Position numbers and translations under genes: made by a program
Notes under the pieces: model-generated
Database searches by the model: none
What the model saw: only the letters and a program-made list of their open reading frames with translations
Told to the model about the DNA's origin: nothing
In this document: piece after piece, positions 1 through 64,000 of the stretch
Numbering within the stretch: position 1 is the stretch's first letter
Layout of the letters: the number at the start of each line of letters is the position of its first letter
NCBI RefSeq assembly: GCF_009707545.1
Contig: NZ_WLYK01000001.1
Coordinates: 1,488,001-1,552,000 of the forward strand
Direction: 5' to 3'
Source: Nakamurella alba
GTDB taxonomy: Bacteria; Actinomycetota; Actinomycetes; Mycobacteriales; Nakamurellaceae
Length of the DNA: 64,000 nt

Positions 1-82
1 CGCCCCGGCGCCCGTCGACCGGATGTCGCACTCGCAGTCGCGCAGCAGCATGTCCGGGGAATTCCGGACCCGGGGTCGGCGT

Positions 83-111
83 TTGGCTTTCCGGTGCCCC
101 GATGTGGCACT
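83..111 (+). promoter_or_regulatory. possible rpmE promoter
   Basis: A TTGGCT hexamer (83-88) lies 17 nt before GGCACT (106-111), with rpmE starting 85 nt further on. Both hexamers are imperfect, so this is a weak call. I recognise no gene in positions 1-195. Confidence 0.25.
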
Positions 112-195
112 CTGTTCTGTCGGATCCGGCTCCGGTTCACGTCCCTGCATCCTGCACGGGCGACCCGGCGGCCATCAGAGAGGAAACCAACCGAA

Positions 196-408
196 ATGAA
201 GACGGGCATCCATCCCGAGTACGTCACGACCGAGGTGACCTGCGGCTGCGGGAACACCTTCGAGACCCGGAGCACCGAGACCTCCGGCAAGATCACGGTC
301 GAGGTCTGCTCCAACTGCCACCCGTTCTACACGGGCAAGCAGAAGATCGTCGACAGCGGCGGCCGCGTGGCCCGCTTCGAGGCGCGCTACGGCAAGCGCA
401 CCCGCTAG
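196..408 (+). CDS. rpmE: 50S ribosomal protein L31, zinc-binding form
   Basis: This 70-residue protein is a component of the large ribosomal subunit and sits at the subunit interface. The sequence starts MKTGIHPEY and has cysteines in CGCG (residues 16 and 18) and CSNC (37 and 40). This is the metal-binding C+ type of L31, not the zinc-independent paralogue induced by zinc starvation. The ATG is chosen because AGAGAGG lies just upstream and the family starts here; the frame is open further upstream but not L31-like. A strong terminator follows, and prfA comes next, the usual actinobacterial order. Confidence 0.97.
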
Positions 409-417
409 TCCCACCAG

Positions 418-459
418 GGCGCCCGGCCCGATCGGCAACGATCGGCCGGGCGCCTTTGT
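418..459 (+). terminator. rpmE Rho-independent terminator
   Basis: GGCGCCCGGCC (418-428) pairs with GGCCGGGCGCC (444-454). The helix continues inward through GATCG/CGATC after one bulged C (429), with loop GCAA. It is followed by TTTGTGTT. It begins 10 nt after the rpmE stop. Confidence 0.8.
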
Positions 460-516
460 GTTCCCCTGGGTAGTACTCGCGCTCGGCACCCGCCGCCTGC
501 CCGTTCCGCCCCTCAA

Positions 517-552
517 CCCACAGCACAGCCTCCACCCACAGCACAGCCTCCA
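517..552 (+). repeat. tandem 18-bp duplication in the prfA leader
   Basis: CCCACAGCACAGCCTCCA occurs twice back to back (517-534 and 535-552), followed by a decayed third start (CGCACGGCAACAGC). It lies between the rpmE terminator and prfA, so it is in either the prfA promoter or the 5' leader. Confidence 0.85.
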
Positions 553-582
553 CGCACGGCAACAGCAAGGTGAGAAGTCCAG

Positions 583-1683
583 ATGAGCACGCCCGCACCG
601 CCTTCGGTCCCGTCCGGTGGACTCGACGCCCTGCTCGCCGAGTACCGGCAGCTGCAGGAGGCACTCGCCGACCCGGCGGTGCACGGTGACCAGGCCGCGG
701 CCCGCCGTCTGGGCCGGCGCTACGCCGCGCTCACCCCGATCGCCAGCACCGCACAGGCACTGGACGCGGTGCGGGACGACCTCGGCGCCGCGCGCGAGCT
801 CGCCGGGGAGGATGCCGCCTTCGCCGAGGAGGCGGAGACGCTGGCCGCCCGGGCGGACGAGCTCGAGTCGCAGCTGGCCGAGCTGTTGCTGCCGCGGGAT
901 CCGGACGACGCCAAGGACGTGTTGGTCGAGATCAAGGCGGGGGAGGGCGGCGAGGAATCGGCGCTGTTCGCCGGCGACCTGCTGCGCATGTACCTGCGCT
1001 ACGCGGAACGCCACGGGTGGAAGGCCGAGGTGCTGTCCGCGCAGGACTCCGACCTCGGCGGCTACAAGGACGTCACCGTCGCGGTGAAGGCGCCCGGGTC
1101 TCCGGCACCGGCCGACGGCGTGTGGGCCCGGCTCAAGTTCGAGGGCGGCGTGCACCGCGTGCAGCGGGTGCCGGTCACCGAGTCGCAGGGCCGCATCCAC
1201 ACCTCCGCGGCCGGCGTGTTCGTCGCCCCGGAGGCGGAGGACGTGGACGTCACCATCGACCCGAACGACCTGCGGATCGACGTGTTCCGGTCCTCCGGTC
1301 CCGGCGGGCAGTCGGTGAACACCACCGACTCCGCGGTGCGGATCACCCACCTGCCGACCGGCATCGTCGCGTCCTGCCAGAACGAGAAGTCGCAGCTGCA
1401 GAACAAGGAGCAGGCGATGCGGATCCTGCGCGCGCGGTTGCTGTCCGCGGCCCGGGACGCCGCCGACGCCGCGGCCGCGGACGCCCGCCGGTCGCAGGTG
1501 CGGACCGTCGACCGGTCCGAGCGGGTGCGCACCTACAACTTCCCGGAGAACCGGATCGCCGACCACCGGGTCGGCTACAAGGCCTACAACCTGGACGCGG
1601 TGCTGGACGGTGACCTGGACGGGGTGCTCGGCGCCCTGGAGGAAGCCGACCGGAACCAGCGGCTGGCGGGAGGAGCGGTATGA
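583..1683 (+). CDS. prfA: peptide chain release factor 1
   Basis: RF1 reads UAA and UAG in the ribosomal A site and triggers hydrolysis of peptidyl-tRNA. The 366 residues match the family length. The stop-codon recognition tripeptide is PVT (197-199, a PxT motif typical of RF1 rather than RF2's SPF). The catalytic GGQ loop is at 241-243 in [10 protein letters not shown]. The GGQ glutamine is the target of the methyltransferase encoded next. The last four bases (ATGA) overlap the prmC start, so the pair is translationally coupled. An AAGGTGAG-type ribosome site precedes the ATG. Confidence 0.97.
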
Positions 1684-2561
1684 GCCGGACCCCGCTGCGT
1701 CTGGAACTGATGGCGGCCTCCCGCCGGTTGGAGGAGGCCGGCGTCGGCAGCCCCCGGTTCGACGCGGACGAGCTCGCCGCACATCTGCTGGGCGTGTCGC
1801 GTGGCCGGCTCGGTCTGCACCCGCTGGTCGGCGACGAGTGGGTGGAGCAGTACCACGCGCTGGTGGCCCGCCGGGCGGCCCGGGAACCGTTGCAGCACAT
1901 CCTCGGCACGGCCGTGCTCGGTGCGACGACCGTGCAGGTGGGGCCGGGTGTGTTCGTGCCGCGACCGGAGACGGAGAGCCTGCTGGAGTGGGCGCTGGCC
2001 GCGGTCGCCGACACCCCGGAGCCGTTGGTGGTGGACCTGTGTGCCGGATCCGGCGCCATCGCGCTGGCGATCGCACAGGCGCGGCCGGACGCCCGGGTGG
2101 TGGCCGTCGAACGCGCCGCCGGCGCACTGGCCTGGGCCCGCCGCAACATGGAACTGCACGAGGCGGCCGGTGGTACCCCGGTCGACCTGCGCGGCGGCGA
2201 CATCGGTGACGAGCGGCTGCTCGAGGACCTGGAGGGTCGCGTCGACCTGGTGACCGCCAACCCGCCGTACGTGCCGGACGGCACCGTGGTGGACCCGGAG
2301 GTCGGCGAGTTCGACCCGGCCGAGGCGGTGTTCTCCGGCGCCGACGGGTTGGACACGATCCGCCGGCTGGTCCCGGTGATCGCCGGGCTGCTGACCGTCG
2401 GCGGCACCGCGGCCGTCGAGCACGACGACACCCAGGGCGAGTCGGCGCCGGCACTGTTCGCCGCCCGCCGCGTCTTCGGCGAGGTCACCGACCACACCGA
2501 CCTGACCGGCCGCGCGCGGTTCCTCACCCTGCGCCGGGTCGCGCTGACACCCCGCCGCTGA
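1680..2561 (+). CDS. prmC: peptide chain release factor N5-glutamine methyltransferase
   Basis: PrmC (HemK) methylates the glutamine of the release-factor GGQ motif using S-adenosylmethionine. The 293-residue protein has an N-terminal helical domain that docks on the release factor. A Rossmann methyltransferase domain follows, with SAM motif [14 protein letters not shown] near 118-131. The signature NPPY, which binds the glutamine side chain, is at residues 194-197. It overlaps prfA, its substrate gene, by ATGA. Nothing is unusual in the motifs. Confidence 0.96.
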
Positions 2562-2605
2562 CCGGTCCCGGAGTGCCCTGGCCGCCGGGTGGGTCATCGG
2601 GGTGC

Positions 2606-2611
2606 CAGACT
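2606..2611 (+). promoter_or_regulatory. -10-like box, leaderless tsaC
   Basis: CAGACT lies 8 nt upstream of GTG 2620, a spacing that would put the transcription start at or near the start codon. The first base departs from TANNNT. Confidence 0.4.
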
Positions 2612-2619
2612 GGTCCCTC

Positions 2620-3264
2620 GTGACGACCTACGACTGCTCCGATCCCGTTGCCCGCCGCGCCGGCCTGAGCGCGGCCGCGGACGCGGCCGCCGCCGGGAAC
2701 CTGGTGGTGCTGCCGACCGACACCGTCTACGGCATCGGCGCCGATGCGTTCAACGCCACCGCCGTCCGGGACCTGTTGGCCGCCAAGGGTCGTGGACCGG
2801 ACATGCCGGTGCCGGTGCTGGTCGGATCCTGGCAGACCATCGACGGTCTGGTGACGGCCGTGCCGCCGGTGGCCCGGCTGCTGGTCGAGGCGTTCTGGCC
2901 GGGCGGGCTGTCCCTCGTCGTCGAGCAGGCGCCGTCGCTGGCCTGGGACCTCGGCGACACCCGCGGCACCGTGATGCTGCGGATGCCGCTGCACCCGGTC
3001 GCCCTGGACCTGCTGCGCATCGTCGGCCCGATGGCTGTCTCCTCCGCCAATCGCAGCGGCCAGCCGCCGGCCACCAGCGCCGCCATGGCCCTGGAGCAGC
3101 TCGACGACTCGGTGGCGGTGTACCTGGACGGCGGCCCGGCGCCCATCGGTGTGGCCTCCACGGTGGTCGACGTGACCGGTGACCTGCCCCGGGTGCTGCG
3201 CCAGGGCGCGGTATCGCTCGACGCCATCCGCGAGGTGGCCGGGCAGGTCGAAGCGGCCTCCTGA
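2620..3264 (+). CDS. tsaC: L-threonylcarbamoyladenylate synthase (Sua5/YrdC family)
   Basis: TsaC makes threonylcarbamoyl-AMP from threonine, bicarbonate and ATP, the first step of the t6A modification at position 37 of ANN-decoding tRNAs. The family signature PTDTVYGIG begins at residue 32, and SSANRSGQPP later in the protein contributes to nucleotide binding. The 214 residues form a YrdC domain alone, without the C-terminal Sua5 domain. GTG 2620 is preferred over an in-frame GTG at 2602 because the family N-terminus (TTYDCSDP) starts there and a -10-like box precedes it. It follows prmC in the same direction with a 58-bp gap. Confidence 0.92.
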   Translation: MTTYDCSDPVARRAGLSAAADAAAAGNLVVLPTDTVYGIGADAFNATAVRDLLAAKGRGPDMPVPVLVGSWQTIDGLVTAVPPVARLLVEAFWPGGLSLVVEQAPSLAWDLGDTRGTVMLRMPLHPVALDLLRIVGPMAVSSANRSGQPPATSAAMALEQLDDSVAVYLDGGPAPIGVASTVVDVTGDLPRVLRQGAVSLDAIREVAGQVEAAS

Positions 3265-3310
3265 GATATGCGGTGACCGGGAAACCGCCGGTCAACGGAC
3301 GTTCTGGAAA

Positions 3311-3323
3311 TTTCTTCGAGAAA
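3311..3323. repeat. small AT-rich inverted repeat
   Basis: TTTCT-TCG-AGAAA forms a perfect 5-bp stem inside an AT-rich patch (3305-3326) of otherwise GC-rich DNA. It lies in the 291-bp gap between tsaC and the wecA-like gene. The rest of that gap holds no gene I can support; a short direct repeat, CCCACGCCGGGA, occurs twice near 3401 and 3460. Confidence 0.5.
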
Positions 3324-3480
3324 GTTGCCCGGAACCGCGGAACGGAGCGGGGGGTACCCACGTCTCATTGCTGACCGCCTCGGAGAGCCGGAGATCGGGA
3401 TCCCACGCCGGGATCGCAGGACCGGATCCGGAACCACTCCCCGGGTGCAGCGGAGACTCCCACGCCGGGAGACGACGCCA

Positions 3481-3511
3481 CGGGCCCGTCCGAATGCCTC
3501 GGACGGGCCCG
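3481..3511 (+). terminator. hairpin upstream of wecA
   Basis: CGGGCCCGTCCGA (3481-3493) and TCGGACGGGCCCG (3499-3511) form a perfect 13-bp stem with loop ATGCC. There is no T-tract. It probably ends the prfA-tsaC transcript and isolates the wecA promoter. Confidence 0.6.
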
Positions 3512-3543
3512 CGCGCATGTCAGGGGTGCTTCGCCGCCGCCGT

Positions 3544-3549
3544 TAGTCT
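3544..3549 (+). promoter_or_regulatory. -10 box, leaderless wecA
   Basis: TAGTCT ends 6 nt before GTG 3556. The spacing predicts transcription starting at the G of the start codon, so the mRNA would have no leader. Confidence 0.6.
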
Positions 3550-3555
3550 GGCCGG

Positions 3556-4716
3556 GTGGAGGACTTCGCGATCCCGGGCCGGGAATACGCCCTGGTGTTC
3601 GCGACGGCCGTCATCATCACCTACCTGGCCACCGGCGCCGTCCGCCTGCTGGCGGTGAAGATCAAGGCGCAGACACCGATCCGGGACCGCGACGTGCACG
3701 CCCTGCCGACCCCACGGATGGGCGGTGTCGCCGTCTACCTCGGGGTGGCCGGGGCCGTGCTGATGGCGATGAACCTGCCCGCCCTGCGCCGCGCCTTCGA
3801 ATCCTCGTCCGAGATCACCGGCGTGCTGGTCGCGGGCGCGGTGATCGTGCTGGTCGGGGTGCTGGACGACCGGTTCGACCTGGACTCCGTCACCAAGCTG
3901 GCCGGCCAGATCCTGGCCGCCGGGATCCTGGTGCTCTTCGGTGTGCAGTGGCTGTTGATGTGGATGCCGGCGAACAATCCCGAGGGCGGCACCACCGTCA
4001 TCTTCAGCCAGGTGCAGGGCGCGCTGATCACCGTGCTGCTCACCCTGGTGCTGGCCAACGCGATGAACTTCATCGACGGTCTCGACGGGCTGCTCACCGG
4101 CGTCGCGATCATCTCCTCCATCGGCATCTTCGTCTTCTCCACACACCAGTTGCTGCTCTCCGAGGACGATCTCGCCGGATCCCAGCCGCCGCTGATCGCC
4201 GCCGCGCTGGCCGGCGCCTGCATCGGCTTCCTGCCGCACAACTTCTTCCGCGCCCGGATCTTCATGGGCGACTCCGGGTCGATGTTCATCGGTCTGACCA
4301 TCGCCGCGGCGACCGTGTCGGCCGGCGGCAAGCTCAACATCGCCGAGTTCGGCGGCCCGCGGTCGACGATCGCGCTGCTGGCGCCGCTGATCGTCAGCCT
4401 GGCCGTGGTGTTCATCCCGCTGCTGGACTTCCTGATGGCAGTGGCCCGGCGCACCCGCGAGGGACGACACCCGTTCAGCGCCGACAAGCGCCACCTGCAC
4501 CACCGGATGCTGGCCATCGGCCACACCCAGCGCCAGGCGGTGCTGATCTTCTACCTGTGGGCCGCCGTGCTCTGCGCCGGCGCCGTCTCGCTGGCATTCG
4601 TCAAATGGCAGGTCACCGTGGGACCGTTCGCGGTGGGAGTGGCACTCGCCGCGGTGCTCTCGGCCTGGCCGTGGGTGCGCGCGCGACGCCTGCGCAAGGC
4701 CCGGGCGGCCGCCTGA
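3556..4716 (+). CDS. wecA: undecaprenyl-phosphate N-acetylglucosamine 1-phosphate transferase (MraY/WecA family)
   Basis: This polytopic membrane enzyme (386 residues, about ten or eleven hydrophobic segments) transfers a sugar 1-phosphate from a UDP-sugar to polyprenyl phosphate. In actinomycetes this begins the linker unit of arabinogalactan or a related wall glycan. Visible motifs are DD (104-105) in LDDRFD, NFIDGLDG (171-178) and the HLHH metal/nucleotide motif (313-316). Its position before the ATP synthase operon matches mycobacterial rfe. The stop shares one base with the next ATG (TGATG). The exact sugar is inferred from family and context. Confidence 0.9.
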   Translation: MEDFAIPGREYALVFATAVIITYLATGAVRLLAVKIKAQTPIRDRDVHALPTPRMGGVAVYLGVAGAVLMAMNLPALRRAFESSSEITGVLVAGAVIVLVGVLDDRFDLDSVTKLAGQILAAGILVLFGVQWLLMWMPANNPEGGTTVIFSQVQGALITVLLTLVLANAMNFIDGLDGLLTGVAIISSIGIFVFSTHQLLLSEDDLAGSQPPLIAAALAGACIGFLPHNFFRARIFMGDSGSMFIGLTIAAATVSAGGKLNIAEFGGPRSTIALLAPLIVSLAVVFIPLLDFLMAVARRTREGRHPFSADKRHLHHRMLAIGHTQRQAVLIFYLWAAVLCAGAVSLAFVKWQVTVGPFAVGVALAAVLSAWPWVRARRLRKARAAA

Positions 4717-5273
4717 TGACCACCGACGAACCCGCCGGCCGAGCCATCCCGACCACGGCACCCACTGCTCCACCAACTGCATCGACCACCGGACAGGACC
4801 TGCAACACGTGAGCGCACCAGGAACCCCGCAACTGCGGCTCGAGATGACCGCGAAGGCGGAGGCCCGCAGCCGGACCGGGGGAGCGTGGTCGCTCGGGCA
4901 CCTGCGGCTCTGCTGGCTCTCGCTGCCACCGACCGCCCTGGTGCTGGTGGTGATCGCGGTGATCATTGCGGGCGGGAGAGCGGTCGCCGGCGTGTTGCTG
5001 GGCGCGGCGATCGTCGGTGTGTTCTTCACCCTGTCGTCGGTGATCGTGGCGAAGGTCGGCGCGCGGAACCCGAAACGCGTGATGCCCGCCGCACTCGGCA
5101 CCTACATCGGGAAAGTGGTCGCGCTGGGCGTCGTGCTGACCGTGCTGCCGCGCGACGGGATCTTCGACACCCGTTGGATGGCACTGGGTGTCGGCGTCTG
5201 CCTGTTCGTCTGGCTGGCCGCGCACATGCGCTACGTGTGGACGACCAAGATCTTCTACGTGGATCCGTCCTGA
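4716..5273 (+). CDS. AtpI-like membrane protein upstream of the ATP synthase operon
   Basis: This 185-residue protein has a Thr/Pro-rich, probably disordered N-terminus (about 1-65), then four hydrophobic stretches (about 71-90, 95-115, 127-145, 150-168). It ends with a short basic-aromatic tail. It sits where mycobacteria carry a conserved membrane protein between rfe and atpB, usually described as ATP synthase protein I-like. AtpI proteins are thought to help assemble the c-ring, so that role is inferred. The ATG overlaps the wecA-like stop codon, suggesting coupled translation. A second AtpI/AtpZ-type gene follows. Confidence 0.75.
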   Translation: MTTDEPAGRAIPTTAPTAPPTASTTGQDLQHVSAPGTPQLRLEMTAKAEARSRTGGAWSLGHLRLCWLSLPPTALVLVVIAVIIAGGRAVAGVLLGAAIVGVFFTLSSVIVAKVGARNPKRVMPAALGTYIGKVVALGVVLTVLPRDGIFDTRWMALGVGVCLFVWLAAHMRYVWTTKIFYVDPS

Positions 5274-5402
5274 TCGTGCGCCGCTCACTCCGCCGGGTGA
5301 CGGACGTGTCTGCACGGGCGACAGGTGGACGGCCGGGAAATGATCTTCGACAAGTTGTAGAGAAATGGGCGTCCCGGTGCAGCTTGACCGGGACCTTACT
5401 GA

Positions 5403-5408
5403 TACTGT
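5403..5408 (+). promoter_or_regulatory. possible atp operon promoter (-10)
   Basis: TACTGT lies 10 nt before ATG 5419. A TTGACC at 5384-5389 is a good -35 match, but the spacer is only 13 nt, which is short. The 145-bp gap here is the only place before atpB where a new promoter for the operon would fit. Confidence 0.4.
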
Positions 5409-5418
5409 CGGCGGCGTC

Positions 5419-5772
5419 ATGAAGATGCGGGCCGACGGCGACTCCACGTCCTCCGGGACGAACGAGGGTTGGGCTGTGATGACCACCCTGATCGGCGGTT
5501 TCGTCGTGTGGGGTGGCGTCGGCTGGCTGCTGGACAAGTGGTGGGACACCCGCCTGTTCACGCCCATCGGACTCGTCCTCGGCATGGCACTCGGGATCTA
5601 CGCGGTGGTCGCCAAGTTCGGCCGCCCGTCCGGTGAGAAGGCCGGCGCGGCGGTCCCGGCGCAGACTTCACGGCGGTACACCTACCGCAGCAGCTACCCC
5701 CGTTCGAGTTCCTCCCAGATCTCGTACCGACCAGGCCCACCTCCGGCCAACCCCCGAAGGGAGCACGCATGA
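5419..5772 (+). CDS. AtpZ/AtpI-family protein
   Basis: This 117-residue protein has two transmembrane segments (about 19-37 and 44-63), with the motif GWLLDKWW between them, typical of AtpZ/AtpI proteins. A Ser/Arg/Tyr-rich cytoplasmic tail follows. The family assists Fo assembly or divalent cation handling beside the ATP synthase; this role is from the family, not visible here. Its last four bases (ATGA) overlap atpB, binding it to the ATP synthase operon. ATG 5419 is preferred because upstream codons show no family similarity. Confidence 0.8.
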   Translation: MKMRADGDSTSSGTNEGWAVMTTLIGGFVVWGGVGWLLDKWWDTRLFTPIGLVLGMALGIYAVVAKFGRPSGEKAGAAVPAQTSRRYTYRSSYPRSSSSQISYRPGPPPANPRREHA

Positions 5773-6578
5773 CCCTGAGTCTGACCAATGCCGTCGGACT
5801 TCTGGCCGCTGAAGGTGACGGTTTCCAGGCGCCCACCGTCGAGCACTCGTTCTTCTTCGACCGGATCGGTGACGGCACCGTCATCGCGTCGGTCAAGGCG
5901 ATGGTGCTGCTCGTCCTCGGGTCGATCCTGATCATCGCGTTCTTCTGGGCCTCGGCCCGGCGGGCCGCGGTCGTCCCCGGCAAGCTGCAGTTCGTCGGCG
6001 AGGGTCTCTACGGATTCATCCGGAATGGCGTCGCCATCGAGGTTCTCGGTCGTCAGGGCAAGAAGTGGGCGCCGTTCCTGGCCACCCTCTTCGTGTTCGT
6101 CTTCGTGATGAACATCTGGGGGATCATCCCGGTCGCCCAGCTCCCGGTCACCTCGCACTTCGCGGTGCCGGTGTTCCTCGCCCTGCTGGTCTGGGTCATC
6201 TACAACGTGGTCGGCATCCGCAAGCACGGGTTCTTCGGCTACATCAAGTTGCAGACGTTCATCCCCGGCGTGCCGTGGCCGATGCACTTCCTGCTGATCC
6301 CGATCGAGTTCCTGTCGAACATCATCCTGCGGCCGTTCACCATGGCCGTCCGTCTCTTCGCCAACATGTTCGCCGGCCACATGCTCGTGGGCGTCGCCGC
6401 CATCGGCACGCTCTACCAGCTGGAGGCCGGTGGAGCGGGCTACGCGCTCGCCGTGCTGCCGTTCGCGGCGAGCCTCGGCCTGGTGTTCTTCGAACTCCTG
6501 GTCTGCGGGTTGCAGGCGTACGTCTTCGTCCTGCTGGCAGCGATCTATCTTGAGTCGTCGCTCGCCGACTCGCACTGA
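5769..6578 (+). CDS. atpB: ATP synthase Fo subunit a
   Basis: Subunit a forms the two proton half-channels beside the c-ring in the membrane. The 269-residue protein has about five or six transmembrane helices. It carries the essential arginine in MAVRLFANMFAGH (Arg about 195), which separates the half-channels and interacts with the c-subunit carboxylate. It starts in an ATGA overlap with the AtpZ-type gene and precedes atpE by 93 bp. It is a full-length family member. Confidence 0.96.
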   Translation: MTLSLTNAVGLLAAEGDGFQAPTVEHSFFFDRIGDGTVIASVKAMVLLVLGSILIIAFFWASARRAAVVPGKLQFVGEGLYGFIRNGVAIEVLGRQGKKWAPFLATLFVFVFVMNIWGIIPVAQLPVTSHFAVPVFLALLVWVIYNVVGIRKHGFFGYIKLQTFIPGVPWPMHFLLIPIEFLSNIILRPFTMAVRLFANMFAGHMLVGVAAIGTLYQLEAGGAGYALAVLPFAASLGLVFFELLVCGLQAYVFVLLAAIYLESSLADSH

Positions 6579-6671
6579 CCCGGACGCGGCACCTCGCGAC
6601 CGAAGCCCCGCACCACCTGATCCCGCGCCGGTGGGATCAGCCCCGAAGCACCGAAAGGGAGAACCACCCCC

Positions 6672-6929
6672 ATGTCCGCTGTTGACACTCTCGCCGCCGT
6701 CGACGTCCAGATCGTCGGCAACCTCGGCACCATCGGCTACGGCCTGGCCGCCATCGGCCCGGGCATCGGTGTGGGCATCGTCTGGGCCGCCTACATCCAG
6801 TCGACCGCCCGGCAGCCGGAGTCCGCGGGTCTGACCCGTACCTACGCCTTCCTCGGCTTCGCCGTGTCCGAGGCGCTCGCCCTCCTGGGCTTCGTCGTGC
6901 CGTTCATCCTGAGCAGCACCCCCGCCTGA
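6672..6929 (+). CDS. atpE: ATP synthase Fo subunit c
   Basis: Subunit c is the proteolipid of the rotor ring. The 85-residue protein is a hairpin of two transmembrane helices with the glycine motif GPGIGVG (29-35) and the polar loop RQP (47-49). The proton-carrying Glu67 lies in GFAVSEALALLG. In mycobacteria this glutamate region is the target of diarylquinolines. A clear AAAGGGAG ribosome site precedes the ATG, fitting the high expression needed for a multi-copy ring. It is cotranscribed with its neighbours. Confidence 0.97.
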   Translation: MSAVDTLAAVDVQIVGNLGTIGYGLAAIGPGIGVGIVWAAYIQSTARQPESAGLTRTYAFLGFAVSEALALLGFVVPFILSSTPA

Positions 6930-6979
6930 TCGGGTTCTCCCGCATCAGCTGACAGCCCGACCCGCACAGGAGTGACGAC

Positions 6980-7531
6980 GTGACCCAGCCACTGTTGGCA
7001 TCGATGGCCGGCACCTCCGGGACCCTCGCCGCGGAGACGACCAACCCGATCGGCCTGCCCTGGGGCGAGGTCGTCATCGCGATCATCGCCTTCGCCGTGC
7101 TGCTGTTCGTGCTCGGCAAGGTCGCCTGGCCGCAGTTCGAGAAGGCGTTCGCCGCCCGGACCAAGGCCATCGAGGGCGGCATCGCCGACGCCGAAGAGGC
7201 ACAGCGCGAGGCCAAGGAAGCCCTCGAGGCGTACCGGGCGCAGTTGTCCGGCGCCCGTGAGGAGGCCGCGAAGATCCGCGAGGACGCCCGCGTCCAGGCC
7301 CAGGCCATCCGGGACGACATGCTCGCCCAGGCGAACGCCGAGACCGAGCGGATCGCCGCCGCGGGTCGCGCGCAGCTGGAGGCGCAGCGTGCGCAGATCG
7401 TTGCGGACCTGCGGGCCGATCTGGGCCGGGTGTCGATCGACCTGGCGTCGAAGGTCGTCGGTGAGTCGCTGGAGGACGAGGCGCGTCAGCGTCGCACCGT
7501 CGAGCGCTTCCTGGCCGATCTGGAGCGCTGA
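6980..7531 (+). CDS. atpF: ATP synthase Fo subunit b
   Basis: Subunit b forms the peripheral stalk linking Fo to F1. The 183 residues comprise one N-terminal membrane helix (about 31-49), then a long Ala/Glu/Arg-rich coiled coil. GTG 6980 is supported by AGGAG eight bases upstream. The stop overlaps the atpH start (TGATG). This is a separate b gene; a b-delta fusion as in mycobacteria is not seen here. Confidence 0.95.
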   Translation: MTQPLLASMAGTSGTLAAETTNPIGLPWGEVVIAIIAFAVLLFVLGKVAWPQFEKAFAARTKAIEGGIADAEEAQREAKEALEAYRAQLSGAREEAAKIREDARVQAQAIRDDMLAQANAETERIAAAGRAQLEAQRAQIVADLRADLGRVSIDLASKVVGESLEDEARQRRTVERFLADLER

Positions 7532-8352
7532 TGCAGCACATCTCGAGTCGGCAGGCCCTCGACGAGGCCACCAACCGGCTGCTCACCCAGGCGGCGACGC
7601 TGGACGACACCGGTCTCGGTGCGTTCGGTGACGACCTGCTGGCCGTCGGCGGACTGCTGCAGCGCGAGCCGGCGCTGCGCCGCACGCTGTCCGAGGCGAC
7701 CACCGGTGCGGACACCCGCGCCGGGATCATGTCGCGGATCCTGCAGGGCAAGGTCGGCCAGCCGGCCCTGGCCCTGGTCGACTTCGCGATCCGCCTGCAC
7801 TGGGCGAACGGGCGGGACCTCAAGGAAGGCGTGGAGCGGCTCGGCCGCACCGCGGTGTTCCTGCGGGCGGAGCGGAACGGCGATCTCGATGACGTCGAGG
7901 ACCAGTTGTTCCGGTTCGGCCGGATCGCGGACGCGAACCCGGGCCTGTCGGTGCTGCTGGACGACCCGACCACGCCGGGCGACGCCCGGGCCGAGCTGGT
8001 GCGCAGGGTGATCGGGGGCCGGGTGCTCCCGCTCACCGAGCAACTGCTGCTCGGCCTGGCGCAGGATCCGGGCGGGCGGTCGTTCTCCTTCGGCGTGCGC
8101 GAGCTGGTCGACCAGGCCGCCGCCCGCCGGGACCGTGTCGTCGCGGTGGTCACCTCCGCGGTCGAGCTGACCACCGAGGAGTCGAACCGACTGGTGGCCG
8201 GCCTGGGCAAGGTCTACGGACGGCCGGTCGTGGTGCACTCGGAGGTGGACGCGTCGCTGGGCGGCGGTGTCCGGGTCCGGGTCGGCGACGAGGTCATCGA
8301 CGGCAGCATCTCCGGGCGCCTGGCGGAACTCCGCCGCCGGCTCGCCCGCTGA
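7531..8352 (+). CDS. atpH: ATP synthase F1 subunit delta
   Basis: Delta caps the F1 alpha subunits and binds the b stalk. The 273-residue length is longer than the E. coli protein (about 177) but usual for actinobacterial delta. The OSCP-type C-terminus contains [25 protein letters not shown] in two adjoining parts (near 245-268). It overlaps atpF by one base. Unlike mycobacterial AtpFH, there is no N-terminal b-like membrane segment, so the operon encodes both subunits separately. Confidence 0.94.
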
Positions 8353-8446
8353 ACGGCATGAAGCGCGGCAGCGGCATGAAGATCGAGAAGTTCCCGGTGC
8401 GACCGGGGACGGCAGTACTGGTACACGACGAAGAAACGGGAACGCG

Positions 8447-10093
8447 ATGACCGAGTTGACGATCTCCGCGGACGAGATCCGCTCCGCGATCGAGAGCTAC
8501 GTCTCCGACTACGCGCCGGAGGTCAGCCGGGAAGAGGTCGGCATCGTCGCCGACACCGGTGACGGCATCGCCACGGTCGAGGGTCTGCCCTCCGCCATGG
8601 CGAACGAGCTGCTGCAGTTCCCGGGTGGTGTCCTGGGCGTGGCGCTGAACCTGGACACCCGCTCCATCGGTGCGGTCGTCCTCGGTGACGCCAACACCCT
8701 GGAGGAGGGCCAGCAGGTCACCCGCACCGGCGAGGTGCTCTCCGTGCCGGTCGGCGACGGCTTCATGGGCCGCGTCGTGAACCCGCTCGGCCAGCCGATC
8801 GACGGCCTCGGCGACATCGAGTCCGAGGGCCTGCGCGCCCTCGAGATCCAGGCCGCCTCCGTCGTGCAGCGGCAGGGCGTCGGCGAGCCGCTGCAGACCG
8901 GGATCAAGGCCATCGACGCCATGACCCCGATCGGCCGCGGCCAGCGCCAGCTGATCATCGGTGACCGCAAGACCGGCAAGACCGCGGTCTGCGTCGACAC
9001 GATCATCAACCAGAAGGCCAACTGGGAGACCGGCGACCCGAAGCAGCAGGTGCGCTGCGTCTACGTCGCCGTCGGCCAGAAGGGCACCACCATCGCCGGT
9101 GTCCGCAAGGCCCTCGAGGACTCGGGCGCCCTGGAGTACACGACCATCGTCGCGGCCCCGGCCTCCGACTCGGCCGGCTTCAAGTGGCTCGCCCCCTACA
9201 CCGGCTCGGCCATCGGCCAGCACTGGATGTACCAGGGCAAGCACGTCCTCATCGTGTTCGACGACCTGACCAAGCAGGCCGAGGCGTACCGCGCCATCTC
9301 GCTGCTGCTCCGCCGCCCGCCGGGCCGCGAGGCCTACCCGGGCGACGTCTTCTACCTGCACTCCCGTCTGCTGGAGCGCTGCGCGAAGCTGTCCGACGAG
9401 CTGGGCGCCGGTTCGATGACCGGTCTGCCGATCATCGAGACCAAGGCCAACGACGTGTCGGCGTACATCCCGACCAACGTCATCTCGATCACCGACGGCC
9501 AGTGCTTCCTGCAGTCCGACCTGTTCAACGCGGGTGTCCGGCCGGCCATCAACGTCGGCATCTCGGTCTCCCGGGTCGGCGGCGCCGCCCAGATCAAGGC
9601 CATGCGGTCGGTCTCCGGCACGCTGCGTCTGGACCTGTCGGCCTACCGCGAGCTGGAGGCCTTCGCGGCCTTCGGTTCCGACCTGGACCCGGCGTCCAAG
9701 CGGTCGCTGGAACGCGGTTCGCGACTGGTCGAGCTGCTGAAGCAGCCGCAGTACAGCCCGTTCCCGGTCGCCGAGCAGGTCGTCTCGATCTGGGCCGGCA
9801 CCCGTGGCCACCTGGACCGCGTGCCGGTCGCCGACATCCGGCGCTTCGAGGCGGACTTCCTGCAGTTCCTGCGCCACCACAGCGCCTCGCCGCTGGCCGC
9901 GATCGCCGAGTCCAAGGTGCTCTCGGACGACGTCGAGAAGACCTTGCTGTCGGCGCTGGAGGAGTTCAACTCCACCTTCACCACCTCCGACGGGACCGTC
10001 CTGGGCAAGGAGGCGGAGGCCAAGCCGCTCGACGCCGCCGCCGTCGGCCAGGAGAAGGTCCAGGTCCGCAAGCCGCCGCCGCCGAAGAAGTGA
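8447..10093 (+). CDS. atpA: ATP synthase F1 subunit alpha
   Basis: Alpha forms the regulatory nucleotide sites of the F1 hexamer. The 548 residues start at [19 protein letters not shown], the normal family N-terminus; the frame is open upstream but not alpha-like. The Walker A motif GDRKTGKT is at residues 172-179. The C-terminus carries an extra 30-40 residues ending KPPPPKK. Mycobacterial alpha subunits have a comparable extension, which suppresses ATP hydrolysis; a similar role here is inference. Confidence 0.97.
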
Positions 10094-10138
10094 CCGGCAT
10101 GGACACGTTCGTCATGACGCAGGGCAGGAGGTGACCGG

Positions 10139-11080
10139 ATGGCCGCACAGGTGAGGGTGCTGCGCGAACGCGTGCGTTCGGTGCGCAGCACGCAGAAGAT
10201 CACCCGCGCGCAGGAGACGATCGCCACCTCGCGCATCGCCAAGGCGCAGGCCAAGGTGCTCGCCGCTGCGCCGTACTCGGCGCAGATCACCGACGTGCTG
10301 ACCGCACTCGCCGGTGCCTCGACGCTGGACCACCCGCTGCTGACCGAGCGGGCGACCCCGAAGCGCGCCGGGATCCTGCTGATCACCTCCGACCGTGGCC
10401 TCTGCGGTGGCTACAACGTCGGCGCGATCAAGAAGGCCGAGGAGCTCGCGGCCCTGCTGCGCAACGAGGGCAAGGAGCCGGTGCTCTACGTCGTCGGGCG
10501 GAAGGGCCTGGGGTACTACACCTTCCGGCAGCGTCCGGTGGCGGCGTCGTGGACCGGCTTCTCCGAGAAGCCCGAGTACATCAACGCCGTCGACGCCTGC
10601 GAGGTGCTGTTGCCGGCGTTCCTGGCCGGCAGCGACGGGGAGGTGGAGACCGAGGAGGGCGTGATGGCCGGCATCGACGAGCTGCACCTGGTCTCGACGC
10701 ACTTCGTCTCGATGCTGACCCAGACGGCGCAGGCCCGGCGGGTCGCCCCGCTCGAGGTCGAGTACGTCGGTTCGGACAGCACCGACGCCGGTGGTCCGCT
10801 GCCGGCCTACGAGTTCGAACCGTCGCCCGACTCGCTGCTGGACTCGTTGCTGCCGAAGTACGTCACCACCCGGATCTACGCGGCCCTGCTGGACGCCGCG
10901 GCGAGCGAGTCGGCCGCCCGGCGGCAGGCCTGCAAGTCGGCGACCGACAACGCCAACGAGATCATCCGCACCCTGAGCCGGGAGGCCAACCAGGCCCGCC
11001 AGGCGCAGATCACCCAGGAGCTCACCGAGATCGTCGGTGGCGCAGATGCTCTCGCGGCCTCGAATGCCGATGAGGACTGA
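10139..11080 (+). CDS. atpG: ATP synthase F1 subunit gamma
   Basis: Gamma is the central rotor shaft inside the alpha-beta hexamer. The 313 residues begin with the conserved helix [26 protein letters not shown] and end with a matching C-terminal helix. The middle carries the Rossmann-like domain with the conserved [11 protein letters not shown] strong AGGAGGTGA ribosome site precedes the ATG. The segment [15 protein letters not shown] near 170-185 looks like the actinobacterial gamma loop, which in mycobacteria limits ATPase activity; that comparison is from memory. Confidence 0.96.
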
Positions 11081-11085
11081 CATGA

Positions 11086-12546
<1,461 letters not shown>

Positions 12547-12580
12547 GACTCTCGACGGATTCCCGTTCGCGGGGACCTGG

Positions 12581-12611
12581 CCGGGTCCCGGATGCACCGT
12601 CCGGGACCCGG
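12581..12611 (+). terminator. intercistronic hairpin between atpD and atpC
   Basis: CCGGGTCCCGGA (12581-12592) and TCCGGGACCCGG (12600-12611) form a perfect 12-bp stem with a 7-nt loop, 34 bp after the atpD stop. There is no T-tract. It could attenuate or stabilise the upstream mRNA. The 176-bp gap is the largest inside the atp operon. Confidence 0.6.
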
Positions 12612-12675
12612 TCACCGCCGTGCGGGTGACGGGATCGGCCCAGGGGACCGCCCGTCCACCCGCCCGATGCGGGGC

Positions 12676-12681
12676 TACACT
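12676..12681 (+). promoter_or_regulatory. possible internal promoter for atpC (-10)
   Basis: TACACT is a good TANNNT match and lies 41 nt before the atpC start, downstream of the hairpin. I see no convincing -35. Confidence 0.4.
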
Positions 12682-12722
12682 CTTCTCATTCACTCCCCAG
12701 ATGTCTGGAGGCGGAGCCATCC

Positions 12723-13115
12723 GTGGCTGAGATGCAGGTCGACCTTGTCGCTGTCGAGCGACAGATCTGGTCGGGCAAGGCGCAGATGGTCGTCGCCCGC
12801 ACCGTCGACGGCGACATCGGAGTCATGCCCGGGCACGCCCCGCTGCTGGCCGAACTGCGCGAGGGTTTCGCCGCGCGTGTCGTCGAGCCCAACGGCAACG
12901 TCATGGGTGTCGCGGTGCACGGCGGGTTCCTTTCGGTCACCAAGGCCGGCGTGACGATCCTGGCCGAGGCCGCCGAGCTGCACGACGAGATCGACGTGAC
13001 CAAGGCCCGGGCCGCGTACGACCGGGCCCTGGCCACCGGCGGCGAGTCCGCCGAGGCCGCCGCCGAACTCCGCCGCGAGCGTGCCCGCCTGCTGGCGGTC
13101 GGCGAGTCGGTCTGA
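12723..13115 (+). CDS. atpC: ATP synthase F1 subunit epsilon
   Basis: Epsilon links gamma to the c-ring and modulates ATP hydrolysis. The 130-residue protein has the N-terminal beta-sandwich with GDIGVMPGHAPLLA (about 36-49), then a C-terminal helical hairpin ending RARLLAVGESV. GTG 12723 is supported by GGAGGCGGAG just upstream. It stands apart from atpD by 176 bp with its own promoter-like box, and precedes a DUF2550 gene, as in mycobacteria. Confidence 0.95.
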   Translation: MAEMQVDLVAVERQIWSGKAQMVVARTVDGDIGVMPGHAPLLAELREGFAARVVEPNGNVMGVAVHGGFLSVTKAGVTILAEAAELHDEIDVTKARAAYDRALATGGESAEAAAELRRERARLLAVGESV

Positions 13116-13136
13116 GGCAGCGAGGGTCACGCGAGC

Positions 13137-13601
13137 ATGCAGGCACCGGAACTCATCGGACTGCTGCTGCTCGTTGCCCTCGTGCTGACCATCGCCGCGA
13201 TCGCGGTCCGACGATCGCTGCTCACCCGCTCCGGCGGGATCGACATCTGCTGGCGGACCGCCGTCACGCCCGACGGGCGCGGCTGGATCTTCGGCCAGGG
13301 CAAGTTCGACGACCGCGGACTGGTGCTCTACCGGTCCTTCTCGCCGCTGCCGCTGCCCTCGCGCGTGCTGGAGCGCGACCAGCTGGAGATCGACGGCCGC
13401 CGGTCGCCGCAGGGCGCCGAGCCCGATCTGCTGCCGGTCGGCGCGGTGATCCTGCGATGTACGGACCGGACCCGTGCGCTCGAACTGGCGCTCTCCGAGC
13501 AGGTGCTCACCGGGCTGCGCTCCTGGCTGGAGTCCGTACCGCCCCAGCAGCGCGGCCTGCGCGGCGACTCCAACGAGCGCGGCGGGCTCCGCGAGCTCTG
13601 A
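13137..13601 (+). CDS. DUF2550 membrane-anchored protein
   Basis: This 154-residue protein has one N-terminal transmembrane helix (about 5-24), then a cytoplasmic or extracytoplasmic domain rich in Arg/Asp with GIDICWRTAV and WIFGQGKFDD motifs. Its sequence and position directly after atpC match the DUF2550 family of actinobacteria. Its function is unknown. It is probably cotranscribed with atpC (21-bp gap). I see no catalytic signature. Confidence 0.85.
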   Translation: MQAPELIGLLLLVALVLTIAAIAVRRSLLTRSGGIDICWRTAVTPDGRGWIFGQGKFDDRGLVLYRSFSPLPLPSRVLERDQLEIDGRRSPQGAEPDLLPVGAVILRCTDRTRALELALSEQVLTGLRSWLESVPPQQRGLRGDSNERGGLREL

Positions 13602-13687
13602 TCCTCCCGTTCTTCCTCGACCCCGGGTGCCGCTGTGCGGACCGGGCTCGTGTGCTGTCCGGGGTATGTCGCTGACAGGGCGCCGGC

Positions 13688-14269
13688 TCAGCCGCGTTCG
13701 CCGCCCGGCTTCCACAGCACGTCGCCGTCCGGGTTCGTCACCCGGCACAGGATGAACAGCAGGTCCGACAGCCGGTTCAGGTAGGCCGGGGCCAGGCCGT
13801 TGGTGTGCTCGGGGTCGGCCTGGATCAGTGCCCACGCGCTGCGCTCCGCCCGGCGGGCGATGGTGCGCGACTGGTGCAGCAGCGCGGCGTGCATGGTGCC
13901 GCCCGGCAGGATGAACGAGTGCAGCGGCTGCAGGCCCTCGTTGTAGGTGTCGCAGTCGTTCTCGAGTCGGTCGATGTAGTCCTGGGTGATCCGCAGCTGC
14001 GGGTGGGCCGGCGGCTGGTCCGGCACCGGGGTGGCCAGATCGGCGCCCAGGTCGAACAGCTCGTTCTGCAGCCGGCGGATGGTGGTGCGCACCCGCTTCG
14101 GCATTGGCGGGCCAACCGCCAGCACCACGCCCAGCGAGGCGTTGGTCTCGTCGCAATCGGCGTACGCGACCAGCCGCGGGTCCGTCTTGTGCACCCGGGA
14201 GAAGTCGGCGAGGCCGGTCGTCCCGTCGTCGCCGGTGCGGGTGTAGATGCGGGTGAGGTGCACGGCCAT
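13688..14269 (-). CDS. cob(I)yrinic acid a,c-diamide / cob(I)alamin adenosyltransferase (PduO type)
   Basis: This enzyme transfers the adenosyl group of ATP to cob(I)alamin to make coenzyme B12. The 193-residue protein has the PduO-type signature YTRTGDDGTTGL (8-19). It also has conserved R-x-x-E residues in ARRAERSAWALI (about 146-157) that bind ATP. It lies between DUF2550 and murA on the opposite strand, the same arrangement as in mycobacteria. The gene stands alone and ends convergently with the atpC-DUF2550 transcript. The 86-bp gap has only a loose inverted repeat (ACCCCGG/CCGGGGT). Confidence 0.92.
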   Translation of the reverse strand: MAVHLTRIYTRTGDDGTTGLADFSRVHKTDPRLVAYADCDETNASLGVVLAVGPPMPKRVRTTIRRLQNELFDLGADLATPVPDQPPAHPQLRITQDYIDRLENDCDTYNEGLQPLHSFILPGGTMHAALLHQSRTIARRAERSAWALIQADPEHTNGLAPAYLNRLSDLLFILCRVTNPDGDVLWKPGGERG

Positions 14270-14326
14270 GATCCGAGCCTAGGTGCACCGGCGTGGCACG
14301 CGGCGCGGCCCCGGTCCGATCTGCCC

Positions 14327-14332
14327 TAGAGT
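14327..14332 (+). promoter_or_regulatory. -10 box, leaderless murA
   Basis: TAGAGT ends 8 nt before GTG 14341. This placement argues against the longer in-frame ATG at 14293, which lies upstream of the box. Confidence 0.55.
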
Positions 14333-14340
14333 CGCTCCCT

Positions 14341-15618
14341 GTGGTGGACGACAGTTTCCTGGTGACCGGAGGGGCCCGGCTCGAAGGAACGGTGGGCGTC
14401 GCCGGGGCGAAGAACAGCGTGCTGAAGCTGATGGCCGCCGCGTTGCTGGCCGAGGGCACCACCGTGGTCCGGAACGCACCGGACATCCTGGACGTGCCGC
14501 TGATGGGCGATGTGCTGACCGGGCTGGGCTGCTCGGTGACCATCACCGGCGACGAGGTGCGGATCGACGTCCCGGCCGAACTGTCGTACCAGGCGGATTT
14601 CCCCGCCGTGGGCCGGCTGCGGGCCTCGGTGTGCGTGCTGGGGCCGCTGATGGGCCGGTGCCGGCAGGCCCGGGTGGCGCTGCCGGGTGGTGACGCGATC
14701 GGGTCCCGCCCGCTGGACATGCACCAGAGCGGGCTGCGCGCGCTCGGCGCCCGGATGGGCATCGAGCACGGCATGGTCGTCGGCGAGGCCGACGCGCTGC
14801 ACGGCGCGCACATCAGCCTCGACTTCCCGAGCGTCGGCGCGACCGAGAACATCCTGATGGCCGCGGTGCTCGCCGCCGGGACGACGGTGATCGACAACGC
14901 CGCCCGCGAACCGGAGATCATCGACCTCGCGGTGATGCTGAACCAGATGGGCGCGCAGGTGTCGGGGGCGGGCACCGCGACCATCACCATCGATGGCGTC
15001 GACGCGTTGCACCCGACCGAGCACCGGACGGTGGGGGACCGGGTGGTCGGTGGGACCTGGGCCTACGCGGCTGCGGTCACCCGCGGATCGGTGCGGGTGC
15101 TCGGCGTCGACCCGCACCACCTGGACTCGCCGCTGGAGCGGCTCACCCAGGCCGGCGCCGTGATCGAGCGCTTCGAGGGCGGATTCTCGGTCGACATGTC
15201 GGGGCGGCCGCGGGCCGTCGACGTGGTCACCATGCCGTACCCGGGTTTCCCGACCGACCTGCAGCCGATGGCATTGGCCCTGGCGGCGGTGGCCGACGGG
15301 CACTCGCTGATCACCGAGAACGTGTTCGAGGCGCGTTTCCGGTTCGTCGACGAGCTGATCCGGATGGGCGCCGACGCCCGCACCGACGGCCACCACGCCT
15401 CGCTGCGTGGTCGCGAGCGGTTGTCCAGCGCTCCGGTCTGGGCGACCGACATCCGGGCAGGTGCCGGGCTGGTGCTGGCCGGACTGGTCGCCGAGGGCGT
15501 CACCGAGGTGCACGAGGTCGGCCACATCGACCGTGGTTACCCGCGTTTCGTCGAGGACCTGCGGGCCCTGGGCGCCGGGGTGGAGCGGATCACCGGGGAG
15601 CGGGTCGCGGGGGACTGA
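14341..15618 (+). CDS. murA: UDP-N-acetylglucosamine 1-carboxyvinyltransferase with Asp in place of the active-site Cys
   Basis: MurA transfers enolpyruvate from PEP to UDP-GlcNAc, the first committed step of peptidoglycan synthesis. The protein (425 residues from GTG 14341) shows the conserved GAKNS near 23-27 and the loop [15 protein letters not shown]. At residue 118 of this loop the usual catalytic cysteine (Cys115 in E. coli) is aspartate. This substitution is known from mycobacterial MurA and makes the enzyme insensitive to fosfomycin, which alkylates the cysteine. The start is set by the upstream -10 box; GTG 14344 is an adjacent alternative. Confidence 0.94.
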
Positions 15619-15791
15619 GGCCGGCCGGCCCTGCGCGGCGTCGCCCGTGCTGGTCCGTTCGCCCGGTGGCCGGTCAGGTGTCGGGTTCTCGATGCGCGAA
15701 CCGCATCGTTGATCAGGGCTTCGCCGTCGTTCCTGCCGCCGTCGTCCCTGTCACCGTTCGCTCGAGGCCGCGGGCGGGTGGGGCTCCGCAC

Positions 15792-16850
15792 TCAGATGTC
15801 CCGGACCGTCCAGCCTGCCGCGGTGAAAGGCTTGCCGCCGCAGGCAGTGTCGGTCACCGTGGGGCCGGTGGTGCGGGTCAGCGCGAGCCGGCGCGGTGAG
15901 CCCAGCACGAGGGCGTCGATGACGGTCTCCTGCGGGGCGTTCGCGGCGGTCGACCCGAGGATCTGCACGGCGCCGGGCGCGGCAGGCGCACCGAGCTGCT
16001 GCCGCAGGTGCACGTCGGCCGCCTGCCCGGCGGGTTCGAGGTCCGCCCGGCCACGCAGCCACCTCGGTTCGATCAGCCCCTGCTGCGCGGCGTGGGCGAC
16101 CTGCAGCGCACCGACTGCCGTCAGATTGCCGTAGCTGTAGCCCCAGGGCAGCAGCAGCGCGGTGCCGGCGAACCGGTGCCCGCCGAGGTGGCTGATCTCC
16201 AGCACGGAGCCGGGGTACGCCTGCTCCAGCGCCCGGACCAGTGGCCGGCCGAGGATCGCGCAGCACCGGTCGCGCTTGCCGTTGGTGCAGACCGCGAGCA
16301 GCCATCCCGGTCCGGGTGCCTCTTGCCTCGATGAGCTCGGGTCCTGCGCTCCGGGTGCCAGGTAGTTCTCCGCGGATACCGGGCCCGTTGCAGCCGGCAC
16401 CGAGACCTGCGTGGGGTACATCGGGCCGGTCGGCCGTGCCGATTGCGGCGTCGACGGCGCGGCCGCGTGCAGCACTGCCCCGGCGGCGAGCGTCCATGGC
16501 GCGGCCGCGTGCGGCGACTGCCCGGCCGCGTGTTCCGCCGGCCCGGTGCTCCGGAGCTGGTCCAGGGTCGGGGGAGAGTCGAACTTGCGGATGCGGTGGC
16601 CGTCGGCCACGAGATGCGTGCCGGTGGAACGTCCGTCGGGTGGGCGGGTGGCGAAGACCCGGACACCCGGCATGGCCTCCAGGGCCCGGGCGCCCTCCGG
16701 TCCGTAGATGGTGGCGGTCACCTCGTCCGCCACCCTGTTCCCCCAGGCCCCGGGGGTGTGCAGCAGAACGGCGGTGGTGAAGGTGCTCGCCGTCCCCGCG
16801 GGGTCGTCGCCGGCATCGCGCGCGGCGTCCGAGCAGAGAAGGTCGGTCAT
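15792..16850 (-). CDS. sucrase/ferredoxin-like family protein
   Basis: This 352-residue protein belongs to the Suc_Fer-like family, a thioredoxin-like ferredoxin fold. It carries CTNGKRDRCC (about 190-199) and HLGGHRFAGT (about 219-228), which resemble [2Fe-2S] ligand motifs. A stretch of about 70 residues rich in Ala, Pro and Thr (about 105-175) interrupts the two halves and is probably a disordered insertion. The biochemical role of the family is not settled. It is transcribed divergently from nucS from a 71-bp gap with a -10-like box for each gene. The 173-bp gap after its 3' end (15619-15791) shows nothing I recognise. Confidence 0.82.
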   Translation of the reverse strand: MTDLLCSDAARDAGDDPAGTASTFTTAVLLHTPGAWGNRVADEVTATIYGPEGARALEAMPGVRVFATRPPDGRSTGTHLVADGHRIRKFDSPPTLDQLRSTGPAEHAAGQSPHAAAPWTLAAGAVLHAAAPSTPQSARPTGPMYPTQVSVPAATGPVSAENYLAPGAQDPSSSRQEAPGPGWLLAVCTNGKRDRCCAILGRPLVRALEQAYPGSVLEISHLGGHRFAGTALLLPWGYSYGNLTAVGALQVAHAAQQGLIEPRWLRGRADLEPAGQAADVHLRQQLGAPAAPGAVQILGSTAANAPQETVIDALVLGSPRRLALTRTTGPTVTDTACGGKPFTAAGWTVRDI

Positions 16851-16858
16851 CGTGTTCC

Positions 16859-16864
16859 AGGTTA
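16859..16864 (-). promoter_or_regulatory. -10 box for the sucrase/ferredoxin-like gene
   Basis: On the minus strand TAACCT ends 8 nt before ATG 16850, consistent with a very short or absent leader. Confidence 0.5.
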
Positions 16865-16909
16865 GGTGGCGGCGTCCCGAGCGGGTGCGGCCGGACCCGC
16901 AGCGGGCCT

Positions 16910-16915
16910 TAGGGT
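16910..16915 (+). promoter_or_regulatory. -10 box, leaderless nucS
   Basis: TAGGGT ends 6 nt before GTG 16922, the leaderless spacing. It faces away from the divergent box at 16859-16864. Confidence 0.6.
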
Positions 16916-16921
16916 GGCACG

Positions 16922-17581
16922 GTGCGACTCGTGGTGGCCCGCTGTGCCGTTGACTACGTCGGGCGGCTCACCGCCCACCTCCCGATGGCCCCCCGGCTGT
17001 TGCTGATCAAGGCGGACGGGTCGGTGTCGGTGCACGCCGACGACCGGGCCTACAAGCCGCTGAACTGGATGTCGCCGCCGTGCTGGCTGGAGGAGTCCGA
17101 GGGCACCTGGCGGGTGCAGAACAAGGCCGGCGAGCAGCTGGTGATCACCATCGAGGAGATCCTGCACGACTCCTCGCACGAGCTGGGTCAGGATCCGGGC
17201 CTGGTCAAGGACGGTGTCGAGGCGCATCTGCAGGTGCTGCTGGCCGAGCAGGTCGAGGTCCTCGGCACGGGATGGACGCTGATCCGCCGGGAGTACCCGA
17301 CCCCGGTCGGACCGGTCGACCTGCTGTGCCGGGATGCCTCCGGGGCGGTGGTCGCGGTCGAGATCAAACGGCGCGGCGAGATCGACGGTGTCGAGCAGCT
17401 GACCCGGTACCTGGACCTGCTGGGTCGGGACCCGTTGCTGGGCAACGTGACCGGGGTGTTCGCCGCCCAGCAGATCAAGCCGCAGGCCCGGACCCTCGCC
17501 GAGGACCGTGGGATCCGCTGCGTCGTACTCGACTACAACGCGATGCGCGGGATGGACGACTCCGAGGGTCGCCTGTTCTGA
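16922..17581 (+). CDS. nucS: mismatch-specific endonuclease NucS/EndoMS
   Basis: NucS cleaves both strands at mismatches such as G-T and provides non-canonical mismatch repair in actinobacteria that lack MutS/MutL. The 219-residue protein has an N-terminal DNA-binding domain ([16 protein letters not shown]). A RecB-like nuclease domain follows with catalytic residues in PVGPVDLL (Asp), VEIKRRGE (Glu-x-Lys) and QLTRYLDLL. The last residues, DSEGRLF, match the C-terminal tail that binds the beta sliding clamp. Length and motifs are those of an active enzyme. No mutS or mutL is seen in this window. Confidence 0.95.
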
Positions 17582-17629
17582 GCGTCGTCCGCTGCGAGCG
17601 GATCCGCCGCTGTTCGCCGACGGCGGACC

Positions 17630-17646
17630 CTGTTCCGCCGGAACAG
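17630..17646. repeat. inverted repeat after nucS
   Basis: CTGTTCC (17630-17636) and GGAACAG (17640-17646) form a perfect 7-bp stem with a 3-nt loop, between nucS and the DUF3107 gene. It could be a weak terminator or an operator. Confidence 0.45.
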
Positions 17647-17661
17647 CGGGTGGGCCTGCAC

Positions 17662-17667
17662 TAGCCT
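17662..17667 (+). promoter_or_regulatory. -10 box for the DUF3107 gene
   Basis: TAGCCT lies 47 nt before GTG 17715. It would give a leader of about 40 nt containing the ribosome site GGAAAGAGGG. Confidence 0.45.
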
Positions 17668-17714
17668 GGCTGCAGAGGCCGCGGGACGTCGGTCCGGAAC
17701 GGAAAGAGGGCAGG

Positions 17715-17939
17715 GTGGACATCAAGATCGGCGTGACCGACAGCGGCCGCGAGCTCGTGGTCGCCTCGACGGCGCAGCCCGAGGAGATCGAGAAGCAGGT
17801 GGCCGAGGCGCTGGAGAAGTCGACCAACCTGGTGCTCGTCGATGAGAAGGGCCGCCGGGTCATCGTGCCGGCCGCGCGGATCACCTACGTGGAGATCGCC
17901 CCGTCGGACACCCGCCGGGTGGGTTTCGGCAGCGCCTGA
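17715..17939 (+). CDS. DUF3107 small protein
   Basis: This 74-residue acidic protein starts at VDIKIGVTDSGRELVV and ends at RRVGFGSA, the size and sequence pattern of the actinobacterial DUF3107 family (mycobacterial 9.4-kDa protein). GTG 17715 is chosen because the family starts at DIKIGV and a ribosome site is present. It neighbours a TetR regulator, as in mycobacteria. Its function is unknown. A good terminator follows. Confidence 0.88.
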   Translation: MDIKIGVTDSGRELVVASTAQPEEIEKQVAEALEKSTNLVLVDEKGRRVIVPAARITYVEIAPSDTRRVGFGSA

Positions 17940-17958
17940 GCGCACGGAGTACCAGCAG

Positions 17959-17990
17959 GGCCGGTCGACAGTTGTCGGCCGGCCTTCTGC
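17959..17990 (+). terminator. terminator between DUF3107 and tetR
   Basis: GGCCGGTCGACA (17959-17970) pairs with TGTCGGCCGGCC (17973-17984), with one G-T pair and a tight loop, then TTCTGCGTT. It lies between convergent genes and may serve both. Confidence 0.65.
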
Positions 17991-18095
17991 GTTCCCGGTC
18001 CGGGTCGGACCTTCCGGTGACCTGACTCCTAGGTGGGGGCACGATCTGGTCGGACCCGATCCGCCTGGAGACGGGCGTTGGGCCGGCCTGCCCGC

Positions 18096-18713
18096 TCAGC
18101 CGTGCCGTGGGAAGCGGGAGATGCCCCGCCAGGCCAGGGTCGACAGCAGTTCGACGGCCTCCTCGCGGGGCACGTCCGCACCCTGCTGCAGCCAGTACCG
18201 GGCACTGACCTGCGACAGGCCGACCAGCCCGGAGGCCAGCAGGCGGCCGCGGGCCTGGTCCACCCCGGTGTCGGTGGTGATCGTCGTGGTGATGGCCTCG
18301 ATGCAGTCCCGGGTCGCGCGCTCGACGATCTCCTCGACGGCGGGCTCACCGCGGAGATCGGACTCGAAGATCAGCCGGTAGGTCTGGTCGCCGCCGGAGA
18401 CGAAGGTGAAGTAGGCCTCGACGGCGCGGTGCACGCGCTCGGTGTTGTCCTCGGTGTCGAGCAGGGCCGCTTGCACCAGGCCGACCATCTCCGAGGCGGA
18501 CTCCTGCAGCAGCGCCAGGTACAGCTCGAGCTTGGACGGGAAGTGTTGGTAGAGCACCGGTTTGCTGACACCGGCGGCATCGGCGATGCCGTCCATGCCG
18601 GCGGCGTGGTACCCCTGCGAGACGAAGATGGAGCGTGCGGCGTCGAGCAGCTGGGCGCGCCGATCGGAGCGGGACAGCCGGGTCCCCGGCCTGGTGCCGT
18701 TCGGCTGTGTCAT
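18096..18713 (-). CDS. TetR family transcriptional regulator
   Basis: This 205-residue regulator has an N-terminal helix-turn-helix domain: RRAQLLDAARSIFVSQGYHAAGMDGIADAAGVSKPVLYQHFPSKLEL, in two overlapping motifs spanning about residues 17-63. A ligand-binding helical domain follows. ATG 18713 is preferred over an in-frame start 87 bp upstream because TetR proteins rarely carry such Arg/Pro-rich extensions. The same regulator sits beside DUF3107 and DUF3152 genes in mycobacteria. Its ligand is unknown; the divergent hydrolase gene is a plausible target. Confidence 0.9.
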   Translation of the reverse strand: MTQPNGTRPGTRLSRSDRRAQLLDAARSIFVSQGYHAAGMDGIADAAGVSKPVLYQHFPSKLELYLALLQESASEMVGLVQAALLDTEDNTERVHRAVEAYFTFVSGGDQTYRLIFESDLRGEPAVEEIVERATRDCIEAITTTITTDTGVDQARGRLLASGLVGLSQVSARYWLQQGADVPREEAVELLSTLAWRGISRFPRHG

Positions 18714-18847
18714 CCGTGCTGCCTTGCTCCCGGAGTGCGCCGTCCCCGGCGGGGTGCGGCGGAGAGCCGGGCACCGGAGGCACACGATACCCATCGGCAC
18801 CGTGCGGGCCCTCGCCGTCGCGCCGCGCGGCGGGGCACGATGGACCG

Positions 18848-19933
18848 ATGAGCAGTGACGGCGTGCCGAACCCCCCGACCGCGGCGTGGCCGCCTCCGCA
18901 GGGTCCGGCCGTGCACGACGAGCTGGTGGAACTCTCGGACGCCCCGCTCGCCGGCGAGGTACCGGGCACCGTGCCGGGCATGGCGGACGAGCCGCCGCCG
19001 GGGGAGTTCGAGGTGATCGACGGCCGCGGGCTGTACGTCCGGGTCACCCAGCCGGAGCCCGGTCCGGGGCCGGACGCCTGGTACGTGCACGGACTGGCCG
19101 GGTCGTCGACCAACTGGATCCAGCTGGCCGGCGCGCTGGCCGGGACCGCCCGTGGGTACCTGGTCGACCTGCCTGGGCACGGTCGGTCCGACCCGCCGCC
19201 GCGCGGGCGGTACTCGCTGGTCGACGACGCGGACCTGGTGGCCGCCGCGATCCGCCGCCGCAGCTGCGGCCCGGTGCACCTGGTCGGCAACTCGCTGGGC
19301 GGGATGGTGGTGGTGGCGCTGGCGCACCGGCACCCCGACCTGGTGGCGTCGCTGACGCTGATCTCGCCGGCCGTGCCGGACCTGCGGATGACCGCCGACC
19401 GCGGTGCGGACCCGAGGCTGGCGCTGTTGCTGCTGCCGGGCACCACCGGGGTGGCGACCCGCCGTCTGGGTGCGCTGTCCCCGGAGGACCGGGCACGCGG
19501 GATGGGGGCGCTGTGTTTCGGTGATCCGGACCTGATCACCGACGCCGAGTACGAGGCGGCGGCGGTGGAGCTGGGCTGGCGGTTCGGGTTGCCCTGGCTG
19601 CACACGGCGACCATCGGGTCGTTGCGGGCGCTGATGACCTCGTACCTGACGGCGGGACGTTGGTCGTTCGCCGCGGCGGCCAGGACCGTGCGGGTGCCGA
19701 CGCTGGTGATCTGGGGCACACGCGACAAGCTCGTCGACGCCCGGCTGGCCGCACCCACCGCGGCGCTGTTCGCCGATGCGAGGTTGCTTGTGCTGCGTGG
19801 CGTGGGACACACGTCCCAGATGGAGGAACCGGCCACCGTGGCACGGGCCGTGGCGGCGCTCTGGCGGAGTACCGGCGGCACGGGCGCGCCGCACCCGGGG
19901 ATCACTTCCGCTGTGGCAACCTCATCCCCGTGA
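18848..19933 (+). CDS. alpha/beta hydrolase
   Basis: This 361-residue protein has a Pro-rich N-terminal extension (about 1-55), then an alpha/beta-hydrolase domain. Visible are the oxyanion region HGLAGSSTNW (about 81-90), the nucleophile elbow GNSLGG (Ser149), the acid WGTRDK and the histidine GVGHTSQ near the C-terminus. The substrate is unknown. It starts divergently from the TetR gene. Its TGA overlaps a GTG (19930) in the frame of the DUF3152 gene, so the two genes are probably cotranscribed. Confidence 0.88.
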   Translation: MSSDGVPNPPTAAWPPPQGPAVHDELVELSDAPLAGEVPGTVPGMADEPPPGEFEVIDGRGLYVRVTQPEPGPGPDAWYVHGLAGSSTNWIQLAGALAGTARGYLVDLPGHGRSDPPPRGRYSLVDDADLVAAAIRRRSCGPVHLVGNSLGGMVVVALAHRHPDLVASLTLISPAVPDLRMTADRGADPRLALLLLPGTTGVATRRLGALSPEDRARGMGALCFGDPDLITDAEYEAAAVELGWRFGLPWLHTATIGSLRALMTSYLTAGRWSFAAAARTVRVPTLVIWGTRDKLVDARLAAPTAALFADARLLVLRGVGHTSQMEEPATVARAVAALWRSTGGTGAPHPGITSAVATSSP

Positions 19934-20040
19934 CTCGTGCAGGTCAGGATCAGCACCGCAGCAGCGGTGCGGCTGACCGGCGCGGGCAGGCGCGTTCGGG
20001 CGGCCGGGATCCCGGCCGGAGCAGTCGAGGAGGCACGCGG

Positions 20041-21201
20041 GTGCCATCGCCCCGTACCCGGGTCGGGTCGTCATCACTCTGGGACGACGACGAGGCACCC
20101 GCCGGTCCGCAGCCGCTGCGCGCGAGCTGGGACCCGATGGACCAGGCGCCCCGACACGCCCCGCGGACCCGCGTCGAGCGCCACCAGCGCCGTCGCAGTT
20201 CCGTCGGCTGGTTCTTCCACCACTACGGCTGGCGCGCCTACGCCATCCCGGTGCTCATCGCGCTGACCGTCGTGGTGATCGTGCAGATCGGCCGTGAGGG
20301 TTCGGGTTCCACAGCCGTCGCCGACAGTTCCACCCCTGCGATCCCGACCATCGTGACCACGGTGGTCTCCGGGGTGACCGTGACCGAGGTCCAGTCGCAG
20401 GTCGCCCAGCCGCCGGCGACTCCCACCACCGGCCCGCCGGCGACTGCGGCGTCCTCCGTTGCTCCGAGTGACTCCGCCTCTGCCAGCTCGCCGGGCATGA
20501 CGGCACCGAATCCGAACGGGACGTTCCCGGCCACGGTGACCTTCGGCGCTCTGCCGGCCGGCGGCGATTTCACGGCGCAGGGCAGGGGCACCTACCACGT
20601 GGTCAAGGGCGCGACCCCGGCCTTCGGAGGCGGATCCACCGCGTACACCTACACCGTCGAGGTGGAGGACGGGATCCAGTCCGCCGCAGCGGACACCGAG
20701 TTCGCCACCCGCGTGGATGCGATCCTGCAGGACAGCAGGTCGTGGATCGGTTCCGGCGACTACTCGTTCCAGCGGATCGACACCGGCGAGCCGAGCTTCA
20801 GGATCAGTCTGGTCAGCCAGATGACCACCCGGGAACTGTGCGGTTGGCAGATCCAGCTCGAGGCGTCCTGCTACTACCGCGACGGCAACCGGGTGGCCAT
20901 CAACAACGCCCGGTGGGCCCGCGCGGCGGTGCCTTACAACGGCGACCTCGGTCTGTACCGCGACTACGCCATCAACCACGAGGTGGGCCACGCCCTCGGC
21001 TACATGCACGTGCCGTGCGAGCAGAACGGCGGGCTGGCGAACGTGATGATGCAGCAGTCGTGGTCCGTCTCGAACGACGAGCTGGCGCAACTGAACCCGC
21101 AGCTGATCCCCGCCGATGGCAAAGTCTGCAAACCCAATCCCTATCCGTACCCGCTGGGCGGGACCACCGGATCGGCGTCCTCGGCGCCCGCGTCCGGCTG
21201 A
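20041..21201 (+). CDS. DUF3152 putative membrane-anchored zinc metalloprotease
   Basis: This 386-residue protein has a charged cytoplasmic N-terminus, a membrane segment (about 75-93, AIPVLIALTVVVIVQ), a Thr/Ser/Pro-rich linker and an extracytoplasmic domain. The domain carries HEVGHALGYMH (313-323), an exact HExxHxxGxxH zinc-binding motif of the metzincin type. Cysteine pairs could form disulphides. The family (DUF3152) neighbours moeZ in actinobacteria, but its substrate is unknown. GTG 20041 is favoured by GAGGAGG eight bases upstream. An alternative GTG at 19930 overlaps the previous stop and would add 37 residues. Confidence 0.85.
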   Translation: MPSPRTRVGSSSLWDDDEAPAGPQPLRASWDPMDQAPRHAPRTRVERHQRRRSSVGWFFHHYGWRAYAIPVLIALTVVVIVQIGREGSGSTAVADSSTPAIPTIVTTVVSGVTVTEVQSQVAQPPATPTTGPPATAASSVAPSDSASASSPGMTAPNPNGTFPATVTFGALPAGGDFTAQGRGTYHVVKGATPAFGGGSTAYTYTVEVEDGIQSAAADTEFATRVDAILQDSRSWIGSGDYSFQRIDTGEPSFRISLVSQMTTRELCGWQIQLEASCYYRDGNRVAINNARWARAAVPYNGDLGLYRDYAINHEVGHALGYMHVPCEQNGGLANVMMQQSWSVSNDELAQLNPQLIPADGKVCKPNPYPYPLGGTTGSASSAPASG

Positions 21202-21469
21202 TCGGTCCAGGTTCCGGCTGGTCGGTCGACCTCCGGCAAGCGCTTCGAGGGTGTCGCAAAGGGTTCGGTGACCGGGCTGCGGCACCCGACAGCGGATCGG
21301 CCGGTCGCGCACCGGGATCCGGGAAGAACCCCGGACCCGTCGGGGTTGACACCACCAGCGGTACATCCCGGTGGTGCACGCCGCTCCGTGGATCGGGCAG
21401 ACTGGACGTCCGGTTCGTATCGGTTGCCCGGTGCCTGCCGCCACCCACAGCGGTCGAGGAGAAGAAGTC

Positions 21470-22651
21470 GTGACGTCCCTGCCACCCCTGGTGGAACCTG
21501 CCGAGTCCCTGTCCAAGGCCGAGGTCGAGCGGTACTCCCGCCACCTGATCATCCCGGACGTCGGGATGATCGGGCAGAAGCGGTTGAAGAACGCGAAGGT
21601 CCTGGTCGTCGGCGCCGGCGGGCTCGGCTCGCCCGCGCTGCTGTACCTGGCCGCGGCCGGTGTCGGCACGCTGGGCATCCTCGACTTCGACACCGTCGAC
21701 GAGTCGAACCTGCAGCGCCAGGTCATCCACGGCCAGTCGGACGTCGGCAAGAGCAAGGCGCAGTCGGCGGCCGAGTCGATCGCCGAGATCAACCCGTACG
21801 TGCAGGTGAACCTGCACACCGAGCGGCTGGACTCCGGCAACGCGCTGGAGATCTTCGAGCCGTACGACCTGATCCTCGACGGCACCGACAACTTCGCCAC
21901 CCGCTACCTGGTGAACGACGCGTGCGTCCTGCTCGGCAAGCCCTACGTGTGGGGCTCGATCTTCCGGTTCGAGGGCCAGGCGAGCGTCTTCTGGGCGCAG
22001 CCGCTGGGTGAGGGGCGCGAGGGCGTGCAGTACCGCGACCTCTACCCGGAGCCGCCGCCGCCGGGCATGGTTCCGTCCTGCGCAGAGGGTGGCGTGCTGG
22101 GTGTGCTGTGCGCCTCCATCGGCTCGATCATGGTCACCGAGGCCATCAAGCTGATCACCGGTATCGGCGAGACGCTGCTCGGCCGGCTGATGGTCTACGA
22201 CGCGCTGGAGATGACCTACCGCACCGTCAAGATCCGCAAGGATCCGCAGGGCGAGCCCATCACCGGCCTCATCGACTACGAGGCGTTCTGCGGCACCGTG
22301 TCCGACGAGGGCATCGCCGCGGCCGCCGGTCACACCATCTCCGCGCTCGAGCTCAAGCAGAAGATCGACCGGCACGACAGCTTCCTGCTGGTCGACGTGC
22401 GGGAGCAGAACGAGTACGAAATCGTCTCGATCCCGGGCTCGGTGCTGATCCCGAAGGGCGACATCCTGTCCGGCGAGGCACTGTCCGAGCTGCCGCAGGA
22501 CAAGCAGCTGGTGCTGCACTGCAAGTCGGGTGCGCGTTCGGCGGAGGCACTCGCCGTCCTGCACAAGGCCGGTTTCTCGGACGCCGTGCACGTCGGCGGC
22601 GGGGTGCTGGCCTGGGTGAAGCAGGTCGACCCGAGCCTGCCGTCCTACTGA
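21470..22651 (+). CDS. moeZ: adenylyltransferase/sulfurtransferase MoeZ
   Basis: MoeZ adenylates and sulphurates the C-termini of ubiquitin-like sulfur carriers used for molybdenum cofactor, cysteine and other sulfur pathways. The 393-residue protein combines an E1-like MoeB/ThiF domain with a C-terminal rhodanese domain. The E1 part has VVGAGGLGSP, DTVDESNLQRQV, and cysteines in SCAEGGVLGVLC. The rhodanese has its active-site Cys351 in HCKSGARSAE. The GTG start is supported by GAGGAGAAG upstream. The 268-bp gap before it holds no other gene; I see no confident promoter in it. Confidence 0.94.
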   Translation: MTSLPPLVEPAESLSKAEVERYSRHLIIPDVGMIGQKRLKNAKVLVVGAGGLGSPALLYLAAAGVGTLGILDFDTVDESNLQRQVIHGQSDVGKSKAQSAAESIAEINPYVQVNLHTERLDSGNALEIFEPYDLILDGTDNFATRYLVNDACVLLGKPYVWGSIFRFEGQASVFWAQPLGEGREGVQYRDLYPEPPPPGMVPSCAEGGVLGVLCASIGSIMVTEAIKLITGIGETLLGRLMVYDALEMTYRTVKIRKDPQGEPITGLIDYEAFCGTVSDEGIAAAAGHTISALELKQKIDRHDSFLLVDVREQNEYEIVSIPGSVLIPKGDILSGEALSELPQDKQLVLHCKSGARSAEALAVLHKAGFSDAVHVGGGVLAWVKQVDPSLPSY

Positions 22652-22702
22652 TCCCCGGCGCGGCGCGGTGACGCTCGGTACTGGAGCGCGGCCGTCGACC
22701 GG

Positions 22703-22708
22703 TAGCGT
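22703..22708 (+). promoter_or_regulatory. -10 box, leaderless TIGR02569-type gene
   Basis: TAGCGT ends 7 nt before GTG 22716. It supports this start over an in-frame GTG at 22668. Confidence 0.55.
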
Positions 22709-22715
22709 CGCAGGC

Positions 22716-23525
22716 GTGCCCGCGGTCCCAGCCCACGTCGTCGCCGCCTTCGGCGCTGTCGTGGGCACCGTGGACCCCGAGCCGGTGGAAGTCGGCCGGG
22801 GCCACGGGTTCCGCGTCGGTGACGTGGTCTTCACCAAGGTGGAGAACACCGCCGAGTCCTCCTGGCTGGCGGGCACCCTCGAGCAGCTGCGCGTGTCGAC
22901 CATCCGGATCGCCCGCCCGGTGCGCGCGTCCGACGGTCGCTGGGTGGTGGCCGGCTGGTCCGCGCAGCGGGTGGTCAGCGGTCGACCCGAACCGCGGTAC
23001 GGCGAGATCGTCAGTGCCTCGCTCGAACTGCACGAGGCGCTCGCCGCGGTGCCCGAGCCCCGGTTCCTGCGCCAGCGCACGGATCTGGAGTCCGCCGCCG
23101 AGAGGCTGGCCTGGGGCGACGCCGGCCGGTTCGCGGTCGAGCTGCCGGCCGGCCACGGAGCCCGCCTCTTCGACGACCTGGCCGCCGGCCGGCACGAGGT
23201 CGACCTGCGCCCGCAGGTGGTGCACGGCGACATGTTCGGCAACGTGCTGTTCGCCGGCTCCGCGCCGCCGGCCGTCGTCGACATCGCCCCGTTCTGGCGT
23301 CCGGCCAGCTGGGCCGCCGCGGTGATCGTGGTCGATGCGCTGTCCTGGGGCGATGCCTCCACCGAGTTGCTCGGCGAGTGGGAGCACCTGCCGGAATGGC
23401 CGCAGATGGTCCGGCGCGCGCTGCTGTACCGGCTCGCGGTCAGCCTGCTGCACCCCCGGACGACGCCGGCGTCGCTGGTCCAGATCCTGTCCGCGGTCGA
23501 GGTCATCCGTCCGCACCTGGACTGA
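22716..23525 (+). CDS. TIGR02569-type protein, kinase-like fold
   Basis: This 269-residue protein follows moeZ, as a conserved actinobacterial family (TIGR02569) does. The segment VVHGDMFGNVLF resembles the HGD...N catalytic loop of aminoglycoside/choline kinases, and VVDIAPFWRP corresponds to the metal-binding region. A phosphotransferase-like fold is therefore likely, but a substrate is not known. The start is set by the leaderless box. Its 3' end overlaps the convergent DUF4192 gene by 23 bp. Confidence 0.75.
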   Translation: MPAVPAHVVAAFGAVVGTVDPEPVEVGRGHGFRVGDVVFTKVENTAESSWLAGTLEQLRVSTIRIARPVRASDGRWVVAGWSAQRVVSGRPEPRYGEIVSASLELHEALAAVPEPRFLRQRTDLESAAERLAWGDAGRFAVELPAGHGARLFDDLAAGRHEVDLRPQVVHGDMFGNVLFAGSAPPAVVDIAPFWRPASWAAAVIVVDALSWGDASTELLGEWEHLPEWPQMVRRALLYRLAVSLLHPRTTPASLVQILSAVEVIRPHLD

Positions 23526-24540
23526 CGTCCTGGTCGTCGGTGACCCGACCGGCTCCGATGCTCCGCACCACCTGGGTCACCTCGGTGGGCGCCAGGCAGG
23601 CGCTGATCGCCTGGGACATCAGGTCCGCCAACAGGTTGTGCGGATCCCCGCGCAGCGCACGTTCCGTCGCCACCTGCGCCATGGCGCCATCGCCCGACGT
23701 GTAGGCCGCGACCCCGAGGATCGCGCAGAGCGGAGCCGCCGCCCTGTCGGTGAGCCGGGTGACGCAAGCCAGCAGCGTGGGGATCCACCACGGGTCGTCG
23801 TCGGTGACCACCATGGTGAGCACGGCGTCCCGGGCCTCCGGGTCCGTGCAGTGCGCGGCCAGCGCCGCGACGGTGCCCAGACCCGGCACGTTCCGGCCGA
23901 TGACGTCCGCGCGGGCCAGCTGCGCCAGGGCCACCGCGGTCGGCGTGACCGCGTCCATGTCCTCCGCCATCTCCTCGAGCACGACGTCGGCCGCGCACTC
24001 CGCCGCCATGTCGGCCTCCGCCGCTGCCGAACCGGACGGTCCGGCCACCGAGCGGGTCAGGGCCTCGCGGTCGTCGAGCACGGCACGGCCCTGCAGGACC
24101 GTGTGTGCCGCCATCTCCTCGCGTTGCGGATCCTCTGGGCCGGGCACCGGGACGCCGATGTCCGGGTCGTCCCGTCGCGGCAGGACCGGCCGGACCTCGC
24201 CGAGATGCACCCAGGCCGCGTCCAGCAGGCCGATCCCCGAGGCCAGGCACCGGTCGAGGGTGTGCAGCAGCAGCGGTGGGACCACCGGGCACCGCTCCGA
24301 GTACGACACCAGGGCGACGGCTTCGGCCCAGCGCCCGGCCTGCTCGGCGAGATGCTCTGCCACGCCGGGGGACTCGTCGAGATCGACGCGGAGCACGGGG
24401 CCGATCCGGCTGGGCCGGCCGGTGATGCAGAGCATCACCAGGCTCTCGGTCGGGTGGAAGCCGAGCAGTGCGGGCACGGCGGCGAGGAGGCCGGCCCGTC
24501 CGGTGAGCCGGATGCGGGCGGGTTCGTCGGTGGTCGTCAT
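23503..24540 (-). CDS. DUF4192 protein
   Basis: This 345-residue protein matches the DUF4192 family of actinobacteria. It starts with MTTTDEPARIRL, followed by the typical LLAAVPALLGFHPTESLVML. The remainder is acidic and Ala-rich and ends in a helical region. No catalytic motif is evident and the function is unknown. ATG 24540 is preferred to longer in-frame starts because the family begins here. It converges on and overlaps the TIGR02569-type gene by 23 bp. Confidence 0.8.
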   Translation of the reverse strand: MTTTDEPARIRLTGRAGLLAAVPALLGFHPTESLVMLCITGRPSRIGPVLRVDLDESPGVAEHLAEQAGRWAEAVALVSYSERCPVVPPLLLHTLDRCLASGIGLLDAAWVHLGEVRPVLPRRDDPDIGVPVPGPEDPQREEMAAHTVLQGRAVLDDREALTRSVAGPSGSAAAEADMAAECAADVVLEEMAEDMDAVTPTAVALAQLARADVIGRNVPGLGTVAALAAHCTDPEARDAVLTMVVTDDDPWWIPTLLACVTRLTDRAAAPLCAILGVAAYTSGDGAMAQVATERALRGDPHNLLADLMSQAISACLAPTEVTQVVRSIGAGRVTDDQDVSPGADG

Positions 24541-24706
24541 GCGACGACAGTCCCGGCGGTGCACAGACTCCCGGGATCGGATTTCCGAAGGTGTGGACAA
24601 CCGACCCCGACCTGCGAAGATGCCGGCGGCCGGCCGCAGAATTGTGGACAACTCCGCACGGACACATCCGTCCGGCCCGGCTCGTGCTCGAGGAGAGGTG
24701 GAGGGT

Positions 24707-25003
24707 TCAGCCGTCGGCGTCGGCGTTCCAGCGCCACCGATGCAGGGTGATCCGACCGTCCCGGACCTCGACCCCCTCGGACCGCAACCGACGGGTCTGC
24801 TCGTCCACCAGGTGCGGCGCGAAGGTGCCGTCCGCCTTCACCACCCGGTGCCAGGGTGTTTCCGGATCGGCGAGCAGCGACAGCACCCGCCCGGCCAGCC
24901 GGGCCGACGGCGATCCGGCCATCGCCGCGACGTCGCCGTAGGTGGCGACCCGCCCGGGTGGGATGTCGGCGACGACGTCGAGCATCCGGTGCGCGAGATC
25001 CAT
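24707..25003 (-). CDS. alkyltransferase-like (ATL) DNA-binding protein
   Basis: This 98-residue protein is an MGMT fold without methyltransferase activity. The usual active-site PCHRV is PWHRVV (Trp51), as in Atl1-type proteins. It keeps the helix-turn-helix PPGRVATYGDVAAMAG (15-30) with the arginine finger region SARLAGRVL. ATL proteins bind O6-alkylguanine and hand the lesion to nucleotide excision repair. It lies next to the AdnAB genes, transcribed divergently from them, a repair neighbourhood also seen in mycobacteria. A GTG two codons upstream (25009) is an alternative start. The 166 bp between it and DUF4192 show nothing clear. Confidence 0.9.
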   Translation of the reverse strand: MDLAHRMLDVVADIPPGRVATYGDVAAMAGSPSARLAGRVLSLLADPETPWHRVVKADGTFAPHLVDEQTRRLRSEGVEVRDGRITLHRWRWNADADG

Positions 25004-25091
25004 GTCCACGACAGCGATCCTGCGCCGCGCCGACCCGCGCGGACAAGCCGGGTGGCGGCGGACTGTCGGTCCCGCGTGGTCTGATCGTCCG

Positions 25092-28000
25092 ATGAGCACG
25101 ACCGAAGTGGTGGCCGGGGGCCGGCCGGGGGGTGTTCCGTCCGGCGTGCCCGGATCCGCCACGCAGGCGGTCACCGTGCTCACCGGCCCGGCACCCACCC
25201 GGCCGTTGCAGCTCAGCGCCGACCAGTCGGCGGTGGTGGGCAACACCGCCCGCCGCCTGCGGGTGCTGGCCGGCCCGGGCACCGGCAAGACCGCCACCCT
25301 GGTCGAGACGGTGGCGCAGCGGGTGCTGTCCGGGGCCTGCCGGCCCGACGAGATCCTGGTCCTCACCTTCTCCCGCCGTGCCGCGGCGGAGTTGTCGCGC
25401 CGCATCTCCGCGCGGCTGGGCCTGACCACCCGGGATCCGATGGTGCGCACCCTGCACTCCTACGCCTACTCGCTGGTGCGGGCGCGAGCGGTGCGGTCGG
25501 GGGAGCCGGCGCCGCGCATGCTGGGTGCGGGGGAGTCCGACCGCATGGTGCGGGACCTGTTGGCCGGCCACGACGAGGACGGCGGCGGGCCGTGGCCGGC
25601 CGAGCTGCGGGCCGCCCTGCACAGCAGCTCGTTCGCCGACGAACTGCGGGACCTGCTGCTCCGGTCCGCCGAGCGCGGGTTGCGACCCGCCCGGATCGCC
25701 TCGTTGGGCCGCAGGAACGACCGGCCCGGTTGGGTCGCGGCCGCCGCCTTCGCGACGGAGTACCAGCAGGTCTCGGACCTCCGGCAGGGCTCGACGGGCC
25801 TCGGCGCCGCGCTGGACCAGGCCGAGCTCACGGCGGCCGCGTTGGCCGTGCTCGCCGACGACGAGCTGCTGTCCGCGGAGCAGCGCCGGATCCGCCGGGT
25901 GTTCGTCGACGAGTACCAGGACGTCGATCCGGCGCAGGCCCGGCTGATCGACCTGCTCGCGACCGGTGCCGACGAACTCGTCGTCGTCGGCGACCCGGAC
26001 CAGTCCATCTACGGCTTCCGCGGCGCGGCACCGTCGGCGCTGCAGGACATCGAGGTGGACGCCACGGCGGTCCTCGACCGGTCGAGGCGGATGAGTGCCG
26101 GCCTGGTGACGGCCACCCGGCGGGTGGCCGAGCTGTTGCCGGGTGAGGGTGCCCATCGGCAGTTGGTCACCGGTGACGCGCCGACCGCGGCCGGCCGCCC
26201 GCAGACGGAAGGCCCGGACCTCGCGACCGACGCCGTCGAGATCGCGGTGCTGCCGACCGCGGCGCAGGAGGCGTCCTTCGTCGCGGATCAGCTGCGGCGG
26301 GCCCACCTGCTCGAAGGGGTGCCGTGGGGATCCATGGCGGTGCTCGTGCGATCCCCGGCGGCGGCGCTGCCGGCGCTGCACCGGGCCTTCGCCGTGGCCG
26401 GGGTGCCGGTGGTGATCGGTGGCACCGACGAGCCCGCAGCCGCCGATCCCGTGGTCGCGGCCCTGTTGCTGCTGCTGCGCTGTGGTCTCGATCCCGAGCT
26501 GCTCACCGGCGAAGCGGCCCTGGAGCTGCTCGGATCGCCGGTCGCCGGGCTGGACCCGCTGGCCGTCCGCCGGCTGCGGCGCGCCGTCCGGGCCGCCCGC
26601 CCCGGTGAAGGATCGAGTGCCGATCTGGTGGCGGGCCTGCTGGCCGGGGCACCGATGCCGGAGGATCTCGCCGCCGATCTCCGGCCGCCGGTCATCCGGC
26701 TGCGGGAACTGCTGACCACCGCGCGGGAAGGCGCGGGCACCCCGACCGCGGAACAGCTGCTCTGGGACCTCTGGCAGGGGTCCGGCGTCGAGGCGTCCCT
26801 GCTGGCCGACGTCGATCGCGGCGGCCGCGCCGGTCAGCGCGCGGATCGCACCCTGGATGCCGTCCTCGCCGTCTTCGACATGGCCGCCGACCTCGCGGAC
26901 CGGCTGCCGCTGGCCGGGGTCCGTGCCTTCGTCGACCTCGTGCAGGGCCAACAGATCCCGGGCGACGCGGACCGTGCGGGTGCCCGCAGCACCGATGCGG
27001 TCGCGGTGCTGTCGGCGCACTCGGCCAAGGGTTTGGAGTGGGACGTGGTGGCGATCGCCGGGGTGCAGGAGGCCACCTGGCCCGACCTGCGCCCGCGGGG
27101 CAGTCTGCTGCACGTCGAGGAACTGATTGCGCTGGCCGAGCAGCGACCCGCCCGGACCGCCGGGCACCTGGTGCTCGCCGAGGAGCGACGGCTCTTCTAC
27201 GTCGCCGCCACCCGGGCCCGCCGCCGGTTGATCTGCACGGCCGTCTCCGACGAGACGGTGTCGCCGTCGCGGTTCCTGTACGAGTTGAGCGGTCAGGACG
27301 AGCTCGAGGTCCGGCGGGGGACCGCGGGTCCGGACGGCCGGCACCGGAGGTTGCACCTGGTCGACCTGCTCGCCGACCTGCGCCGGGCGGTCGCGGACCC
27401 GACGGACCCGGCGACCGCGCAGGTCGCGGCCGCCCATCTCGCGCGGCTGGCCGCCGCAGGTGTGCGCGGCGCGCATCCCCGCGACTGGTACGGCCTGGCC
27501 GGGGCCAGCACGGCCGCCGACCCGGTGGCGCCCGGTGCCACCGTCCGGCTGTCCCCGTCCACCGTCGAGCAGCTCGGCACCTGCCCGCTGCGCGCCGTGC
27601 TGGAACGGCGAGGTGCTCGCAGCGCCCCGGGGCCGCAGCAGGTCGAGGGCATTGCCGTGCACGCGCTCGCGCACGGTGTGGCGCTCGGCATGCCCGAGCC
27701 CGAGCTGCACGCCGAGATCGACCGGTTCCTGGACACCCAGGAGCAGCTGCCGCCGTGGCAGCGGGAACGGTCGCGGGTGGTGCTGACCAAGATGTTGCGG
27801 GCGGCGGTGGAGTGGGCCGCCGGGCAGAAGATCGACCGGACGCTGCTCGGCACGGAGACCGCGCTGGACGTCACCCTGCCGCCCGACCCCGAGGATCCGG
27901 CGGGCCGGCCGGTACGGATCGTCGGGCGCCTCGACTGGGTCTCCAGGGATGCCGACGGCGCGGTGGTGGTGAGCGATTTCAAGACGGCGGTGAGCAAGCC

Positions 28001-28322
28001 GTCGAAGGCCGACGTGCAGGCGAACGCCCAGCTCGGCACCTACCAGATCGCCGTCGAGCGCGGCGGTCTCACCGATGTGGCGACCGGCGGCAGCCCGGCC
28101 GGCGGCGCGGAACTCGTCTTCCTGCGCTCCGGCAGCCCGGTGGTGCTGCCGCAGGACCCGCCGACCGAGAGCACCCGGACCACCTGGATCGGGGCGATCC
28201 GCAGCGCCGCCGATCAGCTGGCGTCGGCCGAGGTGGAGGCCAGGGTGAACTCCCGGTGCGCCCGCTGCCCGGTCCGCAGCTCCTGCCCGGCGCACGACAA
28301 CGGTCGGCAGGTGACCCGGTGA
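25092..28322 (+). CDS. adnA: AdnA-type helicase-nuclease subunit
   Basis: This is one subunit of the heterodimeric AdnAB motor-nuclease, which resects double-strand breaks in mycobacteria. The 1076 residues carry UvrD-type motifs: Walker A GPGTGKT (61-67), LTFSRRAAAEL, VDEYQDVDPAQ, VGDPDQSIYGFRGA, SAHSAKGLEWDVV and EERRLFYVAATRA. The C-terminal RecB-like nuclease has VVSDFKTAVS and LGTYQIAV. One Cys in LGTCPLR and three in CARCPVRSSC are placed to bind an Fe-S cluster. ATG 25092 fits the family; the frame is open upstream without similarity. The stop overlaps adnB (GTGA). Confidence 0.93.
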   Translation: MSTTEVVAGGRPGGVPSGVPGSATQAVTVLTGPAPTRPLQLSADQSAVVGNTARRLRVLAGPGTGKTATLVETVAQRVLSGACRPDEILVLTFSRRAAAELSRRISARLGLTTRDPMVRTLHSYAYSLVRARAVRSGEPAPRMLGAGESDRMVRDLLAGHDEDGGGPWPAELRAALHSSSFADELRDLLLRSAERGLRPARIASLGRRNDRPGWVAAAAFATEYQQVSDLRQGSTGLGAALDQAELTAAALAVLADDELLSAEQRRIRRVFVDEYQDVDPAQARLIDLLATGADELVVVGDPDQSIYGFRGAAPSALQDIEVDATAVLDRSRRMSAGLVTATRRVAELLPGEGAHRQLVTGDAPTAAGRPQTEGPDLATDAVEIAVLPTAAQEASFVADQLRRAHLLEGVPWGSMAVLVRSPAAALPALHRAFAVAGVPVVIGGTDEPAAADPVVAALLLLLRCGLDPELLTGEAALELLGSPVAGLDPLAVRRLRRAVRAARPGEGSSADLVAGLLAGAPMPEDLAADLRPPVIRLRELLTTAREGAGTPTAEQLLWDLWQGSGVEASLLADVDRGGRAGQRADRTLDAVLAVFDMAADLADRLPLAGVRAFVDLVQGQQIPGDADRAGARSTDAVAVLSAHSAKGLEWDVVAIAGVQEATWPDLRPRGSLLHVEELIALAEQRPARTAGHLVLAEERRLFYVAATRARRRLICTAVSDETVSPSRFLYELSGQDELEVRRGTAGPDGRHRRLHLVDLLADLRRAVADPTDPATAQVAAAHLARLAAAGVRGAHPRDWYGLAGASTAADPVAPGATVRLSPSTVEQLGTCPLRAVLERRGARSAPGPQQVEGIAVHALAHGVALGMPEPELHAEIDRFLDTQEQLPPWQRERSRVVLTKMLRAAVEWAAGQKIDRTLLGTETALDVTLPPDPEDPAGRPVRIVGRLDWVSRDADGAVVVSDFKTAVSKPSKADVQANAQLGTYQIAVERGGLTDVATGGSPAGGAELVFLRSGSPVVLPQDPPTESTRTTWIGAIRSAADQLASAEVEARVNSRCARCPVRSSCPAHDNGRQVTR

Positions 28323-31300
28323 TCGGCGCCGCCGCGTTGGCCGACGCGCTCGGCCTGCCGCCGCCGACCCCGGAGCAGGTCCGGGTCATCGAGGCACCGC
28401 TGGAGCCGACCCTCGTGGTGGCCGGCGCCGGCTCGGGCAAGACCGAGACGATGGCCGCCCGGGTGGTGTTCGTGGTCGCGAACGGCTGGGCGTCGCCGGA
28501 GTCGATCCTCGGGCTCACCTTCACCAGGAAGGCGGCCGCGGGGCTGGCCGCCCGGATCCGGTCCAGATTGCGCGGTCTGGCCCGGTCCGGCGTGCTGCCG
28601 GAGAAGATCCGCGCCGAGGTGCTCAGCGGCGAGCCGGAGGTCTCGACCTACCACTCCTTCGGCGGCCGGGTGATCGGCGAGTTCGGCCCGCTGCTCGGGA
28701 TGGAGACCCGGTCCCGGGTGCTCACCCCGACCGCGTCCTGGCAGCTGGCCCGCCGGGTGGTCGGCCGGTGGGACGGCGAGCTGCTCACGGAGCTGCGGCC
28801 GGAGCAGGTGACCGAGCATCTGCTGGCACTGGCCGGCGGGCTCGCCGACCACCTCTCGGACACCGACGCGCTGGCCGATGCCTACGCCGAGGTGCTCCGG
28901 GTCATCGACATCTCCCCGCCCACCTCCCGGCAGAAGACGCTCCTGCGGAAGGAGCTCGTCGACCACCGCCGGCGGCTCCGCGACCGGACCGAGATCCTGC
29001 CGCTGGTCGAGGCCTTCGCCACCGCCAAGCGCGAGTCCGAGGCCATCGACTACAGCGACCAGATGGCCCTGGCGGCCAGGCTCGCGACCGACATCCCCGC
29101 GGTCGGCGCCGCGCTGCGCGACCGGTTCCGCATCGTCCTGCTCGACGAGTACCAGGACACCGGGCACGCCCAGCGGGTGATCCTGCGGTCGCTGTTCGGC
29201 ATCGGCGCCACCACCCCCGGCCACCCGGTGATGGCGGTCGGCGACCCGGTGCAGTCGATCTACTCCTGGCGTGGCGCCTCCGCGTCGAACCTGCCCCGGT
29301 TCGTCACCGACTTCCCGGCGCAGGACGGCTCCCCGGCGCCCCGCCTGCCGCTGTCGACCAGCTGGCGGAACCCGTCGCTGGTGCTCGACCTGGCGAACTC
29401 GATCTCCGGGCCGGTCCGCGAGGAACCGGTGCCGGTCGACCCGCTCGGCCCGCGGCCGCAGGCGCCGCAGGGCACCGTCCGGTACGGCCTGTTCACCACC
29501 GCCGAGGACGAGGACCGCTGGGTGGCAGCGGGTATCGCCGAGCGGTGGGCGGAGCGGACGCAGGCCGGCCTGCCGCCACCGACCACGGCGGTGCTGCTCC
29601 GGCGCCGGGCGCACCTGGAACCGCTGGCCGACGAGCTGCGGGCACTGGGCCTGCCGGTCGAGGTGGTCGGCATCGGCGGCCTGCTGTCCGAGCCTGAGGT
29701 TGCCGACCTGCTCGCCATGCTGCGGGTGCTGATCGACCCGTCGGCCGGTGATGCCGCGATCCGGCTGCTGACCGGTGCCCGGTGGCGGCTCGGCCTGGCC
29801 GACCTCGATGCCCTGGCCCGCCGCGCCACCGAGCTGTCCCGGGGCGCGGCCGTGCCACCGGTGGCCACGGAGGAACCGGTCGGCGCTCCCGGTGCGGCGG
29901 CGGCCGTGCGGTCGGCGCTCGGCCAAGCCGTGGCCGAGGACGAGGTGGATGCGCACTCGCTGGTCGACGCACTGTCGGATCCCGGCCCGGCCGAGCGGTA
30001 CTCCGCGGCCGGACTGGAGCGGATCGAACGGCTGGCCGCCGAGCTGCAACGGCTGCGTGGCCGGCTCGGTCAGCCGTTGCCGGATCTGCTGGTCGACCTC
30101 GAACGCACCAGCGGGCTGGACGTGGAGGTGCAGCTGCACTCGGCCGCCGGTCGCGCGCACCTGGACGCCTTCGCCGACATCGTCGCCGACGTGGCGGCGG
30201 CCGGAGCCGGTCCGGTCGAGCTGATCGAGTACCTGATGATGGCCGAGGAGCGGGAGGACGGGCTGGCGCCGGGAGAGGCGGACCCGGTCCCGGGACGGGT
30301 CCAGCTGATGACCCTGCACGCCGCGAAGGGCCTGGAGTGGGAGCTCGTGGCCGTCCCGCACCTGACGAAGAACGTCTTCCCCGGCACCAAGGGCACCACC
30401 TGGCTGACCGATTCCTCGCAGCTGCCGCCGTCGGTCCGCGGCGACCGGGAGGAGCTGCCCGAGCTGCGGCTGGACGCCGGCTGCGACCAGAAGGAGCTGA
30501 TGGACGCGCTCGCCGCGCACACCGAGCAGATCAAGGCGGCCGCGGCGATCGAGGAACGGCGGCTGTTCTACGTCGCCGTCACCCGCACCGAGCACGACCT
30601 GCTGCTGTCCGGGCACCACTGGGGCCGGACCACCAGCACGCCCGCCGGGCCGAGCGAGTTCCTGCTCGAGGTGGACCGGTTCGCCGCCGCCGACGACCGG
30701 GTGGCGAAGGCGCACTGGGCCGATCCGCCCGAGCCGGACAGCGAGAACCCGCTGCTCACCGAGTCCGCCGTGGTGAGCTGGCCGGTCGACCCGCTGGCCG
30801 GACGCCGGGCGCTCGTCGAGCACGGCGCGGGACTGGTCGCCCACGCGTCCCCGGTGCCGGTGTCCGGGGACGGTCCGGATCCGCATTCCTGGGCCCGCGA
30901 CGTCGAAGCCCTGCTCGCCGAACGCGCGGACCGGCGGCGCTCGGTCGTGCAGGTGCCGCTACCGGCCGCGCTCAACGTCACGGGTCTGGCCGAGCTCGCA
31001 CAGGACCCGATCGGTCTGGCCCGCCGGCTGCGCCGACCGGTACCGGCGGCGCCGTCGCCGCAGGCCCGTCGCGGCACGGCGTTCCATGCCTGGCTCGAGC
31101 GGTGGTTCCACGGGGAACCGCTGCTCGACGTCGCCGAGCTGCCCGGCGCCGGTGACACGGGGGCGGCCGACGACCAGGAGCTCGAGCGGCTGCGGGAGGC
31201 CTTCCTGTCCTCGCCGTGGGCGTCCCGGGTGCCGTTGGAGATCGAGGCCGGGTTCTCGGTCACCGTCGCCGGCATCCCGGTGCGTGGTCGGGTCGACGCG

Positions 31301-31855
31301 GTCTTCGCCGATCCCGACGGCGGATTGACGGTCGTCGACTGGAAGACCGGGGCACCGCCGCCGCGCGACCGGATGCACGACGCCGCCGTCCAGCTGGCCG
31401 TGTACCGGCTCGCCATGGCCGAGCTGCACGGCCTGCCGCCGGAGCGGGTCCGGGCGGCATTCCACCACGTCGCCCACGGTGTGACCCTGGCCCCGGGTGA
31501 TCTGCTGGATGCCGCCGGGCTCGAGCAGCTGGTGCGTTCCGCGACCACCGCGCCGACGCCGACACCCGTCCCCGCCGACCGGTCCGCCGCACCACGCCGC
31601 GGGCCGTTGCCGAAGGGTCACCCGCTCCCGGAGGACGGGTTCGAACCGCCGCCCGACGACCTGGAGCCTCCGCCCGACGACGAGTTCGGACCACCGCCCG
31701 AGGACGGGTTCGAACCACCGCCCGAGGAGGAGTTCGGTGCGCCGTCCGGGGACGGGTTCGAACCACCGCCGGACGATGCGGAGCCATCTCCGCCGGACAC
31801 CGGGCAGGCGGGCCTGTTCGGCGACCCGGACATGGCACGATCGACGTCGTGCTGA
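28319..31855 (+). CDS. adnB: AdnB-type helicase-nuclease subunit
   Basis: This is the partner of AdnA in end resection. The 1178 residues have Walker A GAGSGKT (36-42), LTFTRKAAAGL, LLDEYQDTGHAQ, VGDPVQSIYSWRGA, TLHAAKGLEWELV and EERRLFYVAVTRTEHDLLL. The C-terminal nuclease has GRVDAVF, LTVVDWKTG and AVQLAVYRL. Unlike AdnA there is no four-cysteine cluster. It is longer than mycobacterial AdnB because of an acidic Pro-rich tail (about 1100-1165). GTG 28319 overlaps the AdnA stop by four bases, so the subunits are made in a coupled way. Confidence 0.93.
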   Translation: MIGAAALADALGLPPPTPEQVRVIEAPLEPTLVVAGAGSGKTETMAARVVFVVANGWASPESILGLTFTRKAAAGLAARIRSRLRGLARSGVLPEKIRAEVLSGEPEVSTYHSFGGRVIGEFGPLLGMETRSRVLTPTASWQLARRVVGRWDGELLTELRPEQVTEHLLALAGGLADHLSDTDALADAYAEVLRVIDISPPTSRQKTLLRKELVDHRRRLRDRTEILPLVEAFATAKRESEAIDYSDQMALAARLATDIPAVGAALRDRFRIVLLDEYQDTGHAQRVILRSLFGIGATTPGHPVMAVGDPVQSIYSWRGASASNLPRFVTDFPAQDGSPAPRLPLSTSWRNPSLVLDLANSISGPVREEPVPVDPLGPRPQAPQGTVRYGLFTTAEDEDRWVAAGIAERWAERTQAGLPPPTTAVLLRRRAHLEPLADELRALGLPVEVVGIGGLLSEPEVADLLAMLRVLIDPSAGDAAIRLLTGARWRLGLADLDALARRATELSRGAAVPPVATEEPVGAPGAAAAVRSALGQAVAEDEVDAHSLVDALSDPGPAERYSAAGLERIERLAAELQRLRGRLGQPLPDLLVDLERTSGLDVEVQLHSAAGRAHLDAFADIVADVAAAGAGPVELIEYLMMAEEREDGLAPGEADPVPGRVQLMTLHAAKGLEWELVAVPHLTKNVFPGTKGTTWLTDSSQLPPSVRGDREELPELRLDAGCDQKELMDALAAHTEQIKAAAAIEERRLFYVAVTRTEHDLLLSGHHWGRTTSTPAGPSEFLLEVDRFAAADDRVAKAHWADPPEPDSENPLLTESAVVSWPVDPLAGRRALVEHGAGLVAHASPVPVSGDGPDPHSWARDVEALLAERADRRRSVVQVPLPAALNVTGLAELAQDPIGLARRLRRPVPAAPSPQARRGTAFHAWLERWFHGEPLLDVAELPGAGDTGAADDQELERLREAFLSSPWASRVPLEIEAGFSVTVAGIPVRGRVDAVFADPDGGLTVVDWKTGAPPPRDRMHDAAVQLAVYRLAMAELHGLPPERVRAAFHHVAHGVTLAPGDLLDAAGLEQLVRSATTAPTPTPVPADRSAAPRRGPLPKGHPLPEDGFEPPPDDLEPPPDDEFGPPPEDGFEPPPEEEFGAPSGDGFEPPPDDAEPSPPDTGQAGLFGDPDMARSTSC
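31631..31795 (+). repeat. degenerate repeats encoding the AdnB acidic-proline tail
   Basis: GGACGGGTTCGAACC followed by GCCGCC- or ACCGCC-type codons recurs three times, interspersed with related GAGTTCGG units. It encodes a run of D/E-[DG]-F-E/G-PPP units (DGFEPPP, DEFGPPP, EEFGAPS). The nucleotide identity is higher than the protein requires, pointing to recent duplication. Confidence 0.75.
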
Positions 31856-32388
31856 CAGTCCTGTGGTACCTGGTCATCGCCGTCCTGATCGGCGCGGTGG
31901 TGTTCGTTGTCGCCGTCTTCGTGTTCGGCCGGTCCGAGCAGATGGCCCCGCTGCCGCCCCGCACGTCCCCGGCGCAGCTCCCCGGGGACGGCGAGATCGT
32001 GTCCGGGGACGTTCGGGCGCTGCGGTTCTCCCTGGCCCTGCGCGGCTACCGGATGAGCGACGTGGACTGGTCCCTCGACAAACTGGGCGACGAGCTCGAC
32101 CGGCTGCGCGGGCAGAACGTGCGCCTGCGCGAGCAGGTGATCGGGCTCGGGGGCGACCCGACCGAGTCGCTCGCTCCGCCGGAGCCGTTGATCGACCTGA
32201 TCGATGACGACGCACCCGGCGCCGTCGACCGGGCGGCGGACAGCGACCCGATCACCGAACCGGGGGTGGCCGCCACTGCCGGCACCCGCGCTCCCGTCCC
32301 GGCGTCCCCCGGACCGGACCTCACCAAGCCTGTCGACGAGCCGGGTCGGCACACCGCCGTCGATCCGGGTCCGGAGTCGGAGCGGTGA
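31849..32388 (+). CDS. DivIVA-domain membrane protein
   Basis: This 179-residue protein has an N-terminal membrane helix (about 3-26). A short DivIVA-type segment follows, LRFSLALRGYRMSDVDWSLDKLGDEL (in two parts near 61-86), and a coiled coil DRLRGQNVRLREQV. The C-terminal half is acidic and Pro-rich. DivIVA segments bind curved membrane or form polar scaffolds, so a role at the cell pole or septum is possible but unproven. GTG 31849 overlaps the end of adnB by 7 bp, and its own stop overlaps the next gene (GTGA). Confidence 0.78.
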   Translation: MLTVLWYLVIAVLIGAVVFVVAVFVFGRSEQMAPLPPRTSPAQLPGDGEIVSGDVRALRFSLALRGYRMSDVDWSLDKLGDELDRLRGQNVRLREQVIGLGGDPTESLAPPEPLIDLIDDDAPGAVDRAADSDPITEPGVAATAGTRAPVPASPGPDLTKPVDEPGRHTAVDPGPESER

Positions 32389-32849
32389 CCAGGGTCGGGG
32401 CGTCGGTGCAGGTGGAAGCGCCTGCGGAGCGGGTCTTCGCGGCGATGGTCGACCTGCCCTCGCAGTCCCGATGGATGTTGCTCACCACGCTGTTCCCGCT
32501 GGCCGGGGAGCACCCGGTGCCCGAGGTCGGCTCTCGGATGGCGGCGCTGACCGGCCTGGGCGGTGCCGGGGTGCTCGACCAGATGGAGGTCATCGCCTTC
32601 CGGCCGCCCGAGCTGTGGGAAGTCCGGCACCTCGGCCGGCTCATCTCCGGTCGTGGCGTCTTCCAGGTGCAGGACCAGGGGGAGCGGTGCACCGTCGAGT
32701 GGTACGAAGAACTCGAGCTGCCCTTCGGCCCGCTCGGTCGGCTGGGCTGGCCGCTGGTGCGGCCGGCGGTGCGCTGGGGGATCGCGAAGTCGCTGCGGAC
32801 ACTCGCCGCGGGCGTCGAGGACGGCTCGCTGCCGCTCGCCTCCCGATGA
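32385..32849 (+). CDS. SRPBCC (START-like) family protein
   Basis: This 154-residue protein starts VTRVGASVQVEAPAERVFAAMVDLPSQSRWM, the beginning of a polyketide cyclase/SRPBCC fold, in which a deep cavity binds a lipophilic ligand. The middle has EVIAFRPPELWEVRHL and the end is a long helix, as expected. The ligand is unknown. It starts in a GTGA overlap with the DivIVA-domain gene and is 7 bp from tag, so it belongs to the adnA-tag transcription unit. Confidence 0.82.
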   Translation: MTRVGASVQVEAPAERVFAAMVDLPSQSRWMLLTTLFPLAGEHPVPEVGSRMAALTGLGGAGVLDQMEVIAFRPPELWEVRHLGRLISGRGVFQVQDQGERCTVEWYEELELPFGPLGRLGWPLVRPAVRWGIAKSLRTLAAGVEDGSLPLASR

Positions 32850-32856
32850 GTCCGCG

Positions 32857-33420
32857 GTGACCATTGCCGGGGTAGACGGCCGGGAACGATGCGCCTGGGC
32901 CGGATCCGCGCCGGAGTACCAGGCCTACCACGACGAGGAGTGGGGCACGGTCCTGCACGGTGACCGGGAGCTGTTCGAGCGACTCACCCTCGAGGCGTTC
33001 CAATCCGGTCTGAGCTGGATCACCATCCTGCGCAAGCGTCCGGCGTTCCGGACCGCCTTCCGTGACTTCGACCTGGAGACCGTCGCCGGCTTCGGCCCGG
33101 CCGACGTGCGCCGGCTGATGGGCGACTCGGGGATCGTGCGCAACCAGCGGAAGGTCGACGCGGCCATCAGCAACGCCCGTGCGGCGCTGGAGCTGCCCGC
33201 CGGCCTGGACCGGCTGCTGTGGAGCTACGCACCGCCGCCGCGACCGGCCCCGCCGTCCTTCGCGGAAGTGCCCGCCACCACGGACGAGTCCGTGGCCATG
33301 GCCAAGGACCTCAAGAGGCGCGGGTTCGTCTTCGTCGGACCGACCACGCTGTACGCGCTGATGCAGGCCACCGGCATGGTCGACGACCACCTGGCCGGGT
33401 GCTGGCGCGCGAGCGGCTGA
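32857..33420 (+). CDS. tag: DNA-3-methyladenine glycosylase I
   Basis: Tag removes 3-methyladenine from alkylated DNA. The 187 residues include RCAWAGSAPEYQAYHDEEWG near the N-terminus, GLSWITILRKRPAFR and a C-terminal VDDHLAGC. The first Cys, the His of AYHDEEW and the final His and Cys correspond to the structural zinc site of E. coli Tag. The start is GTG 32857, seven bases after the SRPBCC gene. It is the last gene of a five-gene run that begins with adnA. The next gene on the other strand converges on it. Confidence 0.95.
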   Translation: MTIAGVDGRERCAWAGSAPEYQAYHDEEWGTVLHGDRELFERLTLEAFQSGLSWITILRKRPAFRTAFRDFDLETVAGFGPADVRRLMGDSGIVRNQRKVDAAISNARAALELPAGLDRLLWSYAPPPRPAPPSFAEVPATTDESVAMAKDLKRRGFVFVGPTTLYALMQATGMVDDHLAGCWRASG

Positions 33421-33467
33421 GCACCGGTCAAGTCAGGGATCGGGGCCCATCGGTCAGTGAGGAACCC

Positions 33468-33522
33468 GAGCACATCGGTCGGGTCAGCGACCGGAGCACA
33501 TCGGTCGGGTCAGCGACCGGAG
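33468..33522. repeat. 26-bp tandem repeat at a gene end
   Basis: A 26-bp unit beginning GAGCACATCGGTCGGG and ending CAGCGACCG occurs twice (33468-33493 and 33494-33519). The first bases of a third copy follow (GAGCGCATCG). The stop codon of the minus-strand gene ending at 33510 is inside the second unit. Nearby 33437-33460 contains a looser related copy (CCCATCGGTCAGTGAG). Confidence 0.85.
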
Positions 33523-33914
33523 CGCATCGCCTTCGAGGCGGGGCCACCCCGACGGGCCGCCGGGCGCTCGCTGCGTGCCGCGGTCGCCTCGGGCTCCTTC
33601 GCCGCATCGGCACCGTCGGTCCCACGCGCCTGCTCGCCGGCGGCAGCCCTGAGCTGGGCCTCGGCCTTGCGCTGCGCCTTGCGGCGGGCGTTCTCGGCAC
33701 GACGCTCGGCGTTGGCCTGACGCTCGGCCTCCAGCTGACGCTCGTCCTCGCCGGGAGGTCCGATCACTGCGACGCCGGAATCGAGGTCGATCTTGAGGCC
33801 GCCGTCGCGGCCGTTGCCGGCCTCTTCCCGGCGCATCTTCTTCGAACGCCGCTCCTCCATCTCGTGGCGCATGCCAGGACTGAAGAGCGCTCCGATTTCT
33901 CCCAAGGGACCCAC
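33510..33914 (-). CDS. small basic protein, possibly DUF6191-like
   Basis: This 134-residue protein starts VGPLGEIGALFSPGMRHEMEERRS. The phrase SPGxxHEMEERRS and the later GLKIDLDSGVAVI resemble small actinobacterial proteins of the DUF6191 type, though I am not certain. The second half is a highly charged Ala/Arg/Glu helix (about 60-105), probably a coiled coil, and the C-terminus is disordered. GTG 33914 is fixed by a -10 box 7 nt upstream. The function is unknown. Its stop codon lies in a tandem DNA repeat. Confidence 0.6.
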   Translation of the reverse strand: MGPLGEIGALFSPGMRHEMEERRSKKMRREEAGNGRDGGLKIDLDSGVAVIGPPGEDERQLEAERQANAERRAENARRKAQRKAEAQLRAAAGEQARGTDGADAAKEPEATAARSERPAARRGGPASKAMRSGR

Positions 33915-33921
33915 GGCTCCC

Positions 33922-33927
33922 AGGGTA
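33922..33927 (-). promoter_or_regulatory. -10 box, leaderless small basic protein
   Basis: On the minus strand TACCCT ends 7 nt before GTG 33914, the leaderless spacing. Confidence 0.55.
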
Positions 33928-34497
33928 CTGCCGTCCGGTGCCCGCCCGCGGACCTTCCGCGCACCGCGAACACGGCGGGCCCGGGTCATCCGTTCCGCGA
34001 AACCCGGCTGACCTGGCCGGTTTCCCGGTGCACACACCCGTCGCACGATCGGGACCCTGATCCGTGCGTGGGTGGTCGAGCCCCGGATCCGGACCGTTCA
34101 GTCGCGTGTCGGCACGAGGGGTCCGCGATTCGCCGGGAGGTGGGTGCCGTCGTATCCGCCGGTCGGCAGGTTGATCCGTGCGCGGGCCTCTCGGATCTCG
34201 GATCGTTGCGCCACGTGCCGGCCGAAGGTGTCCGCGACTCGCAGAGAGGGGGCCTGCCGGCGGTGACGCCGGGCCCGGGTCCGAGTTGTCCGGCGCCGGA
34301 CCGAAGAGTCCCGGCGGCGGACCGAGATCTTCCTCGCGGAGTAGGCGGGGAGGTCCCCGGCGGCGCACCACGCAGCGTGCAGGTGCTCGGTACGCACGCG
34401 ACGGTCACCCGACCGGGGGAGTCCGTCACGGCTCGGGGGTGCGTCCATTTCGGGATCGGGCGTGCGATGAGGGAGAATGGACGGCGCGAGAACGGTG
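33928..34497. other. long region without a recognisable gene
   Basis: No open frame in these 570 bp has family similarity or a convincing start site. Short repeats are present: GATCCGTGCG occurs twice (about 34060 and 34173) and GTCCGCGA also recurs. It may contain the promoter of the DUF3117 gene or a small RNA, but nothing is decisive. Confidence 0.5.
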
Positions 34498-34540
34498 CGC
34501 CGCCTCAGGCGGCGTGCACACCCGGGTGCACCGTGCCCGG
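34498..34540 (+). promoter_or_regulatory. leader hairpins upstream of DUF3117
   Basis: CGCCGCCT (34498-34505) and AGGCGGCG (34507-34514) form an inverted repeat. A second, imperfect one centred on CCCGGG (34521-34526) and flanked by TGCA follows. Both sit 30-70 nt before the DUF3117 start, likely within its mRNA leader. Confidence 0.4.
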
Positions 34541-34569
34541 GTCGAGGAGAGATCTGGAGGGAGTCGTAG

Positions 34570-34737
34570 ATGGCGGCGATGAAGCCCCGCACCGGGGACG
34601 GACCCCTGGAAGTCACCAAGGAGGGCCGCGGGATCGTCATGCGAGTGCCGCTGGAAGGCGGTGGCCGTCTGGTCGTGGAGATCTCCGCGGACGAGGCCGC
34701 AGCCCTCGGCGAGGCCCTGAAGGCCGTCGTCGGCTAG
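34570..34737 (+). CDS. DUF3117 small protein
   Basis: This 55-residue protein starts MAAMKPRTGDGPLEVTKEGR and ends EALKAVVG, the nearly invariant pattern of the actinobacterial DUF3117 family. GGAGGGAG lies a suitable distance upstream. It sits between tag and the glycogen synthase gene, as in mycobacteria. The function is unknown. The strong conservation of such a small protein across actinobacteria suggests a core role. A strong terminator follows. Confidence 0.9.
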   Translation: MAAMKPRTGDGPLEVTKEGRGIVMRVPLEGGGRLVVEISADEAAALGEALKAVVG

Positions 34738-34789
34738 CAGCGACACCCTCCGGCGCCGGTAACCACCGGCCCACCGGACCAGGCATTCT

Positions 34790-34820
34790 CCGCCCGGCAC
34801 CCGCTCAGGGTGCCGGGCGG
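34790..34820. terminator. terminator between DUF3117 and glgA
   Basis: CCGCCCGGCACCC (34790-34802) and GGGTGCCGGGCGG (34808-34820) form a perfect 13-bp stem with loop GCTCA between convergent genes. It can act in both directions. The remaining bases of the 189-bp gap show nothing else. Confidence 0.7.
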
Positions 34821-34926
34821 ATCCGCGTCCGTGCCCAGACACGGGCCGTGACCGGCCGAACACCGATAGACGCGATCCGCTCGCGGACCACCCGGCCCGG
34901 AACGGAAGAGCACCGGCGAGCACCGA

Positions 34927-36081
34927 TCAGGCGAGCACGGATCGGTAGAGCTCCACCGTCGTCTCGGCGATCGCCGTCCAGGAGAACTGGTCCACGGCGC
35001 GCGCCCGACCCGCCTCACCCCTGGCTGCGGCGGCCGCCGGGTCCGCCACCGTCGCGTTGACCGCGGCGGCGAACTCCGCCTCGAACTGCCGCTCCGCCGC
35101 AGGGTCGTAGTGCACCAGGGTCCCGGTGACGCCGTTGTCCACCACCTCCGGGATGCCGCCGACGTCGCTGGCCACCACGGCCGCGCCGCAGGCCATCGCC
35201 TCCAGGTTCACGATGCCCAGCGGTTCGTACACCGACGGGCAGCAGAACACCGTGGACGCCGACAGCACCTGCTTGACCTGGTCGAGGGTCAGCATGCCGT
35301 CGAACCAGAACACACCCGGCCGGGCCGCCTGCAGCTCCTCGATGGCCGCCTTCGTCTCTGCGGCGATCTCGGGCGTGTCCGGCGCGCCGGCGCACAGCAC
35401 GAGCTGGATCCCCGGATCGAACGAGTGGGCGGCCGCGATCAGGTGCTTCACGCCCTTCTGCCGGGTGATCCGGCCGACGAACGAGGCGATCGGCGCGTCG
35501 ACGTCGACCCCCTTCGCCGTCAGCACGTCCCGCTCGGCCACCGGTCGGTAGATCTGCGTGTCGATCCCGTTGAGGATGACGTGCACCTTCGCCGGGTCGA
35601 GATCCGGGTAGCAGTCCAGGATGTCGGCACGCATGCCCTTCGACACGGCGACGATCGCGTCCGCGCCCTCGTACGCGGTCCGCTCCGCCCACGACGAGAC
35701 CCGGTACCCGCCACCGAGTTGCTCGGCCTTCCACGGGCGCCGGGGCTCCAGCGAGTGGGCGGTCACCACGTGCGGGATCCCGTACAGCAGCTTGGCCAGA
35801 TGGCCGGCCATGTTCGCGTACCAGGTGTGCGAGTGCGCGATGTCCGCACCGCCCAGGGCGTTCACCATCGACAGGTCGACGGACAGCGTGGCCAGCGCCG
35901 GGTTCGCCCCCGCCAGCTCCGCCGCCGGCCGGTGACCGGTGGCGCCGGGCCGGTCGTCACCGAAGGCGTGCACGTCGACGTCGATCAGTGCGCGCAACTC
36001 GCGCACCAGGTAGTCGACGTGGACGCCGGCGCCGCCGTAGATGTCCGGCGGGAACTCTCGGGTCAGGATCGCGGTGCGCAC
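34927..36081 (-). CDS. glgA: glycogen synthase / maltose-1-phosphate synthase (GT4 family)
   Basis: This is a GT4-family glucosyltransferase of the actinobacterial GlgA/GlgM type, which uses ADP-glucose to build alpha-1,4-glucan or maltose-1-phosphate. The 384-residue protein has ILTREFPPDIYGGAGVHV at the N-terminus. Later come SFVGRITRQKG and the nucleotide-sugar site SVYEPLGIVNLEAMACG with its conserved glutamates. The start is GTG 36081, because the first in-frame GTG (36090) overlaps the -10 box. It is divergent from glgC, which makes its substrate. Confidence 0.92.
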   Translation of the reverse strand: MRTAILTREFPPDIYGGAGVHVDYLVRELRALIDVDVHAFGDDRPGATGHRPAAELAGANPALATLSVDLSMVNALGGADIAHSHTWYANMAGHLAKLLYGIPHVVTAHSLEPRRPWKAEQLGGGYRVSSWAERTAYEGADAIVAVSKGMRADILDCYPDLDPAKVHVILNGIDTQIYRPVAERDVLTAKGVDVDAPIASFVGRITRQKGVKHLIAAAHSFDPGIQLVLCAGAPDTPEIAAETKAAIEELQAARPGVFWFDGMLTLDQVKQVLSASTVFCCPSVYEPLGIVNLEAMACGAAVVASDVGGIPEVVDNGVTGTLVHYDPAAERQFEAEFAAAVNATVADPAAAAARGEAGRARAVDQFSWTAIAETTVELYRSVLA

Positions 36082-36088
36082 GGACGTC

Positions 36089-36094
36089 ACCCTA
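36089..36094 (-). promoter_or_regulatory. -10 box, leaderless glgA
   Basis: On the minus strand TAGGGT ends 7 nt before GTG 36081. An alternative GTG (36090) shares bases with this box and is therefore unlikely to be the start. Confidence 0.6.
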
Positions 36095-36157
36095 CGGCCG
36101 TCCGCGGGCCTCGGCGCGGCGTGCCGCCCCGCCCCGGCGGAGTGGCGCAGCGCACGT

Positions 36158-36163
36158 TAGATT
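36158..36163 (+). promoter_or_regulatory. -10 box, leaderless glgC
   Basis: TAGATT ends 6 nt before ATG 36170. With the box at 36089-36094 it makes a compact divergent promoter region of 88 bp for the two glycogen genes. Confidence 0.65.
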
Positions 36164-36169
36164 CACCGC

Positions 36170-37393
36170 ATGGTGGTCAAGCCGCGGGTGTTGGGGATCG
36201 TGTTGGCGGGCGGGGAAGGCAAGCGACTGTGGCCGCTGACGGCCGACCGGGCGAAGCCCGCGGTGCCGTTCGGGGGCAACTTCCGACTCGTCGATTTCGT
36301 GCTGTCGAACCTGGTGAACTCCGGGTACCTGCGCATCTGCGTGCTGACGCAGTACAAGTCGCACTCGCTGGACCGGCACATCACCACCACCTGGCGGATG
36401 AGCCAGATGCTGGGCAACTACGTCACCCCGGTCCCGGCGCAGCAGCGTCTCGGCCCGCGCTGGTACACCGGCAGCGCCGACGCGATCTTCCAGTCGCTGA
36501 ACCTGGTCTACGACGACGGGCCGGAGTACCTGGTCGTCTTCGGCGCCGACCACATCTACCGGATGGACGTCTCGCAGATGGTGCAGGCGCACATCGACTC
36601 CGGGGCCGAGGCCACGGTGGCCGGCATCCGGGTGCCACGGCACGAGGCGACGGCGTTCGGCGTGATCGACACCGCCGAGGACGGCGAGCGGATCACGCGG
36701 TTCCTGGAGAAGCCGGCCGACCCGCCGGCCGTGCCGGACGACCCGAACGTCGCCTACGCCTCCATGGGCAACTACGTCTTCACCACCAAGTCGCTGGTGG
36801 AAGCGTTGAAAGCCGATGCGGCGGACGAGAACTCGGTGCACGACATGGGCGGCAACATCATCCCGATGTTCGTCGACCGGGGGACTGCCAACGTCTACGA
36901 CTTCAGCCGCAACCAGGTCCCCGGGGCCACCGAGCGGGACAAGGGCTACTGGCGCGACGTCGGCACGCTGGACGCGTACCACGACGCGCACATGGACCTG
37001 GTCTCGGTGCACCCGATCTTCAACCTCTACAACCACCACTGGCCGATCCTGTCGCTGCCGCCGACCCTGCCGCCGGCGAAGTTCGTGGAGAACGGCATGG
37101 CGCTCGATTCGATGGTCGGGCCGGGCACGATCATCTCCGGGGCGACCGTGCGCCGGTCGGTGCTGTCGGAGAACGTCCGGGTCCAGATGGGCAGCACCGT
37201 CGAGGGTTCCGTGCTCATGCCCGGCGTCACGATCGGCCGCAACGCGATCGTCCGCAACGCCATCCTGGACAAGAACGCGGTGGTGCCCGACGGCGCCACG
37301 GTGGGCATCGATCCGGAGGGCGACCGTTCCCGCTACACCGTGACCGAGGGCGGCATCACGGTGATCGGCAAGGGCATCACCGTCAGCCGCTGA
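36170..37393 (+). CDS. glgC: glucose-1-phosphate adenylyltransferase
   Basis: GlgC makes ADP-glucose from glucose 1-phosphate and ATP, the regulated step of bacterial glycogen synthesis. The 407-residue protein has the nucleotidyltransferase loop [20 protein letters not shown] (about 11-30), the metal-binding [10 protein letters not shown] and the sugar-phosphate region ([11 protein letters not shown]). A left-handed beta-helix at the C-terminus shows hexapeptide-like repeats ([12 protein letters not shown]). It is divergent from glgA. A hairpin follows its stop. Confidence 0.95.
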
Positions 37394-37407
37394 CGCCGGC
37401 CGCGGTA

Positions 37408-37439
37408 CCCCGGAGGTCGTCCCCACCCGGCCTCCGGGG
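37408..37439. terminator. hairpin between glgC and the carboxypeptidase gene
   Basis: CCCCGGAGG (37408-37416) and CCTCCGGGG (37431-37439) form a 9-bp stem with a 14-nt loop between convergent genes. Confidence 0.45.
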
Positions 37440-37477
37440 GCCGAGTTCCGTTGCCCAGGAGGAACTTCCTTGCGGGG

Positions 37478-38284
37478 TCAGCGTTCGGGCTCGGGCAGTC
37501 GGTCCGGGCAGCCGGTGGTCTCGTACGACTCCGAGTACTCGAAGTGCCAGGGCTCGTTGTCGTAGATCCGGCACCAGCCGAGAGACCCGTCGGTGGCCTG
37601 CAGCCAGACGTAGCCGTTGGCCGGCTGCACGTCCGCGGCGTATCCCGACACGTGCGCCGACTTCTGCCACGGCAGCACCAACTGGTCGGCGACGTCCTTG
37701 CCGTACTGCTCGACGTACGCGTCGTACTGGGCCTGCTGCTGCGCCGCGCTCCGCTTGCCGTCGTTGAGGCAGAGCACCTCGTCGTCCGCCGCGGCGGCCT
37801 TCTTCGCGGCGGCCCAGGCGGCTGCGGCATCGGGCAGCATGCCGGTCGTCGCCTCGTCGTAGTACTGCCCATCGGCCGGGCAGGCCTTGCCGCCGTCCGG
37901 GCCCGCGACGTCGGGTTCCTCCGCCGAGCGGGTCACGATCGTCGGGGCCGGCCCGCTCGTGGTGCTCCGTGAGGAGCTGGTCGCGGTGGTCGGCGTGCTC
38001 CCTGTGGTCTCCGAGGTCTCCGTGGTCCCGGGCGCCTCGGTGGTGGACGTGGTCTCCGTGGGCGGGGCCGCCGATGTTGCGGAGGTGGTCGGGACAGTGG
38101 TCGGCGCAACGGTGATCTGGGTGCTGGAGGTCGCCGGCGGGGCGGTGGTCGTCGCCGGCAGCGTGGTCTGCACGGTCACCGTGACGTCGCCGCCGGCGTC
38201 GGTGCCCGAGGTGCACGCAGCAGCCACCGGGACGAGCGCCACCAGCACCGCGGAGAACAGGGCCGCCCGGCGGGGCGCCCTCAC
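37478..38284 (-). CDS. D-alanyl-D-alanine carboxypeptidase-family lipoprotein (VanY/M15)
   Basis: This 268-residue protein begins with a signal peptide ending VPVAAAC, so Cys24 is the probable lipidated residue. A Thr/Ser/Pro-rich linker (about 28-120) spans the envelope. The C-terminal domain has SAHVSGYAADVQP and WHFEYS, the zinc and catalytic motifs of VanY-type peptidases that trim D-Ala from peptidoglycan stems. GTG 38284 overlaps the methyltransferase stop (GTGA), so it is second in that operon. Its physiological substrate is inferred from the family. Confidence 0.88.
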   Translation of the reverse strand: MRAPRRAALFSAVLVALVPVAAACTSGTDAGGDVTVTVQTTLPATTTAPPATSSTQITVAPTTVPTTSATSAAPPTETTSTTEAPGTTETSETTGSTPTTATSSSRSTTSGPAPTIVTRSAEEPDVAGPDGGKACPADGQYYDEATTGMLPDAAAAWAAAKKAAAADDEVLCLNDGKRSAAQQQAQYDAYVEQYGKDVADQLVLPWQKSAHVSGYAADVQPANGYVWLQATDGSLGWCRIYDNEPWHFEYSESYETTGCPDRLPEPER

Positions 38285-38898
38285 GACCGCTTGACGGCTG
38301 CCAGCAGGCCGTCGCCGACGGGCAGCAGCACGGGCACCAGCCCGGCCTCGTCCCGCACCATCCGTCCCGCCTCGCGGACCGCCACCGTGCGGCTGTCCCG
38401 CTGGGTCGGGTCGCTCACCTTGCCGTCGTGCAGGGCGCCGGCCAGCACCAGCACGCCACCGGGGCGGAGCAGTCGGATCGCCTGCGGCACGTACTCCGGG
38501 AACTCGTCACGGTCGCCGTCCACCAGCACCAGGTCGTAGGCGCCGTCGGTCAGCCGGGGCAGCACGTCCAGGGCGCGTCCGTTGATCAACCGGGCCCGAC
38601 CCTGGCCGACCCCGGCGGCGGAGAAGCTCTCCTTCGCGGCCCGCTGGTGCTCGGCCTCCAGATCGATCGACGTGAGCACGCCGTCCGGGGTCATCCCGGC
38701 GAGCAGGTGCAGCCCGCTGACGCCGGTCCCGGTGCCCACCTCGACGACGGCCCGCGCGCCGCAGGCGGCGGCCAGGAAGGTCAGGGCGGTACCGGCACCG
38801 GCACTGACCGGCTGCAACCCCAGGTCGGCGGACCGGTTCCGGGCGGACACCGTGTGCTCGTCCTCGGGGACGAACAGATCGGCGAAGGCGTGGGTCAC
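38281..38898 (-). CDS. SAM-dependent O-methyltransferase
   Basis: This 205-residue protein belongs to the catechol-O-methyltransferase-like family. It has the SAM site [16 protein letters not shown] (about 51-66), [12 protein letters not shown] and the metal-binding region [18 protein letters not shown] 38898 is chosen since the family starts near [14 protein letters not shown] and GGAAAGG lies upstream; longer in-frame starts encode an Arg-rich tail. It is divergent from sigE, as in mycobacteria. The substrate is unknown. Confidence 0.88.
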
Positions 38899-39097
38899 GT
38901 CGGCGCCACCGAACCTTTCCGGTCGTCTCGCCCGCCCGGTGCACGTGCTGCCCCGTCGGGATCGGTCGGGCGGCACGTTACCGGCCGGGACCCGAACCGG
39001 CCATCAGGCGCACCCGCGGCCCGGTCCGCGATCCGGCTCCGGCACCGAGCGTGTCCGTCCTGTCCAGCCCGCTCACAGACCGCTCACACCGTCCGCC

Positions 39098-39123
39098 GGA
39101 ACAATCGGCCCTGTCGCGCCGTT
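39098..39123 (+). promoter_or_regulatory. ECF-sigma-type promoter of sigE
   Basis: GGAAC (39098-39102), 17 nt, then CGTT (39120-39123) matches the ECF promoter pattern known for SigE/SigH-class factors. It lies 25 nt before the sigE start and suggests autoregulation. Confidence 0.7.
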
Positions 39124-39148
39124 CTCCTCGGCAGACGCCCAAGAAGAG

Positions 39149-39805
39149 GTGAGTGAGCTGTCCGTCCTGCCCACACCCGTGGATCCCGGCCCGAGCGTGT
39201 CCGAGGCGCCCCGCAACGGGGTGCCGGATGCCGCAGTGCCGGACGCCGCGGCGACCTGGACGCCGCCGGCCTGGGACGAGATCGTCCGCGATCACGGTGA
39301 CCGGGTCTACCGGCTGGCGTACCGCCTGTCCGGCAACGTGCACGACGCCGAGGACATCACCCAGGAGACGTTCATCCGGGTGTTCCGCTCGCTGGCCGGG
39401 TTCCGTCCCGGTTCGTTCGAGGGCTGGCTGCACCGCATCACCACCAACGTGTTCCTGGACATGGTCCGTCGCCGCCAGCGCATCCGGATGGAGGCGCTGC
39501 CGGAGGAGACCGACCGCATCGCCGGCAGCGAACCCTCGCCGGAGCAGGCGTTCTCGGATGCCAACCTGGATCCCGACCTGCAGGCCGCGCTCGACGAGCT
39601 GCTGCCGGAGTTCCGTGCGGCCGTCGTGCTGTGCGACGTCGAGGGCCTGTCGTACGAGGAGATCGGCGCCACCCTCGGGGTGAAGCTCGGCACCGTGCGG
39701 TCCCGCATCCACCGCGGTCGGCAGGCGCTGCGGGCCGGGCTGGAGCGGCGCCGGGCGGCCAGGGCCGCCCACACCTTCGGGGGGCTGGCAGCGGTGATGC
39801 CATGA
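39149..39805 (+). CDS. sigE: ECF RNA polymerase sigma factor SigE
   Basis: This 218-residue sigma-70-type ECF factor has region 2 ([34 protein letters not shown], spanning about 52-85, with the [17 protein letters not shown] core). It also has region 4 ([27 protein letters not shown] in overlapping parts near 171-197). It closely resembles mycobacterial SigE, which responds to envelope stress, and the gene order sigE-anti-sigma-htrA-tatB is the same. The N-terminus is uncertain: GTG 39149 is used, but its ribosome site is poor. The stop overlaps the anti-sigma gene (ATGA). An ECF-type promoter precedes it. Confidence 0.93.
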
Positions 39806-40308
39806 CCGGCGTGTTCGAGGATCACCTGGGAGTGGACGCCGTCGTCGCCTACGTCGACGGCGAGCTCGGGCTGACCGCGTTCCAGCGGGCGGCGGCGCAC
39901 ATCGGCCGCTGCCCGGACTGTGCTGCCCAGGTCGCCGAGCAGACGGTCGCGCAGCAGACGCTCCGGTCCGCGGACCTGCCCCGGATGTCCGGCAGCCTGT
40001 TCGACCAGTTGCGCTCGATCCCGGTCGCCGTCCCCGCCGTGCCGACGGTGTCGGTGCCCGGACTGGTCCGGGACAGTCGCGGCCATGTGCGGCACGATCG
40101 TGAACCGGTCGGTGCCGGTCAGGGGGGGCGGAGCCGCCGGTTCCGCTTCGGTGCCGGGGCCCTGGTGGCCGGTCTGGCGGTCGGCGCGCTGGTGGCCGGG
40201 AGCGCCGACTCCGCCCCCGACGCCACCTCGCCGGACACCGTCACCACCATCCCCGGTGCGCCCGTCGACGGGACGCTGCCCGGCTTCCAGCCGGTCTCGC
40301 ACCGCTGA
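39802..40308 (+). CDS. rseA: zinc-containing anti-sigma factor (RseA type)
   Basis: This 168-residue protein has the zinc-associated anti-sigma signature HIGRCPDC (His33, Cys37, Cys40) in its N-terminal helical domain, which would bind SigE. A single membrane segment (about 118-136, [19 protein letters not shown]) and a short extracytoplasmic tail follow. A membrane-spanning form suggests regulated proteolysis as a release route, possibly through HtrA encoded next; that is inference. A run of seven G at 40122-40128 lies between the two domains and is a potential slippage site. Confidence 0.85.
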
Positions 40309-40352
40309 CGCCGGGTCCCGGCGAACAGCCCCGGCGCCCGACCGCCGTCACG

Positions 40353-40358
40353 TAGCCT
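40353..40358 (+). promoter_or_regulatory. -10 box, leaderless htrA
   Basis: TAGCCT ends 7 nt before ATG 40366, so htrA may be transcribed independently of sigE. Confidence 0.55.
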
Positions 40359-40365
40359 GCAGTCG

Positions 40366-41874
40366 ATGAGTGATCCGCGCAGCACCGAGACCCCCGCGGA
40401 TCCACCGCGTCCCGGACGGCCGGTGCTTCCGCCGCGTCCGCTCCACCGTCCCCCGGTCGATCCCGGCCAGGCCGCCGCTTTCGGTCGCCCGCCCGGAGCG
40501 GTGAACGGCCAGGCACCGCCGCCACGGCAGCCGTCACCACCGATCGGCATGCACCCGCCGGAGATCCCCGACCTCGTCGCCGACGCGTTCGGTCGCCCGG
40601 CGGGCGCCACCGAAGGCCTGCAACGTTTCCCCGAGGAGCCCGCTCCCAAACCGGTCGGCCCGGGAACCGGCGACGCCGACCCGTGGCGCGACCCGCTCGC
40701 CGCCGTCCGCCTCGGCGAGCCGGCACTGCCCGCGGAGAACGTGGAGCCGGAGCCGGTCGCGGGCCCGCTGCCCCGGTTCACCCTGCGCGACGCACTGTTC
40801 CACCGTCGTCTCCGGCCGGGCGCGGTCATCGGCCTGCTGGTGCTGTGTCTGGTCGTCGGAGCGGGCGGCGCTGCCGTCGGAGTACTGGTGGCCCAACGCA
40901 TCCCGGCGGTCGCGAGCGATCCGGACTTCACCCTCACCCCGGTGCAGCCGGCCATCGACCGGCCCACCGGCTCGGTGGCGGAGATCGCCGCGCGGGTGTC
41001 CCCGGCCGTGGTCTCCATCGAGGTGCGGGTGGGGGACACCGGCGACACCGGCTCCGGCGTGGTCATCGACGGCAACGGCTACATCCTCACCAACAACCAC
41101 GTGATCTCCACCGCCGCCACCGACACCTCGGCCGAGCTGACCGTCGTGTTCCACGACGAGACCCGGGTGCCGGCCACCATCGTCGGCCGGGACATCCGGA
41201 CCGACCTGGCCGTGCTGAAGGTCGACGTCGACAACCTGACCGTGATCCAGGTGGGCGACTCGTCGGCGCTCCGCGTCGGCGACCCGGTCATCGCCATCGG
41301 CTCGCCGCTCGGACTCGAGGACACGGTGACCACCGGCATCATCTCCGCGCTGGCCCGCCCGGTGCGGCTGCAAGGGTCGGCGTCGGACACCAACGCGGTG
41401 ATCGACGCACTGCAGACCGACGCGGCGATCAACCCCGGCAACTCCGGCGGCGCCCTGCTCGACGGCACCGGGGCGCTGATCGGCATCAACACCGCGATCC
41501 GCACGCTCGGCGGGGAGGCGAGCGGGTCGATCGGCCTGGGCTTCGCCATCCCGATGAACCTGGCCCGCGAGGTCGCCGAGTCACTGATCCGCACGGGCAC
41601 CATCCAGCACCCGACGCTCGGCGTGAACACCCGGTCCGCCACCGACGGTGAGACCGACGGCGCGCAGGTGCAGAACGTGGTCACCGGGGGACCGGCGGCC
41701 GCCGCCGGGATCCAGGAGGGGGACGTGATCGTCAAGGTCGGCGACCGGGACGTCCAGGACGCCGACGAGCTGGCCGTCGCCGTGCAGGCCTACGACATCG
41801 GGCAGGCGGTGCCGGTGGTGCTGGAGCGGGACGGTCGGACGATGACCGTGACCGTGACGCTCGCCGCGGAATGA
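40366..41874 (+). CDS. htrA: HtrA-type serine protease with PDZ domain
   Basis: HtrA is an envelope quality-control protease. The 502 residues contain a Pro-rich cytoplasmic N-terminus (about 1-145), one membrane helix (about 155-178) and a trypsin-like domain. The triad is His245 (TNNHV), Asp280 (TDLAVLKV) and Ser360 (NPGNSGGAL). A C-terminal PDZ domain (about 410-495, GVNTRSATDGE to VTLAAE) follows. It stands directly after the sigE-anti-sigma pair and has its own leaderless-type box, so expression can be both coupled to and independent of SigE. Confidence 0.94.
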   Translation: MSDPRSTETPADPPRPGRPVLPPRPLHRPPVDPGQAAAFGRPPGAVNGQAPPPRQPSPPIGMHPPEIPDLVADAFGRPAGATEGLQRFPEEPAPKPVGPGTGDADPWRDPLAAVRLGEPALPAENVEPEPVAGPLPRFTLRDALFHRRLRPGAVIGLLVLCLVVGAGGAAVGVLVAQRIPAVASDPDFTLTPVQPAIDRPTGSVAEIAARVSPAVVSIEVRVGDTGDTGSGVVIDGNGYILTNNHVISTAATDTSAELTVVFHDETRVPATIVGRDIRTDLAVLKVDVDNLTVIQVGDSSALRVGDPVIAIGSPLGLEDTVTTGIISALARPVRLQGSASDTNAVIDALQTDAAINPGNSGGALLDGTGALIGINTAIRTLGGEASGSIGLGFAIPMNLAREVAESLIRTGTIQHPTLGVNTRSATDGETDGAQVQNVVTGGPAAAAGIQEGDVIVKVGDRDVQDADELAVAVQAYDIGQAVPVVLERDGRTMTVTVTLAAE

Positions 41875-41891
41875 CGCTCCGGGCCCGCCTG

Positions 41892-41897
41892 TAGGCT
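41892..41897 (+). promoter_or_regulatory. possible tatB promoter (-10)
   Basis: TAGGCT lies 18 nt after the htrA stop and 65 nt before tatB, giving a leader that contains the strong AAGGAGG ribosome site. Confidence 0.4.
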
Positions 41898-41962
41898 GAA
41901 CGGGTCGGCCGAGCGGACTGCGACCGGACCCGGCAGAACGCCCCCGAAGGAGGCCGTGTCAC

Positions 41963-42514
41963 GTGTTCGGCCTGTCCTGGGGTCAGATCCTGCTGATCGT
42001 CCTCGTCGGAGTGTTCCTGCTCGGTCCAGAGCGCATCCCGACCGCGGTGCAGTGGGTGACCTCCAGCATCAAGAAGGTCCGCACCATGGCGCAGGGGGCC
42101 CAGGCGCAACTGCGCAGCGAGATCGGCCCTGAACTCGACGAGCTCCGCCGGCAGATCGCCGACCTGCAGTCCCTCAAGGAGCTGCAGGAGCTGCGTGCGC
42201 TGCGCGACCTCAACCCGCGCAACCTCCTCGGCAAGAGCATCCTCGGGGACGAGTTCTCCGGTGGTGTCACCGGTTTCCTCGGGCTCGACAAGGACAAGCT
42301 GACCGGTTCCGGCGTCGCCCCCAGCCTGGATGCCGACCCGGTGAAGGACGCCGCGGCCGACGCGTCGGCCAACGGCGCCGCGCCGCAGTCGGTCCCCGCC
42401 ACCCCGCCCCCGGTCGACTTCGCCAAGCCCGCCGCCGAAGCCGCCCCACAGGCCCCCGCACCCGCCCCGGTCGTGAGGACCGGCCCGATCCCCTTCGACG
42501 ACGACGCGACGTAA
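41963..42514 (+). CDS. tatB: Sec-independent translocase subunit TatB
   Basis: TatB binds twin-arginine signal peptides with TatC. The 183-residue protein has an N-terminal membrane helix (about 4-21, LSWGQILLIVLVGVFLLGP) with the conserved Gly-Pro hinge. An amphipathic helix and a long charged coiled coil (ELDELRRQIADLQSLKELQELRAL in parts) follow. The C-terminus is Ala/Pro-rich and disordered. GTG 41963 has AAGGAGG upstream. Its TAA is immediately followed by a copy of the structured repeat described elsewhere in this list. Confidence 0.92.
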   Translation: MFGLSWGQILLIVLVGVFLLGPERIPTAVQWVTSSIKKVRTMAQGAQAQLRSEIGPELDELRRQIADLQSLKELQELRALRDLNPRNLLGKSILGDEFSGGVTGFLGLDKDKLTGSGVAPSLDADPVKDAAADASANGAAPQSVPATPPPVDFAKPAAEAAPQAPAPAPVVRTGPIPFDDDAT

Positions 42515-42516
42515 TT

Positions 42517-42640
42517 TGGCGGCGTGGCCGCCGCGGGCCGCTGGTCCCTAGGGGGATCCCGCGTTCTGCGCGTCTTGCACTCTGCTCGTTCCTCGCGCCG
42601 TGCTTCGATGCTCGACCGCACGATCCCGGGACCAGCGACC
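42517..42640 (+). repeat. structured intergenic repeat, copy 1
   Basis: It starts 3 nt after the tatB stop and reads in the tatB direction. Its 5' hairpin is GGCGGC-GTG-GCCGCC (42518-42532). The closing arms are GCTGGTCCC (42540-42548) and GGGACCAGC (42628-42636), perfectly complementary. It shares GGGATCCCGCG and GATGCTCGACCGCACGATCC with copies 3 and 4, but lacks their leading GCTGAACA. Confidence 0.85.
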
Positions 42641-42778
42641 GTTTTCGTTCCGGCCGGCCGTGAAACTGGCGGCAACTTCCGATGGACGCCTTCAGTGGGA
42701 GGACAACGGCCGCCGATCCTGACCGCAGGACGCCAGTCCTCGGTGTTGGTCCTCTGACTTCAGCGTTCGGCGCGAACC
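42641..42778. other. spacer between repeat copies
   Basis: These 138 bp between two repeat copies contain no supported gene. Composition is ordinary; short open frames here have no ribosome site or family similarity. Confidence 0.5.
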
Positions 42779-42911
42779 ACATGGCCGCTCGTCGGGATCG
42801 TGCGGGCGAGCATCGCAGCCCGCAGTGAGGGACGAACGTAGGCGAGAAGCGCAGGACGCGCGATCCCTTACAGGACGAGCGGCCCGCGGCGGCCACGCCG
42901 CCATGTTCAGC
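42779..42911 (-). repeat. structured intergenic repeat, copy 3
   Basis: It reads on the minus strand, downstream of mrp and directly after truncated copy 2. It starts GCTGAACAT, has hairpin GGCGGC/GCCGCC (42888-42893 and 42897-42902) and closing arms GGCCGCTCGTC/GACGAGCGGCC (42874-42884 and 42783-42793), a perfect 11-bp match. The arms differ from those of copy 1 yet remain complementary. Confidence 0.88.
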
Positions 42912-42912
42912 A

Positions 42913-42983
42913 GGCGAGAAACGCAGGACGCGGGATCCCTCTGGGGACCGGCGGCCCGCGAGCGCCAGCTCGCAATGTTCAGC
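42913..42983 (-). repeat. structured intergenic repeat, copy 2 (truncated)
   Basis: It begins 2 nt after the mrp stop in the mrp direction: GCTGAACATT, hairpin GCGAGC-TGGC-GCTCGC (42958-42973), then the common GGGATCCCGCGTCCTGCG. It stops at CTCGCC where copy 3 begins, so the 3' closing arm is missing. Confidence 0.88.
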
Positions 42984-42984
42984 C

Positions 42985-44130
42985 CTACATGTTCCTCTTC
43001 GGCGTGAGGCCCAACTGGAGGCCGGCGAGGGCGCGGGGTTTGCGTTCGGACAGGGTGTCGGCGACCTTCTGGAGGGCGAGGGCGGCGGGGCTGTCGGGGG
43101 ATTGCAGGACCAGCGGGGCGCCGGCGTCGCCGGCGGCGCGCAGGGTGGTGTCGAGGGGGATCTGGCCGAGCAGCGGGACGGTGGTGCCGGTGGACCGGCT
43201 GAGCGACGCGGCCACCCGCTCCCCGCCGCCCGACCCGAACAGGTCGAGCACGGTGCCGTCGGGCAGCGTCATCGGCGACATGTTCTCCACCACCCCGACG
43301 ATCTTCTGCCGGGTCTGCAGCGAGATGGCCCCCGCGCGCTCGGCGACCTCGGCGGCGGCGTCCTGCGGGGTGGTCACCACCAACAGTTCGGCGGTCGGCA
43401 GCAGCTGGGCGGTGGAGATCGCCACGTCACCGGTGCCCGGCGGCAGATCCATCAGCAGCACGTCGAGGTCGGTCCAGTAGACGTCGGCCAGGAACTGCTG
43501 CAACGCCCGGTGCAGCATCGGGCCACGCCAGACCACCGGAGTGTTGCCGTCGACGAACATGCCGACGCTGATCACCCGCACCCCGTGCGCGATCGGCGGC
43601 AGAATCATGTCGCCGACCCGGGTCGGCCGGCCGGTGACGCCGAGCATGCGGGGCACCGAGAACCCGTAGATGTCCGCGTCCAGCACACCGACGGTCAGCC
43701 CGCGAGCTGCCAGCGCGGCGGCCAGGTTCACCGTGACTGTCGACTTGCCGACCCCGCCCTTGCCGGAGGCGACGGCGTACACCCGGGTCGTCGACTCCGC
43801 GCGGGCGAACGGGATGTCCTTGGTGGCGCCGCCCTTGAGCTTGTCCCGCAGCCCCGAGCGCTGTTCGTCGGTCATCACGCCGAGGGTGAGCTGCACCTCG
43901 GTGACACCCGGCACGGCGCGCACGGCGGTGGTCACGTCCCGGGTCAGCGTGTCGCGCAGCGGACACCCGGCGATGGTCAGCAGCACGGTGACCTCGACGA
44001 GACCCTCCGGGGTCACCTCGAGCCGGTCGACCATCCCGAGATCGGTGATGGGGCGCCGGATCTCCGGGTCCTTCACGGTGCCGAGCGCGGTCCGGACCGC
44101 CTCGAGCACCGACGTCGCTGCCTGCGTCAT
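42985..44130 (-). CDS. mrp: Mrp/NBP35-type Fe-S cluster carrier ATPase
   Basis: This P-loop protein carries and delivers iron-sulfur clusters. The 381-residue protein has an N-terminal MIP18/DUF59 domain (1-95, with IAGCPLRDTL). An ATPase domain follows, with the deviant Walker A GKGGVGKS (123-130), LDADIYGFS and MDLPPGTGD. The expected C-terminal CxxC of the Fe-S site is not obvious, as in several actinobacterial Mrp proteins. It is followed immediately by two tandem copies of the structured repeat. Confidence 0.93.
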   Translation of the reverse strand: MTQAATSVLEAVRTALGTVKDPEIRRPITDLGMVDRLEVTPEGLVEVTVLLTIAGCPLRDTLTRDVTTAVRAVPGVTEVQLTLGVMTDEQRSGLRDKLKGGATKDIPFARAESTTRVYAVASGKGGVGKSTVTVNLAAALAARGLTVGVLDADIYGFSVPRMLGVTGRPTRVGDMILPPIAHGVRVISVGMFVDGNTPVVWRGPMLHRALQQFLADVYWTDLDVLLMDLPPGTGDVAISTAQLLPTAELLVVTTPQDAAAEVAERAGAISLQTRQKIVGVVENMSPMTLPDGTVLDLFGSGGGERVAASLSRSTGTTVPLLGQIPLDTTLRAAGDAGAPLVLQSPDSPAALALQKVADTLSERKPRALAGLQLGLTPKRNM

Positions 44131-44216
44131 GTTCCCTCTTCGTGCTTCCCGGGCGGCCCGTCGGCGGGGATGCCGGTGCCGACCCGGCTCCCAGGTTACG
44201 TGCCGGTGACGGCCTG

Positions 44217-44245
44217 ACCGGCCCCACCGGCCCCACCGGCCCCCG
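44217..44245. repeat. 9-bp tandem repeat upstream of mrp
   Basis: CCGGCCCCA is repeated two and a half times in the 333-bp gap between mrp and the stress-protein gene. Further on, 44395-44435 contains imperfect repeats of AAGTTCAAG. The AT-rich TGTTTACATCG at about 44328-44338 could be part of a promoter. No gene fits in this gap. Confidence 0.6.
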
Positions 44246-44463
44246 CGGCCCGGTGGCCGGATCGCGGAGCGGACATTTCATGTGCCCACGACTCGTGCCC
44301 GGTGCACATCCGATGCACACGGAGCTGTGTTTACATCGTGTGAAGGGTCAATCGGTCGCGAGGCGGCCGGACAGATCCGCCGGCCACACAGCACCACAGG
44401 TTCAAGCACAGCAAGTTCAAGAACAACAAGTTCGCAGTACGCAGCACAGGAGAGGTGATCACG

Positions 44464-44976
44464 GTGTCGTCACCGTTGGGATTCCGGACCGCTGCCGGCG
44501 CTCCGCAACTGCCGACCCCGCCGACCGGGTTCGCGGTCGCCGCCTACCCGACCTACCTGCAGGCGCAGGGCGCGGTCGAGTACATGGTCAAGCACGACTT
44601 CTCGATCCAGGACGTCACGATCGTCGGCACCGACCTGCAACTGGTCGAGCGCGTCACCGGTCGGCTGACGGCCGGCAAGCTGGCCGCCGCGGGCGCCGCC
44701 TCCGGCGCCTGGTTCGGCCTCTTCATCGGCATGCTGATGTCGTTCTTCTCCGCAGTACAGGGACCGGTGCTGCTGCTGATCCTGGTCTCGGTCGCGGTGG
44801 GTGCGGCCTTCGGTGCGGTCATGGGCTACCTCGGCTACTCGGTGGCCAAGGGCCGCCGCGATTTCACCAGCGCCTCCCAGGTGGTCGCCCGCCGGTACGA
44901 CGTGCTGTGCGAGCCGCGCACCGCCGAGCAGGCCCGCGAGCTGCTGTCCCGGATGGAACTCGGCCAGCGGATCTGA
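44464..44976 (+). CDS. general stress protein 17M-like membrane protein
   Basis: This 170-residue protein has a YflT/GSP17M-type N-terminal domain (FAVAAYPTYLQAQGAVEYMVKHDF and VTIVGTDLQLVERVTGRL in parts, about 23-75). Two membrane segments (about 85-102 and 105-123) follow, then a short cytoplasmic tail. Homologues are annotated as general stress proteins, with no known activity. GTG 44464 is supported by AGGAGAGG eight bases upstream, better placed than the GTG at 44455. It lies between mrp and corA, as in mycobacteria. Confidence 0.82.
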   Translation: MSSPLGFRTAAGAPQLPTPPTGFAVAAYPTYLQAQGAVEYMVKHDFSIQDVTIVGTDLQLVERVTGRLTAGKLAAAGAASGAWFGLFIGMLMSFFSAVQGPVLLLILVSVAVGAAFGAVMGYLGYSVAKGRRDFTSASQVVARRYDVLCEPRTAEQARELLSRMELGQRI

Positions 44977-44992
44977 CGCCGGCGCGGCCCGC

Positions 44993-45012
44993 ACGCCGGT
45001 TCGGTCCGGCGT
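44993..45012. terminator. hairpin between stress gene and corA
   Basis: ACGCCGG (44993-44999) and CCGGCGT (45006-45012) form a 7-bp stem with loop TTCGGT between convergent genes. Confidence 0.45.
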
Positions 45013-45050
45013 CCGCTCACCGGTGCCGAAGTGGCGCCGGAACCGAAGGA

Positions 45051-46136
45051 TCAGAGCCAGCCGCGTCTGCGCAGCAGCATGAACAGCAGGACGCAGACCG
45101 CCGCCATCACCACGATGCTGACGGCGAACCCGATCGGCGAGTGCATCCCCGGGATGTAGTCGAAGTTCATGCCGTAGATGCCGGCGATCGCCGTCGGCAC
45201 CAGCGCGATCGCCGCCCACGCGGAGATCTTGCGCATGTCCTCGTTCTGCCGGGTGGTGACCTCGGCCAGCGCCGCCGAGACCAGCGTGGTGAGCATCTCG
45301 TCGAAGGTCGAGATCCGTTCCGTCACCAGGCTGAGGTGGTCCTCGACATCCCTGACGTAGTCCCGCACCTCGCCCGGCACCAGCGGACTCGGGCTGCCGG
45401 ACAGGGTCTTCAGCGGCACCGCCAGCGGGGTGACCGCCCGTCGCATGCTCAGCACCTCCCGCTTGAGCAGGTAGATGTCCTCGGTGTCCACATCGTCGGA
45501 GGAGAAGACCGCCACCTCCATCTCGTCGACGTCCTCCTCGATGTCGGCGATGACCGCGAGGTACTCGTCGACCACCCGGTCGGCGATGGCGTGCATGACC
45601 GCGGCCGGGCCGAGCGCCAGGTGCTGCGGGTCCGCCTCCAGCTTCTGCCGCAGACCGGCCAGCCCGGAGTGCTCGCCGTGCCGCACGGTGACGATGAAGT
45701 CGGCGCCGAGGAACATCATGATCTCGCCGGTGGTCACGATCTGGCCGTTGCCGGTGGACGCGTGGTCGACGAACTTCACCGTCTTGAGCACCAGGAACAG
45801 GTACTGCCCGTACCGCTCCAGCTTCGGCCGCTGGTAGGCCTGGACGGCATCCTCGACGGCCAGCGGGTGCAGCCCGAAGGTCTCCGCCACCGCCGACATC
45901 TGCGCCGCCGTCGGCTCGTGGAAGCCGACCCAGACGAAGCCGCGGTTCTTCTCGCGGATCCGGTTCAGCGCCGACACCGGGTCGCTGCACAGCTCCTGTC
46001 GCACGCCGTCGACGTAGGCGGCGCAGTTGACCATGGTCGCGCCGTCGCCGCCGGGAGTACCGGGGACGGTGCGGGGCGTCCTGCGATGGATGGCCCGGAA
46101 CGGGGGCAGCGAGGGCAACGACGGCAGGACGGGCAT
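45051..46136 (-). CDS. corA: magnesium/cobalt transporter CorA
   Basis: CorA is a homopentameric Mg2+ channel. The 361-residue protein has a long cytoplasmic funnel domain, then two membrane helices at the C-terminus. The selectivity motif GMN is at 322-324 (GIYGMNFDYIPGM) and the basic end is RRRGWL. ATG 46136 is chosen because AAGGAGGG lies directly upstream; an in-frame start 45 bp further out lacks this. It converges on the stress-protein gene and diverges from the PHP gene. Confidence 0.95.
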   Translation of the reverse strand: MPVLPSLPSLPPFRAIHRRTPRTVPGTPGGDGATMVNCAAYVDGVRQELCSDPVSALNRIREKNRGFVWVGFHEPTAAQMSAVAETFGLHPLAVEDAVQAYQRPKLERYGQYLFLVLKTVKFVDHASTGNGQIVTTGEIMMFLGADFIVTVRHGEHSGLAGLRQKLEADPQHLALGPAAVMHAIADRVVDEYLAVIADIEEDVDEMEVAVFSSDDVDTEDIYLLKREVLSMRRAVTPLAVPLKTLSGSPSPLVPGEVRDYVRDVEDHLSLVTERISTFDEMLTTLVSAALAEVTTRQNEDMRKISAWAAIALVPTAIAGIYGMNFDYIPGMHSPIGFAVSIVVMAAVCVLLFMLLRRRGWL

Positions 46137-46345
46137 GGTGGGAACCCTCCTTCGAGTCAGGACCGGTCCACGGAGGGCCACAGGTCAGGGTAGTCCCGCC
46201 GGGCGTCGCCGGCCGGTGGACCCGGCCCGGAGGCGTTGCGCCGGTCGGGGAGGCCGATGATGGACCGCCCGGGTGACGGTCCGGTGAACGGCGCGCGGCC
46301 CATGGGTGGTCGGGAGCGCGGCCGGGACGGGGGAGGATGGTCCCG

Positions 46346-47209
46346 ATGCGCATCGACCTGCACGCCCACTCCACCGCCTCGGACGGCACCGACACCCCCG
46401 CCGGGCTGATCGCGGCCGCCGCCGCGGCCGGCCTGGACGCCGTCGCCATCACCGATCACGACAACACCGGTGGCTGGGCGGAAGCCGCGGCGGCGCGGCC
46501 GTCGTCGCTCGTCGTGGTGCCCGGTGCCGAGTTCTCCACCCAGCTGCCGTGGCAGGGCCGGACGGTCAGCGTGCACCTGCTCGGCTACCTCTTCGACCCC
46601 ACCGACCCGGCCGTGCTCGAGGAGCAGGCCCGGCTCCGTGACGAACGACTGCGCCGCGGCATCGGCATCGTCGAGAAGATGATGGCCGCGGGCATCCCGA
46701 TCACCGTCGAGCAGGTGCTGGAGATCGCCGGGGACGCCCCGGTCGGGCGGCCGCACATCGGCCGCGCCCTGGTCGCCGCCGGGGTCGTCACCTCCGTCGA
46801 CGAGGCCTTCGCGTCCTTGCTCTCCGGCCCGGGTGGCTTCTACGTGCCGAAGGCCGACACCCCGCTGCCGGCCGCGATCGGGATGATCCGGTCCGCCGGC
46901 GGCGTCCCGGTGCTCGCCCACCCGCGCGGCCGGGGCGAGTCGCGGGTGCTCACCCCGGAGATGATCGGGGTGCTGGCCGGCGCCGGGCTCGGCGGCCTGG
47001 AGGTGGACCACCCGGACCACGCCCCGGCGCAGCGGGCCGAGTTGCGCGAGCTGGCCGAGCGTTTCGGTCTGCTGACCACCGGGTCCTCCGACTACCACGG
47101 CACCAACAAGGTGCTGCGGCTCGGCCAGGAGACCACCACCGAGGAGACCCTCCGGGCGATCGTCGGGATGTCCTCCGGCCGGGTCGTGCCCTGGGGCTGG
47201 TCGGCCTGA
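46346..47209 (+). CDS. PHP-domain phosphoesterase
   Basis: This 287-residue protein starts MRIDLHAHSTASDGT, with the PHP motif DLHAHS. Metal ligands continue with TDHDN, VPGAEFS, LAHPRG and SDYHG near the C-terminus. This arrangement matches TrpH/YciV-like phosphatases that act on nucleoside 3',5'-bisphosphates or the 5' end of RNA. ATG 46346 has GGGGGAGG nine bases upstream; ATG 46337 is too close to it. A small membrane-protein gene follows. Confidence 0.9.
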   Translation: MRIDLHAHSTASDGTDTPAGLIAAAAAAGLDAVAITDHDNTGGWAEAAAARPSSLVVVPGAEFSTQLPWQGRTVSVHLLGYLFDPTDPAVLEEQARLRDERLRRGIGIVEKMMAAGIPITVEQVLEIAGDAPVGRPHIGRALVAAGVVTSVDEAFASLLSGPGGFYVPKADTPLPAAIGMIRSAGGVPVLAHPRGRGESRVLTPEMIGVLAGAGLGGLEVDHPDHAPAQRAELRELAERFGLLTTGSSDYHGTNKVLRLGQETTTEETLRAIVGMSSGRVVPWGWSA

Positions 47210-47259
47210 GCGACACGCGCACCGGCCGCCGCGCGCCGGGGTGGCTGCGGTTCCTGGAG

Positions 47260-47529
47260 GTGTTCGCCGGACTGCTGTCCGCCGGGCTGGTCGTGCTCGC
47301 GGCACTGCTGGTGCTCTCCGCGCTGCTCTCCCCGGCACTGCTGGGCGGTACCGGGATCAGCCGGGCCACCGGACCGGAGTGGTGGCGGATCCTGGTGCAG
47401 CTCGGCGTCGGCGTGGCCGCGGAACTCGCCCGCTCGGTGCGGCACCGGCTGCCCGACCCGGCCCGCGGCGTGCTCGCCGGGCTGGTGTCGGTCGCCGTCG
47501 TCGTGACGATCGCCGTCTGCTGGTGGTGA
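47260..47529 (+). CDS. small membrane protein of unknown function
   Basis: I do not recognise this protein. It has 89 residues from GTG 47260, with hydrophobic segments at about 3-27 and 70-88 and an amphipathic middle (WWRILVQLGVGVAAELARSVRHRL). The frame is open back to the PHP stop with charged codons (SDTRTGRRAPGWLRFLE), but no ATG, GTG or TTG is available there, so the true start is unclear. Position suggests cotranscription with the PHP gene. Confidence 0.5.
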   Translation: MFAGLLSAGLVVLAALLVLSALLSPALLGGTGISRATGPEWWRILVQLGVGVAAELARSVRHRLPDPARGVLAGLVSVAVVVTIAVCWW

Positions 47530-47554
47530 CCAGGCCCGCGGCCGGAACGACGGC

Positions 47555-48454
47555 TCAGGCCGCCCGGTCCGGTTCCGTCCAGTCCGTGATCAGCGGCAGC
47601 AGCACGTCCAGCAGTGCCTCCGGCGCCTCCACCGCGGGGGAGTGACCGCCGCCCGGCACCAGCACCAGCGAGGTGCCCAGCTGTTCGGCCATCCGGCGCT
47701 GCGCGGCCAACGGCCAGGCGTCGTCGGCCTCACCGGCGATGACCGCCGCCGGGGTGCCGTGCCGGCGCAGCGCGGCCGCCAGCAGCTCGGTGAGATCGGG
47801 TTCGTCCAGCAGCGCGGCACCGGCGCCCAGCAGCTGGGCGGTCGCGGTGGCCAGGAAGCGCTTGCGGTAGAAGCGGGCCAGCGGGTCCGGACGATCGGGA
47901 TCGAGCCCGGCCGCCCGGTCCCTGGCGTCGTGCAGGAAGGCCGCCCCCTGCGATCGCAGGATCGGCTCGCCGACGGTCAGCGCGTCGAACCGGTTGCCCG
48001 AGGTGAACGCGGACGGGCCGGAGCAGAGCAGCACCAGACCGGCCACCGGCGCGCCCTGCAGCACGGCCTGCCGGGCGACCAACCCGCCGTAGCTGTGCCC
48101 GAGCAGCACCACTGGCCCGTCCTGCGCCAGCGCGGTGACCAGTTCGGCGGCGACCGCGCCCAGCGGCGCCGGGCGGAACGCGGCCTCGTCGTCACCGCCC
48201 GGTGACTCGTACTGGCCCGGCTGGTCCACGGCGACCGCCCGGATCCCGGCCGCCGCCAGCGGTTCGAGCACCGGCGAGAAGTCCTCCTTCGAACCGGTGT
48301 AGCCGGGCAGCAGCAGCACCGACGGCAACTCGCCGAACTCGGCGGCGCGGGCCGAGGCGGCATCGGTGGGAGCTGCGATCAGCGCGGCCAGCGTGCCCGC
48401 GGACGACGGCAGGGTGGTCCGCTCGGCGGCGGTGGGGAAGAGCTGGTCCGGCAC
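47555..48454 (-). CDS. alpha/beta hydrolase
   Basis: This 299-residue protein has a typical alpha/beta-hydrolase domain. It has LLLPGYTGSKEDF (oxyanion region), the nucleophile elbow GHSYGG and a histidine in PGGGHSPAVEAPE near the end. The acid is probably in AGEADDAW. GTG 48454 is taken because GATGAT ends 6 nt upstream and no other start fits. The substrate is unknown. It lies 25 bp from the convergent small membrane-protein gene. Confidence 0.85.
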   Translation of the reverse strand: MPDQLFPTAAERTTLPSSAGTLAALIAAPTDAASARAAEFGELPSVLLLPGYTGSKEDFSPVLEPLAAAGIRAVAVDQPGQYESPGGDDEAAFRPAPLGAVAAELVTALAQDGPVVLLGHSYGGLVARQAVLQGAPVAGLVLLCSGPSAFTSGNRFDALTVGEPILRSQGAAFLHDARDRAAGLDPDRPDPLARFYRKRFLATATAQLLGAGAALLDEPDLTELLAAALRRHGTPAAVIAGEADDAWPLAAQRRMAEQLGTSLVLVPGGGHSPAVEAPEALLDVLLPLITDWTEPDRAA

Positions 48455-48531
48455 GAGGACATCATCGCCGATCCGCGGCGCTCCCCGGTACGCCCTGATG
48501 GACACCGGGCACGGAGAGTGCCGGATCCGGG

Positions 48532-49929
48532 TCAGGACAGGGCCACGACGGTGCCGCCGCGGGTCTCCACGATCATCGACCCGACCGCGCCGGCGTCCAC
48601 CCGGCCGGTCCAACCGGCCCGGTCGACCGGGATCTCCCGGGCGGGATCCAGTTGGCTGCTGCCGGTCTCGGCCGACATCACGGACAGCCCGCCGGTCACC
48701 GGGACCACCAATTGTTCGTCGACGACCGCCGGCAACCCGATGGCGCCGGCGCTGACGAAGGCCACCCGCAGCGAGGTCACGCTGACGTCCGCCGGCGCCT
48801 CGCTGCTGCTCGGCGAGCTGCTGGCGTCGGAGCTGGTCTCGGTGGACGTGGTCGGCGTGGTGAGCGCGGTGGCCGGCGGCGCGGTCTGCACCGTCTCCTC
48901 GGTGACCGCCAGCAGGGTGGAGCCGATCAGGCTGTACCGGGTGGTGTCGGTGCGTCGGTACGGCGTGGGAGTGCCGGTGGCGGCGGTGTTCTCGATGTCG
49001 GCCGCCGGGATGTCGACCGGGGAGCGGGAGATCTCGGTGCCCGCCGCGTCGTACAGCACCACGGCCGGCTCCGGTGACGACACCAGCACGGCGACCCGGT
49101 CCTGGGTGATGCCGACGATCAGCGCCGCGGTCGACCCGGTGTCCACGTCCATCCGCGGATCCGACCGGTACTCGTCCCAGCCGTCCTTCTTGCCCTTGGG
49201 CTCGTCGAAGTTGAGCACGATGCGGGCGTTCGGTCCCTGCGCCTCGCAGTGCTCGATGGTGCCGAACTGCAGATCGGCGATGGCCATGTCGGTGAAGACG
49301 CAGCCGGTGTGCCGGCTGTCCGGGTTGGTCGGGTTCGGCTGCACGCCGTACTGCATGGTGCGGACCAGGTCGTTGCGCCAGACCTCCAGCAGGTCGCTGC
49401 CGACCCACCCGGCGGACCCGCCGCCGAACACCAGCGATCCGCCGACCTGGTTGGGGGCGGTGCGGACCTTGGACCGCTCGCCGGTGTCCGCGTCGAAGGT
49501 CATCACCTGCGAGCAGTAGCCGTTGGACTCCCAGACGGTGGCGATGCCGCGCACCCCACCGCCGTTCGCGGACAGGTCGCCGCTGCCCACTGCGCACAGC
49601 GGGCGGTTGGAGCGGGAGTAGCTCCATCGCTGTTCGCCGGTGACGGCGTCCAGGCCGGTGATCTCGTGCTCGGTGGTGGTGACCACCACGCCGGAGGGCG
49701 AGACCACCGCACCCAGGCCGGCATCGGTCGGTGCGCTCCACCGCTCGGTCAGCCGGGTCGGCACGTCCGTCGCCGTGCTCGGCGCCTTCTCCGACGATCC
49801 CGGGGACGACTGGGCCGCCCGGATGTCGGAGTTCAGGTACAGCACGAGCCCGACCACACCGACCACCACGACGATCGCCGCGGCGATCGCCCGGTCGAGC
49901 ATGCGGCGACGGGGGGAGGTGGCGGGCAC
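48532..49929 (-). CDS. membrane-anchored PQQ-like beta-propeller protein
   Basis: This 465-residue protein has an N-terminal membrane anchor (about 13-33), a Ser/Thr-rich linker and a repeat domain with blades such as ITGLDAVTGEQRW and MTFDADTGER, typical of PQQ/quinoprotein-like propellers. A Ser/Thr/Pro-rich insertion (about 350-385) interrupts the propeller. No quinone-binding residues are evident, so a structural or binding role is more likely than dehydrogenase activity. It follows rhlE by 9 bp. Its -10 box begins with the rhlE stop codon. Confidence 0.78.
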   Translation of the reverse strand: MPATSPRRRMLDRAIAAAIVVVVGVVGLVLYLNSDIRAAQSSPGSSEKAPSTATDVPTRLTERWSAPTDAGLGAVVSPSGVVVTTTEHEITGLDAVTGEQRWSYSRSNRPLCAVGSGDLSANGGGVRGIATVWESNGYCSQVMTFDADTGERSKVRTAPNQVGGSLVFGGGSAGWVGSDLLEVWRNDLVRTMQYGVQPNPTNPDSRHTGCVFTDMAIADLQFGTIEHCEAQGPNARIVLNFDEPKGKKDGWDEYRSDPRMDVDTGSTAALIVGITQDRVAVLVSSPEPAVVLYDAAGTEISRSPVDIPAADIENTAATGTPTPYRRTDTTRYSLIGSTLLAVTEETVQTAPPATALTTPTTSTETSSDASSSPSSSEAPADVSVTSLRVAFVSAGAIGLPAVVDEQLVVPVTGGLSVMSAETGSSQLDPAREIPVDRAGWTGRVDAGAVGSMIVETRGGTVVALS

Positions 49930-49935
49930 CGCGTG

Positions 49936-49941
49936 AGCCTA
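49936..49941 (-). promoter_or_regulatory. -10 box overlapping the rhlE stop codon
   Basis: On the minus strand TAGGCT ends 6 nt before GTG 49929. Its first three bases are the TAG stop of rhlE. Confidence 0.6.
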
Positions 49942-51606
49942 CTGGGGCTGCTGTGCCGTTCCGGTCTGCTGGGCCCCGCTCTGCTGGGCGCCCTCACCGC
50001 CGCTGCGGGTACGCCGGCGCACCCGCTTGCGGCGCGGGGCACCGTCGCCGGCACCCCCACCCGCGGAAGCGGACTCGGCCAGCGGATCGGCGTTCGGCCG
50101 GTCCGGGCGCGGGCTGCGGGAGCCACGGCCACCGCGACCGCCGTCCCGTCCGCCGCGGTCCCGATCCCGGTTGCGGTTCCGACCCCCGGTCTCGCCGAGG
50201 TCCTCGACCTGTTCCGCGGCCAGCCCCTCGCGGGTGCGCTGCGCCTTCGGCAGCCGACCGGTGGTGCCCTCCGGGATGTTCAGGTCCGTGTAGAGGTGCT
50301 TGGAGGAGGAGTAGGTCTCCGCCGGATCGGCGAAGTCCAGGCCCAGCGCCTCGTTGATCAGCTTCCAGCGCGGGACGTCGTCCCAGTCGATGAAGCTGAT
50401 CGCCACACCGGTGCGCCCGGCCCGGCCGGTGCGGCCGATCCGGTGCACGTAGGTCTTGTCGTCCTCCGGGCACTGGAAGTTGACGACGTGGGTGACGCCC
50501 TCGACGTCGATACCGCGGGCGGCGACGTCGGTGGCCACCAGCACGTCGACCTTGCCGGAGCGGAAGGCACGCAGCGCCTGCTCGCGGGCACCCTGGCCGA
50601 GGTCACCGTGCACGGCGGCCGCGGCGAACCCGCGCTCGGTCAGCTCGTCGGCGACCTTCTGCGCGGTGCGCTTGGTGCGGGTGAAGACCATGGTCAGCCC
50701 GCGGCCCTCCGCCTGCAGTACGCGCGAGAGCATCTCCACCTTGTCCAGGGCGTGGGCCCGGTAGACGTACTGGGTGGTGGTGCGGTGGGTGGCGCCCTCC
50801 GCGGGCAGTTCGGCGCGGATGTGCGTCGGCCGGTCCAGGAAGGTGCGGGCCAGGGTGAGGATCGGGCCGGGCATGGTGGCCGAGAACAGCATCGTCTGCT
50901 TGGCGGTCGGCACCATGCCGAGCACCTTCTCGATGTCCGGCAGGAAGCCCAGGTCGAGCATCTCGTCGGCCTCGTCCAGCACCAGCACCTTGATCCCGCC
51001 GAGCTGCAGGTGACCGCTGTTCGCCAGGTCCAGCAGCCGGCCCGGGGTGCCGACGACCACGTCGACACCCTTGTGCAGGGCGGCGATCTGCGGCTCGTAG
51101 GCGCGGCCGCCGTAGACCGACACGACCTGCAGGTCGAGGAACTCGGCGGCGCCGACCAGGTCACGGGTGACCTGCACGCAGAGCTCGCGGGTGGGCACCA
51201 TGACCAGCGCGCGCGGGGCACGGCCCTCGGCCAGCGCACCGTTCTCGTCGCGGGCGCCGTCGTCCTGGGTCAGCCGCTGCAGCAGCGGCACGCCGAAGCC
51301 GAGCGTCTTGCCCATGCCGGTGCGGGCCTGGCCGATGAGGTCGCTGCCGACCAGGGCGATCGGCAGCGTCAGCGCCTGGATGGCGAAGGTGTGCTCGATG
51401 CCGGCCTTGAGCAGCGCCTGCACGATCCGCGGGTCGACCTGCAGGTCGGCGAAGGTGGGGGAGGTCGGCACCACCGGGGCGTCGCCGGTCAGCGGGTGCG
51501 AGACCGCCTCCTCGTCCAGCGGGGCGTCCGTCTGGTGCTCGAGCACCTCGGCCGGGCTCTCCTCGAGGGTGCCCACGACCTGATCCTGCGCAGCTTCGTC
51601 CGTCAT
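49939..51606 (-). CDS. rhlE: DEAD-box RNA helicase, RhlE-like
   Basis: This ATP-dependent RNA helicase has 555 residues. After a variable acidic N-terminus (1-50) come the Q motif and motif I (QARTGMGKT), PTREL, GTPGR, VLDEADEMLD (motif II), SATMP, ATDVAARGID and HRIGRTGRAG. The C-terminal tail is rich in Arg/Gly (RNRDRDRGGRDGGRGG) and then Gln/Thr, typical of RNA-binding extensions. GGGAAAGG precedes the ATG. The gene order with the propeller and MiaE-like genes is shared with mycobacteria. The 303-bp gap upstream probably holds a long leader. Confidence 0.93.
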   Translation of the reverse strand: MTDEAAQDQVVGTLEESPAEVLEHQTDAPLDEEAVSHPLTGDAPVVPTSPTFADLQVDPRIVQALLKAGIEHTFAIQALTLPIALVGSDLIGQARTGMGKTLGFGVPLLQRLTQDDGARDENGALAEGRAPRALVMVPTRELCVQVTRDLVGAAEFLDLQVVSVYGGRAYEPQIAALHKGVDVVVGTPGRLLDLANSGHLQLGGIKVLVLDEADEMLDLGFLPDIEKVLGMVPTAKQTMLFSATMPGPILTLARTFLDRPTHIRAELPAEGATHRTTTQYVYRAHALDKVEMLSRVLQAEGRGLTMVFTRTKRTAQKVADELTERGFAAAAVHGDLGQGAREQALRAFRSGKVDVLVATDVAARGIDVEGVTHVVNFQCPEDDKTYVHRIGRTGRAGRTGVAISFIDWDDVPRWKLINEALGLDFADPAETYSSSKHLYTDLNIPEGTTGRLPKAQRTREGLAAEQVEDLGETGGRNRNRDRDRGGRDGGRGGRGSRSPRPDRPNADPLAESASAGGGAGDGAPRRKRVRRRTRSGGEGAQQSGAQQTGTAQQPQ

Positions 51607-51790
51607 ATGAAATGCCTTTCCCGTCAACCGTTTTCGCACGCATCGGCGATCCGGCTCGGGAATCGGGCTTGAGGGCTCGGCGATCGTTGTCGATCCGCCC
51701 GGCGGTGTGACGCGCGCACATGTCCAGTGACTCGTCGGCGAGCCACCACCGGACATGGTACCCGCTGCCCAGGTCAGGCCGTACGAACCC

Positions 51791-51813
51791 GGCGCGCGCG
51801 GCGCGCGGCGCGG
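51791..51813. repeat. alternating GC tract
   Basis: A run of GGCGCGCGCGGCGCGCGG character lies in the gap between the divergent rhlE and MiaE-like genes. Alternating purine-pyrimidine DNA of this kind can adopt Z-form. A TACGCT at 51823-51828 may be a -10 box for the MiaE-like gene. Confidence 0.5.
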
Positions 51814-51909
51814 GGTCGGCGTTACGCTCGCAGCCTCCGGCCGGTGCCGGACGCGCCACCCTGCAGGGGTCGCGGTGATCGTGGGGCAGTGACGAGGAGC
51901 GGGGTGCGG

Positions 51910-52605
51910 ATGACCGTGGCGGAGCCGCCGGCCGGGGACGTGCTGGAGGGGACCGGGGTGCAGGGCGCGCCGCCCGCCGGCACCGTCGAGCTGCTGGGGG
52001 TGCTGGCCTACGGCGAGCTGTCCGCCTTCGACCGGATGAGTGCCGACGCCCGTTACGCCCCGACCCTGCCCGGCCGGGTCGCGCTGTCCCAGATGGCCGC
52101 GGCGGAGATGGGCCACTTCCGCCGGCTGGCCGCGCACCTCGACCACCTCGGCACCCCGGTGGAGGCGGCGATGCAGCCGTTCGTCCGTCCGCTGGAGGCC
52201 TTCCACGAGGCGACCGCCCCGCACTCCTGGCTGGAGTCGCTGGTCAAGGCACATGTCGGCGACGGTCTGGCCGCCGACTTCTACCGGGAGATCGCCGAAT
52301 GGCTGGACCCGGTGACCCGCGACCTGGTGTTCGAGGTCCTCGGCGACACCGGTCACTCGGCGTTCGCGGTCCGTGAGGTACGCCGGGCCTGCCAGGCGGA
52401 CCCGAAGGTGGGCGGGCCGCTGGCGCTGTGGGGGCGGCGGCTGCTGGGTGAGGCGATCACCCAGGCCCAGTACGTCATCGCCGAGCACGACACCCTCGCC
52501 GACCTGATCATCAGCGGCAGCGGCGACCTGGCCGGTATCGGCGCGCTGTTCCGCCGGCTGCAGCTGGGTCACACCGAGCGGATGAAGTCGCTCGGCCTGG
52601 CGTGA
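51910..52605 (+). CDS. ferritin-like protein, MiaE_2 type
   Basis: This 231-residue, mostly helical protein resembles the MiaE_2 family, diiron ferritin-fold proteins related to tRNA hydroxylase MiaE. Candidate metal ligands are the Glu of YGELSAF, the Glu and His of AAAEMGHF, and Glu/His residues in later helices (GDTGHSAFAVREV). The substrate is unknown in actinobacteria. ATG 51910 is preceded by GAGGAG. It is divergent from rhlE, as in mycobacteria. Its stop overlaps the following kinase gene (GTGA). Confidence 0.75.
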   Translation: MTVAEPPAGDVLEGTGVQGAPPAGTVELLGVLAYGELSAFDRMSADARYAPTLPGRVALSQMAAAEMGHFRRLAAHLDHLGTPVEAAMQPFVRPLEAFHEATAPHSWLESLVKAHVGDGLAADFYREIAEWLDPVTRDLVFEVLGDTGHSAFAVREVRRACQADPKVGGPLALWGRRLLGEAITQAQYVIAEHDTLADLIISGSGDLAGIGALFRRLQLGHTERMKSLGLA

Positions 52606-53366
52606 GCGCACCGCCCGGCGGTGGCGGTGACCGGATCCGGATCGAGGGGGACCGGGTGCTGCGCCCGGCGCGCTGGTGGACCCCGACCGTGCACACGTTG
52701 CTCGACCACCTGCGGTCCGTCGGCTTCACCCGGGTGCCGCGGCCGCTCGGGATCGTCGACGGCACCGAGATCCTCGAGCTGATCCCGGGCGACTCCGGCA
52801 ACGGGGCCCGGGCGCGGATCGTCCCCGACGCCGGTCTGCGGGCCCTTGCCGTCCTGCTCCGTGACTTCCACCAGGCGGCCGCAGGTTTCGTGCCGCCGGC
52901 CGGTGCCCGGTGGGCGGTGCCGGCCGAGACCCCGGTGGCCGCAGGGCAACTCGCCACGATCTGTCATGGCGACTTCGGTGCGTGGAACGTCGTCTGGCAC
53001 GGTCTGCAGCCGGTCGGACTGCTCGACTTCGACTTCGCCCGCCCCGGCGCCGCCCTGTCGGACGTCGCCTACGCACTGGAGTTCGCGGTCCCGTTCCGCC
53101 CCGACGTGGACGTCCGGCACTACGGCTTCGACACCGTGCCCGACCGTCGCCGCCGGATCGAGATCTTCGCCGAGGCCTACGGTCTCGACTCGACCGCCGG
53201 TCTGGTGGACGCGGTCATCGCGCGCCAGTGGGCCTCCGTGCGGCAGGTGCAGGCACTCGCCGCGGCGGGGGTGGAACCGCAGCGCACCTGGGTCGCCGAC
53301 GGCGTGGCCGCCTCGGCCGAGCAGGTGCGCTGGACCGAGGAGCACCGGGCGTTGCTGGAGTCCTGA
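52602..53366 (+). CDS. aminoglycoside/choline-kinase-like phosphotransferase
   Basis: This 254-residue protein has the kinase catalytic loop ICHGDFGAWNVVW (Brenner-type HGDxxxxN, about 125-137) and the metal-binding LLDFDFARPG. It lacks most of the N-terminal nucleotide lobe of larger kinases but keeps RPARWWTPTVHTLL and LELIPGDSG, seen in actinobacterial APH-like proteins. The substrate is unknown. GTG 52602 overlaps the MiaE-like stop by four bases, so the two are translated together. Confidence 0.82.
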   Translation: MSAPPGGGGDRIRIEGDRVLRPARWWTPTVHTLLDHLRSVGFTRVPRPLGIVDGTEILELIPGDSGNGARARIVPDAGLRALAVLLRDFHQAAAGFVPPAGARWAVPAETPVAAGQLATICHGDFGAWNVVWHGLQPVGLLDFDFARPGAALSDVAYALEFAVPFRPDVDVRHYGFDTVPDRRRRIEIFAEAYGLDSTAGLVDAVIARQWASVRQVQALAAAGVEPQRTWVADGVAASAEQVRWTEEHRALLES

Positions 53367-53382
53367 CCCGGCGCCGGGCCGG

Positions 53383-55317
53383 TCAGGGGCGGGTCAGCTC
53401 CAGCACCGGCACGTCCGGGGTCGGGAACCCGAGGATCTGCCCGTAGAAGGACAGTTCCGCCTCCAGTGCCGCGATCCGGGCGGCTGCGGCGCGGAAGCCG
53501 TGGCCCTCGTCGGGAAAGACGACCAGCGCGTGTGCGATCCCGTGCTCCCGGCAGGCGGCCGCGAACGCCTCCGCCTGATCGGGGGTGACGACCGGGTCCC
53601 TGCCGCCCTGCAGCAGCAGCACCGGGGTCGACAGCTGACCGGCCCGGGAGATCGGCGACCGGGCCGTCCACGTGGTGTGGTCCGGCCCGGCAACGCTGTC
53701 CAGGTAACGACTCTCGAAGTCGTGGGTGGCGGTCTCGAGGGCCTGCAAGTCGGCCACCCCGTAGGACGAGGTACCGCCGGCGAACGGATGCCCGGTGGTC
53801 GTCAGCGCACCCAGCACGGTCAGCCCGCCCGCCGAACCGCCGGTGATCACCGCCGATCCGGCGGTGCCGTCGGCGAGCAGGCCGCGGGCCACGGTGATGG
53901 CGTCCGCGACGTCCAGCTCCGCCCAGCGGCCGCGCAGGGCGTCCCGGTACGGGCGGCCGTACCCGGTCGACCCGCGGTAGTCCAGGTCCGCGACCGCGAA
54001 CCCGCGGCTGGTGAAGAAGGCGACCTGCGCGGAGGCGGACCGGGACGCGGCCGCGGTGGGGCCGCCGTGCACCGTCATCACCAGTGGTGCGGTGCCCGGT
54101 GCCGCCGTGTGCTCCGGATGGGTCGGCGGGTACACCAGCACGTGCACGCCGTCGATCGTCCGGTGCTCCGGGACCGGCAGGTACGCGGCGGGCAGCGGGT
54201 CGTCGCTCGCAGTCCGCACGGTCCGCGGTGTGGCGCGGGGCTCGATCAGCACCACCCGGGTGCCGATCCGCGGGCCGCCGACCACCAGCGCGGCACGGCC
54301 GGTCGGCGTGGTGGCCAAGTCGCCGCAGGCCGCCCAGTCCGGGTCGATCGGCTGCAGCGACTCGTCCAGCGTGTCCAGCACCGACGGCACCCCGCCGGGC
54401 ACCACCAGCAGCCGGCCGCCGGGCAGGGGTGCCCACGAGTGGCGGCCCAGGTTCCACTGCGGCGGGGCGAACTCCTGCTCGATCGAGGACAGCCGGCGCC
54501 GGCCACCGCCGCGCGGATCCCGCAGTTCCGGCTGCCACCAGCCGCTCTCGTCACTCTGCACCAGCACCGAACCGTCGGAGAGGAAGCCGGGGTCGACCAC
54601 CGAGATGCCCGGTCCGCCGGCGATGGTGCGGATCTCGCCGCCCGGCAGCGGCAGGCCGTCCCGGCCGAGCGGGACCAGCCGGACAACAGTGCTGTCCCAG
54701 GGCATGTCGGGGTGGTTCCAGCTCGCGAACACCAGCGCGTCGCCGGCCGGCGAGAGTCGGGGTGCGGCCAGGAAGTCGGCCGTGCCCTCCGGCACCAGCG
54801 TGCCGATCGCGGCCGGATCGGTGGCCGCGGCACCGTCCAGCGGCACGGCCACCACCGACCGGCGCACCGTGCCGAAGGTGCCGTCGCCCTCGTGGCGTTC
54901 CTGCACCGCGAGCACCCGGCCGCGGGCCGGGTCGGGCAGCAGGTCGGCGTAGCGCAGGCCCGCCGGCAGTGCCGGCTCCGGGGTGATCGGCCGGGGTGCC
55001 GACCCGATCGGGTCGACCATGTACAGCCGCTGGTCGGTGAAGTTCGCGAAGACGACGGCCGACCCGTCGGCGACCGGCACCCACGAGGTCCCGCCGTACT
55101 CCTGGACCCGGGTCCGCGCGTTGAAGCCTTCTGGGACGAGATCCTCGACCCCGCCGGAGATCTCCCGGCACACCACGATCCGGCCGCCCTCGGCCGGCCG
55201 GCCCTCGGACCACCAGACCTCGTCGCCGGCGAAGGCCACGGCCTCCAGGGAGCGGCCGGCGGCGACGGCCTTGGCGACAGAGACGGGGGACGGCCAGGAT
55301 CCGGGTGCGGGAGTCAC
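53383..55317 (-). CDS. S9 family prolyl oligopeptidase-like peptidase
   Basis: This 644-residue protein joins an N-terminal beta-propeller (about 1-370) to a C-terminal alpha/beta-hydrolase domain. Its catalytic triad is Ser495 (GGSAGG), Asp574 (GGRDPV) and His606 (DEGHGF), as in acylaminoacyl and dipeptidyl peptidases. There is no signal peptide, so it probably acts on peptides in the cytoplasm. GTG 55317 overlaps the MOSC gene stop (GTGA), so it is second in that unit. Confidence 0.92.
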   Translation of the reverse strand: MTPAPGSWPSPVSVAKAVAAGRSLEAVAFAGDEVWWSEGRPAEGGRIVVCREISGGVEDLVPEGFNARTRVQEYGGTSWVPVADGSAVVFANFTDQRLYMVDPIGSAPRPITPEPALPAGLRYADLLPDPARGRVLAVQERHEGDGTFGTVRRSVVAVPLDGAAATDPAAIGTLVPEGTADFLAAPRLSPAGDALVFASWNHPDMPWDSTVVRLVPLGRDGLPLPGGEIRTIAGGPGISVVDPGFLSDGSVLVQSDESGWWQPELRDPRGGGRRRLSSIEQEFAPPQWNLGRHSWAPLPGGRLLVVPGGVPSVLDTLDESLQPIDPDWAACGDLATTPTGRAALVVGGPRIGTRVVLIEPRATPRTVRTASDDPLPAAYLPVPEHRTIDGVHVLVYPPTHPEHTAAPGTAPLVMTVHGGPTAAASRSASAQVAFFTSRGFAVADLDYRGSTGYGRPYRDALRGRWAELDVADAITVARGLLADGTAGSAVITGGSAGGLTVLGALTTTGHPFAGGTSSYGVADLQALETATHDFESRYLDSVAGPDHTTWTARSPISRAGQLSTPVLLLQGGRDPVVTPDQAEAFAAACREHGIAHALVVFPDEGHGFRAAAARIAALEAELSFYGQILGFPTPDVPVLELTRP

Positions 55318-55994
55318 CGGGCCAGTGTCCCGGACCCCGTCCGGCGGGCGACGGTGGCCCTGGCATCGGCGGACAGGGCGGTCGCCGGGATCAGTTCCGG
55401 CAGCAGCTCCGGCTGCGTGGTCAGGGCGCGGAACGCGGTGCGCACGGTGATCCCGTGGTCCGGCCGGTGTCGCACCACGATCGGATCGCCGGCCCGCACC
55501 TCGCCGGGATGCAGCACCCGCAGGTAGGTGCCGGTGGTGGCGGCCTCGGTGAACCGGCGGACCCAGCCGCGCTCGCCGAGCCAGCCGGCGAAGGTGCGGC
55601 AGGGGATCCGCGGGTCGCTGACCTCGAGGACCAGCTCCTCGCCCACCGCCCACTGCTCGCCGACCACCGCGGTCCCCAGGTCGATGCCGGTGGTGGTCAG
55701 GTTCTCGCCGAAGACACCGTTGCCGAGCGGCCGGCCGACCGTCCGCTGCCAGTCGTCCAGATCCTCCCGGGCGTAGGCGTACACCGCCTGGTCGTCGCCG
55801 CCGTGGTGGCGCAGGTCGCACACCACGTCGCCGACCAGACCCGAACCGGCCACGCCCTTCTCGCCCGGTGCGCGGACCAGCACGGGCCCCTCCACCGGCT
55901 GCTTGTCGATGCCGGTGACCGGGATCGCGGAGTGCTCGGTGGGGGTGGCGGCGCCGATGTTCACGGTCAGCACGCGGGGGTTCTGCTGCTCCAT
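55314..55994 (-). CDS. MOSC domain protein
   Basis: This 226-residue protein matches YiiM-like MOSC proteins. It starts QNPRVLTVNIG, continues with HSAIPVTGIDKQPV and GVFGENLTTTGIDL, and has the conserved cysteine in PRIPCRTFAGWL. MOSC proteins bind the molybdenum cofactor through this cysteine and reduce N-hydroxylated compounds; this activity is inferred. It is divergent from msrA, another reductive-repair gene, across a 90-bp gap. Confidence 0.85.
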   Translation of the reverse strand: MEQQNPRVLTVNIGAATPTEHSAIPVTGIDKQPVEGPVLVRAPGEKGVAGSGLVGDVVCDLRHHGGDDQAVYAYAREDLDDWQRTVGRPLGNGVFGENLTTTGIDLGTAVVGEQWAVGEELVLEVSDPRIPCRTFAGWLGERGWVRRFTEAATTGTYLRVLHPGEVRAGDPIVVRHRPDHGITVRTAFRALTTQPELLPELIPATALSADARATVARRTGSGTLAR

Positions 55995-56024
55995 GTCCGC
56001 GCACGCTACCGGCCCTGTCCAGCC

Positions 56025-56050
56025 GGAATGTGTGCGTGAGCGGGACTGTT
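56025..56050 (+). promoter_or_regulatory. SigR/SigH-type promoter of msrA
   Basis: GGAAT (56025-56029), 18 nt, then GTT (56048-56050) matches the oxidative-stress ECF consensus. It lies 34 nt before the msrA start, ahead of its AAGGAG ribosome site. Confidence 0.55.
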
Positions 56051-56084
56051 GGAGAGGATGTACGTCTACGAGAAGGAGAGAACC

Positions 56085-56594
56085 ATGTCCGCTGCACGTG
56101 CCGTGCTCGCCGGTGGCTGCTTCTGGGGGATGCAGGACCTGATCCGCAAGCAGCCGGGAGTGCTGTCCACCCGCGTCGGCTACACCGGTGGCCTGGTGCA
56201 GAACGCCACCTACCGCAACCACGAGGGCCACGCCGAGGCGGTCGAGATCGTCTACGACCCGGCGGTGACCAGCTACCGCGACATCCTGGAGTTCTTCTTC
56301 CAGATCCACGACCCGTCGACCCGCAACCGCCAGGGCAACGACGTCGGGACCAGCTACCGGTCGGCGATCTTCTACACCGACGAGGACCAGCACCAGGTCG
56401 CCCTGGACACCATCGCCGACGTCGACGCCTCCGGCCTCTGGCCGGGCAAGGTCGTCACCGAGGTCGTCCCCGAGAGCACCTTCTGGGAGGCGGAGCCGGA
56501 GCACCAGGACTACCTCGAGCGCATCCCGTGGGGGTACACCTGCCACTTCCCCCGCCCCGGCTGGAAGCTGCCGCACCGCGCTGTGACCGGGTGA
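56085..56594 (+). CDS. msrA: peptide-methionine (S)-S-oxide reductase
   Basis: MsrA repairs oxidised methionine in proteins. The 169-residue protein has the active-site motif GCFWG (Cys12), the YTGG substrate region and the C-terminal [23 protein letters not shown] is eight bases before the ATG. An ECF-type promoter upstream suggests induction by thiol-oxidative stress. The gene immediately downstream has lost its 5' end. Confidence 0.95.
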
Positions 56595-56665
56595 CCTGAA
56601 TTTCTCTGATCAAGGAGAAGCCGGGTGGGGGGCCGGCGGGGTTCTTCGAGGCGGAGGCGGCGGGG

Positions 56666-57361
56666 TTGCGGTGGTTGGCCGTGGACGGCGGCGCCGCGTG
56701 CGTGTCTGTGCTCGACGTCCGGACCGGCCGGATCGAGATCGAGCGGCTGACCGAGGCGCCCGCCAGCGCCGCGGCGGCCGAGGAATTCGGCCGCGCGCTC
56801 GCCGTCACCCACGCCGCCGGCGCCGAGGCGTTCGGCAGCGGACCGACCGGTGGTCCGGGTGTGGCATTCATCGGGAGGCAGGAGCTGCCGCTCGGTTCGT
56901 ACAGCAGCTGGGGTGCGTTCTACGCTGACCTGCGGCTGCTGCCGTACTCGCGGGCGGCGCACCGGATCGGCAACCTGTCGGATGCCGGACTGCGATCGGT
57001 CGAGAAGGTGTGCGAACGGCTGCACGCGGGGGAGTTCGACGACGGACGGCCGCCGGCCCGGATCCACGGGGACCTGTGGGCCGGCAACCTGCTCTTCACC
57101 CCGACCGGCGCGGTGATGATCGATCCCGCCGCACATGGCGGCCACGGGGAGACCGATCTGGCGATGCTCGCTCTCTTCGGCGCGCCGCACCTGCGCCGGA
57201 TCCAGCAGGCGTATGCCGAGGCCGCGTCGCTCGACAGCGGTTGGCCGGACCGGATCGCCCTGCACCAGCTGCACCCGCTGCTGGTGCACGCCGTCACCCA
57301 TGGCGCCTCCTACGGCTCGCATGCTGCTGAACACTGCGAGCTGGCGCTCGCGGGCCGCTGA
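56666..57361 (+). CDS. fructosamine kinase family protein, N-terminally truncated
   Basis: Fructosamine kinases phosphorylate glycated amines. The protein keeps the catalytic loop IHGDLWAGNLLF and VMIDPAAHGGHGETDLAML. Similarity begins abruptly: the first residues of the open frame (from 56600) correspond to KPGGGPAGFFEAEAAGLRWL, which in typical family members is preceded by about 40 residues of the nucleotide lobe. The complete msrA gene occupies that space. No ATG or GTG fits; TTG 56666 is formal only. The last codons (AEHCELALAGR) are supplied by a repeat element. It may be a decaying gene. Confidence 0.55.
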   Translation: MRWLAVDGGAACVSVLDVRTGRIEIERLTEAPASAAAAEEFGRALAVTHAAGAEAFGSGPTGGPGVAFIGRQELPLGSYSSWGAFYADLRLLPYSRAAHRIGNLSDAGLRSVEKVCERLHAGEFDDGRPPARIHGDLWAGNLLFTPTGAVMIDPAAHGGHGETDLAMLALFGAPHLRRIQQAYAEAASLDSGWPDRIALHQLHPLLVHAVTHGASYGSHAAEHCELALAGR

Positions 57362-57460
57362 TCCCCAGAGGGATCCCGCGTCCTGCGCTTCTCGCCTCCG
57401 TTCGTGCCTCTCTACGGCTGCGATGCTCGACCGCACGATCCCGGGATCTGCGGCCATGTT
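57326..57460 (+). repeat. structured intergenic repeat, copy 4
   Basis: It overlaps the end of the fructosamine-kinase frame, in the same orientation. It has GCTGAACA, hairpin GCGAGC-TGGC-GCTCGC (57336-57351) and closing arms GGCCGCTGATCCC (57353-57365) and GGGATCTGCGGCC (57443-57455), complementary with one mismatch. The kinase stop codon (57359-57361) is inside the 5' arm. Confidence 0.88.
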
Positions 57461-57535
57461 TCCCGGCGTCCTACAGCAGTCGGCCGGCGAGCTGGTGCTC
57501 GCCCGTCTCGTGATCTGGGACAATGGAGCACTGTC

Positions 57536-58642
57536 ATGACCAAGTCGCTTCCTCTCGTGTTCACCGCCCCGCGCCGCGGCAAGCCGCCGGTGCACCTCGC
57601 CGACCTCGACGCCGCCGGGCGGAAGGCCGCCGTGGTGGCGGCCGGGCAGCCCGCGTTCCGGGCGGATCAGCTGTCCCGGCACTACTTCTCGAACCTCACC
57701 CGGGACCCGGCGCTGATGACCGACCTGCCCGCCACCGGCCGGCAGGAGCTGGTGGACGCGGTGCTGCCGGAACTGCTGACCGAGGTGCGGTCGCTCGCCT
57801 GCGACGACGGTGACACCCGCAAGACCCTCTGGCGCGCGCACGACGGCACCCTCATCGAGTCCGTGCTGATGCGGTACACCGACCGGATCACGCTGTGCGT
57901 CTCGTCGCAGGCGGGCTGCGGCATGGCCTGCCCGTTCTGCGCCACCGGCCAGGGCGGGCTGCAGCGCAACCTGTCCACGGCGGAGATCGTCGAGCAGGTG
58001 CGGCTGGCGGCCGCGTCGGCCCGGGACGGCGCGCTGGGCGGTCCGGGACGGCTCTCCAACATCGTCTTCATGGGGATGGGGGAGCCGCTGGCCAACTACA
58101 ACCGGGTGCTCTCGGCGGTCCGCCAGATCACCGCGCCGCAGCCACACGGCCTGGGCATCTCCGCCCGCTCGGTCACGGTCTCCACCGTCGGCCTGGTCCC
58201 GGCCATCGACCGGCTCACCGCCGAGGGGCTGCAGGTCCGGCTGGCCATCTCGCTGCACACCCCGGACGACGAGCTGCGCGACACCCTGGTGCCGATCAAC
58301 GAGCGGTGGAAGGTCGCCGAGGTGCTCGAGGCCGGTCGCCGGTACGCCGATGCCACCGGTCGCCGGGTGTCCATCGAGTACGCATTGATCAGGGACGTCA
58401 ACGACCAGCCGTGGCGGGCCGATCTGCTGGGCAAGGTGCTGCGCGAGCACCTGGGCCAGCTGGTCCACGTGAACCTCATCCCGCTCAACCCCACCCCGGG
58501 CAGCGAGTGGGACGCCTCGCCCAAGCCCGTCGAGGCCGAGTTCGTCCGCCGGGTGCGGGCGCAGGGCGTCGCCTGCACGGTGCGCGACACCCGCGGTCAG
58601 GAGATCGCCGCCGCCTGCGGCCAACTCGCTGCAGAGGGCTGA
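57536..58642 (+). CDS. rlmN: 23S rRNA (adenine2503-C2)/tRNA methyltransferase RlmN
   Basis: RlmN is a radical-SAM enzyme that methylates C2 of A2503 in 23S rRNA and A37 of some tRNAs. The 368-residue protein has the cluster motif CGMACPFC (Cys128, Cys132, Cys135). Two conserved cysteines, Cys121 and Cys347, form the methyl-carrier mechanism. [10 protein letters not shown] is also present. The ATG has GGAG seven bases upstream, and GACAAT (57519-57524) is a possible -10. It starts 75 bp after repeat copy 4. Confidence 0.95.
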
Positions 58643-58652
58643 ACCGGTCCGA

Positions 58653-58658
58653 TAGATT
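58653..58658 (+). promoter_or_regulatory. -10 box, leaderless terD-type gene
   Basis: TAGATT ends 6 nt before ATG 58665, the same box and spacing as at glgC. Confidence 0.65.
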
Positions 58659-58664
58659 CGGACC

Positions 58665-60092
58665 ATGACCGACCCGAGCGGCGCAGCCCTGTCCAAAGGC
58701 CAGAACGCGCCGGTGCCGCCCGGGGCGCTCGTCGTCACGGTCGACGTCGCCGCGCCGGCCGACCTGTCCGCCCTGCTGGTCACCCCGGCCGGGAAGGTGC
58801 GCAGCGACGCCGATTTCGTCTTCTTCAACCAGCCGGACGGTCCGGGCGTGCGGTGCGTCCCGGCGTCCGGCGGCGGCTCCTGGCGGATCGAGATCGACCC
58901 GGCCGCGGTGCCGGCCGACATCGACCAGGTGCGCGTCGTGTCCAACCTGGACCAGCCCGGCGCCCGCTTCGGCCAGTTCGCGCCGCCGGTGGCCCGGGTG
59001 TCGACCGGCGCCGGACAGCCGGTGATCAGCTACCAGGCCACCGGCCTGGACTCCGAGAGCATCGTGATCTTCCTCGAGATCTACCGCCGTGCCGACACCT
59101 GGAAGGTGCGGGCGGTCGGCCAGGGCTACGCCGGTGGTCTCGCCGACCTCATCCGCGACCACGGGGTGAGCGTCGACGACGACGGCGGCCAGGCTGCACC
59201 TCCGCCACCGCCCGCTCCGCCGCAGCAGGCCTACCAGCCGCCACCGTCTCCGCCGGCCCAGCCCGCCTACCAGCCGCCTCCACCGCCGCAGCAGGCCTAC
59301 CAGCCCCAGCCGCAGCAGGCGTACCAGTCCCCTCCGCAGCAGGGCTACCAGCCGCCGCCCTCGGCGCCGCCGAGCTACCAGCAGCCGCCGCAGGCGTACC
59401 AGCCCCCGCCGCAGCAGGGGTACCAACCGCCTCCGCCGCCGGCACCCCCGCAGCAGCCCGCCTACCAGCAGCCGCCGGCGGCGCCCGCGCAGTCGTCGGG
59501 TGAGGTGTCGCTGGTCAAGGGTCGGTCGGTGAGTCTGCAGAAGGGCCAACGGGTCTCGCTGCGCAAGGAGGACGGCGCGCTCACCATGATCCGGATGGGG
59601 CTGGGCTGGGACCCGGTGCAGAAGCGCGGCCTGTTCGGCAGCCGCGAGGTCGAGATCGACCTGGACGCGAGCGTCCTGCTCTTCGCCGACCAGCAGCCCG
59701 CCGACGTGGTCTTCTACAACAACCTGCAGAGCCGCGACGGCTCGGTGCAGCACCAGGGCGACAACCGCACCGGCGCCGGCGACGGCGACGACGAGGTGGT
59801 GCTGATCGACCTGAACCGGATCCCGGTGCACATCACCTCGCTGATCCTGATCGTCACCTCCTACGAGGGACAGACCTTCGAGCAGGTGCAGAACGCGTTC
59901 TGCCGGCTGGTCGACCACACCAACGGCGGTGAGCTCGCCCGCTACACCCTGGCCGGTGGCATGCCGTTCACCGGCATGGTGATGACCAAGGTGTTCCGGG
60001 CGCCGGACGGCTGGAAGCTGCAGGCGATCGGCGAGGGCATCCAGGCACGTACCCCGGTCGAGGCGGTGCCCCAGCTGACCAGGTTCCTGTGA
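58665..60092 (+). CDS. two-domain TerD-family stress protein
   Basis: This 475-residue protein has two TerD-like domains. The first (about 1-170) contains ALSKGQNAPVPPG, FVFFNQPDGPG and FLEIYRRADTWKVRAVGQGYAGG. A low-complexity Pro/Gln/Tyr linker (about 178-290) of QAYQPPP-type units follows. The second domain (about 290-475) contains VSLVKGRSVSLQKGQ, VVFYNNLQSRDGSV, GDDEVVLIDL and KVFRAPDGWKLQAIGEG. TerD domains bind Ca2+ through Asp-rich loops and occur in tellurite/phage/stress operons. The stop overlaps the next gene (GTGA). Confidence 0.88.
   Translation: MTDPSGAALSKGQNAPVPPGALVVTVDVAAPADLSALLVTPAGKVRSDADFVFFNQPDGPGVRCVPASGGGSWRIEIDPAAVPADIDQVRVVSNLDQPGARFGQFAPPVARVSTGAGQPVISYQATGLDSESIVIFLEIYRRADTWKVRAVGQGYAGGLADLIRDHGVSVDDDGGQAAPPPPPAPPQQAYQPPPSPPAQPAYQPPPPPQQAYQPQPQQAYQSPPQQGYQPPPSAPPSYQQPPQAYQPPPQQGYQPPPPPAPPQQPAYQQPPAAPAQSSGEVSLVKGRSVSLQKGQRVSLRKEDGALTMIRMGLGWDPVQKRGLFGSREVEIDLDASVLLFADQQPADVVFYNNLQSRDGSVQHQGDNRTGAGDGDDEVVLIDLNRIPVHITSLILIVTSYEGQTFEQVQNAFCRLVDHTNGGELARYTLAGGMPFTGMVMTKVFRAPDGWKLQAIGEGIQARTPVEAVPQLTRFL
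59197..59493 (+). repeat. low-complexity repeat encoding the TerD linker
   Basis: Units such as CAGGCCTACCAGCC and CAGCAGGCGTACCAG recur about ten times with variation, encoding QAYQPP and QGYQPP blocks. This stretch is expected to change length among relatives. Confidence 0.75.
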
Positions 60093-61636
60093 GGACCCTG
60101 CGGATGGGGGAGAACGTCCCCCTCCCGACCGGTCGGATCACCGTCCGCGTCTCCGGCGCCCCGGCCATTCGTGGGCTGGCGCTCGACGGCAGCGACCGGG
60201 CCGCCGGCCCGCTGCTGGCCCCGGGCGCGGCCGGTGCGGTGCCCGGCGTCGTCGACATCACCCACGACACGGTCACTCTCGACCCGGCGGCGATGCCGCC
60301 GGCCGTGCAGCGCCTGCTGGTGATCGCGGCGGTCGCATCCACCGGCACCCCGATGGTCGGCGAGATCCTCACCGGCGTCACCGGTCCGGCCGGTGAGGTG
60401 GCCGACTACGCCTGCACCGCACCGGGGATCGTCCGTTCCCTGGTGCTGGTCGAGGTCTACCGGCGCGGCACCGAGTGGAAGCTGCGCGCCGTCGGCCAGG
60501 GCTTCGCCGGCGGCCTGCCAGAGTTGCTCGCCCACCACGGAGCCCGGCCCGCCGACGTCACGGCCGCCGCCACACCGATGCCGGCCGCCCAGCCGGCCGC
60601 GTCGGCCGGGTCGGCGGAGCCGCCGGCACCGATGCTGCCGCCCGGCACCACCCCGGCCGACCGGCAGGTCCGGGTGCTGCAGGGCGTCTTCCAGGACGCG
60701 GCGCGCAGCACCGCCGGCTTCCGCAGCTCCATGGACTTCGCCCGCACCCGGCGGGACCGCGAGCTGGAGGAACTGCTCGCCGACCCGCGGATGCGCGACC
60801 CGCAGGACCCGGCCCGGCTGGAGGTGGACCGGCGCTACGACGACCTGGTGATGCAGGCGACGTCGTCGCACATGCGCGACATCGACCAGCTGCGCACCGA
60901 ACTCGCCGAGCTCGACCCGCAGCTGCCGCCGCAGCTGGCGCCGTGGGGCGGGCGGTCCTGGCAGGAGCCGCCCGGGGCCCGGCCGGACGGCGGGATGCGG
61001 GTCGGCGAGCTCACTCTGGAGGAGGCGCCCGAGCTGCGGGTGCCGCTGGTCGTCCCGCTGCCGCTGTACCGCCCGTTGCACGTCGACGGGCCGGACGAGG
61101 CGGCGCTGATGATGACTCTCGGACTGATCATCCGGTTGCTGGCCGGATCACCGCCCGGCGGCACCCGGGTGCAGCTGTGCGACGCCGAGGGCAGCCTGAG
61201 CACCGCATTGGCCGGCGGACCGATCCGGCCGGTGCTGGCGGGGACACCGGCGTCCGACGAGGACGGGATGCTGGCCGTGCTGCGGCGTCTCGAGCAGCGG
61301 GCCGATCTGTTCGACATGGCCCGGGACGCCGGTGCGGCCGATGCGCTGCCGCCCGACGTGTGGACCGGGCGGGTGCTGTTGGTGCTGTCCGACCTGTTCC
61401 CGGGGACGACCGCGGACCAGGCGCTGCTGGACCGGGTGCTGCGGCCGGGCAGCGGGGTGAGCCTGCTGATGGTCGGCCGGGTGCACCCGCCGGAATCGCT
61501 GCACGCGTTGCGGCTGCCGGCGACCGACGGCGGCAGCCTCACCGACGGGTGGGTCGGCCTGGAGTGGAGCTTCCGCCCGGACCCGGGACCGGGTGACCCC
61601 GAGCTGGCCGCGACACTGCTGCGCCGGTTGGCCTGA
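60089..61636 (+). CDS. TerD-like protein with a C-terminal domain of unknown function
   Basis: This 515-residue protein starts with a TerD-like domain (about 1-155) containing MRMGENVPLPTG-like residues and LVEVYRRGTEWKLRAVGQGFAGG. An Ala/Pro linker and a charged helical segment (about 195-290, RQVRVLQGVFQDAARSTAGF, MQATSSHMRDIDQLRTEL) follow. A C-terminal alpha/beta domain (about 300-515) begins with VPLVVPLPLYRPLHVDGPDE and contains GRVLLVLSDLFPG. I cannot name this domain; it may be FtsK/nucleotide-binding-like, but no P-loop is visible. It is translationally coupled to the two-domain TerD gene. Confidence 0.75.
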   Translation: MRTLRMGENVPLPTGRITVRVSGAPAIRGLALDGSDRAAGPLLAPGAAGAVPGVVDITHDTVTLDPAAMPPAVQRLLVIAAVASTGTPMVGEILTGVTGPAGEVADYACTAPGIVRSLVLVEVYRRGTEWKLRAVGQGFAGGLPELLAHHGARPADVTAAATPMPAAQPAASAGSAEPPAPMLPPGTTPADRQVRVLQGVFQDAARSTAGFRSSMDFARTRRDRELEELLADPRMRDPQDPARLEVDRRYDDLVMQATSSHMRDIDQLRTELAELDPQLPPQLAPWGGRSWQEPPGARPDGGMRVGELTLEEAPELRVPLVVPLPLYRPLHVDGPDEAALMMTLGLIIRLLAGSPPGGTRVQLCDAEGSLSTALAGGPIRPVLAGTPASDEDGMLAVLRRLEQRADLFDMARDAGAADALPPDVWTGRVLLVLSDLFPGTTADQALLDRVLRPGSGVSLLMVGRVHPPESLHALRLPATDGGSLTDGWVGLEWSFRPDPGPGDPELAATLLRRLA

Positions 61637-61684
61637 CCCTGCGCCCACGGACGGCACAGGACCGGTGCGACCGGCCACCGTCGT

Positions 61685-61719
61685 GATCCGTGCCGTACCC
61701 GCCCGGTCGGCACCGGATC
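61685..61719. terminator. terminator between the TerD unit and DUF2631
   Basis: GATCCGTGCCG (61685-61695) pairs with CGGCACCGGATC (61708-61719) with one bulged base. It lies between convergent genes. Confidence 0.5.
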
Positions 61720-61736
61720 AGGACAGCACGGGCTCA

Positions 61737-62045
61737 GGGGCGGATGCGGTTGCGCTTCTTCTTCTGCACGTAGCCCTGGACCATCAGCAGCACCATGCCG
61801 AGCGCGAATGCGATGAGGAAGTAGTTCTCCACGTTGGAGCGGTGGTTGCCGATGATCATCAGCAGCAGGCCGGCGGCGCCGAGGCCGAGCAGCGCGTTCT
61901 TCCCCTTCGGGGCGAAGTCCTGCCAGGTGCCGTGCCAGCCCCACTCCTCGCTCGGGGCGTCGGGGTTGTAGCTGACCACCGCACCGCCGTGGGCGGCCTC
62001 GACCTCGCCGTGGGCGTCGTGCTTCTCCAACGAGGTGCCGGCCAC
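61737..62045 (-). CDS. DUF2631 membrane protein
   Basis: This 102-residue protein has an acidic N-terminus with [19 protein letters not shown]. Two membrane helices (about 49-66 and 74-91) and a basic tail KKKRNRIRP follow. This matches the actinobacterial DUF2631 family, often near dxr and rip1. The function is unknown. GTG 62045 is supported by AGGAGG upstream. It is divergent from dxr across a 101-bp gap. Confidence 0.85.
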
Positions 62046-62134
62046 CAGTCCTCCTGCGGTATGCGTGCGGGTGCTTCCCCTTCATCCTCGCACGACAGCA
62101 CCGCTGCGGGGCAGCGGGCCGCTCCGGACCGGCA

Positions 62135-62140
62135 GAATGT
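62135..62140 (+). promoter_or_regulatory. -10-like box, leaderless dxr
   Basis: GAATGT ends 6 nt before GTG 62147. The first base departs from the consensus but the spacing is the same as in other leaderless genes here. Confidence 0.4.
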
Positions 62141-62146
62141 CACGTT

Positions 62147-63280
62147 GTGCGCACACGAGTCCTGCTCCTCGGCTCCACCGGTTCGATCGGCACCCAGGCG
62201 TTGGACGTGATCGCCCGCCATCCCGACCGGTTCGAGGTGGCCGGGCTGGCGGCCGGCGGATCCCGGCCGGACCTGCTGGCGCAGCAGGCCGCCGCCCACC
62301 CCGGCGCGGTGCTCGCCTCCGGCACCCCGTTCGACGGCGCCCGGATCACCGGTCCGGACGCCGCGACCCGGCTGGTGCAGGACGTGGACGCGGACGTGGT
62401 GCTCAACGGCATCACCGGGTCCGTCGGCCTGGCCCCGACGATGGCCGCCCTGGCCGCCGGCCGCAGCCTGGCGCTGGCCAACAAGGAATCGCTGGTCGCC
62501 GGCGGCAGCCTGGTGACGAACGCGGCGGCACCGGGGCAGATCGTGCCGGTGGACTCCGAGCACTCGGCGCTGGCGCAGTGCCTGCGCGGCGGGCGCGGCT
62601 CCGAGGTGGCGAAGCTGGTGCTCACCGCCTCGGGCGGGCCGTTCCGCGGGCGCACCGCGGCCGATCTCGCCGACGTCACCCCGGAGCAGGCGCTCGCCCA
62701 CCCGACCTGGGCGATGGGGCCGGTGGTCACCATCAACTCCGCGACCCTGGTCAACAAGGGCCTGGAGCTGATCGAGGCGCACCTGCTGTTCGGCATCCCC
62801 TACGAGAAGATCGACACCATCGTCCATCCGCAGTCGGTCGTGCACTCGATGGTCACCTTCGTCGACGGGTCGACACTGGCCCAGGCCTCGCCGCCGGACA
62901 TGCGGCTGCCGATCGCGCTCGGCCTGTCCTGGCCGGACCGGCTGGACGATGTGGCGACGGCCTGCGACTTCACCGACACCTCGGATCCCACCGCCTGGAC
63001 CTTCGAACCGGTCGACCACGTCGCCTTCCCGGCACTGTCGCTGGCCCGGGCCGCGGGCACCGCCGGCGGGCTGCTGCCGGCGGTGTACAACGCGGCCAAC
63101 GAGGAGGCGGTGGCCGCCTTCCTGGCCGGAGATCTGCCGTTCCCCGGCATCACCGCCCTGTTGCAGGGCATCCTGGACAGCGCGGACGCCCAGCGCGCCG
63201 AACCGCGGGACATCGACGACGTCCTGGCGGCGGAGGACTGGGCCCGGGCGCACGCCCGGGAGTTCGTGGCCCGGCACTGA
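62147..63280 (+). CDS. dxr: 1-deoxy-D-xylulose 5-phosphate reductoisomerase
   Basis: Dxr converts 1-deoxyxylulose 5-phosphate to methylerythritol 4-phosphate with NADPH, the second step of the non-mevalonate isoprenoid pathway and the target of fosmidomycin. The 377-residue protein has the NADPH motif GSTGSIG (9-15). [18 protein letters not shown] (metal-binding) and TASGGPFRG follow. The tail [14 protein letters not shown] is also present. The GTG start follows a -10-like box. The rip1-type protease gene follows in the same direction, as in mycobacteria. Confidence 0.95.
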
Positions 63281-63395
63281 CACCGGCCACGGGGAAACAG
63301 CACCACCACCAGTACGAGCGCCCGGCCGGCGGTGCCGGACGAACGGAAACAGGACCCCCACACGCACCGGTCCACACTGGACCAGCAGCAGCACC

Positions 63396-63431
63396 AGCAC
63401 CGCCACCAGCATGAGCACCGCCACCAGCACG
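63396..63431. repeat. 18-bp tandem repeat upstream of the rip1-type gene
   Basis: AGCACCGCCACCAGCAYG occurs twice in tandem (63396-63413 and 63414-63431). It is surrounded by further CACCAGCA units from about 63371 to 63438. This fills much of the 173-bp gap after dxr and lies in the protease gene's leader; the gap has no other feature. Confidence 0.8.
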
Positions 63432-63453
63432 AGCACCAGGAGCCCAGCCCGAC

Positions 63454-64000
63454 ATGTGGACCGCCATCGGCATCGTGCTGTTCCTGTTCGGGCTGCTGAT
63501 CGCCATCGCCTGGCACGAGGCCGGGCACCTGGCGTTCGCCAAGCTGTTCAAGGTCCGCACCACGCAGTACATGGTCGGGTTCGGGAAGACGATCTGGTCC
63601 CGCACCAAGGGCGAGACCGAGTACGGCATCAAGGCGATCCCGCTCGGTGGCTACGTGCGGATGGTCGGCATGGTGCCGCCGGGCAAGGACGGACGGCAGC
63701 GGATCAACTCGACCTCGGCGGGGCCGTGGGGGATGGTCCGGCAGATGATCGAGGACGCCCGGCAGGGCGACCGGGTCCAGGTCCGCGTCGAGGACGACGG
63801 CCGGCAGTTCTACCAGCTGCACCCGTTCAAGCGGATCATCATCATGTTCGCCGGACCGCTGCAGAACCTGATCTTCGCGGTCATCCTGTTCGCGATCATC
63901 GTGCTGGGCATCGGCCTGCCGACCGCGGTGCCGGTGGTGGGCAGCGTCTCCCAGTGCGTGCTGCCGGCGACCGCCGCCCCGCAGACCTGCCCGGTCGACT
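63454..64000 (+). CDS. rip1: site-2 protease, Rip1/RseP type (partial, runs off the window)
   Basis: This membrane zinc metalloprotease of the M50 family cleaves single-span substrates within the membrane, for example anti-sigma factors. The visible 182 residues start MWTAIGIVLFLFGLL, with the zinc motif HEAGH at 21-25, KAIPLGGYVRMVGMVPPG and the second membrane segment from about 128. The C-terminal half, with PDZ and the NPDG motif, is outside the window. AGGAGCCC precedes the ATG. In this genome the zinc anti-sigma factor encoded near 40 kb could be a substrate. Confidence 0.92.
   Translation, partial: MWTAIGIVLFLFGLLIAIAWHEAGHLAFAKLFKVRTTQYMVGFGKTIWSRTKGETEYGIKAIPLGGYVRMVGMVPPGKDGRQRINSTSAGPWGMVRQMIEDARQGDRVQVRVEDDGRQFYQLHPFKRIIIMFAGPLQNLIFAVILFAIIVLGIGLPTAVPVVGSVSQCVLPATAAPQTCPVD

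Follow-up and report, generated by a model that had tools for sequence, protein, structure and literature searches.

A family of folded repeats tied to stop codons in Nakamurella alba and a core it shares with repeats of other actinobacterial families

REP sequences carry tags of the GTAG or CGTC families, and the termini of GTAG REPs often supply stop codons to the open reading frames that flank them (accessible text of PMC3733652). Several activities have been ascribed to them, namely mRNA stabilisation, termination or, where a REP lies within 15 nt of a stop codon, mRNA decay (as given in the accessible part of PMC5082802). MIRUs are described, in the available portion of PMC12548453, as short tandem dispersed repeats that are apparently mobile and that insert at start codons with a -4 nt (NTGA) overlap.

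We analysed a 64,000-nt stretch of the N. alba genome (the window) and a repeat that is clustered there between tatB and mrp. Like REP, BIME and REPIN elements, the N. alba repeat consists of short hairpins that are dispersed between and near genes in many copies. Unlike REPs, it has a foot that is mostly ACAT and not a GTAG or CGTC tag, a unit of about 125 nt in which long covarying arms enclose a conserved apical core, and 25 full copies, whereas REPs usually exceed 100 per genome (excerpted text of PMC2817692). It resembles MIRUs, too, in habit and differs from them in lying behind stop codons, often between convergent genes, and in having the opposite core polarity and a far longer stem. 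We favour, with some reserve, the reading that it is a non-autonomous mobile repeat of the REP/MIRU kind, and it represents a real, apparently undescribed family of stop-codon-linked folded repeats. The family provides a countable case of a bacterial repeat that is locked to stop codons and whose fold is kept while its letters change, and its conserved core links it to the repeats of other families; this makes testable how small repeats spread without a recognised transposase and what makes them accumulate at the ends of genes.

Repeat units in the window and in the genome

The original prediction had described three clustered copies in the tatB–mrp gap. The arms and hairpins that it quoted are present in the sequence, and its copies 1 and 3 are full units (Table 1); copy 2 is a left half only, comprising the first hairpin, the 5' arm and GGGATC, and is thus without a closing 3' arm. 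Copies 2 and 3 form a tandem, copy 2 lying a few bases 3' of the mrp stop codon (TAG). The fourth copy in the window lies where a fructosamine-kinase-like gene ends, the frame of this gene entering the unit and stopping inside it.

Table 1. Repeat units, their parts and the upstream genes in the window, numbered from its first nucleotide.
Feature	Position	Strand	Remarks
Full unit, copy 1	42513..42640	+	Covers the last two bases of the tatB stop TAA; covariance model R1, 115.5 bits; BLAST
Hairpin H1, copy 1 (GCGGCG/CGCCGC)	42519..42534	+	
P1 5' arm, copy 1 (13 nt)	42536..42548	+	Pairs with 42628-42640 at 12 of 13 positions
P1 3' arm, copy 1	42628..42640	+	
P2 5' strand GGGATC, copy 1	42553..42558	+	Partner GATCCC at 42622-42627
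Apical core, copy 1 (long-loop type)	42566..42613	-	Given in the polarity common to other families
Full unit, copy 3	42783..42907	-	Covariance model R1, 135.2 bits
Apical core, copy 3 (long-loop type)	42808..42854	+	Given in the polarity common to other families
Left-half unit, copy 2	42912..42983 (about)	-	BLAST; covariance model, 29.8 bits at 42919-42979
Full unit, fourth copy (L037)	57330..57455	+	Covariance model R1, 132.8 bits
tatB-like gene, upstream of copy 1	41963..42514	+	Without a Pfam match at E 0.001; name taken from the original prediction
mrp, upstream gene of copies 2 and 3	42985..44130	-	Pfam ParA/NUBPL and FeS_assembly_P

The unit of about 125 nt is predicted to fold into a hairpin followed by a long stem-loop. 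Along the upstream gene's strand, the order is stop codon, ACAT (in most copies), H1, P1, bulge, P2, P3 and apical core. H1 has 6 bp and is separated by one unpaired base from P1, which has 11, 12 or 13 bp and whose arms are 67-79 nt apart; a bulge of 4-6 nt follows P1 on the 5' side, while on the 3' side P1 directly adjoins P2 (GGGATC/GATCCC). P3 is weaker than the other stems, and the apical part carries the conserved core, which comes with a short loop in 5 of the 25 units and with extra stretches of 6-7 nt on both sides of the loop in the other 20. Dinucleotide shuffles rarely folded as well as the native sequences: none of 200 did so for copy 1 and one of 200 for copy 3, and most of the 11 copies folded beat their shuffles, the two exceptions having 33 and 13 of 200 shuffles that were as good. 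Folded as single-stranded DNA, copies 1 and 3 were also better than shuffles on both strands (z -3.2 to -4.4).

Across copies it is the arms that vary and the interior that is conserved. Inverted arms, short length and dispersed copies would also be expected of a MITE derived from an ordinary DDE-type insertion sequence, with the arms as its terminal inverted repeats. Varying arms around a conserved interior are, however, the opposite of transposase-bound ends, and the conserved terminal inverted repeats of a DDE-transposon MITE were not found in the N. alba family. The regions examined contained neither left and right halves flanking a gene nor an autonomous partner with the same ends, and no target duplication was established at the N. 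alba repeats. We consider a MITE origin very improbable.

The original prediction had made further copies in the genome a check on its proposal, and they are there: BLAST returned 68 rows in N. alba, and 25 full units were found. These were delimited with a covariance model built from an alignment of 26 rows, 25 of them distinct (the window copy at 57330 and L037 are one and the same unit, which was counted once in the covariation tests). In the N. alba genome (6.05 Mb in 29 contigs), where 150 of 12876 first-look candidates were scored, the full units measure 112-128 nt and score 100.2-143.6 bits; the best score below them is 44.8 bits. Half-units are common and stand in tandem with full units, a left half on the 5' side or a right half on the 3' side. 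Because several arrays contain unmatched left or right halves, nested insertion was rejected as the only source of the half-units and local duplication is preferred; the half-copies would have arisen largely by such duplication at the hairpin arms. We count 24 arrays, including two without a full unit (L035 and L044a) and leaving out lone H1 hairpins. An H1 that stands alone, or with a short piece of left half, occurs in L041 (about 3763-3789), L050 (3136-3161) and L136 (about 2391-2460). A relaxed H1 search of the genome gave 50 places against 22 in the control, and its weakest matches are noise.

Among the genomes searched, the repeat is restricted to N. alba. With 150 candidates scored in each of 16 congeners, the covariance model gave no match at E 0.001 and a single one at E 0.207; a shallow search of 396 other genomes of the order, congeners included (8 candidates each), gave none. 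BLAST against 101 genomes (6 candidates scored each) matched four, namely N. alba and three relatives with weak matches of 28-38 nt (E 5e-4 to 9e-4), which we take as chance. Eight exact matches to a 21-nt right-half pattern in a collection of species genomes were likewise dismissed as chance, the best model match there having E 2 or worse, and the phages, plasmids and viral contigs searched contained no match. The tatB–mrp gap, the one locus at which we compared empty sites, measures 470 bp in N. alba and 1-144 bp, without the repeat, in the 15 of 16 congeners in which tatB was found beside mrp; the tatB stop codon is TAA in N. alba and TGA in those 15 congeners. Most of the 144-bp gap, which belongs to congener G005 (L063), is taken up by another kind of short tandem repeat (GGCACAACGAG..), and the tatB–mrp site may therefore attract other repeats.

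The statement that no described family has this sequence held up, since the repeats of the window and of six further loci had no Rfam match at gathering score. When core strings were searched in 5.39 million open papers, which leaves subscription papers mostly uncovered, only a MIRU292 table matched, and no paper on the repeat was found. Elsewhere in the window an ordinary L31-Actinobacteria ribosomal protein leader (RF03158, 60.9 bits) lies at 126-173 on the + strand.

Covariation of the stems

In the alignment of 25 distinct rows, 97.2% of the cells of 24 pairs form standard pairs. Two-sided changes occur in 12 of the 24 pairs, with 45 double-changed cells compared with 12.3 in shuffles; the copies are related, so these cells are not independent and represent fewer events than cells. 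None of 500 shuffles reached any of five covariation measures. As a control, we slid the structures along the alignment, which gave 1-5 double-changed cells. We also used a tree-based null of our own writing, in which substitutions were re-placed along the tree in 60 simulations. By this test, two-sided variation is seen in 16 of 36 pairs; 6 of these, half of them in H1 and half in P1, are significant at E<0.05 for the set. When all column pairs were tested, only the H1 block and one P1 pair stood out; two cross pairs within H1 that do not belong to the structure score equally, because both bases change together. The original prediction read complementary changes in both arms as selection on a folded RNA or single-stranded DNA. 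The changes do exceed shuffles, slid controls and the tree-based null, and the folded molecule may be either RNA or single-stranded DNA.

The GGGATC...GATCCC core, which had been singled out as nearly invariant and as a candidate further helix, is indeed nearly invariant and is paired as P2 in the predicted fold. It adds little covariation of its own; in two copies one P2 pair is A-T instead of G-C.

In H1 whole blocks change together (GAGC/GCTC, GGCC/GGCC and GGCG/CGCC), and unusual arms are common to neighbouring duplicates in L044, L049 and L052. Both observations are what quasi-palindrome correction would produce, a process in which template switching between arms makes imperfect stems perfect and which would keep the arms complementary by mutation alone, without selection on the fold. 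Such correction could lie behind part of the covariation. As an explanation of the whole, we judge it quite improbable: 67-79 nt separate the P1 arms, and the P1 positions that have changed are not the same from copy to copy; another family (f16), with different and shorter arms, also covaries; and the core is conserved though it lies mostly outside well-supported stems.

Placement at stop codons and the folded strand

The original prediction had overlooked that the repeats are tied to stop codons, as it had overlooked the core common to the repeats of other families. Twenty of the 24 arrays lie at -32 to +24 nt from a sense stop codon of the upstream gene, on the gene's strand. The genes were called with our own codon-usage scripts rather than taken from annotation, and the calls of the two scripts do not agree everywhere. 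For an intergenic base and strand picked at random, the chance of falling within 0-24 nt of a sense stop is 0.079 (from the genes of the window), which gives a binomial P of about 6.5e-19 for 20 of 24 arrays, and of 3e-9 even at a chance of 0.25. These values treat as independent some arrays that share one intergenic region, and the null counts 0-24 nt only, while 12 of the 20 fitting arrays are at small negative distances, mostly because one or more bases at the end of the stop codon belong to the trimmed unit.

In 12 of the 24 arrays the foot follows immediately on the stop codon, which is TGA in 8 of them and TAG or TAA in L041, L045b, L052 and tatB. Pfam matches were obtained for 18 of the 20 upstream proteins, the tatB product and that of the L039 gene being without one; the matched proteins include NusB, RibBA domains, an NDH-2-type oxidoreductase, a PriA domain, UvrD/PcrA domains and Mrp. 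The fit of L039 is doubtful, as its upstream gene has no Pfam match and an earlier caller had placed L039 inside a longer frame. The four exceptions to the stop rule are L040 and L045a, which lie behind no sense stop, L047, which is antisense, and L048b, which is 581 nt off. A convergent gene lies downstream in 15 of the 24 arrays, and in the window, L044 and L051 each of two convergent genes has its own, oppositely oriented array.

Such placement raises the possibility that the repeat is a functional RNA element behind genes, one that terminates transcripts, guards their 3' ends or prevents read-through into convergent neighbours and that owes its multiplication to its usefulness. Its immediate 3' position, its orientation on the gene's strand, the frequent convergent neighbours and the strong predicted folds on both strands would all suit such an element, as would the roles of REPs in mRNA stability, termination and decay (accessible part of PMC5082802). 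Against it, the search for intrinsic terminators (a GC stem with a T-run) found none at 42400-43100 of the window, so that a simple intrinsic terminator was rejected for the window copies. As RNA, the complement of the gene strand folds better than the gene strand itself in 24 of 25 copies (mean z -4.25 vs -2.58, with dinucleotides controlled and the relatedness of copies not), which is at odds with a simple RNA element in the 3' UTR of the upstream gene. Mismatches in H1, P1 and P2, read on the gene strand, comprise 11 A.C, 3 G.T and 6 others, the reverse of what selection on gene-strand RNA would be expected to leave, and the repeat was not found in the 16 congeners. On balance we regard a functional RNA element as rather doubtful. 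The complement of the gene strand has the core polarity of the other families; if RNA is selected at all, these data suggest, and do no more than suggest, that the strand with the core polarity is a likelier target than the 3' UTR of the upstream gene.

We return to the mobile repeat that we favour. It is supported by the many units in a single genome and their absence from the 16 congeners at E 0.001, by the short tatB–mrp gaps of 15 congeners, by the stop-codon placement, by the covariation and by the core present in other families; the relatedness of the copies, the four arrays off the stop rule, the reversed core polarity and the longer apical loop of 20 of the 25 units count against it. 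Its copies would have been set against the 3' side of stop codons, in the orientation of the gene, and its movement might involve a trans-acting enzyme and a single-stranded intermediate. In the arms, the fold and not the letters would be recognised, while the core and the ACAT-H1 foot would be recognised by sequence. Because the foot CTGAACAT either brings a stop codon along or preserves the existing one, an insertion would be nearly harmless. The RAYT-type domain Y1_Tnp (PF01797) had no match in the N. alba genome, whereas the control found it in 5 of 14 genomes, and a RAYT/Y1 source of the repeat was rejected on this ground.

A core common to the repeats of other families

The core that several families have in common is the more interesting part of the finding. 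A relaxed core pattern matched 13 of 121 genomes, namely N. alba and 12 of 120 relatives, which belong to f2 (seven), f13 (one) and f16 (four); it matched none of the 16 congeners, and as a control the reversed pattern matched none of the 121. In a class-wide sample 6 of 394 genomes matched, and besides N. alba the core is present in only one of them (f16); the other four have single matches to other sequences, which were not counted as core repeats. The consensus core of the N. alba short-loop type, to which 5 of the 25 units belong while the other 20 have a longer apical loop, is identical to that of f16 and f2 at 31 of 34 nt (P<=2e-4). The comparison scores 28, compared with shuffled maxima of 22 and 22.5 and with 9 for a wrong-strand control (P 0.012).

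In 35 stretches examined from f2, f13 and f16 we found 46 core units in 36 arrays. Both neighbouring genes are co-directional, on the strand that reads GAGCATCGCAGCGAGG, in 28 of the 36. An upstream stop codon lies no more than 40 nt from the core in 23 of the arrays, and 3 arrays are inside a called gene. These repeats resemble the N. alba family in the 34-nt core, in lying mostly behind stops and, in f16, in having arms that covary. They differ from it in that the H1-P1-P2 architecture was not seen in them, in their 6-bp arms (f16) and other flanks (f2), and in the polarity of the core relative to the gene, which is reversed. Ten of 17 f16 units have NTGA at -18, 28 of 29 f2/f13 units have TGAG at -5, and an open frame such as MSEHRSEERARSG is read in the core repeats of f2 and f16. 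NTGA-type starts, mostly co-directional neighbours and an open frame give the repeats of f2, f13 and f16 a resemblance to MIRUs in habit. By sequence, a MIRU identity found no support from MIRU292 (as given in the accessible part of PMC7977185), the one MIRU compared, which is no closer to the N. alba core or the f2/f16 cores than shuffled sequences are (P 0.53-0.76). In L212-L231 (f2 and f13), the TGAG start/stop-like site mostly comes first and small peptides such as MSEHRSEERARSGA can be read; several of these arrays are tandem at about 54-84 bp.

The f16 arms form pairs in 92.3% of cells, and their covariation score was reached by none of 500 shuffles. Three of six pairs are double-changed, a count reached by 10 of 500 shuffles, while the other measures were reached by none. 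The pair count uses 14 of 17 units, L203, L207 and L208 having been dropped because their arms or flanks differ; these three pair poorly, and leaving them out favours the stem.

A more tentative proposal, which we think unlikely and set out for its consequences, is that these repeats form one class of stop-codon-addressed mobile elements in several actinobacterial families. Members would have a common core of about 34 nt and lineage-specific self-complementary arms and would stand in either polarity; the folded strand would be the core-polarity RNA, and spread would proceed through a structured molecule and not through terminal repeats. We know of no bacterial repeat that spreads in this way.

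Within the N. alba genome a relaxed core search gave 22 places, compared with 7 for the reversed control, and its weakest matches are noise. The core was found there with other arms and in other settings, which argues that the arms are exchangeable and that the core is the constant part. In L137 (C3, about 59830-59900), the core has different arms and the polarity seen in the other families, and it follows closely on the stop of an rpmJ-like frame (identified by eye). L135 (C18, about 45130-45260) combines H1 and the core with entirely different arms (GCGGACGC/GCGTCCGC), again at a stop codon. Finally, L040:11236-12537 (C1, about 1678235-1679536) is a 433-aa frame that contains two in-frame 30-aa core repeats (MEPSEHRRSERG..); here the repeat was apparently inserted and duplicated inside a gene.
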